From Candidatus Yanofskybacteria bacterium RIFCSPLOWO2_01_FULL_42_49 (GTDB taxonomy: Bacteria > Patescibacteriota > Minisyncoccia > 2-02-FULL-40-12 > GWA2-44-9): a stretch of DNA of 39,370 nucleotides. A program made the translations under genes and the position numbers. This document shows positions 1 through 39,370 of this stretch, piece by piece. The notes beneath the pieces were generated by a model. It was not told where the DNA came from, did not search any database, and saw only the letters and a list, made by a program, of their open reading frames with translations. The first letter of the stretch is position 1. Every line of letters starts with the position of its first letter. The stretch is taken from the NCBI GenBank assembly GCA_001795615.1, contig MGKI01000010.1:1-39370 (forward strand), in the 5' to 3' direction.

Positions 1-731
1 AGCTGCCATACCGCGGGCACCTGTCTAACTTGATTACTGATGTTTGAGAGTTGGGATTTGAGATTGTTGATTTCAGATTGAATCAAGGCGAGAGTGCCTG
101 AGTCAAGGTTTCGGCTGGAAGGCACAAAGACCTGGATTGGAGTGGAGATTGGTTTGAGAAGCGATACGGAAATGTTTGGTGTCGGAGAAGGGATAATATT
201 TGGTGTTGGCGTAACTGCGGGTTTCGATATTGAGCCATTAGGAGCTGATATGACGGCGGGGGCGGGAGTCAAGATTGGAGACGATACTTTAACCTTGGCA
301 TCGGATATCAGTTGGTCGACAATTTTTTTGATGGGGATTAATGAGAGAGCGGTCTGATCGGCGACGGTGTTGATGCTTCGGGCGATATTGTCTGTATTTT
401 TATCTGATAGACTTTGGACTTGTTCGGATATGTAGAAGAGTGATTCGGTGAAGACGTCAGTTTCGTAGATTATCCTGTCAGAAACGGATTTGATTGATTT
501 GGGGATAGCGAGAAAGAGAGATCCAACGGACTTGGGCTTAATCAGAGAGAAATTGGTGTTGGTGTTTAATACTTGGGACTTAGAATTTGAATTTATGTCA
601 AAATCATTCCACCATGATTTCAACTCAGAAACAGGGTTGCTTGAAAATGCGATTGGAATAACCGCAAGAGAGAAAACTATATTTTTTAATTTCCCCGCCA
701 GAGGAACGGGCAGGCAATTTCCAAATTTCAT
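1..731 (-). CDS. Hypothetical secreted/surface protein, N-terminal part (runs off the window edge)
   Basis: Open minus-strand frame from ATG at 731 to the window edge (MKFGNCLPVPLAGKLKNIVFSLAVIPIAFSSNPVSELKSWW...), hydrophobic N-terminus, Pro/Ser/Thr-rich stretch (SPILTPAPAVISAPNGSISKPAVTPTPNIIPSPTPN), then a Gln/Asn-rich coiled-coil-like segment. Missing from the ORF track because it has no stop in the window. Confidence 0.6.
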   Translation of the reverse strand, partial: MKFGNCLPVPLAGKLKNIVFSLAVIPIAFSSNPVSELKSWWNDFDINSNSKSQVLNTNTNFSLIKPKSVGSLFLAIPKSIKSVSDRIIYETDVFTESLFYISEQVQSLSDKNTDNIARSINTVADQTALSLIPIKKIVDQLISDAKVKVSSPILTPAPAVISAPNGSISKPAVTPTPNIIPSPTPNISVSLLKPISTPIQVFVPSSRNLDSGTLALIQSEINNLKSQLSNISNQVRQVPAVWQ

Positions 732-1122
732 AATTTCCAAACTTAAAAATTTCCGAACTGTTTCTTAGTTTTAACCATCGGGTTTATGAGTGATAAAAGT
801 TAGGTTTTTCCTACATTAATTATACCATGGAGAGGAGGGTAAGTGTGGATAAAAGGCGCCCAGTTTTGCTGGAATTTCTAATATCTAATTACTAATTTCT
901 AATAAACGGATAAATTTAGGGGTTTGGACTATAAATTACTGCTAGTTATCAACATTGACCAAGTCCAGTCAATAAAGGTAAAATTAATACATAAACAGTT
1001 ATAAACATTGATAACAAAGATTAGTAAAAATTAATAAATCTAATCACTTTCTAAAATCTGTCTTTAATTCTGACTGTAATATTGTTAGAGATTAGAGATT
1101 AGAGATTAGAGATTAAGAGAAG

Positions 1123-1338
1123 GTGCCTAAGAAATTTTTAACAGTCAGAGAAGTCGCTAACTTGCTTGGCATTACGCCCTTGACGGTTCGTAATTGGGAC
1201 ACAAAAGGCAAGCTTGTCGCCTACCGCAATCCAATGAACAACTACCGTCTTTATAAAATTGAAGACATTGAAGTGCTGATGAGGCAGATCGAAGGAAGCA
1301 AACAGAAAACAAGAAAACTCAAGATAGACGTCTATTAA
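1123..1338 (+). CDS. MerR/excisionase-type HTH DNA-binding protein
   Basis: FLTVREVANLLGITPLTVRNWDTKGKLVAYRNPMNNYRLYKIEDIEVLM is a typical MerR/excisionase helix-turn-helix; GTG start; followed by a hairpin plus T-tract. Confidence 0.8.
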   Translation: MPKKFLTVREVANLLGITPLTVRNWDTKGKLVAYRNPMNNYRLYKIEDIEVLMRQIEGSKQKTRKLKIDVY

Positions 1339-1366
1339 AAAATCGGCCCATGGCCGATTTTAGTTT
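1336..1366. terminator. Bidirectional intrinsic terminator
   Basis: AAAATCGGCCCATGGCCGATTTT palindrome between convergent genes. Confidence 0.7.
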
Positions 1367-3503
1367 ATTTAATGGGCTCAATGCCCCATTGCTTAATATA
1401 TGAATTGACAATAGCAAGATCATCGACCGGCTGAATTGGTTGGTTTGCTCCATAAAAAGTTTTTTCCGTCATGAAAATTCTACTAGAGCTTTTGAAGTAG
1501 TCATCTCTTCGAGAAAGTATTCTCAAAAACCCAACACCCTGGTCAACCATTTTCATCTTATGCCTTTCAAAGTTAGAACCGTGTTTCATGGTACCAATTT
1601 CCTGTGAATGACACTGGCCCAGATCTTGGTCCCACTCATCTACACTTTCCCCGACATGGAAATTTGCGCCGATAACAACTTGGCATCCCTGCCGTTTCCC
1701 ATAGTCCATCATCTCTTGAGGCCGTATTGAAGTTGTCTTTGCCCGCGACATATGAGGATGTTGAATAGACATCTTCAGACCGGATGGCAGGTCAAATGTC
1801 TCCTGACACAAAACCTTACTTTCAACTAACTTTGTGAGTGGCTGATAAGAAAGTTTCTGGTCCGTTAGGTGTTCATGAAGGTGGTCGGTTAAAAATCTTA
1901 CCAATGCCCCTCGGAAAACAACAAGTGGTTCGTGGCCATCCCCTGATTCCCAGAGATCGTGATTGCCCAAAATGTAGATAAAAGTAAGCAGAGATCTGTT
2001 GACCATCTCGTAAACTTTATCGGCATTGAGCTTGTCTTTGTCGCAATCTCTGAAAAGAGCAGTAAATCTTTCCTTGAAAACTTTAAAAATTACTCCGCCG
2101 ACCATATTGGCGGCGTATTTTTCTTGTCTGGTATTATTGGCCAATCCAGGCAAAATCTCACCCTTTTTATCCAGGTCGTGTTTCAGTCCTTCTTTAGTAT
2201 CTCCGGCATCGACAAGAATATGCGAATCTTGCTTAAGGATAATCTTTGGAACTTCGTTCATAAAGAATGCGTAATCAGTTTCTTTCGAGCCTGCGTGCAT
2301 ACAAGCAAATGAAACAATCCTATCTTCGTTAAAGGGCCCGCTTGAAGTCGCATATTTCAAAGACCGCTGGACATAATCAAGATCAAAATAATACTTCTTA
2401 CTCTTCTCCCGATATACAACACCCGGCCAATTTTCTCCATTTCTCCGGAAAGTCAGCTTTTTCATCAGACTTTCCATCGCCTTGTCAACTTCCTGACTTG
2501 AAACTCTAAGTTCGCTGACAAGAATCCCGCGAGTAGCCCATCCTTTAGCCTTCATTATTTCAATAATTTTTTTCTGAACGCTTGAAGCGCCCTTTGGAGG
2601 CACAATAAAGCTTAATTCTTTTGAAACTAGGTCCTTGAGGCTGTAGGTTCTAAACAAGTGTTGACTTCCATCGGCTGGAAACTCAAGAACGCTGGCTCCT
2701 ATTTGGTTCTCGTTAACCCTAGTTTCTTCCAAACGACAGCTTGCCGGAACCGCGCAATATTGATATTTGAGTTCGCCTTTGGGCTTAAGAATGCTCACAG
2801 CGAAACAACCAACAACATAGATATCCGGTGAATCTTGAGAGGTCTGCTTAATCTTGTCTTTGATAACTCTTTCTACGGAAGTTGAATAATAGTCACCCCT
2901 CATCCAGACTGCTTTGGTTGGGGTTAAAACCCACAAAAGTTTATTAACATATCTTACCGGAAATCTGTCTCCTCCCACATTCCAGACTCGTATGTCTTTC
3001 CTTATTTCGGAAAGAATTTGAGCAATTCTTTCGCCAATTTCTCCGTCAAAAGCAGGACTAGTAGTAATAAACAAGTCGACGGCTCTTTCTTTGGTCGGAT
3101 TCTCCGGGTCAGGTTCTGTCAAAACCGGAATAACCTTGGCCAGCTGCTCTGCCACGGTTCTTAAAAAATCTTCCTCAACAACCGACTTCCTGACAACAAG
3201 ATATTCGCCGGTTAAAAGCGGCGCCAAGGCCAACGGCTTTTTCCTTTTCTTATTTAGCCTCTTAATCCGTTCATTTCTGTCCCGAATTTTATCCCTTTCG
3301 GTTTCTAAGACATCCTTTACATAAGCCTTCATCTTTCGCAACACGGCTTTTTCTGCGATTAACCCCCCCGCAAGCACATTGAAATGAGTACCCTCTTTCC
3401 GAAACAACTCAAAATTAGCATTTACCACTGACTGACGAAATCCTTTAGAACCGAAATCAATTCTAGAAGCGAAACCGATTTTCGCGCCTTTCTGAATTTC
3501 CAT
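1365..3503 (-). CDS. Calcineurin-like metallophosphoesterase with winged-helix-like middle region
   Basis: C-terminal half has metallophosphoesterase-like motifs (CMHAGS, VDAGDTKEG, LGNHDLWESGDGHE, GANFHVGE); the N-terminal half may be a second degenerate domain. Confidence 0.55.
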   Translation of the reverse strand: MEIQKGAKIGFASRIDFGSKGFRQSVVNANFELFRKEGTHFNVLAGGLIAEKAVLRKMKAYVKDVLETERDKIRDRNERIKRLNKKRKKPLALAPLLTGEYLVVRKSVVEEDFLRTVAEQLAKVIPVLTEPDPENPTKERAVDLFITTSPAFDGEIGERIAQILSEIRKDIRVWNVGGDRFPVRYVNKLLWVLTPTKAVWMRGDYYSTSVERVIKDKIKQTSQDSPDIYVVGCFAVSILKPKGELKYQYCAVPASCRLEETRVNENQIGASVLEFPADGSQHLFRTYSLKDLVSKELSFIVPPKGASSVQKKIIEIMKAKGWATRGILVSELRVSSQEVDKAMESLMKKLTFRRNGENWPGVVYREKSKKYYFDLDYVQRSLKYATSSGPFNEDRIVSFACMHAGSKETDYAFFMNEVPKIILKQDSHILVDAGDTKEGLKHDLDKKGEILPGLANNTRQEKYAANMVGGVIFKVFKERFTALFRDCDKDKLNADKVYEMVNRSLLTFIYILGNHDLWESGDGHEPLVVFRGALVRFLTDHLHEHLTDQKLSYQPLTKLVESKVLCQETFDLPSGLKMSIQHPHMSRAKTTSIRPQEMMDYGKRQGCQVVIGANFHVGESVDEWDQDLGQCHSQEIGTMKHGSNFERHKMKMVDQGVGFLRILSRRDDYFKSSSRIFMTEKTFYGANQPIQPVDDLAIVNSYIKQWGIEPIK

Positions 3504-3610
3504 TTTTCATCCTTGTAATTTGTAAAAGTTCTTGCCGACATAATAACAAAAACCAAAAATACCGCAATATGCGGCTAATGGCTAATAGCAAATGGCTTAT
3601 GGTTTTAACT

Positions 3611-3684
3611 TGGCGGGAGTGGGAGGAATTGAACCCCCAGTCACGGTTTTGGAGACCGTTGGTTTACCGTTAACCGACACTCCC
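3611..3684 (-). tRNA. tRNA-Trp(CCA)
   Basis: Cloverleaf GGGAGTG...CACTCCC G CCA, anticodon loop CTCCAAA, encoded CCA. Confidence 0.95.
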
Positions 3685-3687
3685 ATA

Positions 3688-3715
3688 AAACAGCGAGGCA
3701 ATTGCCTCGCTGTTA
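3688..3715. terminator. Intrinsic terminator-like palindrome
   Basis: AACAGCGAGGCAATTGCCTCGCTGTT, perfect inverted repeat between rpmG and tRNA-Trp. Confidence 0.6.
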
Positions 3716-3737
3716 ATAATATCAATTCTTACCCAAA

Positions 3738-3902
3738 TTAACCAGTAATTCTGGCTTCTTTATGTGGAGTGCTTTTTTTACACCATTTGCAAAACTTCTT
3801 CATTTCCAGCTTTCTTTCAACTTTCTTTTTATTCTTTGAAGTATAATAATTGGCTCTTTTGCAAACGGTGCATTTTAGCCTTAGTAAATTTTCTTGTGGC
3901 AT
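3738..3902 (-). CDS. rpmG: 50S ribosomal protein bL33
   Basis: Manual translation MPQENLLRLKCTVCKRANYYTSKNKKKVERKLEMKKFCKWCKKSTPHKEARITG*, with L33 CxxC...CxxC; absent from the ORF track. Confidence 0.93.
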   Translation of the reverse strand: MPQENLLRLKCTVCKRANYYTSKNKKKVERKLEMKKFCKWCKKSTPHKEARITG

Positions 3903-3923
3903 ATAGCTTGTATTTATTAACTC

Positions 3924-4256
3924 TGGAGCCGTTGGTCGGATTTGAACCGACGACCTACTCCTTCATTGCTACCCCTACTTACTTAATGCGCTATAAGGGG
4001 ACTAGACTGTATCTTCCCCCGATTCAAATCGGGAGCCCTTGTCAGTCGTTCGAGCGTATATACTTCGTATATCTGGTTCGCTCGGACAAAATGTAAGCAC
4101 GCTTCCATTTCGTCCTCACTGCCAGATATAATGATACGCCACGGTCTGAACCTGCGCAAGGCCTTTAACCGTTATTCGGGATTCATCCCAACGTTACCAT
4201 CGAGATGGGCAATTTTATTTACCATGGAGTTGCTCTACCAACTGAGCTACAACGGC
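3924..4256 (-). tRNA. tRNA-Thr(GGT), interrupted by an intron in the anticodon loop
   Basis: 5' half GCCGTTGTAGCTCAGTTGGTAGAGCAACTCCATGGT and 3' half AAGGAGTAGGTCGTCGGTTCAAATCCGACCAACGGCTCCA; acceptor GCCGTTG/CAACGGC and anticodon stem ACTCC/GGAGT are perfectly complementary once the insert is removed. Confidence 0.88.
3964..4220 (-). other. Putative group I intron (~257 nt) in tRNA-Thr(GGT)
   Basis: Located after anticodon position 36; exon ends in U, intron ends in G; contains AAGATACAGTCTAGTCCCC (S/P7-like) and GGTTCAGACC (R-like). P1/IGS pairing not confidently resolved. Confidence 0.65.
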
Positions 4257-4380
4257 ACTACTTCGCTCTATCGTACGACAGAGCTTCGAAGCGCGAGAAA
4301 GCTTTAAACAAAGAAAGCATACTCGCCCTTCCGAAGCTCGGACGCAATTCGAGCGTAGGTAGAGAGCTACAATGGCAACA
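4257..4380 (-). repeat. Truncated tRNA-Thr 5'-end copy plus palindromic sequences
   Basis: Minus strand TGCCATTGTAGCTC matches the tRNA-Thr 5' end TGCCGTTGTAGCTC; followed by near-palindromes such as GCTCTGTCGTACGATAGAGC. Confidence 0.6.
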
Positions 4381-4518
4381 TTATTTTTTCTTTTTTAGGT
4401 GCTTAAAGAATTCTATTTGCCCTAACCTCTTTTTGGCTTCTTTCTTAGAATTATAAGTTCCCATTTTCCTCCTGCTTTCGGCTATGACTACATATTTTGA
4501 ACCAATCTTTTTAATCAT
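4381..4518 (-). CDS. Small basic conserved-type hypothetical protein
   Basis: MIKKIGSKYVVIAESRRKMGTYNSKKEAKKRLGQIEFFKHLKKKK; start moved from 4563 because the longer ORF reads into tRNA-Tyr. Confidence 0.7.
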   Translation of the reverse strand: MIKKIGSKYVVIAESRRKMGTYNSKKEAKKRLGQIEFFKHLKKKK

Positions 4519-4529
4519 AATATCCCTTG

Positions 4530-4612
4530 TGGGCAGTGAGGGACTTGCACCCCCGAAGACCAACGGTCGGCACGTTTACAGCGTGCTGGTTTTGCTACTC
4601 ACCCAACTGCCC
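4530..4612 (-). tRNA. tRNA-Tyr(GTA)
   Basis: Acceptor GGGCAGT/ACTGCCC, anticodon loop CTGTAAA, long variable arm; no encoded CCA. Confidence 0.93.
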
Positions 4613-5389
4613 ATTATTAAAAAATTCTAAGAATCTCTTTTCATGTTTTTTATTACCAAATCCTATGTTATTGAAATATTTAATCAAATCTTCCCTTCTG
4701 GTTAAATATACATTGTGTCCACTAATTTTTGAAGGGTGGAACCCTAATTGGACCAATATATTTCTCACTGATGTCAGTAATGGCAATGATCTGTTGCAAA
4801 AAGATATCTGCGTGCCGTATTTTAATTTATAGACAGAACCATCAGTATCAATAAGCCCTCTCACCACTCTTGCCATATATTTTTTGCGAGATACACACCA
4901 CGGTGGTATATCAACTTGTGCTTTGACCTTATTATATACTAACCCCATATTTAGGAACCATCTTACTAAAGTCGTAGAACCAATATATACTACTATCTCG
5001 TTACTTCTACAGGTCGTAATTTTGGGATAAACACCGAATAAATTCTTTATTAGAGCCGAAACGTGGCCAGTATATTTATCTTTTGTCCCAAGAGTTACAA
5101 CGACTTGAGTTGGAGTAATATGTCCGTCTCCAAGTAATGTTCCGACAAATTCTGCCAAATCTTCCGAGTATCTTTTAGGAACTATGATACTGCGATTTAT
5201 ATTCCTGTAGGTTTTCTTTTTAAATGGTATCGGCTTTATACCCAACCGCAATAATCTCTTAAACACAGACGACTCTCCGATGTTAAGAAGTTTAGCAATC
5301 TCATCTATGGTCTTGTTCTCCTTAATATATAACCTTTTTAATTCTACCCTCTTATCGCGTTCCTCTATTTTATTCCACCGCTTAGCCAT
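4595..5389 (-). CDS. LAGLIDADG homing endonuclease family protein with N-terminal HTH
   Basis: Two LAGLIDADG-like motifs (FVGTLLGDGHI and VVRGLIDTDGSVY) and N-terminal HTH (KTIDEIAKLLNIGESSVFKRLLRLGI). Confidence 0.88.
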   Translation of the reverse strand: MAKRWNKIEERDKRVELKRLYIKENKTIDEIAKLLNIGESSVFKRLLRLGIKPIPFKKKTYRNINRSIIVPKRYSEDLAEFVGTLLGDGHITPTQVVVTLGTKDKYTGHVSALIKNLFGVYPKITTCRSNEIVVYIGSTTLVRWFLNMGLVYNKVKAQVDIPPWCVSRKKYMARVVRGLIDTDGSVYKLKYGTQISFCNRSLPLLTSVRNILVQLGFHPSKISGHNVYLTRREDLIKYFNNIGFGNKKHEKRFLEFFNNGQLGE

Positions 5390-5465
5390 TATTTAATACT
5401 ATAATATTTTTAGGAATTCAACAAGTTTTTATTTAACTACTTTCATATCTGTTAAGGAACTTGTG

Positions 5466-5536
5466 AGCCCGTGGGGTGAATCGGACACCCGTAAACGGTT
5501 TACAAAACCGTTGCTTTACCACTAAGCTACACGGGC
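5466..5536 (-). tRNA. tRNA-Thr(TGT)
   Basis: Acceptor GCCCGTG/CACGGGC, anticodon loop TTTGTAA; CCA not encoded. Confidence 0.93.
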
Positions 5537-5580
5537 TTAATTTATGTTTATTTTACCACAAAAAGAGAGACTTTGGAATA

Positions 5581-6219
5581 CTAACCTTGAGGAATTAGAG
5601 GGCTTAATTTCTCTAAAGCCGCGGAGAGTTTTTTGTTTAATGCTTCATCGTTCGAATTCAATTCTATCGCCGCTTCATAAGATTCCTTAGCATCTCGGTA
5701 ATCCTCCGCCTTTGCATAAAGATCACCTAAATCCTCATAGAGAGTCGGATTTTTAGGATTCTTGGCTATTTCTAGTATTAATTTCTGCTCTGTTTTTTTA
5801 AATCCTTCCCGGCTGTTTTCCTGAGTCAAAATGGCCGGTTTGTCTTTTTCGTTTTTTTCTTCTTGCTGCTCTCCAAAAACGGGGGCACTATTTGAATAAA
5901 CACTCCTCCTTATTTTTTTAATAAGGGTGTCGGAGAACCTGTCTATTTTTAATGAAACGACCCGCAATCGCCTTAGCAACTTCTCCATTTCAACAAGCCA
6001 CATTCCTTTGTATTCTTCCACATTGATGTTTTTCGCCCAATCAACAACTTCCGGACAAAAGTCGTAAGCTATTGTGCGCCAGTCTTTTCTAAAATTAAAA
6101 TCCCCCGCCACAACTTCGGATGCCGCCACTTCTTTAAGACGAGGTAATTTACGCCACACAATAAAGACGAGGCCACTGGCAGATGCAATGATTAAAACAA
6201 TGGGAATGAGTAAAAACAA
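5581..6219 (-). CDS. Membrane-anchored TPR protein
   Basis: N-terminal TM (FLLIPIVLIIASASGLVFIVW), TPR-like PTLYEDLGDLYAKAEDYRDAKESYEAAIELN. Confidence 0.75.
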   Translation of the reverse strand: MFLLIPIVLIIASASGLVFIVWRKLPRLKEVAASEVVAGDFNFRKDWRTIAYDFCPEVVDWAKNINVEEYKGMWLVEMEKLLRRLRVVSLKIDRFSDTLIKKIRRSVYSNSAPVFGEQQEEKNEKDKPAILTQENSREGFKKTEQKLILEIAKNPKNPTLYEDLGDLYAKAEDYRDAKESYEAAIELNSNDEALNKKLSAALEKLSPLIPQG

Positions 6220-6223
6220 GTTT

Positions 6224-6322
6224 CCAAATTTCTAATGAAATGCTAAATGTTAAATTCCTAAAAATCAAACATTGGGGCATTAGAAATTTTATTAGAAATT
6301 AGATATTATGAATTAGATATTT
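6224..6322. repeat. Dispersed intergenic element (TTTCTAATGAAATGC...TTTTATTAGAAATTAGATATTA)
   Basis: Close match to the copy at 11761-11871; heptamer CTAATTT/TTAGAAA-type arms in inverted arrangement. Confidence 0.75.
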
Positions 6323-6363
6323 TAACCATACTTTTTACAATCCATACTTCATGGCTTTAGGGT

Positions 6364-6831
6364 TTATATTTCGAAAATTTCAAACCGTCCCACCTGTATA
6401 TTCTCTCCAAGTTTAGCGATAAACTGATTAATCAGTTCCTTAACCGTGACATCCTGGTCTTTAATAAACGGCTGGGACAAAAGATCTTCTACTGTTCCCG
6501 GCTTTGTGGCTGCAATGTGCATAGCTAGATCATGAGTAAGTTTTTGGAATTCTGAATTTCTAGCAACAAAATCAGTCTCACACAAAACCTCGATAAGTAT
6601 ACCGAGTTTTTTGGTTGAGTGGATATATGAGTCAACTATACCCTCCTTTACCTGACGGGACGATTTTTTCTCTGCAACCGCAATGCCGTGGGCCTTAAGA
6701 ACTTCCATGGCTCTTGCTTTATCTCCCCCAGCCTCATCAAGAGCTTTTTTAATCTGTGCAAAAGATAAGCCCGTTGCGTCGCGAAGATTTTTTATGTTTT
6801 CTAAATCTATCTGTGCCATACTATTCGCCAT
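6364..6831 (-). CDS. tsf: Elongation factor Ts (short form)
   Basis: IKNLRDATGLSFAQIKKALDEAGGDKARAMEVLKAHG...CETDFVARNSEF...IQVGRFEIFEI; 155 aa; downstream of rpsB. Confidence 0.95.
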   Translation of the reverse strand: MANSMAQIDLENIKNLRDATGLSFAQIKKALDEAGGDKARAMEVLKAHGIAVAEKKSSRQVKEGIVDSYIHSTKKLGILIEVLCETDFVARNSEFQKLTHDLAMHIAATKPGTVEDLLSQPFIKDQDVTVKELINQFIAKLGENIQVGRFEIFEI

Positions 6832-6834
6832 TAG

Positions 6835-7533
6835 CTATTCACCGTCTGTTAATTCGCTTTTTAGGGCGTCTAATATTAGATCAACGGATTTTTTTGATCT
6901 GTCGTTGGCAGGAATCACATAATCGATATCATCGGGATTAGAATCAGTGTTAGCAATACCGACCACCTTAACACCCGTTATCTTGGCTTCATGAACCGGC
7001 AACTCGCTCTCTTTAAGAGAGGAAACAAATATTGCATCTGGAAGCCGGGTAAGCTTTTTAAGCCCTCCGAATTTTGTCTGCATTTTGTCAAGTTCTTTGC
7101 CAAACACGGTTCGCTCCTTTTTTGTGTACTTGTCTAATTCCCCGCTTTTTTGGTCTTTTTCCATTTCTTCAAGCCTTTTAACCCTTTCGCTCATAACTTT
7201 GAAATTGGTCAGGGTCCCACCCAGCCATCTGTCAATTACATAGGGCATATTTAAAGACTCCGCCAGGCTTTTCACTGACTCGGAAGATTGCTTGGTAAGG
7301 GCAACAAACAATACCAACTTACCGTCGTTTATGGTTTTTTTGAGAAACTCACTGGAGTTCTTAAGTTGAGCCTGAGTTTTCAAGAGATCAATTATGCATA
7401 TACCGTCTCTAACGGTAAAGACATACCTTTCCATTGCAGGATTAAAAACGGTCCTTTTTCGGCCAAAATGCATACCGGCTTTTAACATATCCTCATAGGG
7501 TATTTGTGTAACTTGCATATTTAGTTCAGGCAT
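6835..7533 (-). CDS. rpsB: 30S ribosomal protein uS2
   Basis: MLKAGMHFGRKRTVFNPAMERYVFTVRDGICIIDLLKT...RWLGGTLTNFKVM...IPANDRSKKSVDLI. Confidence 0.96.
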   Translation of the reverse strand: MPELNMQVTQIPYEDMLKAGMHFGRKRTVFNPAMERYVFTVRDGICIIDLLKTQAQLKNSSEFLKKTINDGKLVLFVALTKQSSESVKSLAESLNMPYVIDRWLGGTLTNFKVMSERVKRLEEMEKDQKSGELDKYTKKERTVFGKELDKMQTKFGGLKKLTRLPDAIFVSSLKESELPVHEAKITGVKVVGIANTDSNPDDIDYVIPANDRSKKSVDLILDALKSELTDGE

Positions 7534-7687
7534 ATAAAATAATTAAATTTTCAGTTAGTTAATAAATGCCGCCAGGCAACTAAAAATTCTGCTACCTAGC
7601 ATACTGAAGTATGGTATCAAATAAACCTTTTGGAATCAAGCCTGAGTTGACGCAATGAACTTGCATGTGCTAAAATAGTCTATAATC

Positions 7688-7909
7688 ATGAAACAAGACA
7701 TTCACCCACAATACTATCCAAACGCCAAGGCCAAGTGCGCTTGCGGTAACGAATGGACAACCGGTTCAACATTGCCGGAAGTTCATACAGGCATCTGCGC
7801 AAAGTGTCATCCTTTTTATACTGGCACGGAAAAAATACTAGACACCAGGGGAAGAGTCGATCGGTTTAAAAAGCGGATGGAGAAATCCAGGAGCAAGGCT
7901 AGAAAGTAA
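7688..7909 (+). CDS. rpmE: 50S ribosomal protein bL31
   Basis: [64 protein letters not shown]. Confidence 0.96.
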
Positions 7910-7913
7910 TAAT

Positions 7914-8639
7914 ATGAGTGAAGCAATCATAGAAATAAGAGCCGGAACAGGCGGCGACGAAGCCGCTCTTTTTGCGGCAGACTTATTTAATATGTACAAA
8001 AAATACGCCCAATCAAGGGGCTGGAGACTTGAAGTGGCCGATTACAATCAGAATACTATGGGCGGTTACAAGTCAATGGTTTTTGAGGTAAAAGGTGAAA
8101 ACGCTTTTTCTAAAATGAAAAACGAGTCGGGGGTCCACCGCGTACAAAGAGTGCCCAAAACAGAAAAATCGGGACGCGTTCACACATCTACTGCCACGGT
8201 TGCGGTATTGCAAAAAGCAACTGAAAAAGATCTTCAAATAAGACCCGATGAAATTGAGGTCAGTTTCTCCAGAGCCGGCGGACCGGGAGGACAGAATGTC
8301 AATAAGGTTGAAACAGCCGTTAGAATTTTACATAAACCGACAGGTATCGTTGTTTCGTGCCGGCAAGAAAGAAGCCAGCACGGCAATAGAGAAAAGGCTC
8401 TTGAAATTCTCCGGGCAAAACTCCTTGAGCTAAAAAGGATCGAAGAAACCGGTAATATCACCGAAGAGCGCCGAAGACAGATCGGTTCAGGCGATCGTTC
8501 GGAAAAAATCCGTACCTATAACTTCCCCCAAGACCGCATCACCGACCACCGTATAAAAAAGTCATGGGGCAACATAGACCGCATCCTCAACGGCGACTTA
8601 GATAAGATATTCGAGAAACTCGAAACAGAATTAAAATAA
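7914..8639 (+). CDS. prfA: Peptide chain release factor 1, N-terminally short form
   Basis: [17 protein letters not shown], PxT-type [23 protein letters not shown] motif [18 protein letters not shown]; begins at RF1 domain 2. Confidence 0.92.
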
Positions 8640-8670
8640 AATCAGACCACAAGGTCTGATTTTATTTTTC
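8636..8670. terminator. Bidirectional intrinsic terminator
   Basis: AAAATAAAATCAGACCACAAGGTCTGATTTTATTTTTC between convergent prfA and rplY. Confidence 0.8.
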
Positions 8671-9357
8671 TTGAATAGTCGGCGCTTCCGCCACTTCTTC
8701 GGCGACTTCTTCCGGCTTTTCTTTCTTGATTACCTCTACTTCCTCAACGCCGGTGGTTGGAGTTTCAAGAGACGCTTTGAGTTCTTCTTCTGACATCGGC
8801 TCCTGAACCGTGGCAACGATTGTTTCAGCGTCTGCTTCAACTTTTACCTTTGCGCCCAAATCGATATTTTTAACAAGCACCTGGTCGCCAAAGTTTTTTA
8901 ATGACGAAATGTCTACGGTAATTTCATGCGGTAAATTTTGCGGCAAGGCCTCTACTTCAAGTTCGTTTACATTCCTTACAAATATGCCGCCTAAATCTTT
9001 AACTGCCGGCGATTCGCCGACAAATACAACCGGAACTTTGGTTTTTATCTTTTCGTCCAAACGGACTTTATAAAAATCGGCGTGCAAAATCTCATCGGTC
9101 AACGCATCCTTTGAAACATCATGAATAATTGTCGGATATGTTTGGCTGTTTACATTAACATAGACCAGAGTTGACTCCCCTGCTGTCTTGAAAGCTTTAT
9201 TGAGATCTTTTAGTAAAACCTGAAGCGGAAGCGGTTCCTGGCTTTTTCCATACAAAATCGCCGGAACATATCCGTCTCTTCTTAACTTCTTAACTCCACT
9301 GCCCAATATCTCTCTCTTTTCGGCGTTGAGCTCAATTTTCTGGTCAGATTTAGTCAT
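8662..9357 (-). CDS. rplY: 50S ribosomal protein bL25 (CTC form)
   Basis: LNAEKREILGSGVKKLRRDGYVPAILYGKSQEPLPLQV... with acidic C-terminal tail. Confidence 0.93.
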   Translation of the reverse strand: MTKSDQKIELNAEKREILGSGVKKLRRDGYVPAILYGKSQEPLPLQVLLKDLNKAFKTAGESTLVYVNVNSQTYPTIIHDVSKDALTDEILHADFYKVRLDEKIKTKVPVVFVGESPAVKDLGGIFVRNVNELEVEALPQNLPHEITVDISSLKNFGDQVLVKNIDLGAKVKVEADAETIVATVQEPMSEEELKASLETPTTGVEEVEVIKKEKPEEVAEEVAEAPTIQEK

Positions 9358-9416
9358 ATTAAATTAGTCCTGATATGATAACAGAAAAGTTGATAAAATG
9401 CAAAGCCTTCGTAGTA

Positions 9417-10352
9417 TTACCGACTCATAAATAATTTAATCTTTTGAGAGACTACTTTTTTGACCTCTTCAACCGCTGGCCCCAGATATTTGTAAGGGGT
9501 GGTTTCACTGGGTTTATCGTGAAAAACCTTATGCATACCCTCTTTATAAGCAACCCTTAATTCTGTGTTGAAATGGACATTCGTTATCCCCGCTTTTATG
9601 GCCGCCGATACATTATCATCACTTAATCCTGAGGCACCATGGAGTACGAAATAAACCCTGGGTATTGCCTCAATTATTCTTTTAAAATGTTCTATGTCCA
9701 GCCTCTCTTCCTGTTCGGTAACAATCCCATGAATATTTCCAAAAACAACCGCCAACTGGTTAACTCCGGTTTTTTCAACAAATTCTTTTGCTTCCTCTGG
9801 CTTGGTAAAGTCAGCAGGCGTTATCTCAATTTTTGTTTGTACTTGAGAAGAACCTTTCAAATATCCTAACTCACCTTCCACTAAAATATCGGGGCTGACT
9901 GACCGAGCGTAGTCAACAATTTTTTTAGTAATGATCACTTTTTCCATCAAATCAGACGCACCTGCCCCGTAGTGTGATTTCGATTTATTATTGCCGAAGG
10001 CATTCGAAATCTCTACTACGGGGTCGATTATGACCGAATCATAGCCCACATCTATAGCCTCTTTGCATTTATCAAAACTCTTAAAATGGTCGGCGTTGAG
10101 AAAAACCGGAAAATTCAATTCTTCCCGCAGTGCTTTAACCAAAGCAACGGCCTCTTTAAGCCCGATGAAATCTGACTCTCCTTCAGATGTACCGACCATA
10201 ACTGCCGGCGCACCCGCTTCTTTTGACGCTTCAACAATCCCTCGAAGAACATCAGCTGTCGAGAAGTTAAAATGACCAAGAGCGTAGGCATTCTGCCGAG
10301 CTTGTTGTAGATAGTAGTTAAGATTTTTACTATTATTTTCTTTAGTTTCCAT
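9417..10352 (-). CDS. fba: Class II fructose-bisphosphate aldolase family
   Basis: YALGHFNFSTADVLRGIVEASKEAGAPAVMVGTSEGE...NADHFKSFDKCKEAIDVGYDSVIID...LHGASGLSDDNVSAAIKAGITNVHFNTELR. ATG start at 10352 preferred over TTG at 10361. Confidence 0.92.
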   Translation of the reverse strand: METKENNSKNLNYYLQQARQNAYALGHFNFSTADVLRGIVEASKEAGAPAVMVGTSEGESDFIGLKEAVALVKALREELNFPVFLNADHFKSFDKCKEAIDVGYDSVIIDPVVEISNAFGNNKSKSHYGAGASDLMEKVIITKKIVDYARSVSPDILVEGELGYLKGSSQVQTKIEITPADFTKPEEAKEFVEKTGVNQLAVVFGNIHGIVTEQEERLDIEHFKRIIEAIPRVYFVLHGASGLSDDNVSAAIKAGITNVHFNTELRVAYKEGMHKVFHDKPSETTPYKYLGPAVEEVKKVVSQKIKLFMSR

Positions 10353-10365
10353 GTTTGGCAAATTT

Positions 10366-10489
10366 CTAATTATTCTAATTGCTCTAATTGACCTAAATAA
10401 ATCCCAATGACTTAATGACTAAAATTTTAGACATTAGATGTTTTAATATTGGGTATTATTTAGAACAATTAGGTTAATTAGAATAATTT
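10366..10489. repeat. Large imperfect inverted-repeat element built from CTAATTN-type heptamers
   Basis: AATTATTCTAATTGCTCTAATTGACCTAAATAAATCCCAATGACTTAATGACTAAAATTTT is nearly the reverse complement of the following AAAATTTTAGACATTAGATG...TTATTTAGAACAATTAGGTTAATTAGAATAATTT. Confidence 0.8.
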
Positions 10490-10497
10490 CACTGGTT

Positions 10498-11757
10498 TCA
10501 TAACTCGATGAAACCAGTGATTATATTTTCTTCAATCAATCCATTCATCCTCTCCCGTCCCACATATTCCGAGAATATTTTATTCCACAAAGCTTCCTGC
10601 TGATGATAAAGATATTTAACCTGGCTCTTTTTAACCACCGACATTATCAAATCGATTAAGGCAAAACTTACTAATTTATCCTCGCCATTTTTGTCTTTGA
10701 AAAAATCCCCTACGAAATCCAAGCCGGTCCAGTACCCCAAATTAAAACGCCCCTCATTGTTGCCCAGCATTCTGGAAAGCCGCCCCAAATCGCCTTCTGT
10801 CCTAAACCAGTGATCCGCTTCTGGATTAACATGCGGCTCAAGCAGACGAAAGTCATTTTCATCGTCTTTGGCAAGATACCTTTGCACCACCCTCCAGGCA
10901 ATTTTCCCACCATCAGGCAGTGGACTGTCCGAAACATCTCCGCGCAATAGTGATTTGAATTTTTCAATAAAATTTTCGTCAGACATAAATTTCTTAAACA
11001 ATCCTGAATAAAACGGGACTTCGTGGAGATAGTGCAAAATAAGGGTAAACATTCTTAGCGTTTCGCCGGCAGTGTCTACTTTAAGAGGGATCACAAAAAT
11101 AATGCCATATTCTTTGAGATGGCTGATGTTGTGATATTTTTTCTCAAGAAACTTCTCGACAACAGTAAGCCACTTGGAATCGAGCACGACAAGCTCTACA
11201 TCTCTTTCTTCAAAGTCGTCGGGAGTCAAAGCGCTATATGCTTCATCGAAAAATTTATGCATCCACTCATTGCTTTGCGCAAATCGCAACGAACTCACCG
11301 TGGACGCAAACCCTTCCTTTTCAATTAATTCTTTGACGGTGGCATAACCAAAATGGTCCAGCAAACTACCGGGTCGGTACTTTTCAAGAAGCTCAACGAC
11401 TTTTTCTTTCTTTATGAACAAACCCTTGGGGGGAGTAAAAACCCTGAAGGCCATCTCACACAGTTTGCCGCAAGCAACCGACATCTTCTCTAGGTCGGGT
11501 TTCCCCAACGCCTCAAACAAGTGCCGATCCAAATGAATTATTTGACGGATTAAAGCATCATAAACTTCTTCGGCGCTTGACTCTTTAGTCAACCCCAGCT
11601 CCATCAATGTCCGAGAAACTAAAATGTCATTCTGCTGAGCTATGTCATCAATGACGCCGTCCTGTCCGCTAATCACTGACATTTTCTGATCCAAGTTCAA
11701 AAGCAGTTCTGGAGAAACCCTTAGTATCCGGGCAATTTTGTTGTAAGAATCCTGCAT
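10498..11757 (-). CDS. Hypothetical protein, 419 aa
   Basis: Long intact ORF (MQDSYNKIARILRVSPELLLNLDQKMSVISGQ...) between fba and a PfkB kinase; no recognised family. Confidence 0.75.
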   Translation of the reverse strand: MQDSYNKIARILRVSPELLLNLDQKMSVISGQDGVIDDIAQQNDILVSRTLMELGLTKESSAEEVYDALIRQIIHLDRHLFEALGKPDLEKMSVACGKLCEMAFRVFTPPKGLFIKKEKVVELLEKYRPGSLLDHFGYATVKELIEKEGFASTVSSLRFAQSNEWMHKFFDEAYSALTPDDFEERDVELVVLDSKWLTVVEKFLEKKYHNISHLKEYGIIFVIPLKVDTAGETLRMFTLILHYLHEVPFYSGLFKKFMSDENFIEKFKSLLRGDVSDSPLPDGGKIAWRVVQRYLAKDDENDFRLLEPHVNPEADHWFRTEGDLGRLSRMLGNNEGRFNLGYWTGLDFVGDFFKDKNGEDKLVSFALIDLIMSVVKKSQVKYLYHQQEALWNKIFSEYVGRERMNGLIEENIITGFIEL

Positions 11758-11760
11758 TTT

Positions 11761-11871
11761 AAATTTCTAATTACTAATTCCTAATTTCTAATGAAATGCC
11801 TAATTATCGAATTTCTTAAATTTGGTCATTGTGGCATTGGTAATTTTATTAGAAATTAGATATTAGAAATT
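11761..11871. repeat. Dispersed intergenic element, second copy of the 6224-6322 family
   Basis: TTTCTAATGAAATGCCTAATT...GGTCATTGTGGCATTGGTAATTTTATTAGAAATTAGATATTAGAAATT; supplies the TAA stop of the pfkB-type gene. Confidence 0.75.
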
Positions 11872-12851
11872 GTAACATTCACAAGAGGCCATTCTCCCCA
11901 ATCATCCTTTTTTAATATTCCCGCTTTGGATCCATATTGGGTCACAACTGAAGAAGCGTTGGCGGTAGCAAATTGTATCGCTTTGGAGATGTCTCCTGAT
12001 CGGATATATTCTGTTACAAAACCAGAACTGAATGCGTCTCCCGCACCGGTTCGTTCAACCACAGGCGAATCTGGCACGCCAGCCCGATAGATATTCTTGC
12101 CATCCGACACAACTACACCTTCCGGCCCTTTAGTCATAACGAAAATACCGCCGATTATCTCGTCCATTGCTTTAAATATCTCCGGCTCCCTGTCATAATT
12201 TATGCCGATCAGCTTTGAGGCCTCCTCCTTGTTCATTATCACTATGGCGAAATTTTTCAGAAGCGGTTTTAGTTTGTCTAAGCCATGCGCCAGTTCTTTG
12301 CCTCCGGGATTGGCAGCTAGTTTTGCCTTATTCTTAACAGCCCAATTAACAGCTGCCTCCAATAGGTCATAGTGCCCACCTAAACTGTCCAAGAACAGCC
12401 AGTCTGCCACAAACCGGTCGAAGGGAATTTTTTGAACATCGAAATTTTGCCCCTCGCCCTTATACGAAAGTATCGTTCTTTCCCCGCTTTCATGGACAAG
12501 AATAACGGAGTACGCCGTATTACCCTCTTTGTTTTTCTGGAAATAATCCGTGCCGATGTTTTCGTGATTCAGTTCATCGACAATATTTCTGCCGTTAAAA
12601 TCATCGCCTATCGCTCCGACACAGGCTGTTTTTAATCCTTGCCTGGCGAATGTAACTGCGGTATTGGTTCCGCCTCCGCCAGAAGTGAATATTATGTCTT
12701 TTATCTCTATCTTGGAACCAAGCGCAAAGCACTCCCCTTGGCCGGTAGAAAAACTTTTGTCTTCTATAATCTTAAACTGCTCGCTTTTCATAAAGACATC
12801 ACGAGTAGCTGAACCAATGGAAATAATGTCGAATTTTTTTGTCCCAAACAT
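11856..12851 (-). CDS. PfkB/ribokinase-family carbohydrate kinase
   Basis: FTSGGGGTNTAVTFARQGLKTACVGAIGDDFNGRN, VVERTGAGDAFSSGFVTEYI. Confidence 0.9.
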   Translation of the reverse strand: MFGTKKFDIISIGSATRDVFMKSEQFKIIEDKSFSTGQGECFALGSKIEIKDIIFTSGGGGTNTAVTFARQGLKTACVGAIGDDFNGRNIVDELNHENIGTDYFQKNKEGNTAYSVILVHESGERTILSYKGEGQNFDVQKIPFDRFVADWLFLDSLGGHYDLLEAAVNWAVKNKAKLAANPGGKELAHGLDKLKPLLKNFAIVIMNKEEASKLIGINYDREPEIFKAMDEIIGGIFVMTKGPEGVVVSDGKNIYRAGVPDSPVVERTGAGDAFSSGFVTEYIRSGDISKAIQFATANASSVVTQYGSKAGILKKDDWGEWPLVNVTISNI

Positions 12852-12887
12852 AATTAAATTTTAACAGATTTATTTAGAAATTAGTAA

Positions 12888-13526
12888 TCATAAATTCTGA
12901 ACTGCTTCCTGCAGTTCAGCTATTGTTTTACCCACATTCCCACTTTTGACGACAAAGCTTCCTGAAACTAAACCATTAACTCCCGCCTCAACCGCGCTTT
13001 TAGCGGTAGCCAGATTTATGCCTCCATCAACGAAAATAACCACGCCGGGATACTTCTTGCGAAAATCCTTTATTTTTTCCACAACATGATCAAGAAAACC
13101 CCTGCCCTGAAAACCCGGATAAACCGTCATAAAACACACAAAATCTGCTTGATCTATAAAATGTTCCAGCGCTTCCACGGATGTGTCCGGATTTATGGCA
13201 ATGCCAATCCCCTTACCCATGCCTCTAAGTTCCCTGATTGTTTCATCTAAATTCGGTGATTCGACATGGATGATAAATCTGTCGGCCTTTTCATTATTCC
13301 AAAGAGACAACTGCATAAGAGGGTCTTTAACCATCAAGTGAACATCAAATTTCAAGCCGGTTGAAACTACTTCCAGTTCAGAGTATCCTTTGATCGTTTC
13401 ATTCGACACAAAAATACCATCTGCAACATCAAGATGAACCCTTGCTGAGTAGGGTTCAACCAGACGAATTATTTTCTCAAATTCGTCTGCGGAATTAGTA
13501 AGTATGGCGGGAATGATTTGAACCAT
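12888..13526 (-). CDS. rpe: Ribulose-phosphate 3-epimerase
   Basis: VHLDVADGIFV, FDVHLMVKDP, VCFMTVYPGFQGRGF, IFVDGGINLATAKSAVEAGVNGLVSGSFVV. Confidence 0.88.
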   Translation of the reverse strand: MVQIIPAILTNSADEFEKIIRLVEPYSARVHLDVADGIFVSNETIKGYSELEVVSTGLKFDVHLMVKDPLMQLSLWNNEKADRFIIHVESPNLDETIRELRGMGKGIGIAINPDTSVEALEHFIDQADFVCFMTVYPGFQGRGFLDHVVEKIKDFRKKYPGVVIFVDGGINLATAKSAVEAGVNGLVSGSFVVKSGNVGKTIAELQEAVQNL

Positions 13527-13531
13527 AAGTA

Positions 13532-13648
13532 AAATCTCTAATCTCGAAACCCTAATCTCTAAATAATCTCAAAATTCTAATCTCAAAATGTTTTTGAATT
13601 TTGATATTTGAGATTGTTTAGAAATTAGAAATTAGGATTTAGAAATTT
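13532..13648. repeat. Inverted-repeat intergenic element (CTAATCTC.../...GAGATTGTTTAGAAATTAG)
   Basis: Left arm CTAATCTCTAAATAATCTCAAAATTCTAATCTCAAAA pairs imperfectly with right arm TTTTGAATTTTGATATTTGAGATTGTTTAGAAATTAG; right arm shared with 25982-26167. Confidence 0.75.
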
Positions 13649-15348
13649 GTTTTAATGTGTCTCATTGAATACTCTATATCTCCTCCCACTTTCTTGCCTG
13701 GATTAAATATGTTTAGCGGGTCAAAAATTTCTTTTACTTGTTCGAATAACTCTACTATATCTTCACCGTACATTTTTTCAAGATATGGCGTTCTGATGAG
13801 ACCGTCGTTGTGTTCGGCTGTTATCGAGCCGCCGTATTTCAACACCAAGTCGTAAACTTTTTCGGAAATCTCAGGAATAACGAGTCTCGATTTTTCATCA
13901 GATAAATCCATCAAGGGGATGATATGAAAATTTCCGTCTCCCGGGTGACCGGCAATAGTGTAGATCATATACTTTTTATACTCATCCAATATTCCCTTAA
14001 GCTCTGTTAGGAATTTAGACAGATATTCGGGTTTTACAATGATATCGTCAATAAAAGGAGCGGCTTTTTTGCCCTTAACATGTTTTCTCAACAGATTAAA
14101 GCTCTCTCTTCTTATCGTCCAATATTTCTGAACATCGGCTTCATTCGAAGCAATTCTTGTTTTAACCTTAAACCGTGACTTAATTTCTTGTTTTATATTT
14201 TGCACTTTTCTTTCCACGCTTTCTTCATCATCTCCGGTAAATTCTACAAGCATAATAAGTTTGGGAACACCGCCCGTCACAATGGCCCACACATCGGGAA
14301 TAAACTTAAATAAAGATGCCAGGCCAATCTTCCTGACAAGGTCCGGCAATATTTTTAAAGCCAGTTTGAATGTGTTGTCATCATATGACTCCATACTCTC
14401 CGGGTTATGTGTATTTAACGCAATCACTAAATCACCTGTCACATCCATGTCTTTAAGAAAAACAATGAGGAGTTTGGAAAATGTTGCAGGATTTACGAGC
14501 CGAAACTTCATTTTAGTAATAATGCCAAGAGTGCCCTGCGAACCGACAAATAATTTGGTCAGATCAAACATCCCCGTGCCGATATTGCCATTCATTGAGA
14601 CCTGTCTTTCTTGTCCCTGCGACTCAACGTCTCCGTCAATTTCGGCAGCGGGACGCCAAATATTCCACAACGCGTAGCCCGCGGAGTTTTTGGACACATC
14701 GGGCTTTGCTTTTTGGATAAGTTCATAATTGCCCCCCAGCAATTCGTGCATTTTACGGTATATTTCTCCCTCAAAATCATTCTGGCTCTTTTTTTGTTCA
14801 AGTTCGTCGACGGTTAAAGCCTTGAAAACATATTCGTTTCCGTCATTTAAAACGACGTCAAGTTCCTCGACATAGTTCTCCGTTTTTCCATAACGCAATG
14901 ATTTTTCTCCACCGGCATTGTTAGCCACCATACCGCCCACGGCGCAAAGTTCCCGAGAAGCTGGATATGAAGGCATAAGCAAACCCTTCTTTAGTGTCTC
15001 CTTTTCAAAATCCCGATAAAAAGCGCCCGGCTCTGTTATCGCGTAATCCACGCCAACCTCAATAACTTTGTTCATATGGGCCGTAAAATCCAAAATAATG
15101 GACTCGTTCAACGGCCCGCCCGACATATCCGAGCCGCCGGCTCGAGCGGTTAATGAAAGGCTCGGATCTGAAGACTTATGTTCTGAAACGAATTTAACTA
15201 TATTTTTGATGTCATCGCTATCCTTCGGTTTGACCACCAACTTCGGCTGGACTTCAAAAATGCTGGCATCATGGCCATATGCTTTTAATTCGTTGCTATT
15301 TTCAATAACTTCGCCTTTAATAACTTCTTTTATTTGATTGACTAGCAT
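13639..15348 (-). CDS. FAD-binding oxidase/D-lactate or glycolate dehydrogenase-like protein
   Basis: KPKDSDDIKNIVKFV...TARAGGSDMSGGPLNESIILDFTAHMNKV...VGGMVANNAGGEKSLRYGKTENYV...FNPGKKVG. Confidence 0.9.
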   Translation of the reverse strand: MLVNQIKEVIKGEVIENSNELKAYGHDASIFEVQPKLVVKPKDSDDIKNIVKFVSEHKSSDPSLSLTARAGGSDMSGGPLNESIILDFTAHMNKVIEVGVDYAITEPGAFYRDFEKETLKKGLLMPSYPASRELCAVGGMVANNAGGEKSLRYGKTENYVEELDVVLNDGNEYVFKALTVDELEQKKSQNDFEGEIYRKMHELLGGNYELIQKAKPDVSKNSAGYALWNIWRPAAEIDGDVESQGQERQVSMNGNIGTGMFDLTKLFVGSQGTLGIITKMKFRLVNPATFSKLLIVFLKDMDVTGDLVIALNTHNPESMESYDDNTFKLALKILPDLVRKIGLASLFKFIPDVWAIVTGGVPKLIMLVEFTGDDEESVERKVQNIKQEIKSRFKVKTRIASNEADVQKYWTIRRESFNLLRKHVKGKKAAPFIDDIIVKPEYLSKFLTELKGILDEYKKYMIYTIAGHPGDGNFHIIPLMDLSDEKSRLVIPEISEKVYDLVLKYGGSITAEHNDGLIRTPYLEKMYGEDIVELFEQVKEIFDPLNIFNPGKKVGGDIEYSMRHIKTNF

Positions 15349-15399
15349 TAATTAATATACTAACTTTTATTTAGTTTTTTATAAAAACGGGATGATGGC

Positions 15400-15531
15400 A
15401 TGCCCAAATTCTGGGTATGGGTTGTTTCTTTGTTAACCGGCTTAATGGTTGCGGTACTTATTTTGGGTTTATGTTTAATGGCCGGGATCTTGTGGACAGA
15501 ATTTACTCTTTGGATAGGAAACGGGGGCTAA
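15400..15531 (+). CDS. Putative single-TM microprotein, 43 aa
   Basis: Manual translation MPKFWVWVVSLLTGLMVAVLILGLCLMAGILWTEFTLWIGNGG*; not in the ORF track. Confidence 0.5.
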   Translation: MPKFWVWVVSLLTGLMVAVLILGLCLMAGILWTEFTLWIGNGG

Positions 15532-15572
15532 AACCCTCTTTTTTGTTTTGGAATTTATTTAGAAATTAATAA

Positions 15573-16097
15573 TTAAAACTTAGAAATTCTTCTAACATGT
15601 CTCTCCTGTCCGGAAAACGGCGTTTCCAACCAAAGTTTAATGATTTTTTTTGCAATATTATAATCTACAAAAGAAGCGCCTAATGACAAAACATTGGCAT
15701 TATTGTGCTCGCGAGACAATTTGATGAGTTTTTTAAAAATAGAAAATTCTAAATTTTGCACAGTTGCGATAACTCCCGTTCCAAAAAGCAACCATTTAAA
15801 CCATGACATTTCTTTAAACTGATAAGGCGGACCATAAAACACCGCCGCCCTTACGCCCTTATATCGATTGGCGACCATCGCTTCGCCTTGGCCGGAGGCG
15901 CCTAATATAATCCCTCGACTTCGCTCAGGATCATTCGCAACCGCTTCTGCGGCTTTGCGAATGAAATCAGAATAATCATCGTCTTTGTTGTATTCAAAAG
16001 CGCCCATATCCTCATACTCATATCCCCACTTTTCCAGCCATTCTTTAATCTTGTTTTTTAGTTCGAATCCTCGATGGTCGGAAGCAAGATAGATCAA
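15573..16097 (-). CDS. rpiB: RpiB/LacA/LacB family sugar-phosphate isomerase
   Basis: MIYLASDHRGFELKNKIKEWLEKWGYEYEDMGAF...GIILGASGQGEAMVANRYKGVRAA. Confidence 0.9.
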   Translation of the reverse strand: MIYLASDHRGFELKNKIKEWLEKWGYEYEDMGAFEYNKDDDYSDFIRKAAEAVANDPERSRGIILGASGQGEAMVANRYKGVRAAVFYGPPYQFKEMSWFKWLLFGTGVIATVQNLEFSIFKKLIKLSREHNNANVLSLGASFVDYNIAKKIIKLWLETPFSGQERHVRRISKF

Positions 16098-16168
16098 TTA
16101 GGAATTAGGAATTAGGAATTAGGAATTAGGAATTTTTGATTCATAATTCGTCATTCATAATTCATTAT

Positions 16169-17149
16169 TCATTTTATTTTATTCAAATACTGAACCGCCG
16201 ATAAGGCGGCTATACACCCTTGTCCGGCCGCTATTACTATTTGCTTAAAAGGCACATCGGTCACGTCGCCGGCGGCATAAAGACCGGGGATGACCTGCCC
16301 TGAGCTTGTCGAACGGGTTTCGCAATTGGCGTTGACCACTATTTCCCCAAATTGATTCTTTTCTGTTTCTTTGGGAGCTAAATCAGAGTTGGGAATTTGT
16401 CCTATATGGACAAAAATGCCGTCAACTTTCAACTCATTCTCCGCACCGTTATTGTCTTCGTATTTCAAACCGGTTACAAACCCCGACGTTATAGTCGGGG
16501 CCCCGACCTCATCAGAGCGTCGGGGTTGATCTCCCATTATCTCTTTAGTCTTTGCTTCATAAATTATCTCTACATTTGTTTTGGTTTTTAAGTTATCAAT
16601 CAAAACCTGATCGCCTTTAAATTCAAGATTTTTATTTAACACATAAACCTTAGAAGCAATATCCGCCAGCATAAGGCCCGATTCAAGAGCGGAGTTCCCT
16701 CCTCCAATTGTGGCCACAACCTTACCGTTGAAAAGAGGGCCGTCGCAGGTAGTGCAATAACTTACGCCTTTGTTTCTAAATTCTTTTTCGCCGGGGATAT
16801 CAAGTTCTCGAGAATGAACTCCGGTAGTGACTATAACGGTTTTGGCTGAATAGGTTTGGCCGCTCTCGGTTTTTAATAAAAAACTGCCGTCATTTTGTTT
16901 TTGAACGCTTTCAACCCTAGTCCCCTCCTCTGTGTCCACTTTATAGCTCTCGAGGTGTTTTCTAAACTTTTCAGCCAAGGTAATCCCATCCGTCATTCCA
17001 TCCCCAGGCCAATTGCCTATCTCCCCGGAAGTAGCCACTTCCCCGCCGAAATCTTTGGAAATAATTTTAAACTTAAGCCCGCGCCGAGCGGCATAAATAC
17101 CGGCCGTGGTTGCTGCGGCAGAGCCGCCGATAATAATTAGGTCGTACAT
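16169..17149 (-). CDS. trxB: Thioredoxin reductase
   Basis: IIIGGSAAATTAGIYAARRGLK, SYCTTCDGPLFNGKVVATIGGGNSALE, PGLYAAGDVTD. Confidence 0.95.
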   Translation of the reverse strand: MYDLIIIGGSAAATTAGIYAARRGLKFKIISKDFGGEVATSGEIGNWPGDGMTDGITLAEKFRKHLESYKVDTEEGTRVESVQKQNDGSFLLKTESGQTYSAKTVIVTTGVHSRELDIPGEKEFRNKGVSYCTTCDGPLFNGKVVATIGGGNSALESGLMLADIASKVYVLNKNLEFKGDQVLIDNLKTKTNVEIIYEAKTKEIMGDQPRRSDEVGAPTITSGFVTGLKYEDNNGAENELKVDGIFVHIGQIPNSDLAPKETEKNQFGEIVVNANCETRSTSSGQVIPGLYAAGDVTDVPFKQIVIAAGQGCIAALSAVQYLNKIK

Positions 17150-17153
17150 GAAA

Positions 17154-17307
17154 TTAGCTTTTAGCTTTTAGCTTTTAGCTTTTAGCTTTTAGCTTTTAGC
17201 TTTTAGCTTTTAGCTTTTAGCTTTTAGCTTTTAGCTTTTAGCTTTTAGCTTTTAGCTTTTAGCTTTTAGCTTTTAGCTTTTAGCTTTTAGCTTTTAGCTT
17301 TTAGCTT
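17154..17307. repeat. Perfect (TTAGCTT)x22 heptanucleotide tandem array
   Basis: 22 uninterrupted identical 7-mers counted directly, filling most of the divergent trxB/PMT intergenic region. Confidence 0.98.
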
Positions 17308-17328
17308 TTTTATTATATCATATTCATT

Positions 17329-18669
17329 ATGAGTACCAAATGGCAATTAGGCGTAATCCTGCTAATCAGTATTGCCGTACATTTTGCTTTTTTTGGAAAT
17401 CCGGCCGAAACCGTATTTGACGAAGTTCATTTCGGCAAGTTTGTATCGGGATATTATACGGGAGAATATTATTTTGACATCCACCCGCCATTGGGAAAAT
17501 TAATGATCGCCGGCTTCGCGAAATTGTTTGATTTTGAACCGCAATACAGCTTTATTAATATTGGCGACAAGTTCCCGGATAATAAGTATCTTGTTTTGCG
17601 GTTCTTACCAGCACTAACCGGTACGTTATTGCCTCTTGTGATTTATCTGCTTGTTTTAGAATTGGGCATGAGCCGAATGGCGGCTTTTGCTGGAGCATTG
17701 TTCGTAGTTTTTGACAACGCTCTTTTAACTCAGTCCCGGCTCATGCTTCTTGATCCGTTCCTGCTTCTGTTCGGATTTACTTCTCTTCTTTTTTATTTTA
17801 AATACACAAAAAACAGAATACTTAATACTAAATACTTAATACTAACAGCTATCTTCGCCGGACTAGCTATTTCTATCAAATGGACCGGGTTGGGATTTAT
17901 CGCTCTGCCGATTTTAGTCGAAGCAGCCAAAGCAGTCAAAATCCCAAGAACCGACATAAAACCAGCAATTGCTGGTTTTATGTCGGTTCTGAAGTTGGCT
18001 TCTTTTTTCCTTATTTCTCTGGCAATTTACTTTTCTATTTTTGTTTTACACTTTGCTCTTTTGCCAAACCCAGGCTCCGGCGACGCTTTTATGAAGCCGA
18101 ACTTCCGCGAACAAAATGTCGTCAAAAATATCGTAAATTTAAACATAGAAATGTACAAATCAAACCAGAGAATTACGACCTCGCATCCTTATTCAAGCCA
18201 ATTTTACACATGGCCGCTTATGGCACGGCCGATATATTACTGGGTTAATGGTAATGCCAGAATATATTTCTTTGGCAACCCAATTATTTGGTGGAGTAGT
18301 ACGATTGCTGTTGCAATCAGCTTATGGCTTACGGCTTATGGCTTATGGATCAAAATCAAAAAATATTCAAAACCATCGTCTATAGTCCATAGTCCATTGG
18401 CTTTTTTTCTTGGTGGTTATTTTCTAAACCTACTTCCCTTTATTGGCGTTAAGCGGGTAATGTTTCTGTACCATTATCTGACGGCGTTAATATTTGCAAT
18501 TTTAATGCTTTGTTATTTAGCCGACCACAACAAAAACTCCCGTAAAATTTTTACGGGAATTATAATTGCTGCCATCGCCGCTTTCTTGTTCTTCGCTCCG
18601 CTGAGTTACGGCCTGCCATTATCAGAAAAAGCGTATTCTGCCAGAGTATGGTTTGCCAACTGGCGGTAA
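17329..18669 (+). CDS. PMT-family (dolichyl-phosphate-mannose-protein mannosyltransferase-like) glycosyltransferase
   Basis: FDEVHFGKFVSGYYTGEYYFDIHPPLGKLMIAGFAKLF, multiple TM helices, MYKSNQRITTSHPYSSQFYTWPLMARPIYYW. Confidence 0.92.
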   Translation: MSTKWQLGVILLISIAVHFAFFGNPAETVFDEVHFGKFVSGYYTGEYYFDIHPPLGKLMIAGFAKLFDFEPQYSFINIGDKFPDNKYLVLRFLPALTGTLLPLVIYLLVLELGMSRMAAFAGALFVVFDNALLTQSRLMLLDPFLLLFGFTSLLFYFKYTKNRILNTKYLILTAIFAGLAISIKWTGLGFIALPILVEAAKAVKIPRTDIKPAIAGFMSVLKLASFFLISLAIYFSIFVLHFALLPNPGSGDAFMKPNFREQNVVKNIVNLNIEMYKSNQRITTSHPYSSQFYTWPLMARPIYYWVNGNARIYFFGNPIIWWSSTIAVAISLWLTAYGLWIKIKKYSKPSSIVHSPLAFFLGGYFLNLLPFIGVKRVMFLYHYLTALIFAILMLCYLADHNKNSRKIFTGIIIAAIAAFLFFAPLSYGLPLSEKAYSARVWFANWR

Positions 18670-18675
18670 CTTGAA

Positions 18676-18709
18676 GAACGACTCAATGGGCACACCCATT
18701 GAGTCGTTC
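18676..18709. terminator. Stem-loop after the PMT gene
   Basis: GAACGACTCAATGGG CACA CCCATTGAGTCGTTC, 15-bp perfect stem; no strong T-tract. Confidence 0.6.
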
Positions 18710-18745
18710 AAACAAAAAAGCGCCCAATGGCGCCGTTAGAGAAAG

Positions 18746-18976
18746 TTATTCCACAGTATATCCTTTTACATTTTCCCAGCCTACTATCAGAAGCACTTTC
18801 CCGCCTTCGTTGTAACAGGCGACCCTCTCTGATTCGCTATTAAACAACAAACCGCCTGGACAAACTATTTCCTTACCGTCATTCAGTGTAATAGTTGACG
18901 GTCTTTTTTCATAATACGAGCATGCGGCCAAAATCGGCAACATCAGAAAAAGAGTCGACAAAGCGATTTTCCTCAT
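18746..18976 (-). CDS. Small lipoprotein
   Basis: Lipobox MLPILAACSYY after a hydrophobic signal; 76 aa. Confidence 0.75.
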   Translation of the reverse strand: MRKIALSTLFLMLPILAACSYYEKRPSTITLNDGKEIVCPGGLLFNSESERVACYNEGGKVLLIVGWENVKGYTVE

Positions 18977-19086
18977 TGCAACCTCCTCCGTTTTGCGTTT
19001 TTATATTATCAATTATCAAACCATCCGTCAAGGGTTTTGCGTATTGTAATAATTTCGCTAAATACTTAAAATATTTTTAGATCTTT

Positions 19087-19299
19087 GTGTGTGAAACTAG
19101 GACCATCAGTATGTTCAAACTTAGTAAGAGAGATGTAGTAATAATTTTGCCCTACATATTAGAACAGCCGAGCATCTCCGCAGAAACGTTGCTGGATTAT
19201 CTTATGAAACAAAAGGGCCTGCATATCGAAGGTAATGCGGCGACAGAACTGATAAATGCGATAAGAGAATATCAAAAATCAATCAGGTCTTATACATAA
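19087..19299 (+). CDS. Hypothetical protein, about 60-70 aa
   Basis: MFKLSKRDVVIILPYILEQPSISAETLLDYLMKQKGL...; followed by AAAAAGGCGCCTTAGGCGCCTTTTT terminator. Confidence 0.55.
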   Translation: MCETRTISMFKLSKRDVVIILPYILEQPSISAETLLDYLMKQKGLHIEGNAATELINAIREYQKSIRSYT

Positions 19300-19323
19300 A
19301 AAGGCGCCTTAGGCGCCTTTTTA
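19298..19323. terminator. Intrinsic terminator
   Basis: AAAAAGGCGCCTTAGGCGCCTTTTT. Confidence 0.85.
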
Positions 19324-19444
19324 CTCCCACTCGTATTTTTTCGTCCCACACCAAGTAATTCCGCTACAGAGATTCTAGGGCGGCTAAAGCACGCCCCTCC
19401 GAACGACCGCCATTCAGAAAAGGGGGCGGGCTTGGTAAGGGACT

Positions 19445-20059
19445 TCACTCGGTCTGACCTCGTTTCGCCCGCTGATAAAATTCTTCTATCTGATCCCAGT
19501 TGAGATTGTTGAAAAATGTTTCTATGTAGGCTTTCCGGTCAGAGCCGGTGTCTATGAAATATGAGTGCTCATAAACATCGAGGGCGATAATAGGGATGCA
19601 TCCCCAGACCCCGCCGTGATTCTGGGCATCGCAGTTATATTGCATTAACCTTTGTTCATGCATGTCCCACGCCAAAATTGCCCAACCCCTTGCCGCCATT
19701 CCACAAGCAGAAAAATATGACTTAAACTCTTCAAACGAACCGAACTTTTCTTCAATTGCTTTTAAAACCTCGCCCTTCGGCACCCCGTCGCCGCCAAGAA
19801 TTGCAAAGTAATTTTCATGTAAATAAACACCGTTCGCGGCAAAGGTCTCCCCCAGTTTCAATCCTCTTAATTCGCTATAAGTTTGATTTCCCTCGGCTTT
19901 GCCGCTTCTTCTCAATTCGCCAAGCTTTTCTCCAATCTCGTTGGACTTATCTACATAGCCCTTGTATAGCTTGCCATGATGAATATCAATAGTCTTGGCA
20001 GAAATACCCTTGAGTGAATCGGGGACATAAGTTAATTCTCGAAATTGCTTCTTAGGCAC
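19445..20059 (-). CDS. sod: Fe/Mn superoxide dismutase
   Basis: IDIHHGKLYKGYVDKSNE...GRWAILAWD-type ARGWAILAWDMHEQRL...GVWGCIPIIALDVYEHSYFID. Confidence 0.92.
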   Translation of the reverse strand: MPKKQFRELTYVPDSLKGISAKTIDIHHGKLYKGYVDKSNEIGEKLGELRRSGKAEGNQTYSELRGLKLGETFAANGVYLHENYFAILGGDGVPKGEVLKAIEEKFGSFEEFKSYFSACGMAARGWAILAWDMHEQRLMQYNCDAQNHGGVWGCIPIIALDVYEHSYFIDTGSDRKAYIETFFNNLNWDQIEEFYQRAKRGQTE

Positions 20060-20154
20060 GACTCAAGCGTAAAATGTAAAGCGAAAAGTGTAAAATAATA
20101 ATTAAAAATTTAAAATATTTTTAACTTTACACTGTTGTTTTTCGTTTTACGCTT

Positions 20155-20388
20155 TTAGTTTTTAACTTTTAACAGTTGGTCAATCTTCGGTTTATCAAAT
20201 CCAATCACCATCTTTCCGTCTATATCTATAACCGGCACGCCGAATTGGCCGGTTTTCTCTATCATTTCTTTCTGTCGAGGAATATCTTTGGACACATCAT
20301 ATTCTTCATAATTCAAATTTTTGGATTTAAAATAATCTTTTGCCGTTTTGCAATAAGCGCAAGTTGGAGTTGTGTAAATTTTTATCAT
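20155..20388 (-). CDS. Glutaredoxin-like protein
   Basis: MIKIYTTPTCAYCKTAKDYFKSKNLNYEEYDV...GQFGVPVIDIDGKMVIGFDKPKI. Confidence 0.9.
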   Translation of the reverse strand: MIKIYTTPTCAYCKTAKDYFKSKNLNYEEYDVSKDIPRQKEMIEKTGQFGVPVIDIDGKMVIGFDKPKIDQLLKVKN

Positions 20389-20390
20389 AT

Positions 20391-20676
20391 ATGGCCGGAG
20401 AGCAGGATTCGAACTCGCATCGTCTTGAGAAGCTCAAAAATTAGATGATTTCTTTGGCGCGACGACGAAGGTGTATCCTCTGCGATACATCGAGGAGGAG
20501 CAACAAAGAAAGCATCCATTTTTGAGCTTCCCCCCTCCTTTAGGGGCGGGACAGGTTTGCTTATCTACTTCGTTGTTCGTCGCTCGTGTACATAAAAGTA
20601 CACATCGCTCCTCATGCCTCGCATATAAGCAAACCTGTTTCCGCTCAATCGATGATAGTTCGAATCCTGCTCTCCT
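20391..20676. repeat. Palindrome-rich element bounded by inverted tRNA 3'-end fragments
   Basis: GGAGAGCAGGATTCGAACT at the left end and its perfect reverse complement AGTTCGAATCCTGCTCTCC at the right; nested inverted repeats between. Confidence 0.65.
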
Positions 20677-20773
20677 AAGTATATACTAAGTTTTTGTAAA
20701 AGCAAAAAAGTTGCAAAATTCTGCCCTTCATGGTAAACTCTGTCAAGTTATTATTAACAACTGGAGAGCGGGC

Positions 20774-21508
20774 GTGACAAAAATAACTCTATTTTTGCTT
20801 TCCCTTATACTGTTGGCACCCAGGGTAGCCGAAACACAAACTCAAGATATTCAAGCGCTCAGAATCGTCACTCAGGCTTTTGAAAAAGCAAAAAAAGACG
20901 AAACTGTTAGAAGAGAAGCTCTTGTTACCAACAAAACTCACCTAATTGAAAACTTGAACGCTGACGGAAAATTCGAGTCAGTAGAAAAAGAAGCTGTTTT
21001 CAGAACTTACACCAGAAACAATAAACTCGTTGAAGAGTTAGTCAGCATTAACCCTCCGAATGTAGACACACCCAGAAACCCTGTTGCTTTCGACAAATTG
21101 CTGGATGCTTTCCTTAGCAGATTCTATTTCTTGTTAAGTCATGAGAGAGAAGAAATCGACGGCCAAAGGTGCTATAAAATCCATTTCTGGCCTAAAGAAA
21201 ATCTGCCTCCTGAAAGTGACCAAAGTGATCAAGTAATCAACCGGATAGCGGGAATAATATATATAAACGAGAAAACATCCATGGTATTGAGGATTAACGC
21301 TTCGCTAGCTCAAGAAATTAGTAAAAGCGGTTTTTGGACTTCATACCACGCAGACAAACTTGACCTTGAAATATCTTTTCAAGAGTGGCATAAGTTAGGG
21401 CTCTTGAAAAAAATAACTGCCACGGCCAGATATTCTTACAGGATTGCCATTGTCACGGTTCAACGATACCAAACACATACTCTATATTTAGGATATGAAA
21501 CAAAATAA
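20774..21508 (+). CDS. Secreted hypothetical protein
   Basis: Signal peptide TKITLFLLSLILLAPRVAETQTQ; GTG start at about 20774 preferred over the track start at 20711. Confidence 0.7.
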   Translation: MTKITLFLLSLILLAPRVAETQTQDIQALRIVTQAFEKAKKDETVRREALVTNKTHLIENLNADGKFESVEKEAVFRTYTRNNKLVEELVSINPPNVDTPRNPVAFDKLLDAFLSRFYFLLSHEREEIDGQRCYKIHFWPKENLPPESDQSDQVINRIAGIIYINEKTSMVLRINASLAQEISKSGFWTSYHADKLDLEISFQEWHKLGLLKKITATARYSYRIAIVTVQRYQTHTLYLGYETK

Positions 21509-22763
21509 GCAAAACCGCTCTCGTGGCGGTTTTTTCAAAATAATAAAAAAAGATAAACACACCCAGGCCCGCTTGGGCGTTTTAAGCACGCCTCACGGCA
21601 AAATAGAAACCCCCTCCTATGTAATAGTTGCGACCCGCGCCGAGATAAAATGTCTGAAACCGTCGGATATCAAAAAAACAAAAACACAGGTAGTCATAGC
21701 CAATACATACCACTTGTGGAATGAGGCTCTAAACTCTAAACTCGAAACTCTAAACAAATCCAAAACTCAAAATTCAAAAACCAAAACCTTTTTATTGAAA
21801 AAACTGGGGACAAAACTGCCGACCATGACTGATAGTGGCGGATTTCAAGTGTTTTCGCTTGGTTTCGGCAAAGAGAATAAAATCGGCAAAATTCTTAACG
21901 CCCACCCTGTGGATAATCGACTTGCGAAGTCGATTATCCACAGGAGAAAAAATATCCGAATTAGCCAAAGGGGGGTGCATTTTTTATTGGATGGCAAAAA
22001 AAGATTTCTTGGACCGAAACTATCAATGCAGATCCAAAAGAAATTGGGAGCAGACATTGTCTTTGCTTTTGATGAATGTACATCGCCTTTGGATAGTTTT
22101 GACTACAATAAAAAGGCATTGGAAAGAACACACAAATGGGCACAAGAAAGTTTAAAGTATAAAGTTAAAAGTGAAAAGTTAAGCGGAAAACGTCAATTTT
22201 TATTCGGAATAGTGCAGGGGGGGAGATATAAATCGTTAAGAATTAAAAGCTCCAAATATATCGCCTCGCTTCCGTTCGACGGTATCGGCATCGGAGGATC
22301 TTTTGGAAAAGATGAAATGGTTAAAACTATAAAGTGGGTAATCCCACACCTCCCTAAAGAAAAACCTCGTCACCTTCTGGGCATAGGCAAAATAGAAGAT
22401 ATCTTTAATGCGGTGGAACAAGGGATAGATCTGTTTGACTGCGTAATTCCCACGAGAGAAGCCCGCCACGGAAGGATTTACACCAAAAACGGGCATTTCG
22501 ATATATCAAAATTTCGAAATATCAGTATTCCCCTTGAGAAAGAATGCAAATGCCCGGTTTGCAAAGCCGGAATAACCCGAAGGAAATTATATGAATTATT
22601 CAAAGGTAGCGACAAAGAAAAACAAAAAGCCCAAAGACACGCTACAATTCACAACATTTGGTTCTTCAACAACCTTTTGGAAGAAATCCGTAAATCAATA
22701 AAAAATAATAAATTCGAGCAATTCAAAAACAAGTTCTTGAAACAATTTAGGCCCCAACCTTAG
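21495..22763 (+). CDS. tgt: tRNA-guanine transglycosylase (queuine tRNA-ribosyltransferase) with repeat-derived insertions
   Basis: ARLGVLSTPHGKIETPSYVIVATRAEIKCL, MTDSGGFQVFSLGF, FAFDECTSPL, FGIVQGG, LLGIGKIEDIFNAVEQGIDLFDCVIPTREARHGRIYT, CKCPVCK...ATIHNIWF. Confidence 0.95.
   Translation: MKQNKQNRSRGGFFKIIKKDKHTQARLGVLSTPHGKIETPSYVIVATRAEIKCLKPSDIKKTKTQVVIANTYHLWNEALNSKLETLNKSKTQNSKTKTFLLKKLGTKLPTMTDSGGFQVFSLGFGKENKIGKILNAHPVDNRLAKSIIHRRKNIRISQRGVHFLLDGKKRFLGPKLSMQIQKKLGADIVFAFDECTSPLDSFDYNKKALERTHKWAQESLKYKVKSEKLSGKRQFLFGIVQGGRYKSLRIKSSKYIASLPFDGIGIGGSFGKDEMVKTIKWVIPHLPKEKPRHLLGIGKIEDIFNAVEQGIDLFDCVIPTREARHGRIYTKNGHFDISKFRNISIPLEKECKCPVCKAGITRRKLYELFKGSDKEKQKAQRHATIHNIWFFNNLLEEIRKSIKNNKFEQFKNKFLKQFRPQP
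21511..21536 (+). terminator. Terminator-like hairpin inside the 5' coding end of tgt
   Basis: AAAACCGCTCTCGTGGCGGTTTTTTC, GC stem plus T-tract. Confidence 0.6.
21727..21789 (+). repeat. In-frame heptamer array within tgt
   Basis: CTCTAAA CTCTAAA CTCGAAA CTCTAAA CAAATCC AAAACTC AAAATTC AAAAACC AAAACCT. Confidence 0.85.
21906..21944. repeat. 39-nt perfect palindrome in frame within tgt (copy 1)
   Basis: CCTGTGGATAATCGACTT GCG AAGTCGATTATCCACAGG; second copy at 23665-23703. Confidence 0.95.
22148..22182 (+). repeat. In-frame heptamer array within tgt
   Basis: AAGTTTA AAGTATA AAGTTAA AAGTGAA AAGTTAA. Confidence 0.85.
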
Positions 22764-22774
22764 TCAATAAAGAG

Positions 22775-23035
22775 CTATCTCTCTATCGACTTAGATTTTT
22801 TGGAGAAAACATAGAGGTAAAGAATGTCGAGAATACCTGCGGTGTTAGTAACAAGCAAGACAACAAACCAGACCTTGTGAGCATGACGAGCTGATTTCCA
22901 CAACGCCATCCCCTTCCAAACCAAAGACCAAGCAATCAATAAGATAAAGATGGCAGAAAAACCAGCTCCAAAAGACATTCCAAGCCATGATCCGCTCATC
23001 ATTTGCCTGCCCCATTCAAAGTTGTTGTACATCAT
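22775..23035 (-). CDS. DUF5652-like small membrane protein
   Basis: Two TM segments with FSAIFILLIAWSLVWKGMALWKSARHAHKVWFVVLLVTNTAGILDILYLYVF. Confidence 0.75.
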   Translation of the reverse strand: MMYNNFEWGRQMMSGSWLGMSFGAGFSAIFILLIAWSLVWKGMALWKSARHAHKVWFVVLLVTNTAGILDILYLYVFSKKSKSIER

Positions 23036-23130
23036 AAGTTAAAGCCAATAGCCACTAGTCGTTAGCCACTAGTAATCCGGCAATTACCAGACTAGTCACT
23101 AAAAACTAGCCGCCAATAATCATTTTCGAC

Positions 23131-23535
23131 CTATTCTATTATACCATCTTCTTTTAGCTCGGCCAAAATATCCGCCGGTATTGGTATTTGCTTGCCGACC
23201 GGGCTTACCCCTGGGTAGCGCCAAGCGCTTATAACGATGAGCCTGGAATTTTGAATTTTGAATTTTGAATTTTGAGTTCGCGGCTTCGCCGTAGCATACA
23301 TCACCCATATTTCCGTCGGTTTTTGTTTTGTTCCGGAAGACTGCATTGCCGCCAGTGTTCCTTCGGCAACGCCGTCTTCCATTCTTTTTGGATTGCGAAT
23401 GATTCTTTTAACCCTGTCTGCCGTCAAACCGTAAAACATCATCTTTCTTACAGAATGCTGGGTCCAGTAATATTTAGAGTCGTTTTTGGGAATATTGAAA
23501 CGCATCCCGTTAGAAGTCGCTGCTACGCAGTCCAA
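23131..23535 (-). CDS. Hypothetical protein (DUF4258/toxin-like fold possible)
   Basis: YYWTQHSVRKMMFYGLTADRVKRIIRNPKRMEDGVAEGTLAAMQ...; likely start at MRFNIPKND; contains in-frame repeat RTQNSKFKIQNSR. Confidence 0.6.
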   Translation of the reverse strand: MDCVAATSNGMRFNIPKNDSKYYWTQHSVRKMMFYGLTADRVKRIIRNPKRMEDGVAEGTLAAMQSSGTKQKPTEIWVMYATAKPRTQNSKFKIQNSRLIVISAWRYPGVSPVGKQIPIPADILAELKEDGIIE

Positions 23536-23664
23536 GAACGATCAGTTCGTGCGCAGAACAACTGTTGTTATTACTTATTTGATACATCACTCGTTTAACC
23601 CGTTAGGGCGACTTCTAACGGGACGCATGATAAATAAGATAGCAAAGAAACGCCTTTCAACAAA

Positions 23665-23703
23665 CCTGTGGATAATCGACTTCGCAAGTCGATTATCCAC
23701 AGG
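23665..23703. repeat. 39-nt perfect palindrome (copy 2), intergenic
   Basis: CCTGTGGATAATCGACTT CGC AAGTCGATTATCCACAGG; loop inverted relative to copy 1. Confidence 0.95.
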
Positions 23704-23719
23704 GGTAATTTAAGAGGCG

Positions 23720-24349
23720 TCAAACAGTTGACGCCTTAATAATTGATGCTCCTAATGATTCTGCCATGAGGTCTTCCGGCATGACATGACAGCGAAAACA
23801 TCTGGCCTCATAGTGATCCCCGGGCTCAACTGTCTTGGTCGGATCGCCTCCCAGTTTTTGGGTAAACTGAGCTGGTCGGCCGCAGACAAAACAACTTGCT
23901 TGGCATTTATCTACGTAGGTAGCGTGAGCAAGAATCTCCGGCATTATGCCAAACGGCTTGCGCCAAGCATCCAAATCAAGACCCGCCAACAGGACAATCA
24001 TTTTCCTTTCAAAAGCCAGCTCCTGAACCAATTTAATGAACCACCGGCCAAAAAACTGCACCTCATCAGCCGCAAAAACCTCGCAATGAGTCTTTTTAAT
24101 CAACCTCATAATATCTCTCCTGCTACTGACAAAGTTGGCGTCTACCGGCAACTTTATATTTGTCGGTTTACCGTCAATAACTTCCTTAGCAATAATTTGG
24201 TCGCCATCCCGAGTATCTTGAGCGGGCTTAACTACTAGAACTTTCATTTTGGCACGCTTGTGAGCATTTATGTCTTCTATTAACTCCCCCGATTTACCTG
24301 ATCTCATTGACCCAGTTTTTACTGTAATCGTGCCCGGCTCTTTTAGCAT
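23720..24349 (-). CDS. tdk: Thymidine kinase
   Basis: TITVKTGSMRSGKSGELIEDI (P-loop), FAADEVQFFGRWFIKLVQELA, GLDLDAWRKPFG, CFVCGRPAQFTQ...CRCH-type zinc site. Confidence 0.95.
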   Translation of the reverse strand: MLKEPGTITVKTGSMRSGKSGELIEDINAHKRAKMKVLVVKPAQDTRDGDQIIAKEVIDGKPTNIKLPVDANFVSSRRDIMRLIKKTHCEVFAADEVQFFGRWFIKLVQELAFERKMIVLLAGLDLDAWRKPFGIMPEILAHATYVDKCQASCFVCGRPAQFTQKLGGDPTKTVEPGDHYEARCFRCHVMPEDLMAESLGASIIKASTV

Positions 24350-24397
24350 TTCTTTCCTCTGGAAAGTAAGAACTCCCGAAAGTATACATTAACATCA

Positions 24398-24434
24398 TCA
24401 AATATCAAAACGGGCTCATTCGAGTCCGTTTTGA
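24398..24434. terminator. Intrinsic terminator-like hairpin
   Basis: ATATCAAAACGGGCTC ATTC GAGTCCGTTTTGATAT downstream of the RRM gene. Confidence 0.7.
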
Positions 24435-24472
24435 TATTCGTATGTGCCCATTCGTAGTGGGCTATTCGCATA

Positions 24473-24817
24473 CTAGTAGTCCCTTCTTCCGCCAAAACCG
24501 CCTCTGCCGCCGCCAAAACCGCCTCGGCTACCGCCTCGATCGAAACCTCCCGGTCTCCTCGGACGATCGGCCATCGGTTTTGCTTCATTAACCACTAATG
24601 TTCTGCCGTCCAGTTCTTTACCATTCCACATATCAATGGCTTTCTGGGCTCCTTCTTCCGTAGACATTTCTACGAATCCGAATCCCCTGGATCGGCCGGA
24701 CATTTTATCCGTAATCACCGCAGCTGAAACTACTTCACCGGCCTGAGAAAACGCGTCCCTCAATCCGGCTTCGGTGGTGTCGTATGACAATCCGCCAACA
24801 TATAATTTCTTCTCCAT
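24473..24817 (-). CDS. RRM-domain RNA-binding protein with Gly/Arg-rich tail
   Basis: KLYVGGLSYDTTEAGLRDAFSQAGEV...GRSRGFGFVEMS; tail GGFDRGGSRGGFGGGRGGFGGRRDY. Confidence 0.95.
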   Translation of the reverse strand: MEKKLYVGGLSYDTTEAGLRDAFSQAGEVVSAAVITDKMSGRSRGFGFVEMSTEEGAQKAIDMWNGKELDGRTLVVNEAKPMADRPRRPGGFDRGGSRGGFGGGRGGFGGRRDY

Positions 24818-24819
24818 TA

Positions 24820-24891
24820 CTAACTAGTGCCTAGCGACTAGTGCTTAGCGACTAGTTTTTTACTAGTGGCTAGTGGCTAGTGGCTAGTTAC
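24820..24891 (-). promoter_or_regulatory. CTAG-heptamer leader element upstream of the RRM gene
   Basis: On the minus strand ~90% identical to 36012-36084, same orientation, ends 2 nt before the ATG. Confidence 0.7.
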
Positions 24892-24985
24892 TGTCTTTAA
24901 TTTAGTAGGACCGACCTCTCGCCAAGTCCCTACTAAGTAAATAGAGGAAACTACCGACAGAGAAACCTACAGTAGCCTAAGTATA

Positions 24986-25981
24986 TCATAGTACAGCCCT
25001 TTTTACAAGCCTTCTCTCTATAACCTGACTTCCGATAACAGCAATGACTACCAGTATCAAATAAATACCGAGAAGCTCTTGGAATGAAAAGGATAGTCTG
25101 CGGAGCGAACCCAGTATAAAAGCCGAGTACCAGGAAACGCTGGAAATGGCGCCGAGAGCAAAAGCCAGTTTTCTAAGCCTGTGCAACTCGCCTGATTCAT
25201 GATGATGCGATTCGCCAAAAGAAATATGCACCAATTTAGGCGATATTAATAAATTAAGAAATGCCCCGTTGATAATTATAACTCCCACAACGATCATTTT
25301 CACCAGAAATTTAGAAGAAATCAGAAGTCGCTCTGACGCCGGCAGATACAACCCGATACCGGTAAGTACAATCAGCGCCAAGGTAAACCAAATTACCTGA
25401 GACAAAGTTCTAAGAATTTCCGATTCCGACTCTGAAATTTTAAAATCTTTAAGAAATTTGAAAAAGAAAACATCAGTAATCGTCGCTCCACCAAGACCAA
25501 TGGCTGCGGCGATAAGATGCAGGGTCAAAATTGCCGTCCGATATTCTCCTACAAGTGCGGCAAAGTTATGCGGTGAGGCAAAAACCGCCAATCCGAATAT
25601 GCCGGTACAAAAGCCCGCCGAAATAAGACACCAGGTACACCATTGCTTTAGCGCAAAAGCCTGAATAAAAGTAAGGTAAAGAGAAAATAAAAAAGCAACG
25701 ATTGTTAGAGAAAAAACACCAAATACCAAAATCTGGGGCATCTCCACGGGAAGGGCCATAAAAATGCCATAGGTTAAAACCACAATTAAATAATACGCTA
25801 TCCCCAAAAGTTCAACCGGAACCCCGAAAAATTTTGAGTAATCACTGAAAATGACCGTCTCGCAGTTAGATTTTAACGGACAAATAAGAGCTTCTTTATA
25901 AACCTTCTTGTGCCTTATATAAGCGGCGAGTAAAAAACCGCTAAAGGCGATGAAGATGATTATTGTGGAAGAAGTAATCAT
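24986..25981 (-). CDS. VKOR-family protein with an extra C-terminal multi-TM domain
   Basis: VKOR signature (CPLKSNCETVIFSDYSKFFGVPVELLGIAYY...KQWCTWCLISA) followed by ~190 aa of TM helices with a HHHESGELHR loop. Confidence 0.8.
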   Translation of the reverse strand: MITSSTIIIFIAFSGFLLAAYIRHKKVYKEALICPLKSNCETVIFSDYSKFFGVPVELLGIAYYLIVVLTYGIFMALPVEMPQILVFGVFSLTIVAFLFSLYLTFIQAFALKQWCTWCLISAGFCTGIFGLAVFASPHNFAALVGEYRTAILTLHLIAAAIGLGGATITDVFFFKFLKDFKISESESEILRTLSQVIWFTLALIVLTGIGLYLPASERLLISSKFLVKMIVVGVIIINGAFLNLLISPKLVHISFGESHHHESGELHRLRKLAFALGAISSVSWYSAFILGSLRRLSFSFQELLGIYLILVVIAVIGSQVIERRLVKRAVL

Positions 25982-26167
25982 AAAATCTCTAAACTCTAAT
26001 TTCTAATCCCTAATCTCTAAACAAATCCAATCCGCCAATCGGCGAACCAAATCTCCAAACAACCCTTCGGGCATGTCCCGCCACGGCGGGACGGTTTAAA
26101 AATTTTGAATTTTGAATTTTAATATTTGAGATTATTTAGAGATTATGGTTTAGGATTTAGAGATTAT
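25982..26167. repeat. Heptamer inverted-repeat element with internal GTCCCGCCACGGCGGGAC palindrome
   Basis: Left arm CTCTAAACTCTAATTTCTAATCCCTAATCTCTAAACAAATCC; right arm GAATTTTAATATTTGAGATTATTTAGAGATTATGGTTTAGGATTTAGAGATT. Confidence 0.8.
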
Positions 26168-26637
26168 TCAACCGTGATAGTTCCCGTATGATTCGATTGG
26201 AGATGATTATGGTATTTCCAAGTCCCCCGCTCGTCGAATTTGAATTCCCACGACTCACCGGCTCCATAACCCTTGCAAGCGTCAAAAATACCGGCTTGAA
26301 GCGAAGTTCCGCATTTAGCAACATCCGAGTCGGGATAAATTTTGTGGGTCGGATGCATCGCGGAAGCAATCCACATTAAAGATGACCCTTTATTCTTCCA
26401 TGCAACCGTCTGGCCTTTTTGAATTGTCGGGGTAGATGGAGAATATCCCACATTGGTATAAGTCACGATACCAGCGGGCATAATCAAGCCATCATCTCCA
26501 TACGGAAGACCTTTTTCTCCAGTCGGGCTCTGCGCAGGCACAGGTAGTCCGATAAACCTTCTATTATTCTTCGAAAAGAGAAACACAACAACACCAACTA
26601 CAACTATTGCCAAAACAATAAATAATAATTTTTTCAT
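26164..26637 (-). CDS. Cupredoxin/plastocyanin-like secreted protein
   Basis: SPSTPTIQKGQTVAWKNKGSSLMWIASAMHPTHKIYP...CKGYGAGESWEFKFDERGTWKYHNHLQSNHTGTITV. Confidence 0.85.
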   Translation of the reverse strand: MKKLLFIVLAIVVVGVVVFLFSKNNRRFIGLPVPAQSPTGEKGLPYGDDGLIMPAGIVTYTNVGYSPSTPTIQKGQTVAWKNKGSSLMWIASAMHPTHKIYPDSDVAKCGTSLQAGIFDACKGYGAGESWEFKFDERGTWKYHNHLQSNHTGTITVE

Positions 26638-26639
26638 GG

Positions 26640-27371
26640 TTATTTATTTAACTCTGCTTCAATTATAGATTGAAAGACGGAGAAAGGCGCAGCTCCGACT
26701 GAACGGCCGTCGCTCGTGGCAACAAGCCGGCCATTTATAAATGTCGCCGGAGTGCCGTTGACTCCATAGCTGGAACCGTCCGATACATCTTTGGCAACTT
26801 CTCCTGCGTATTTTTCACTATCCAGACACTGGCTGAATTCATCAACATTTAAACCCAAGGTCCCCGCAAACTTCTTTAGGTTGGCATTACTGAATGCACC
26901 TTGATTTTCACCGTTTTGATTTTTAAAAAGATAATCATGGTACTCCCAATACTTATTTTGGTCATTGGCGCAATTAGCCGCTTGAGCCGCCCAGTTAGAC
27001 TCAAGACCGAGAAAAGCGTAATCACGATACACAAACTTTACTTTTCCGGCTTTAATATAATCTTTCAATTGAGGTTCGACTGTTTCAAAATATCGTCTGC
27101 AGAATGGGCACTGATAGTCGCTAAATTCTATCACCGTAACCGGCGCTTTTTTATCCCCTAAAAAGGGGTCGTCGTCGACGGATGCTTCCTGTTGACCGCC
27201 TAAAATCTCCCCAATCTTAGCTGTATTATTGGGCCCGCCGCTGGAATACATGACTGCGACGCTAATCATGATACCGGCAATAATGATGGCACCGGGCAGT
27301 ATGAGTTTGGCCCAATCAAAACCGGCAGATTCTTTTTGGACCTCCTGCGTGTTGTTTTGTAGTTCTTCCAT
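26640..27371 (-). CDS. DsbA-family thiol:disulfide oxidoreductase
   Basis: N-terminal TM; VIEFSDYQCPFCRRYFETVEPQLKDYI; GVNGTPATFINGRLV. Confidence 0.93.
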   Translation of the reverse strand: MEELQNNTQEVQKESAGFDWAKLILPGAIIIAGIMISVAVMYSSGGPNNTAKIGEILGGQQEASVDDDPFLGDKKAPVTVIEFSDYQCPFCRRYFETVEPQLKDYIKAGKVKFVYRDYAFLGLESNWAAQAANCANDQNKYWEYHDYLFKNQNGENQGAFSNANLKKFAGTLGLNVDEFSQCLDSEKYAGEVAKDVSDGSSYGVNGTPATFINGRLVATSDGRSVGAAPFSVFQSIIEAELNK

Positions 27372-27387
27372 TAGACTTTAATGATTA

Positions 27388-28182
27388 TTATATCAAAAAT
27401 AATAAAAACACAACAGCCAAAATTATCCTATAAACCCCGAACGACACAAATGTGTGCCTTTGGATAAAAGACAAGAGAAGCTTGATGGCCAGCACGGCCG
27501 TGGTAAATGAAATGAAAAAACCGACCGCAAGAATGCCAAACTGATCGTACGAAAACAATGAAGCGTTCTTGAGCAGATCTAAGCCCGTAGCCCCTGCCAT
27601 TGTGGGAAGAGCAAGAAGAAAAGAAAATTCAACTATCGTTTTCCGGGGTATGCCGAGCCATAACCCGCCTAATATCGTAGCGCCGGCACGCGAAACTCCG
27701 GGAATAACAGCCAGCGCCTGAAACAGACCGATAAAAAAACAGTGGCGGTATGAAAGCAACAAAGAGTTTTGCGCATTAATTTTAAGAGCCGTTTTGGAAT
27801 ACCAAAATTCAAAAACAATAAGAACAACGCCCCCTAAAAGAAGCGACCATAACACCGTTGCCGCGCTCTCCAAAAGAATGTTTTTTATAAAACCATAGAG
27901 CAAAAACCCGATTACGGCCGTGGGAATGAAAGCAACAACCACTCTTTTAACCACTTCAAAATTAAGAAAAAATCTTTTGAAGTATAAAACCACGACGGAC
28001 AAGATTGCTCCCAGCTGTATCGCTATCTCAAAACTTTTCAGAAAATCGCTCTGTTCCAGTTTCAATAAATGCGAAGATAAGACAAGATGGCCCGTTGAAG
28101 AAATAGGCAAAAACTCCGTGAAACCTTCGATAATGCCTAAAATAATCGAGTTAAGAAAAGTCATCTGCGCGACTTCCACCAA
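27388..28182 (-). CDS. uppP: Undecaprenyl-diphosphatase (BacA/UppP)
   Basis: SIILGIIEGFTEFLPISSTGHLVLSSHLL; AVIPGVSRAGATILGGLWLGI. Confidence 0.96.
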   Translation of the reverse strand: MVEVAQMTFLNSIILGIIEGFTEFLPISSTGHLVLSSHLLKLEQSDFLKSFEIAIQLGAILSVVVLYFKRFFLNFEVVKRVVVAFIPTAVIGFLLYGFIKNILLESAATVLWSLLLGGVVLIVFEFWYSKTALKINAQNSLLLSYRHCFFIGLFQALAVIPGVSRAGATILGGLWLGIPRKTIVEFSFLLALPTMAGATGLDLLKNASLFSYDQFGILAVGFFISFTTAVLAIKLLLSFIQRHTFVSFGVYRIILAVVFLLFLI

Positions 28183-28592
28183 CCGTCAAATCCCCAATAT
28201 TCCCCTGCTTTAATGACTACAAAACAAAGAAGAACAGCTATAAAAATAATATGATCGTCAACCAGATATGAATTGGCGCCCACCTTGGGGAAATCAAGAA
28301 CCGGGAAATAGTACAACAACATGAGCAAGGCCCCCAGATATCCTGAGTATTTTACCAAGGCCCCAACTATCAACGAGACGCCCAAAAGAGTCAGCCCCCA
28401 CTCATTTACAAAATTAGTAAACGGTAAAATTTCCGGCTGTAAAAACCAGTTATAAAGTCCGGCAAAAGTCTTTGCGTTTCCCAAATATCCCGCGGCTGAC
28501 CAGTTAGGATTAAGAACTTTTGTAATTCCGGCATAAAAGAACATCCAGCCCATTAAAACACGAGTAAGAAAAAGTATTAATTTTGAATTCAT
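28161..28592 (-). CDS. DoxX-family membrane protein
   Basis: LTRVLMGWMFFYAGITKVLNP...; four TM helices. Confidence 0.85.
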   Translation of the reverse strand: MNSKLILFLTRVLMGWMFFYAGITKVLNPNWSAAGYLGNAKTFAGLYNWFLQPEILPFTNFVNEWGLTLLGVSLIVGALVKYSGYLGALLMLLYYFPVLDFPKVGANSYLVDDHIIFIAVLLCFVVIKAGEYWGFDGWWKSRR

Positions 28593-28674
28593 AGATTTAA
28601 ATTAAAGATAAGTTAAATAGATTATGTATAAAGTCTAGATCGACCAGCTGAAACTTTACTGATATAATCATACC

Positions 28675-28752
28675 ATGGTTAAAAATTTGCCACAAATTTT
28701 ATTATATCTTACTACCATCATCATTATGGTTAGCCTATCTGTCTTTAATTAA
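28675..28752 (+). CDS. Putative 25-aa hydrophobic microprotein
   Basis: MVKNLPQILLYLTTIIIMVSLSVFN*; TATAAT a few nt upstream of the ATG suggests a leaderless transcript. Confidence 0.3.
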   Translation: MVKNLPQILLYLTTIIIMVSLSVFN

Positions 28753-28826
28753 GAACAATTTTCGTTTATAATTGAGACAACCTCCTTGTTCCCATTGGCA
28801 CCGCAATTATTCTTTCAATACTTTTG

Positions 28827-28870
28827 TAATTAAAAAACAGTCCGATTTAAATCGGACTGTTTTTTAATTA
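28827..28870. terminator. 44-nt perfect palindromic bidirectional terminator
   Basis: TAATTAAAAAACAGTCCGATTTAAATCGGACTGTTTTTTAATTA. Confidence 0.9.
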
Positions 28871-29272
28871 CCTGAACCATTCCCTAAACGATCTCGGCCA
28901 GCCTATAAGCAACAGCAAAGCCAATGGCGCGCTCCAGTTGGCCCATCTCTCTACAAAATCCCAAACCGGCATGCCGACTAGCGGGCGCAAAAGCGCTGTC
29001 CAAAAGCCCCACAATACCATCCACAAAAGCGCGATACGAACCGGCTTCACCAGTACAAGGGCAGCAAGAAACACATCCATTGCGCCCACGATCAATAATA
29101 ACTGTGCGGCAAGGCCTGCGTCAGAAATTCCAAAATTGGCAAACCAGCCAATCCACTGCTCTTTCCCCTGAAGCGCAAATACGCCGTGTCCGAGGAATTC
29201 TCCGGCTACGCCGACTCTCAAAATCCATTCTACTTTTTTGTTCATATTATTTTTTAAAATTGATTTATACAT
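28868..29272 (-). CDS. DoxX-like small membrane protein
   Basis: LRVGVAGEFLGHGVFALQGKEQWIGWFANFGISDAGLAAQLLLIVGAMDVFLAALVL. Confidence 0.65.
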   Translation of the reverse strand: MYKSILKNNMNKKVEWILRVGVAGEFLGHGVFALQGKEQWIGWFANFGISDAGLAAQLLLIVGAMDVFLAALVLVKPVRIALLWMVLWGFWTALLRPLVGMPVWDFVERWANWSAPLALLLLIGWPRSFREWFR

Positions 29273-29293
29273 CGACCAATGAGAGCATTGTAA

Positions 29294-31465
29294 TCAAAGC
29301 CTCTTATTTTTTAATAATACCGCATTTAAGGCTACAATTACAGTACTAAACGACATAAGCACGGCGGCTAACGCCGGCTGAAGCAAAATACCCTTGAAAG
29401 CCAGGGCGCCGGCGGCAAGGGGCAACGCAATTACATTGTATCCGGTTGCCCAAAAAAGATTTTGGATCATCTTCGCATAGGTGGCTTTTGATAATTTGAT
29501 AATCTTTACAATGTCGCGCGGATCGTTTTTTACCAGGATAATGCCGGCCGATTCAATAGCGACATTGGTGCCGGCGCCAATCGCTATGCCAAGGTCTGCC
29601 TGGGTAAGCGCCGGCGCATCATTTATGCCATCCCCCACCATTGCCACCTTGTTGCCTTTTTGCTGAAGCACTTTTATTTTTTCCGTCTTGTGTTGAGGTA
29701 AAACTTTTGCAAAATATTCGTCGATTCCCGTTTCTTTGGCCACCCACTGAGCCACTTTTTCGGAATCACCCGTAAGCATCGCCACCCTAACCCCCAGCTC
29801 TTTCAAACCTCTTATCGCTTCCCGCGACTCTTTTCTTATAATATCGGACAATGCGACAGCTCCAGCCAACTCCCGGTCCACAACAACAAAAATAACAGTC
29901 TGCCCTTTGCCGGAGGCATCCGCTGTCCTGTTTCTAAATTCTTCGGAAACAAATAAATTTCTGTCCGCAATAAGCGACTCTCCCCCGACTTCAACATTAA
30001 ATCCGTTGACTACGGCCGATGCGCCCTTGCCGGCTAAACGCCTGAAATCCTTTGCTTCCAGAAATTCAACTTGTCTTTTCTGGGCCTCTTTCACTATTGC
30101 CTTTGAAACAAAATGCTCCGAGTGAACATCAACCGAGGCCGCAAGTTGAAGCAATTTGTTCCCGTCAATTTTAGTCCTGACATTTTCGTTAAGAAAGACG
30201 CCTTCGATTCCGTACTCCCCCTCAGTAAGCGTTCCGGTTTTATCAAAAACAACGATATCTATGTCTCTTGCCAATTCAAGTGCAGAACGCTGTCGTATCA
30301 AAAAACCGTGCCGCGCCGCCAATGATGTCGAAATGGAAGCAACCAATGGTATGGCCAGCCCCAATGCATGCGGACACGCAACGACAAGAACCGCCACCAC
30401 CCTTGCTATCGCAAATGCCGAATTTGAACCGGCATATGTCCAGGCGGCAAAAGTCACTATTCCGCTTATTATCGCAACAATGGTTAGATAATAGGCGGCT
30501 TTATCCGAAAGAAGCTGTAATCGGGATTTGGATGCCTGCGCTTCAGCTACCAAGCGCATTACGCCCGCAAGAAAGGTATGTTCTCCAAGCTCGTTGACTT
30601 TGACTTTCAGGGCGCCATCGCCACCGCTTACTGTCCCGGCAATAACCTTGCTCCCAACGCTTTTTTCCACCGGAGCCGACTCGCCGGTTATCATTGATTC
30701 GTTCATCTCTGCCGCCCCCTCTACAACCACACCGTCAGCTGGAATTTTTGATCCGGGACGAATGAACACAATGTCGCCGATTTTTAACTCCGAAAGAAGG
30801 ATAGTCTCTGTTTTCCCGTTTCTTACCACCTCGGCTCTATCGGGCAACAGTCTCGAAAGTTCCCGAAGCGCTCCTTGAGCTCCCTGGACCGCCTTCATTT
30901 CCATCCAATGGCCCAAAAGCATGATTGTTACCAATGTCGTCAGCTCCCAAAACAGAGTATGACCGCCGCCAACAAAAGTAATCGCAACGCTGTAGCTATA
31001 CGCCACTGAAATTGCAACAGCAATCAGCGTCATCATTCCAGGCAACTTTGCCTTTAACTCTCTCACCGCACTCTGTAAAAATATAAGCCCTCCGTAAAAA
31101 AATACTATTGAACCAAGGATCAAAGGAACATATAAAGAACCGCTAAATTCAGGCGCCCGCCAGCCCAAAAATCTTTCCGGAAGTTCAGAATAAAGCACCA
31201 CCGGAATTGATAAAACCAAACTCACCCAGAATTTCCTGGCAAAGATGTTAACTTTATGCCCCGCATGTTTGTCGTATCCTTGTTTTTGACTATCAGCACC
31301 TGACTTTTGTTTTTGTAGGATAAGATTCATCCCACATTCGGGACACAACCCCGGCCTGTCTTGCTTAACTTCCGGATGCATCGGACAAGAATAAAAAACA
31401 TTGTCCGATTTATTATCGGCTATACTGCTGGCTTTATTTGTTTCGTGGTTATGACAGCAATTCAT
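29294..31465 (-). CDS. copB: Heavy-metal (Cu-type) P1B ATPase, CPH motif (CopB-like)
   Basis: N-terminal heavy-metal-binding YSCPMHPEVKQDRPGLCPECGMNL; TM motif ACPHALGLAIPL; DKTGTLTEG; MVGDGINDAPAL. Confidence 0.93.
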   Translation of the reverse strand: MNCCHNHETNKASSIADNKSDNVFYSCPMHPEVKQDRPGLCPECGMNLILQKQKSGADSQKQGYDKHAGHKVNIFARKFWVSLVLSIPVVLYSELPERFLGWRAPEFSGSLYVPLILGSIVFFYGGLIFLQSAVRELKAKLPGMMTLIAVAISVAYSYSVAITFVGGGHTLFWELTTLVTIMLLGHWMEMKAVQGAQGALRELSRLLPDRAEVVRNGKTETILLSELKIGDIVFIRPGSKIPADGVVVEGAAEMNESMITGESAPVEKSVGSKVIAGTVSGGDGALKVKVNELGEHTFLAGVMRLVAEAQASKSRLQLLSDKAAYYLTIVAIISGIVTFAAWTYAGSNSAFAIARVVAVLVVACPHALGLAIPLVASISTSLAARHGFLIRQRSALELARDIDIVVFDKTGTLTEGEYGIEGVFLNENVRTKIDGNKLLQLAASVDVHSEHFVSKAIVKEAQKRQVEFLEAKDFRRLAGKGASAVVNGFNVEVGGESLIADRNLFVSEEFRNRTADASGKGQTVIFVVVDRELAGAVALSDIIRKESREAIRGLKELGVRVAMLTGDSEKVAQWVAKETGIDEYFAKVLPQHKTEKIKVLQQKGNKVAMVGDGINDAPALTQADLGIAIGAGTNVAIESAGIILVKNDPRDIVKIIKLSKATYAKMIQNLFWATGYNVIALPLAAGALAFKGILLQPALAAVLMSFSTVIVALNAVLLKNKRL

Positions 31466-31498
31466 GTTCTATGTTCTAATTTCTAAGTTCTAATTCTA
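31466..31498. repeat. 33-nt intergenic spacer made almost entirely of TTCTAAN heptamers
   Basis: TTCTATG TTCTAAT TTCTAAG TTCTAAT between the stop of the 293-aa ORF and the copB start. Confidence 0.85.
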
Positions 31499-32380
31499 TC
31501 ACACTCCACAGCTTCCTCCGGCATTTCCGCCGCGTGACTTTAATTCGGACAGAACCTGCTGGTAACCGGCGGAACTTGAAAAATTATACCCTAACAAGTC
31601 CTTGGGTTCGGCTTTTCTCCAATCAAAACCTTTTATTTCAAGGAATTGCGCAATCGCAAGGTAGGTGTCCGGGAACCAATAAGAGTTCACCGCCAACGCA
31701 GCGCGATACATTTCTTCTTCGCTGGCGTCCTGCGAGGCCATCAGCTCCAAAAAACCAAGCATCGCCATGCCGTGGTTGCAGTCAGGAAAGTGGGTCGGAT
31801 TACTGCAGCATGGACGGTAAATATTCTTGCTAACCCGTTCTACAAGTTCTTGCTGTCCTTCAGTAAGAATAATAAGAGAATGGGCGCTGTAATGGTTCAT
31901 GGTACTGCCATCCGCAAGCGTCCAGCCGCCGGTTGAAGCAAACCCTCCCGCTCCGCCGTATTTAGGATCAGACATCGGCCCTTTTTCCAAAATTTCGTTT
32001 TTGTTTCCCAATCCTAAAGCCCACAAAAGATTTAGCAGTGTGCCTGAATTTTCTGGAGTAATTTTTATTTCGCCGTTATTTTTACCATAGAGCAACTTCT
32101 TCATTTCCTCATCAAGCCCCCCGCGATTGGCATATAAAGCTTCGAATCTCTCGTTATTGATAATACCGGCCTCAATCATCCGCACTCCCAAGTCTTCCCA
32201 TTTTATTGGCAGACGCACGCCCCGTGAAGGGACAACTTGCTCCTGCAGATTAGAAAGGCTTCCTGCTTTCATTTTTTCCACATTGAATAACGGCGTAGAA
32301 AATTGAAATGAAAACGCGGCCGCAAAATAGAACAGCCCGGCAGCAACAACCGGCGCTAAAATATATATTTTTTTATCCAT
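31499..32380 (-). CDS. Exported/membrane-anchored hypothetical protein with CC...C...H motif
   Basis: N-terminal TM; RPCCSNPTHFPDCNHGMAMLGFLELMA; C-terminal GGSCGV. Confidence 0.7.
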   Translation of the reverse strand: MDKKIYILAPVVAAGLFYFAAAFSFQFSTPLFNVEKMKAGSLSNLQEQVVPSRGVRLPIKWEDLGVRMIEAGIINNERFEALYANRGGLDEEMKKLLYGKNNGEIKITPENSGTLLNLLWALGLGNKNEILEKGPMSDPKYGGAGGFASTGGWTLADGSTMNHYSAHSLIILTEGQQELVERVSKNIYRPCCSNPTHFPDCNHGMAMLGFLELMASQDASEEEMYRAALAVNSYWFPDTYLAIAQFLEIKGFDWRKAEPKDLLGYNFSSSAGYQQVLSELKSRGGNAGGSCGV

Positions 32381-32393
32381 TTTTTTTGTTAAT

Positions 32394-32858
32394 TTAACAG
32401 CAATCTTTTAATTTTTCTTCTATGTATTTCTTCTTGTCTTCGCCGGCACCGCTAATCTTCCTGTACGGAAATACGAAATATAAATATCCGATCGTAACAA
32501 GAACGACGGCATCTGCCGCAAGCAAGATCCAGCTTATAAAATGAAAGTTGAGATAAGCAAGCGCAAAGCCGGAAAGCGACGAAAACAATTTAAATCGCAA
32601 CGACTTTGCTCCCGTTAAGCCGAATGTTTTTTCGCCTTGGTATCCCGCGCCGACTCCAGTGCCGCCGATCATCGTCGCTAAAATCAGTTTATAAGTTTCG
32701 GGGTTTAAATAACCCGTTAAAATTCCCAAAGCAATAAGCATCCAAGTCATGCTCACTCCCGCGCAAACAGAGCAGATCTTGTACTTAATAACGCCATTCG
32801 CTTTTTCTATAAGCCAGGCGAAAAATAACACGAAGATAAGAGAAAAAATCAGTTCCAT
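32394..32858 (-). CDS. Small multi-TM protein with CSVC and terminal CC
   Basis: KYKICSVCAGVSMTWMLIALGIL...EKLKDCC*. Confidence 0.7.
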   Translation of the reverse strand: MELIFSLIFVLFFAWLIEKANGVIKYKICSVCAGVSMTWMLIALGILTGYLNPETYKLILATMIGGTGVGAGYQGEKTFGLTGAKSLRFKLFSSLSGFALAYLNFHFISWILLAADAVVLVTIGYLYFVFPYRKISGAGEDKKKYIEEKLKDCC

Positions 32859-32862
32859 GCCA

Positions 32863-33648
32863 TTAAAGTAAGAAGATTAGCGCTCCAAGCAATATCATCG
32901 CAACACCTGCCGCAAAACGCATGTCTTTCCGTTCCGATCTTTGCCATGTCTGTACTTTCTCCAAAAGCGCCTTGTCGCTGGCAATAAATAGAATCACGGC
33001 CAGAGGCAGAATAAAAATCAGGTTATACAACATCAGATAAGACAGCCCCCGAAGATAAGTTGCCTGGTCGTGCAAAAGTCCGATAACCATTAAGTATGGC
33101 CCACCCGTGCAGGGAAATTCGCAAAGACCGACAAAAGCACCGAGAAGAAAAGCCATGCCCATCGAGCCTCTTTCCATTAACTCCGCCATTTTACTGTGCG
33201 CAATATGTGGCACTTTTAGTTTCAATGGAAATGAGGGGAAAAATTCGTTAATCAGATTTATCCCGCCGAGAATTACTAGAAGAAACGCTCCGGCTTTCGC
33301 CATAAAGTTAGGCGTGTTGAAGAAATGCAGCGCCTGAAGAACACCTAACCCGATGAGAATGTAAACAACAAAAATCCCGAAAATGTACGAACCTCCTATT
33401 TTCATAACGCCGGAACGCAATTTTCCGATGCTAAAGAGAAACGCAATCGTAACCAGCAGAATAGAGAAAGCGCAGGGATTGATGCTGTCTATCAGCGCCG
33501 CAACAGCCACAAGAGGCAATAACCACTTGCCGCTGTCGCTTAACTTCCATAGCGTCTCAGCACCAAGGCCTCCCGCTAATCGGAAGAAAATTACAAAACT
33601 AAAAACGACTCCGACGACAAATAATAAGGCAATTAATTTTTTAGTCAT
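32863..33648 (-). CDS. CcdA/DsbD transmembrane-domain-like thiol electron carrier
   Basis: ALIDSINPCAFSILLVTIAFLFSIG...GLCEFPCTGGPYLMVIGLL. Confidence 0.88.
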   Translation of the reverse strand: MTKKLIALLFVVGVVFSFVIFFRLAGGLGAETLWKLSDSGKWLLPLVAVAALIDSINPCAFSILLVTIAFLFSIGKLRSGVMKIGGSYIFGIFVVYILIGLGVLQALHFFNTPNFMAKAGAFLLVILGGINLINEFFPSFPLKLKVPHIAHSKMAELMERGSMGMAFLLGAFVGLCEFPCTGGPYLMVIGLLHDQATYLRGLSYLMLYNLIFILPLAVILFIASDKALLEKVQTWQRSERKDMRFAAGVAMILLGALIFLL

Positions 33649-34166
33649 TATGGTTGAACCACTGCTTTAAATTCTAACTCGATGGGCTTGTCTTTGTCTT
33701 TATAAACCAGATAAACCATCCGATCAATCGGTCCGACCCCGGCCGGCCCGTGAGCCGCCGGATCAAAAGCCACTTCGATTATCGCTTCCTCGCCAGCGCC
33801 TATGGCGCCGTTAATTTTAGGAACAAAACCATGTCCGGGCATACCAAATGGACCCAGCTTCGTGTCCCCTTTCTTAAAAGTGGCCTCGGTGCACATGCAT
33901 GAAGTATAAATTTGACTGATTACCGCTTCAGTGGTGCCAATGTTTTTAACCTTAAACTCGTGAGCTACAACGCCAGCCGCCATTGATATATCTCCGAAGT
34001 CAAAAAATGATTCGTCAACCACCAAATTAACGGCAGCCGACTGATCAACGCTGGCAGATTGGTTATCAACGGAAGAATTTTTCTCTGGTCTGGCAATCAA
34101 GAACAATATCCCTATCGCCGCTGAAAAAAGAACCAAGAAATAGATAATTGATTTTAATTTATTCAT
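33648..34166 (-). CDS. DUF1573-domain lipoprotein/anchored protein
   Basis: FDFGDISMAAGVVAHEFKVKNIGTTEAVISQIYTSCMCTEATF. Confidence 0.8.
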   Translation of the reverse strand: MNKLKSIIYFLVLFSAAIGILFLIARPEKNSSVDNQSASVDQSAAVNLVVDESFFDFGDISMAAGVVAHEFKVKNIGTTEAVISQIYTSCMCTEATFKKGDTKLGPFGMPGHGFVPKINGAIGAGEEAIIEVAFDPAAHGPAGVGPIDRMVYLVYKDKDKPIELEFKAVVQP

Positions 34167-34250
34167 AATTTTAATTTAATATAAAACCGCCTCTTAATCA
34201 GACACCTCGTGAAAGTCAACCGAAAAACAGACGATTAATTCACAAGAGGC

Positions 34251-34676
34251 CTAAATTGAAAAGACGGCATCGCGCATTTCACGCATAGCAAACCAGCTTC
34301 TGAAGCTCGTCTCCAGAGACTTGTAGAAATCATGGTCGGAAGAATAAGCCAATACGGCAATCTGCTTGTGTCTAAAAATTTCGAAATTAAATAAACGCTT
34401 CGCTAAAATAGTTGAGGCAATAAGCGCAACAAGAAAAAGCAACAAACTCATTGCTGTCGTGACGCTAAAATTTGCCGAAGAAAAAACCTTAAAAGCGCTG
34501 AGGTGAAATGAGGCAAAACCGATCAGCCCCCTGAAAGCAGAACAATCAGTCCCTTCTCGCAAAGCTGCGATACAACCGCCCAAGTCATGACTGGGACCAT
34601 GATCACCCATAGCTAAAAAGCCAAATACGGCCATACCGATAAAACTAATGATTAACAGGGCTGCAAATTTATTCAT
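34251..34676 (-). CDS. Hypothetical membrane protein
   Basis: Intact 141-aa ORF with two TM segments and GGCIAALREGTDCSAFRGLIGFASFH. Confidence 0.65.
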   Translation of the reverse strand: MNKFAALLIISFIGMAVFGFLAMGDHGPSHDLGGCIAALREGTDCSAFRGLIGFASFHLSAFKVFSSANFSVTTAMSLLLFLVALIASTILAKRLFNFEIFRHKQIAVLAYSSDHDFYKSLETSFRSWFAMREMRDAVFSI

Positions 34677-34688
34677 CTTATTTCTTGA

Positions 34689-35159
34689 TTATACTCTTTC
34701 TTTTTCTTTTTGCCCATAGCAATAAAATAGCGTTCCGACAAACAAAATAAATGTTACGCCCGCGGACAAAAGACAATATTCGCAGAACGCTTTAATTACA
34801 AACGCCTGAAGATACACGAACCAAAGAGTGAAAACAAATCCCACCATTATCGCGGTCATGGCGGCCAAAATATACTTAGGATGTTTTGTGTCCATATACA
34901 AAACAGCAAAAGTAATGACGGCAAGATAATATAAACCCCCCAAGAGAGCATTGGGAATACCGAAAATAGTGGCGTACTGGCTGGTAAGGACCGTTTCGCA
35001 TTCTCCCAAAGAACACGGCGGAATAACATTTTTATAGTGAAGAACCGAAAGATACGCAGAGTCAATAAACCCGATAAAGCCGCCGACGAGAAAAAGTATC
35101 GGCAACCATTTAGGAATTTGCCGCCAACTCTTGTTCAATAAAGTTTTTAAATTCATCAT
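34689..35159 (-). CDS. VKOR-family disulfide-forming protein
   Basis: GFIGFIDSAYLSVLHYKNVIPPCSLGECETVLTSQYATIFGIPNALLGGLYYL...KAFCEYCLLSAGVT. Confidence 0.92.
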   Translation of the reverse strand: MMNLKTLLNKSWRQIPKWLPILFLVGGFIGFIDSAYLSVLHYKNVIPPCSLGECETVLTSQYATIFGIPNALLGGLYYLAVITFAVLYMDTKHPKYILAAMTAIMVGFVFTLWFVYLQAFVIKAFCEYCLLSAGVTFILFVGTLFYCYGQKEKERV

Positions 35160-35841
35160 AGCTCCTGGGTTGGATTTTTTTACCGTTCAAAATAAAAGTC
35201 GGGGTGGCGTTGACGCCGGCTTTCAAACCGCCGTCATTGTCCGATTGAACTTTATTTTTAACCTCGCCGGAATCAATCTGTTCCTCGAATAGTTTCAAAT
35301 CTAGTCCGATTGTTTCGGCGTATTTGGTCATAACATCTCTCGCTTTGTCGTCGCTTAAGTTAGCCCAAACATTCTGGCCATCATAGATCATATCGTGCAT
35401 TTCCCAGAATTTCCCTTGTTTGCCGGCTGCCTCGGAAGCATATGCCGTTATCTTGGCGTTTTTGTGCTGGCTCAAAGGGAAATGCCTGTAAACAAAGGCA
35501 ATCTTGCCGACATAGTCAGTTCTGATTTGCTGGACAATCGGCTCGTATTGAGCGCACGCTGGACACTGAAAGTCCCCGTATTCTATCAAAACAATTTTGG
35601 AATCAAAGATGCCAAAAACTCGGTCGGTCGGGTTAACAGCATCGACAATCATAGCGGTTGTCCCGGACGAACCGCCATAATTATATACCGCAAAAACAGA
35701 ACCGATTAACGCTCCCGCTATCAAGACCCACATTGCAGTTCTTTTTAGAGTTCTCTTTTTTGAGGCTGAATCGCGCACTAAGTCCTTTTCTTGTCTGCGC
35801 AGTTCATACCTTTCTTTGTTGGTTGATTGTTCTTCTGTCAT
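35110..35841 (-). CDS. DsbA-family thiol:disulfide oxidoreductase
   Basis: VLIEYGDFQCPACAQYEPIVQQI...LKAGVNATPTFILNGKKI; overlaps the VKOR start by 50 nt. Confidence 0.93.
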   Translation of the reverse strand: MTEEQSTNKERYELRRQEKDLVRDSASKKRTLKRTAMWVLIAGALIGSVFAVYNYGGSSGTTAMIVDAVNPTDRVFGIFDSKIVLIEYGDFQCPACAQYEPIVQQIRTDYVGKIAFVYRHFPLSQHKNAKITAYASEAAGKQGKFWEMHDMIYDGQNVWANLSDDKARDVMTKYAETIGLDLKLFEEQIDSGEVKNKVQSDNDGGLKAGVNATPTFILNGKKIQPRSYDEFKNFIEQELAANS

Positions 35842-36011
35842 ATCCCTTAATTATACACCGAATATACTGAAAAGTCAAGTCGCTTTCGCTCTAAAATTGA
35901 CTTTCATCTCAATGCTCTATATACTTTATCACTAGTTAAGTCAGAGATCAATCGGCTGGTTTAAACTCATTAAATTGTGCCATTTATCTCACTAACGGTC
36001 GAATTATAATA

Positions 36012-36084
36012 GTTAACTAGCCACTAGCCACTAGCCACTAGAAATTCACTAGTCGCTAGGCACTAGTCGCTAGGCACTAGTTAG
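36012..36084 (+). promoter_or_regulatory. CTAG-heptamer leader element upstream of the zinc-ribbon gene
   Basis: (CTAGCCA)x3 CTAG AAATTCA then CTAGTCGCTAGGCA repeats, ending CACTAGTTAG next to the ATG; TATAAT at 36005-36010. Confidence 0.7.
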
Positions 36085-36282
36085 ATGGCATACGATAACA
36101 ACAACGGCGGCAATAACGGTGGAAGAGATTTTGCCCCGAGAAAGATGTACAGCGGAAGCTGGAACTGCTCAAAATGCGGTAAAGAAATCACGGAGTTGCC
36201 TTTCGAGCCGGATCCGGCCCGATTGGACAAACTGCTTTGCAGAGACTGCCACAGAGAACGAGCGCAGTCTTTCCGAAGATAA
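36085..36282 (+). CDS. Zinc-ribbon (CxxC...CxxC) small protein
   Basis: NCSKCGKEITELPFEPDPARLDKLLCRDCHRERAQSFRR; Asn/Gly-rich N-terminus. Confidence 0.9.
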   Translation: MAYDNNNGGNNGGRDFAPRKMYSGSWNCSKCGKEITELPFEPDPARLDKLLCRDCHRERAQSFRR

Positions 36283-36300
36283 TTATTGGACATTAAATCA

Positions 36301-36326
36301 AAAACTCCCGTACGGGAGTTTTTGAT
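36301..36326. terminator. Intrinsic terminator
   Basis: AAAAACTCCCGTACGGGAGTTTTTG. Confidence 0.85.
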
Positions 36327-36363
36327 TTTTGGTAAAGTAATTTTTATAACAAAAAGCCGGCAT

Positions 36364-36921
36364 TTAGCTGGCGTCGGTTGTTGACTCACCGTGAACAAGC
36401 TTAGCGGCATTATAGGCTTTGCAAAACTCATCCTCAAGGAAACTGCTTATGCCAAGACACTCCTCTATAACTTGTCTTGCGCCTTCAATGTAATAAAAGC
36501 ACCGCTGCCTGCTCCATTGTACCGGCGGATCAACGGCGGTGGAACGCACATTGGATATTTGGTCGGCTAGCTTTACTCTCTTCACACTATCATTTAAACA
36601 ACGGATTCGTCTTGCCTGGGCGGCCTTGCGTTCCCGTGTGTGAAGATTCCTAAACTCCGGCAAATCGGTCAGTCCAAAAACGATACTCGTAACCTCCTCG
36701 CCGAAGTTATCGAAAATATCCTGAATTACCGAATGGGTATCCTCCACCACATCATGCAGCCAAGCCGCCACGACCTCTTCCTTACTGCCACCGGATTGTT
36801 CAACTAGCGATGCCACTTCAGAGACATGTTCCATCATCGGCGTTTCGGCTCGATTATTTCGATTCTGGCCCTTGTGGGCCTCCAGCGCAAAGGCCTTCGC
36901 TCTTTCCACCAATTCGCTCAT
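36364..36921 (-). CDS. HD-domain protein, SpoT/Mesh1-like small alarmone hydrolase candidate
   Basis: AFALEAHKGQNRNNRAETPMMEHVSEVASLV...VAAWLHDVVEDTHSVIQDIFDNFGEEVTSIVFGLTD. Confidence 0.85.
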   Translation of the reverse strand: MSELVERAKAFALEAHKGQNRNNRAETPMMEHVSEVASLVEQSGGSKEEVVAAWLHDVVEDTHSVIQDIFDNFGEEVTSIVFGLTDLPEFRNLHTRERKAAQARRIRCLNDSVKRVKLADQISNVRSTAVDPPVQWSRQRCFYYIEGARQVIEECLGISSFLEDEFCKAYNAAKLVHGESTTDAS

Positions 36922-36983
36922 TTCGTCCTCCTATCTCGATTGGTTGTAAAGACTATAACACAAAACAGCAAATCTGTAAAACA

Positions 36984-37012
36984 AAACCCCGCTAAGTTGC
37001 GGGGCAAAAATT
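36984..37012 (-). terminator. Terminator-like hairpin downstream of the S46 peptidase gene
   Basis: CCCCGCTAAGTTGCGGGG flanked by A-tract (T-tract on minus strand). Confidence 0.65.
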
Positions 37013-37021
37013 GTTTTCTGC

Positions 37022-38950
37022 TTATCGGATCAATTCTTGGACCAACTGATCAGCTTGATAAACATTCCCCAAAAGCTCGAGGATACCGGCGGAATGTACC
37101 GCCACAGCGCGGGCTTGAGGTGAATAATCATAGTCATAGTCGCTTACCAGCCCATGGATATTGCTGTCAAAAACAATTCCGACAATTTCCAGGTCCCGGT
37201 TGAAAACCGGGCTACCGGAGTTACCGCCGGTAATGTCGAGGTTAGAAACGAAGTTAAGCGGCGTTTTAAGATTCACCGAACTCTTTCTCTTTTGCCATTT
37301 ATTCGGAAGCTTCCAATCGCCGGCGTTATCAAAGTCCGCCGAATGCCTGTAAGCGTCGCCAATAGTAGTCCACGGCAGAATTGTCTTTCCGTTTTCACTG
37401 TAACCGGACATCGTTCCGAATGATAATCGCAAAGTAAATGTGGCATCGGGATAAACGCCGGTGCCCAATAGTTTAAACATCGCATCTGATAGTCTAGCAT
37501 ATCCCTCTTGTTCCCTTTTTACCGCTTGAACATACTGGGCTTGTAAGCCATACGATTCTGCCACAACAGCCACAGCGGCAGAGAGCAAAGGGTTGGTGGC
37601 GACATCCGGTTCCATTTCAAAAGAATCGTAAATAAACTGGTGGGCGGCGCGAGCCGGACTCATGTCATCGGAAAGCACCGAGCGGACCAGCTGGCTGTCG
37701 GCGCCAAACACCTCAACTAAATGCCCCAGAGAGTCGACTAATTTTGCTTCTTCATATCTTAAGCTCGTTTCTGAAAGCGAATTCCTGTACTCAATTACAC
37801 TCTGGATATTTTGCTGATTGCTGCCAAGATTCAGTGATTCGAAAACAAGACCAAAAAGATCCGAATCAAACCCCAATCCCCTGGCCGTCATCATAAGTTG
37901 AGAATAAATAGGCCGAATTTCTTTTTGGGCTTCGCTGATCAAATTCATGCCTTCCGTAATTTGATTCGTAAGCACGGGATCGCCGTTGGCTTTGTCGAGT
38001 AAGTCGGCTTCAAATAATTTTTTGTCCCTAAAAAGTTTCGGGTCCTGAAGTCCCTTTATTTTCCCCGCGTATAGCTTGCGTGCATTTTGCCAGCTGAAAA
38101 GGTCCGATTCAACAACTAGTGCTTCCGCTCTGCCACGAAGCATAAACTGCTTTGTTGTCAGCTCTCGCCGCCGGAACACATCCAGCAGAAACGGTGCCCT
38201 GACATCGCGTTCCGTCTCAAGCGCAGAAAGAGTCAGAAGCCGTTCCGTACTTCCCGGATGGCCCGACACAAACATCAGTTCGCCTTCTTTGGCCCCTGTT
38301 TTAGACCATGTAAAATGGTCGGGTGTCTTGACCGGCTTGCCGTCTTCATACGCTCTCAAAAACGAGACATCGAGCGTATAGCGGGGGTATTCGAAATTAT
38401 CAGCATCTCCCCCGAAAAATCCAACCCTTTGTTCAGGCATAAAAACTAATCTAATGTCATTGTAAATTTTGTAGCAATAACTATGGTACTGGCCACCTTG
38501 ATACAAAATCACGACTTCACATGTCATCCCGACCGGACTGATCCGGCTAAACATTGCCGTATTGTTTACTTCTTTAGTTATATCGGTCACGCTCATCAAA
38601 ACCCTGACATTGAGATTAGTCTTAAGTTCTTGTGAGGGCGTCGGAGCGTAGAATCCGTTTTCATAGTAGTTATTCTCCGGCGTACTTAACTCCTTGACCG
38701 CCTCTTCGGAACAATGCCAATTAGTCATCAGCAAACCGTCTTCAGAAACAAACGATGTGGAGCAATTCGGAAGACGGGCTGAACTTTTCTGAACCCGTTC
38801 CACCCATACCGAAGTCGATACAAAGTCGTATTTATTCTTAAGTTGTTCCAGGGGCAGGTTATTCAACAGCCACATCCCCTCGTCAGCATAAGACGAGAAA
38901 CCAAAGACAAGAATCACAGCAAGCAAAACCGAAACAACCATCTTTTTCAC
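37022..38950 (-). CDS. S46-family dipeptidyl-peptidase (DPP7/DPP11-like), exported
   Basis: Signal peptide; EGMWLLNNLPLEQLKNKYDF; LLMTNWHCS; VSNLDITGGNSGSPVFNRDLEIVGIVFD. Confidence 0.95.
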   Translation of the reverse strand: MKKMVVSVLLAVILVFGFSSYADEGMWLLNNLPLEQLKNKYDFVSTSVWVERVQKSSARLPNCSTSFVSEDGLLMTNWHCSEEAVKELSTPENNYYENGFYAPTPSQELKTNLNVRVLMSVTDITKEVNNTAMFSRISPVGMTCEVVILYQGGQYHSYCYKIYNDIRLVFMPEQRVGFFGGDADNFEYPRYTLDVSFLRAYEDGKPVKTPDHFTWSKTGAKEGELMFVSGHPGSTERLLTLSALETERDVRAPFLLDVFRRRELTTKQFMLRGRAEALVVESDLFSWQNARKLYAGKIKGLQDPKLFRDKKLFEADLLDKANGDPVLTNQITEGMNLISEAQKEIRPIYSQLMMTARGLGFDSDLFGLVFESLNLGSNQQNIQSVIEYRNSLSETSLRYEEAKLVDSLGHLVEVFGADSQLVRSVLSDDMSPARAAHQFIYDSFEMEPDVATNPLLSAAVAVVAESYGLQAQYVQAVKREQEGYARLSDAMFKLLGTGVYPDATFTLRLSFGTMSGYSENGKTILPWTTIGDAYRHSADFDNAGDWKLPNKWQKRKSSVNLKTPLNFVSNLDITGGNSGSPVFNRDLEIVGIVFDSNIHGLVSDYDYDYSPQARAVAVHSAGILELLGNVYQADQLVQELIR

Positions 38951-39082
38951 GCTTTATCCTCTTTTTAAAACAACCCTCTGTGTCAAATAAGTACATTTTT
39001 ACCACGACCCTGTCAATGCGACACCCGGATAATCAGCAGGTTGAAAACAATGATTTGTTGTGATAAAATTCCTCTGTCAGTA

Positions 39083-39190
39083 TTAACAATATTCCGCGGT
39101 AGCTCAACCCCGACGATACTGTCGGGGAGCCGACCGAAGCGTCGGCTTGGTAGAAGGCGGCTCGCCGCTCTACAGCTTATTTGCGGAATA
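39083..39190. repeat. Truncated tRNA-Asn 5' copy interrupted by two tandem 20-nt palindromes
   Basis: TTAACAATATTCCGCGGTAGCTCAA + CCCCGACGATACTGTCGGGG + AGCCGACCGAAGCGTCGGCT + TGGTAGA. Confidence 0.85.
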
Positions 39191-39205
39191 ATTTTAACAA
39201 TATAT

Positions 39206-39280
39206 TCCGCGGTAGCTCAATGGTAGAGCGGCTCCCTGTTAAGGAGATGGTTCCAGGTTCGAGTCCTGGCCGCGGAGCCA
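39206..39280 (+). tRNA. tRNA-Asn(GTT)
   Basis: Acceptor TCCGCGG/CCGCGGA, anticodon loop CTGTTAA, T-loop TTCGAGT, encoded CCA. Confidence 0.96.
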
Positions 39281-39370
39281 GTCAGAAAATTGCAAGTTTT
39301 TAGATGTCGCCTCGCTTCGCTTGGCGACCAAATCATAAGGAATCTTGGACGAAAAATTGAATTGGCGATT

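Follow-up and report, generated by a model that had tools for sequence, protein, structure and literature searches.

Why should the start codons of two small genes be preceded by almost the same seven-base repeat sequence? The window, i.e. the whole stretch of 39,370 nucleotides analyzed here, is contig C10 of a genome assembled in 14 contigs and totaling 807 kb, a small size which, together with the small genomes of its relatives, suggests a Patescibacteria-like organism. The window contains a quasi-palindrome of CTAG heptads (24820..24891, minus strand) that adjoins the start codon of an RRM protein gene on its 5' side. A second hairpin copy (36012..36084, plus strand) lies in the same position relative to a zinc-finger gene. 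An earlier note on this DNA had described the two as a shared leader of about 90% identity, ending at or within 2 nt of the ATG, and its sequence, coordinates and orientation were found to be correct: by BLAST within the genome, the RRM leader is 93% identical to 36014-36084 over 71 nt (E 1.0e-24), and the ATG follows after 2 nt at the RRM gene (24817) and after 0 nt at the zinc-ribbon gene (36085). The RRM gene (24473..24817, minus strand) encodes 114 aa with a Gly/Arg-rich tail and an RRM_1 domain (PF00076, 7e-23), while the other (36085..36282, plus strand) encodes a CxxC-x17-CxxC protein of 65 aa that is probably a treble-clef zinc finger (PF23477, 4e-7).

The left arm of the RRM leader consists of CTAGCCA repeats and the right arm of CTAGTCG and CTAGGCA in alternation. 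Four-bp CTAG blocks pair with each other, and the three-base spacers pair partly, with internal loops between the blocks. When RNA structure was predicted, as the earlier note had proposed, each leader folded into a single long hairpin, with -28.9 kcal/mol (z -5.0) at the RRM gene and -28.7 kcal/mol (z -3.3) at the zinc-ribbon gene. Sigma-70-like promoter sequences were found upstream of both genes, namely TTGTAA-17-TATACT at 24980..25008 (minus strand) and TTGACT-17-TATACT at 35897..35925 (plus strand), each being a consensus match only. A sense-strand U-tract, as expected of an intrinsic terminator, was sought after both hairpins and found at neither. That no Shine-Dalgarno motif is evident at the leaders is true yet uninformative, with GGAG, GAGG or AGGA upstream of only 32/237 starts across the genome versus 18/237 in a control window; its absence was dropped as a sign of special initiation, since the whole genome barely uses Shine-Dalgarno. 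In a 269-kb sample, positions -12 to -3 before starts are A-rich and such motifs are nearly absent.

A dispersed family of CTAG-heptad palindromes

The leader is not private to these two genes. A third near-identical copy, in the same orientation as the other two, precedes ftsZ (C2:32173-32242; 94% over 70 nt, 1e-25), and BLAST revealed about ten weaker copies in the genome. A pattern scan allowing at most two mismatches gave 36 matches, all in contigs C2, C4, C8, C10 and C13 (reversed control: 0), to which BLAST added one copy in C6; the copies occupy about 13 places on six contigs. The copies lie between ftsA and ftsZ, pilB-like and pilT-like genes, two pilin-like genes, MFS and polX, dksA-like and comM, uvrB-like and ruvA, tlyA and mutM, and rplN and rplX, as well as before an RNase-H-like gene and a DUF5652 gene (22775-23035, minus strand), where a weaker quasi-palindrome sits in reverse orientation at 23049..23109; these gene names were read off translations rather than taken from a database, and the genes were called with a simple home-made caller. 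Genes with a copy before them hence include ruvA, mutM, polX, comM, rplX, pilT-like and pilin-like genes besides ftsZ. Most copies stop 0-7 nt short of a start codon, the clear exceptions being a groES copy and one in the ribosomal operon. The mutM start is secure, because the PELPEVET motif comes after its TTG. Spacers and loop differ among copies. The note had named random positions or orientations as evidence against a regulatory role; orientation relative to the gene is indeed mixed, with about half of the copies opposite, but the positions are intergenic and mostly abut starts. The shared leader is one copy of a dispersed intergenic family of CTAG quasi-palindromes, which the genome has alongside other heptamer families.

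In the 269-kb sample of the genome, the gaps held 37 period-7 and 46 period-14 runs, versus 0-5 for each of the periods 4-6 and 8-13, and this enrichment of tandem seven-base units over other periods is what characterizes heptameric intergenic repeats. Heptads were present in 42/204 tandem, 6/27 divergent and 0/27 convergent gaps. Median fold z was -4.4 in tandem gaps with heptads and -1.6 in those without, compared to -0.04 in coding sequence. Sequence common to another gap was found in 69 out of 194 sampled gaps, in families of 20, 12, 8, 5 and fewer members, and several unrelated heptamer families coexist. Nested hairpins made of other families (AATTTCT, AATCTCT and similar units) lie in the window at 11758-11855, 13527-13638, 25982-26163 and 10353-10497, built of YTAR heptads on the outside and TTTTGAA heptads on the inside, in some cases with GC cores; at the same junctions in the congener G002, heptads are absent, shorter or unrelated.

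Turnover was assessed against G002 at 42 conserved neighboring gene pairs; the reciprocal best proteins of the two species have a mean identity of 67%. G002 lacks many of the heptad hairpins at the matching junction, and at several junctions a heptad hairpin in one species faces a short gap in the other (112 versus 2, 182 versus 3, 95 versus 8, 137 versus 13 and 91 versus 32 nt). Although junctions with and without an insert can be seen, about 67% protein identity is too distant for clean junctions or for target duplications, as a MITE would have, to be read, and copying by insertion is for this reason deduced from family structure. The ftsZ gene serves as the tested example: most relatives have no hairpin upstream of it (median z -1.2), while the site carries CTAG heptads in our genome and a heptad palindrome of unrelated sequence in G002. 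The element at the RRM and zinc-ribbon genes, on the other hand, is common to both genomes, which a purely selfish, short-lived insert does not predict. In G002 the arms of the zinc-ribbon copy have diverged yet still pair, and its loop holds a GC hairpin, CCCGCCATGGCGGG.

We infer that the CTAG element spreads by copying. Insertion next to a start would be tolerated in a genome that barely uses Shine-Dalgarno, as the RNA would fold away into a hairpin and leave the start codon preceded by few nucleotides. The heptad hairpin would then, at most sites, be a recent, lineage-specific and mostly tolerated insert.

A hairpin and a leader RNA upstream of RRM genes

A different picture emerges at the RRM gene. 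The 80 nt upstream of RRM genes had a median fold z of -3.2 (27 loci), versus -0.64 for 181 other starts in the relatives' genomes (p 4e-8). Restricting the comparison to the 12 members of the family that lack heptads still gave a difference from control starts (p 8e-6), and eight hold-out genomes, not used in forming the idea, gave a median z of -3.9. The hairpin has a median span of 63 nt and ends 2-9 nt (about 6) before the start in almost every relative within the family. Its sequence is unrelated between genera, and also in the congener G001. In at least six genomes it is supplied by heptad repeats, i.e. CTAG heptads in our genome and G002, CGAATAA/TTCGTAA in G001, CAACTAA/GTTGTAA in G005 and G021, and further heptads in G015 and G016. 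Two-sided compensatory pairs were found at RRM loci in G003/G018 (five), G019/G024 (three), G011/G020 (two) and G012/G027 (one), with none broken, and at the zinc-ribbon hairpin of our genome and G002 (two, likewise none broken); the counts come from few, small alignments with an RNAalifold structure chosen to fit, G014/G022 and G009/G004 having been excluded as too poorly aligned. That unrelated hairpin sequences, heptad or not, occupy the same slot separates selection on structure from the spread of repeats, and points to selection for the shape of the hairpin rather than its letters.

Between the promoter and the hairpin lies a conserved leader RNA (24899..24970, minus strand; GTAGGTTTCTC ... 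TAGTAGG-AAC ... CGAGAGGTCG ... CCTACTA), which begins about 10 nt downstream of the promoter sequence, and relatives carry a -10-like box at the matching place. A model search of 197 genomes found it in 25, with one copy each in 24 of the 28 genomes of the family and in one other genome of the order, and always upstream of an RRM gene. Five of the 12 pairs in its hairpin covary on both sides. The Rfam 15 covariance models gave no match for our leader region or for the loci of five relatives. Pairing of the 5' UCUC with the loop GAGA would form a pseudoknot; with a covariation permutation p of 0.07, which is only suggestive, such a contact between loop and 5' end is plausible. The 5' GUAGG could alternatively pair with the CCUAC strand of the hairpin. 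In our genome, base pairing is predicted between the UUUCCUCUAUU tract of the leader (24899-24970) and the start region AAUGGAGAAGAAA (24806-24821, minus strand), which would hide the start codon. Start-codon sequestration by this pyrimidine tract was rejected as a general feature, being predicted here and in some relatives but inconsistently, with a median unpaired probability of 0.48. As regards an RNA thermometer, which would hide the ribosome site or start codon and melt on warming, the local hairpin does not include the RRM start codon, and folding of the full leader predicts this codon to be paired in some species only.

The proposal of a 5' UTR control element is supported at the RRM gene, with its start-adjacent hairpin and a leader RNA kept across the family, but not in the form of a joint regulon with the zinc-ribbon gene. 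The cold response raised in the earlier note is unsupported. At the RRM site, the heptad hairpin appears to fill a structural slot that is kept across a taxonomic family, downstream of the leader RNA, and its letters have seemingly been replaced repeatedly, often by heptad repeats. The hairpin is presumably transcribed, in which case it would most likely control in cis how the RRM mRNA is translated or how stable it is, and the RRM protein itself might open it. A more specific model, which we offer tentatively and consider doubtful as it stands, is a two-part cis-regulatory RNA for the RRM genes of this lineage, in which a 5'-terminal leader RNA, perhaps pseudoknotted, is followed by a shape-only hairpin rebuilt from heptad palindromes.

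Alternative readings and comparison with known repeats

Taken together, we favor, with a probability of roughly 60%, a reading in which the CTAG-heptad quasi-palindromes are dispersed by copying and mostly tolerated, and in which one of them has been domesticated at the RRM gene as a shape-selected, start-adjacent control hairpin. The strongest competitor, although an improbable one, is that replication slippage and template switching produce the heptamers and their inverted arms in gaps under weak constraint, without any function, and that the RRM hairpin is a coincidence. Heptamer repeats are over-represented in the intergenic DNA of many bacteria, which is unexplained (PMC4692102), and a scan of contigs for five heptads found CTAG heptads, among the matches listed, in Shewanella, Vibrio, cyanobacteria, Bacteroidetes and other groups, i.e. 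in widely separated phyla, with four-unit CTAG arrays in 14 out of 100 genomes searched (our own included). Slippage would also suit a perfect array of 22 TTAGCTT units without an inverted arm at 17154-17309, lying in a 179-nt divergent gap whose counterpart in G002 is a 36-nt junction without repeats. What it fails to explain is that RRM hairpins without heptads are equally strong and show compensatory changes, that three near-identical copies share the same irregular spacer order, which needs copying rather than independent slippage, and that convergent gaps have no heptads.

Slightly less probable still is a dedicated regulon, in which the CUAG leader would be a sequence-specific binding site for a protein, e.g. 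the RRM protein, that co-regulates the RRM, zinc-ribbon and other genes post-transcriptionally. The placement of most copies just before start codons would fit this, as would the near-identity and common orientation of the RRM, zinc-ribbon and ftsZ copies and the presence of the first two in G002; moreover, a TAACTGA regulon has been proposed in Beggiatoaceae for heptamers located just upstream of starts without ribosome-binding sites (MacGregor 2015, PMC4679880). Against it, the genes that follow the copies have mixed functions, about half of the copies point the other way, and ftsZ of G002 has a different heptad sequence. Relatives that have the RRM protein, including G001, carry unrelated sequences before its gene, making recognition of CUAG by the RRM protein, the autoregulation suggested in the earlier note, unlikely as a conserved mechanism. 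A joint RRM/zinc-ribbon regulon was rejected as the main reading on account of the mixed gene set and orientations.

Least probable is that heptads act as insulators or terminators, whose stops and hairpins block read-through between neighbors or end transcripts. Three units do put a stop in every frame, because seven is not a multiple of three, and of the 37 units in tandem gaps, 29 contain a stop codon on each strand, versus about 28% for random heptamers of the same gaps. These units, however, are not independent, as they belong to common families and arms. Moreover, promoter-like sites accompany the RRM and zinc-ribbon copies, no upstream reading frame is known there that would need stopping, no sense-strand U-tract follows the hairpin, and heptads are absent from the convergent gaps where terminators belong.

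We classify the CTAG element as a variant of the intergenic heptamer repeats with REP-like dispersal, and not as a REP or terminator; tentatively, we also leave it outside the MITEs and RNA thermometers. Literature searches on candidate-phyla bacteria yielded nothing specific about heptamer or palindromic repeats. The closest likeness is to the TAACTGA repeats of Beggiatoaceae, cyanobacteria and Bacteroidetes (MacGregor 2015, PMC4679880), which are also seven-base intergenic units located nucleotides from starts, with no Shine-Dalgarno, stop codons in the unit and mixed downstream genes including ribosomal proteins. Those, however, are direct repeats without predicted structure, whereas CTAG heptads form the arms of strong hairpins, and several heptamer sequences coexist here, unlike in the TAACTGA set (PMC4679880). 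Tandem TAACTGA does not occur in our genome. The heptameric simple sequence repeats GGGAATC of Xanthomonas and GGGGATT of Nostoc (PMC4692102) and the four-unit heptamers of Geobacter (PMC2700814) are likewise gap-enriched, dispersed and sometimes inverted, but they are G-rich, quadruplex-forming or GC-rich, while those described here are mostly YTAR plus three bases and pair with a partner arm.

REP/REPIN elements with their RAYT (Y1) transposases are also dispersed extragenic palindromes in many copies, and our genome has one Y1 transposase gene, but CTAG heptads are longer, periodic and do not adjoin it. Mobilization by a RAYT was rejected: the sole Y1_Tnp locus is flanked by a different palindrome (CCTGTAGATAATCGACTTGCGAAGTCG...), with no CTAG heptads beside it. 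A perfect palindrome in the window, CCTGTGGATAATCGACTTGCGAAGTCGATTATCCACAGG (23506-23719), recurs in several gaps, and a near-identical one adjoins the only Y1 (RAYT-like) transposase gene (L120, C1), for which it may be the REP. In the dksA-comM gap, the CTAG hairpin also includes the core of this palindrome. In E. coli, rpsA has a structured, autoregulated leader that lacks a Shine-Dalgarno sequence. Like the RRM leader, it comprises start-adjacent hairpins kept as shapes before the gene of an RNA-binding protein; there is no homology between the two, and autoregulation of the RRM gene is a hypothesis.

Many bacterial genomes are enriched in heptamer repeats, on whose origin and function there is no agreement. 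The leader and hairpin constitute a candidate regulatory RNA that can be tested, for the gene of a bacterial RRM protein and in a lineage with scarcely any use of Shine-Dalgarno sites. If the two-part model were true, repeats that look selfish would be interchangeable parts of an autoregulatory RNA.

Follow-up and report, generated by a model that had tools for sequence, protein, structure and literature searches.

A palindrome-split tRNA-Asn fragment in a Patescibacteria genome as a probable remnant of a tRNA-breaking and tRNA-replacing homing element

The window analysed here (39,370 nucleotides) is the whole of contig 10, strand +, of the 807-kb genome of Candidatus Yanofskybacteria bacterium RIFCSPLOWO2_01_FULL_42_49. 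Close to its right-hand end, directly upstream of an intact tRNA-Asn gene, lies a broken copy of the 5′ part of the same gene with two palindromes in its D-loop. This feature probably represents the 5′ end of the native tRNA-Asn gene after displacement by a homing element, of which it is an ORF-less remnant; elements of this kind would break tRNA genes in the D-arm and replace them. The same arrangement recurs at other tRNA genes, is patchily distributed among relatives and is linked to genes for small GIY-YIG nucleases, with a match between palindrome type and nuclease subfamily. The gap between relic and tRNA in the window contains no ORF and this copy is therefore classed as an ORF-less remnant, not as a member of the GIY-YIG homing elements. 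Every piece named in the initial annotation (a tRNA-Asn 5′ duplicate with 40 nt of palindromes in its D-loop, upstream of an intact tRNA-Asn) was located in the sequence, and the region is laid out as follows.

39041–39069, strand +: sigma-70-like promoter, TTGAAA-17-TAAAAT, upstream of the relic, in the place expected for the native tRNA-Asn promoter (consensus scan, 10/12 matches, TG before the second hexamer).
39083–39107, strand +: relic, TTAACAATATTCCGCGGTAGCTCAA, leader plus first 15 nt of the presumed displaced tRNA-Asn gene (alignment to the intact copy, no mismatch; tRNA position 1 is T39093).
39108–39127, no strand: palindrome H1, CCCCGACGATACTGTCGGGG (CCCCGAC-loop-GTCGGGG), first half of the D-loop double-hairpin element (sequence; dispersed family).
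39128–39147, no strand: palindrome H2, AGCCGACCGAAGCGTCGGCT (AGCCGAC-loop-GTCGGCT), second half of the double-hairpin element (sequence; same family as H1).
39148–39163, strand +: relic resumes as TGGTAGA-AGGCGGCTC, D-loop and part of the D-stem of the presumed displaced tRNA-Asn (sequence; the TTGGTAGA(G) tail is also found 3′ of palindromes elsewhere).
39164–39190, strand −: inverted copy of the tRNA-Asn 5′ region, GCCGCTCTAC..AGCT..GCGGAATA, closing the large stem; possible fold-back scar (local alignment).
39191–39205, strand +: leader of the intact tRNA, ATTTTAACAATATAT, repeating the relic leader; gap without an ORF (sequence, alignment, ORF list).
39206–39280, strand +: intact tRNA-Asn(GTT) (ARAGORN, Rfam, genome tally, family search).

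The two 20-nt palindromes abut and split the relic D-loop, of which TGGTAGA picks up again after them (39148–39154), and a GTAGAAGGCGGCTCGCCGCTCTAC hairpin occupies 39150–39173. The large stem is formed by GCGGAATA (39183–39190) pairing with TATTCCGC (39090–39097). Relic and intact tRNA-Asn match exactly over 19 nt and are identical in 25/27 aligned columns, with a 2-nt indel. The 121-nt relic folds at −52.5 kcal/mol (z = −6.0), with 0/200 shuffles equally stable. Within it, the tRNA-Asn 5′ region is repeated imperfectly and in inverted orientation at 39164–39190, and an equally good local alignment was obtained in 0.4% of 2000 shuffles.

The downstream gene is recognised as tRNA-Asn(GTT) by ARAGORN and by Rfam (tRNA, 68.5 bits) and keeps an intact cloverleaf 3′ of the relic, as is the case at most other sites described below. 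It is the only tRNA-Asn found in the genome stretches examined (those around tRNAs and GIY-YIG matches) and shows 100% identity, over 74 nt, to the tRNA-Asn of two other genera in which this gene has no intron. The promoter-like pair sits 5′ of the broken copy and none is seen between this copy and the tRNA, suggesting that the relic occupies the native position. The proposal that the upstream copy is a tRNA mimic was abandoned: ARAGORN and Rfam recognise the downstream gene only, the 3′ half of the copy is missing and its D-loop holds 40 nt of hairpins. A group I intron was likewise rejected, Rfam searches of the contig end, at gathering thresholds and, for 38950–39370, at E up to 1, returning tRNA only and no catalytic core (RF00028). 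The remaining gap (39155–39205, 51 nt) contains no ORF and no integrase, and is too short for a GIY-YIG ORF.

A palindrome-junction pattern containing no tRNA letters, scanned in 45 genomes of the order, gave 25 exact copies, eight in tRNA D-loops and 17 outside tRNA genes, although 18 of the 25 come from one genus and these counts are thus not independent. Four of the five junction copies in the source genome are in tRNA D-loops. The pattern GGTAGAGTCCCGAT had a single match across the order. In a second scan, which covered 85,488 species genomes, the pattern was the double hairpin plus GGTAGA, which itself favours tRNA sites; it identified 23 sites on 21 contigs. Patescibacteria lineages are named in the titles of 20 of these contigs, and one (L252) is titled only ‘bacterium’. 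At nearly all of these sites, a tRNA 5′ fragment with palindromes in its D-loop is followed by TTGGTAGA and then by an intact tRNA, usually of the same kind; the TTGGTAGA(G) tail is required by the GGTAGA pattern but not by the junction pattern applied to the 45 genomes. Accompanying 3′ relics, judged by acceptor pairing, are clear for L249 (7/7 pairs) and L121 (6/7) only. Generic D-loop-gap patterns, run on the family and the phylum, returned few palindrome cases and several palindrome-free tRNA 5′ relics 5′ of intact tRNAs. The possibility, raised at the outset, that other tRNAs lack similar structures is contradicted by the many found, and comparison with relatives revealed palindrome-split relics in independent genomes, arguing against an assembly artefact.

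At three loci (L235, L121 and L010) an ORF of 83–87 aa with a GIY-YIG domain (PF01541, 40–58 bits) lies exactly between the relic and the intact tRNA, and the start of the same ORF is present in the gap in L250, where it is interrupted by a stop, and in L242, where it ends with the sequence record. Across the 45 genomes scanned for the junction, 85 GIY-YIG genes were located irrespective of tRNAs and their flanks then compared. A same-strand tRNA starts between −30 and +60 nt from the stop codon in 23 of the 85, and in 19 of these 23 a relic of that downstream tRNA is also present upstream of the start codon. Opposite-strand tRNAs, a usable control, lie near 2/85 genes; the count of tRNAs upstream is not a valid control, since elements leaving 3′ relics also seem to exist. 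Several of the GIY-YIG ORFs stop on a TAG at tRNA positions 8–10.

The type of palindrome goes with the GIY-YIG subfamily. Of 78 GIY-YIG proteins placed in a tree, the three associated with CCCCGA palindromes form a 100/99 clade, despite their different tRNAs, and the same three are the top three of the 78 matches for both the L235 and L250 proteins, which come from the 85,488-genome scan and are also associated with a CCCCGA palindrome. A profile of this subfamily run on 392 genomes of the class yielded 56 matches. Among 30 loci inspected, an intact tRNA adjoins 27 (24/27 when the three search seeds are left out) and a CCCCGA hairpin lies just upstream in 17. L358 is a tRNA-Asn locus in which the GIY-YIG ORF is present and the leader is repeated in the same manner as in the window; it is the full-length, ORF-bearing counterpart of the window copy. 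A tblastn search with GIY-YIG proteins against phages and plasmids gave no match.

Occupied and empty sites coexist at the Arg(TCG)-Lys(CTT) locus, where a relic is present in G022 and G002 and a simple short spacer in G021, G024, G011, G018 and G004. The inner tRNA-Lys of the congener G002 is identical to that of G011, a member of a different genus. The outer 5′ and 3′ tRNA-Lys pieces pair perfectly over the acceptor stem, as the halves of a complete tRNA would, so that an older, complete tRNA-Lys appears to have been divided and superseded. Loci for Thr, Glu, Pro, Ile and Val show similar nesting of tRNAs. Within the family, tRNA-Asn is also variable in its intron state: the gene is uninterrupted in the source genome and seven others and consists of two halves a few hundred nt apart in many others, while in a congener (G001) the first 35 nt of tRNA-Asn are followed by an intron-like start at the contig end.

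These arrangements point to a full-length element with the layout tRNA 5′ fragment, D-arm double hairpin, rest of the D-arm (~7–10 nt), GIY-YIG ORF (~85 aa) and intact tRNA. We infer that the nuclease breaks the tRNA gene in the D-arm (or, for some relatives, in the anticodon loop) and that repair from an element-bearing copy, using homology within the tRNA itself, would insert the palindromes, the ORF and new tRNA sequence, which may be a 5′ end or the entire tRNA. A functional tRNA would thereby remain available to the cell, its transcription starting at the old promoter and passing through the relic. The palindromes may protect the relic from being cut again or keep it from disturbing folding of the tRNA. 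The window copy would descend from an ORF-bearing element and have lost the ORF or never received it, and the inverted piece at 39164–39190 looks like a fold-back repair scar, and is treated here as a presumed by-product. Counting against this homing model, the intact tRNA still has the presumed target, leaving its escape from re-cutting unexplained. The initial description of the locus as a record of palindromic-element insertion is sound as far as it goes, but the palindromes track a GIY-YIG element by which tRNA genes are apparently broken and rebuilt.

H1 and H2 abut and belong to a family dispersed both inside and outside tRNAs, as befits a double-hairpin element, and the dispersed copies and empty sites would be compatible with mobility of such an element. 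As 17/25 junction copies are outside tRNA genes, the palindromes could also belong to an independent element that inserts into relics. Relic and intact tRNA differ at no more than 3/15 nt in 14/21 sites and can be identical (the window, L235, L241, L244 and L251), while about one third of sites have a relic that is very unlike the tRNA downstream of it, which could reflect decay or a different origin. The identical pairs, two relic units in tandem in L244 and the palindromes outside tRNAs could all be accommodated by tandem duplication of the tRNA or of its 5′ end, followed by chance landing of a free double-hairpin element in the dead copy, with no nuclease involved. However, a dead copy should be hit anywhere, whereas the palindrome is in the D-arm at site after site, and the relic is nearly always upstream. 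Exactly this gap also holds GIY-YIG ORFs at many loci and isotypes, with the match between palindrome type and subfamily, and we regard duplication without a nuclease as unlikely.

The initial annotation also raised the possibility that the upstream copy regulates the real tRNA. One point left for this is that the inverted copy is able to pair with the tRNA 5′ half, and a selected cis-acting RNA controlling tRNA-Asn maturation could be envisaged in which the relic fold and an antisense fold compete; the joint minimum free energy structure (−87.9 kcal/mol, z = −4.7) disrupts the cloverleaf, compared with −81.4 kcal/mol for relic and tRNA folded separately. During transcription, however, the relic would fold first, and the inverted piece was seen in the window copy only, where the structure has neither comparative support nor an Rfam match. 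No positive evidence for regulation emerged, and the arrangement is patchy, being absent at the same (Arg-Lys) locus in sister species and present at many unrelated isotypes, making a regulatory role very improbable.

The relic is least of all likely to be the attachment-site remnant of an ordinary integrase-type island, which was rejected. In its favour, integration at tRNA genes is classic, and in the window a repeat family has its end at the 3′ side of the tRNA, but integrases normally leave 3′ tRNA fragments, whereas the fragment here is 5′, and the insert is 40–400 nt long and without an integrase (in the 51-nt window gap, or between relic and tRNA at the other sites inspected), the ORF at related loci being a GIY-YIG nuclease.

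The tRNA-breaking homing element favoured here resembles several known systems in part. SegB of phage T4 is a free-standing GIY-YIG homing endonuclease encoded between tRNA genes and promotes inheritance of the T4 tRNA region (PMC2988022). Both cases involve a small GIY-YIG gene linked to tRNA genes and an expected spread by cutting and copying. However, SegB lies between intact tRNAs, whereas the ORF described here is preceded by a broken 5′ piece of the target tRNA and runs into the rebuilt copy, palindromes are present in the relic, and the window copy has no ORF. In the mitochondrial atp6 gene of Allomyces, a GIY-YIG element carries a replacement gene end and has left a displaced remnant of the original, similarly combining a nuclease gene with a partial copy of its target, although that target is a protein gene in a mitochondrion while many tRNA isotypes are targeted here; we know of no double hairpins inside the displaced atp6 end. 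Double-hairpin elements, i.e. two abutting short hairpins that are dispersed and thought to be mobile, occur in the mitochondrial genomes of Allomyces and other organisms, but those described here have a fixed place in tRNA relics and track a nuclease subfamily.

Within the same bacterial group, GIY-YIG ORFs have been identified in non-intron insertions of CPR rRNA genes, where most insertions are at the tops or bases of stem-loops, in a study that places GIY-YIG outside spread by homing and mentions neither tRNA nor palindromes (PMC11270868). GIY-YIG ORFs are common to both settings, although the target there is rRNA and no rebuilt gene copy is described. Group I introns of tRNA anticodon loops occur in the source family, for example in tRNA-Phe (RF00028) and, judging by split matches, in tRNA-Asn; they differ from the present feature, which has no group I core, is broken in the D-loop and has its tRNA restored by a second copy and not by splicing. 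No description of GIY-YIG elements in tRNA genes of Patescibacteria was found in the open-access papers searched, and the palindrome-bearing GIY-YIG tRNA elements are apparently an undescribed variant of homing endonuclease elements.

Transfer RNA genes are essential and nearly invariant, which makes them suitable targets for selfish elements but also means that breaking them is dangerous. If the proposed mechanism is correct, breaking and replacing a tRNA gene in one stroke would require neither intron nor integrase, would account for the displacement of native tRNA genes by foreign ones in genomes where most tRNAs are single-copy, and would assign a function to some of the small GIY-YIG genes common in Patescibacteria. 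The homing reading directly predicts cutting in the tRNA D-arm. A broader proposition, for and against which we see the case as evenly balanced, is that palindrome-marked GIY-YIG elements are a main engine of tRNA gene turnover in Patescibacteria, native genes being repeatedly broken and succeeded by rebuilt or foreign replacements, with nested ‘tRNA-in-tRNA’ fossils, including that in the window, as the result.

Elsewhere in the window, a tRNA-Thr(GGT) gene (3924–4256, strand −) has an anticodon-loop intron (ARAGORN -i), and its halves are conserved in G001 and G002. An ORF for a LAGLIDADG homing endonuclease (4595–5389, strand −; PF14528, 48 bits) lies between tRNA-Thr and tRNA-Tyr. Like the GIY-YIG ORFs, it overlaps the start of the downstream tRNA, here the 5′ end of tRNA-Tyr, with its own 3′ end; no 5′ relic was seen upstream. 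The end of the contig (39275–39370) is one end of a repeat family found as inverted pairs ~1.5–1.6 kb apart, with other copies in G000 (C9:23143 and 24738; C5:8958 and 10512; C1:28456 and 30054; C3:872), several of them directly at tRNA 3′ ends, and is probably an insertion element that broke the assembly.

Related structures were noted in other genomes. Palindrome-free tRNA 5′ relics directly before intact tRNAs are present in other Patescibacteria (L253, L254, L255, L257, L260, L261 and L265). Whole tRNA genes lie in the loop of one hairpin in L106 (1400–1800, strand −), L109 (6227–6466, strand +) and L095 (8300–8760, strand −), this hairpin belonging to a TCCCGAT..ATCGAGGA/TCCTCGAT..ATCGGGA double-hairpin element inside an older tRNA. 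An otherwise complete tRNA with a CAT anticodon (L072, 2540–2640, strand −, in G001) has a 29-nt palindrome in its D-loop. Similar structured stretches of ~150 nt, with the layout GCCGGAGCGATG..hairpin..GTGAGGCGGG..GGTCGGAAGACC.GAGAG.TGT, adjoin tRNA 3′ relics in L097 (2980–3510, strand −), L106 (7400–7900, strand −), L207, L218 and L236; that in L106 had no Rfam match at E up to 1, and the stretch is possibly an unknown mobile RNA element. GIY-YIG elements in L309 and L331 apparently leave 3′ relics after the ORF, while in L300, L301 and L279 GIY-YIG ORFs are found away from tRNAs, within inverted repeats (e.g. CCCCCACACTT-ATG..TAA-GTGTGGGGG).
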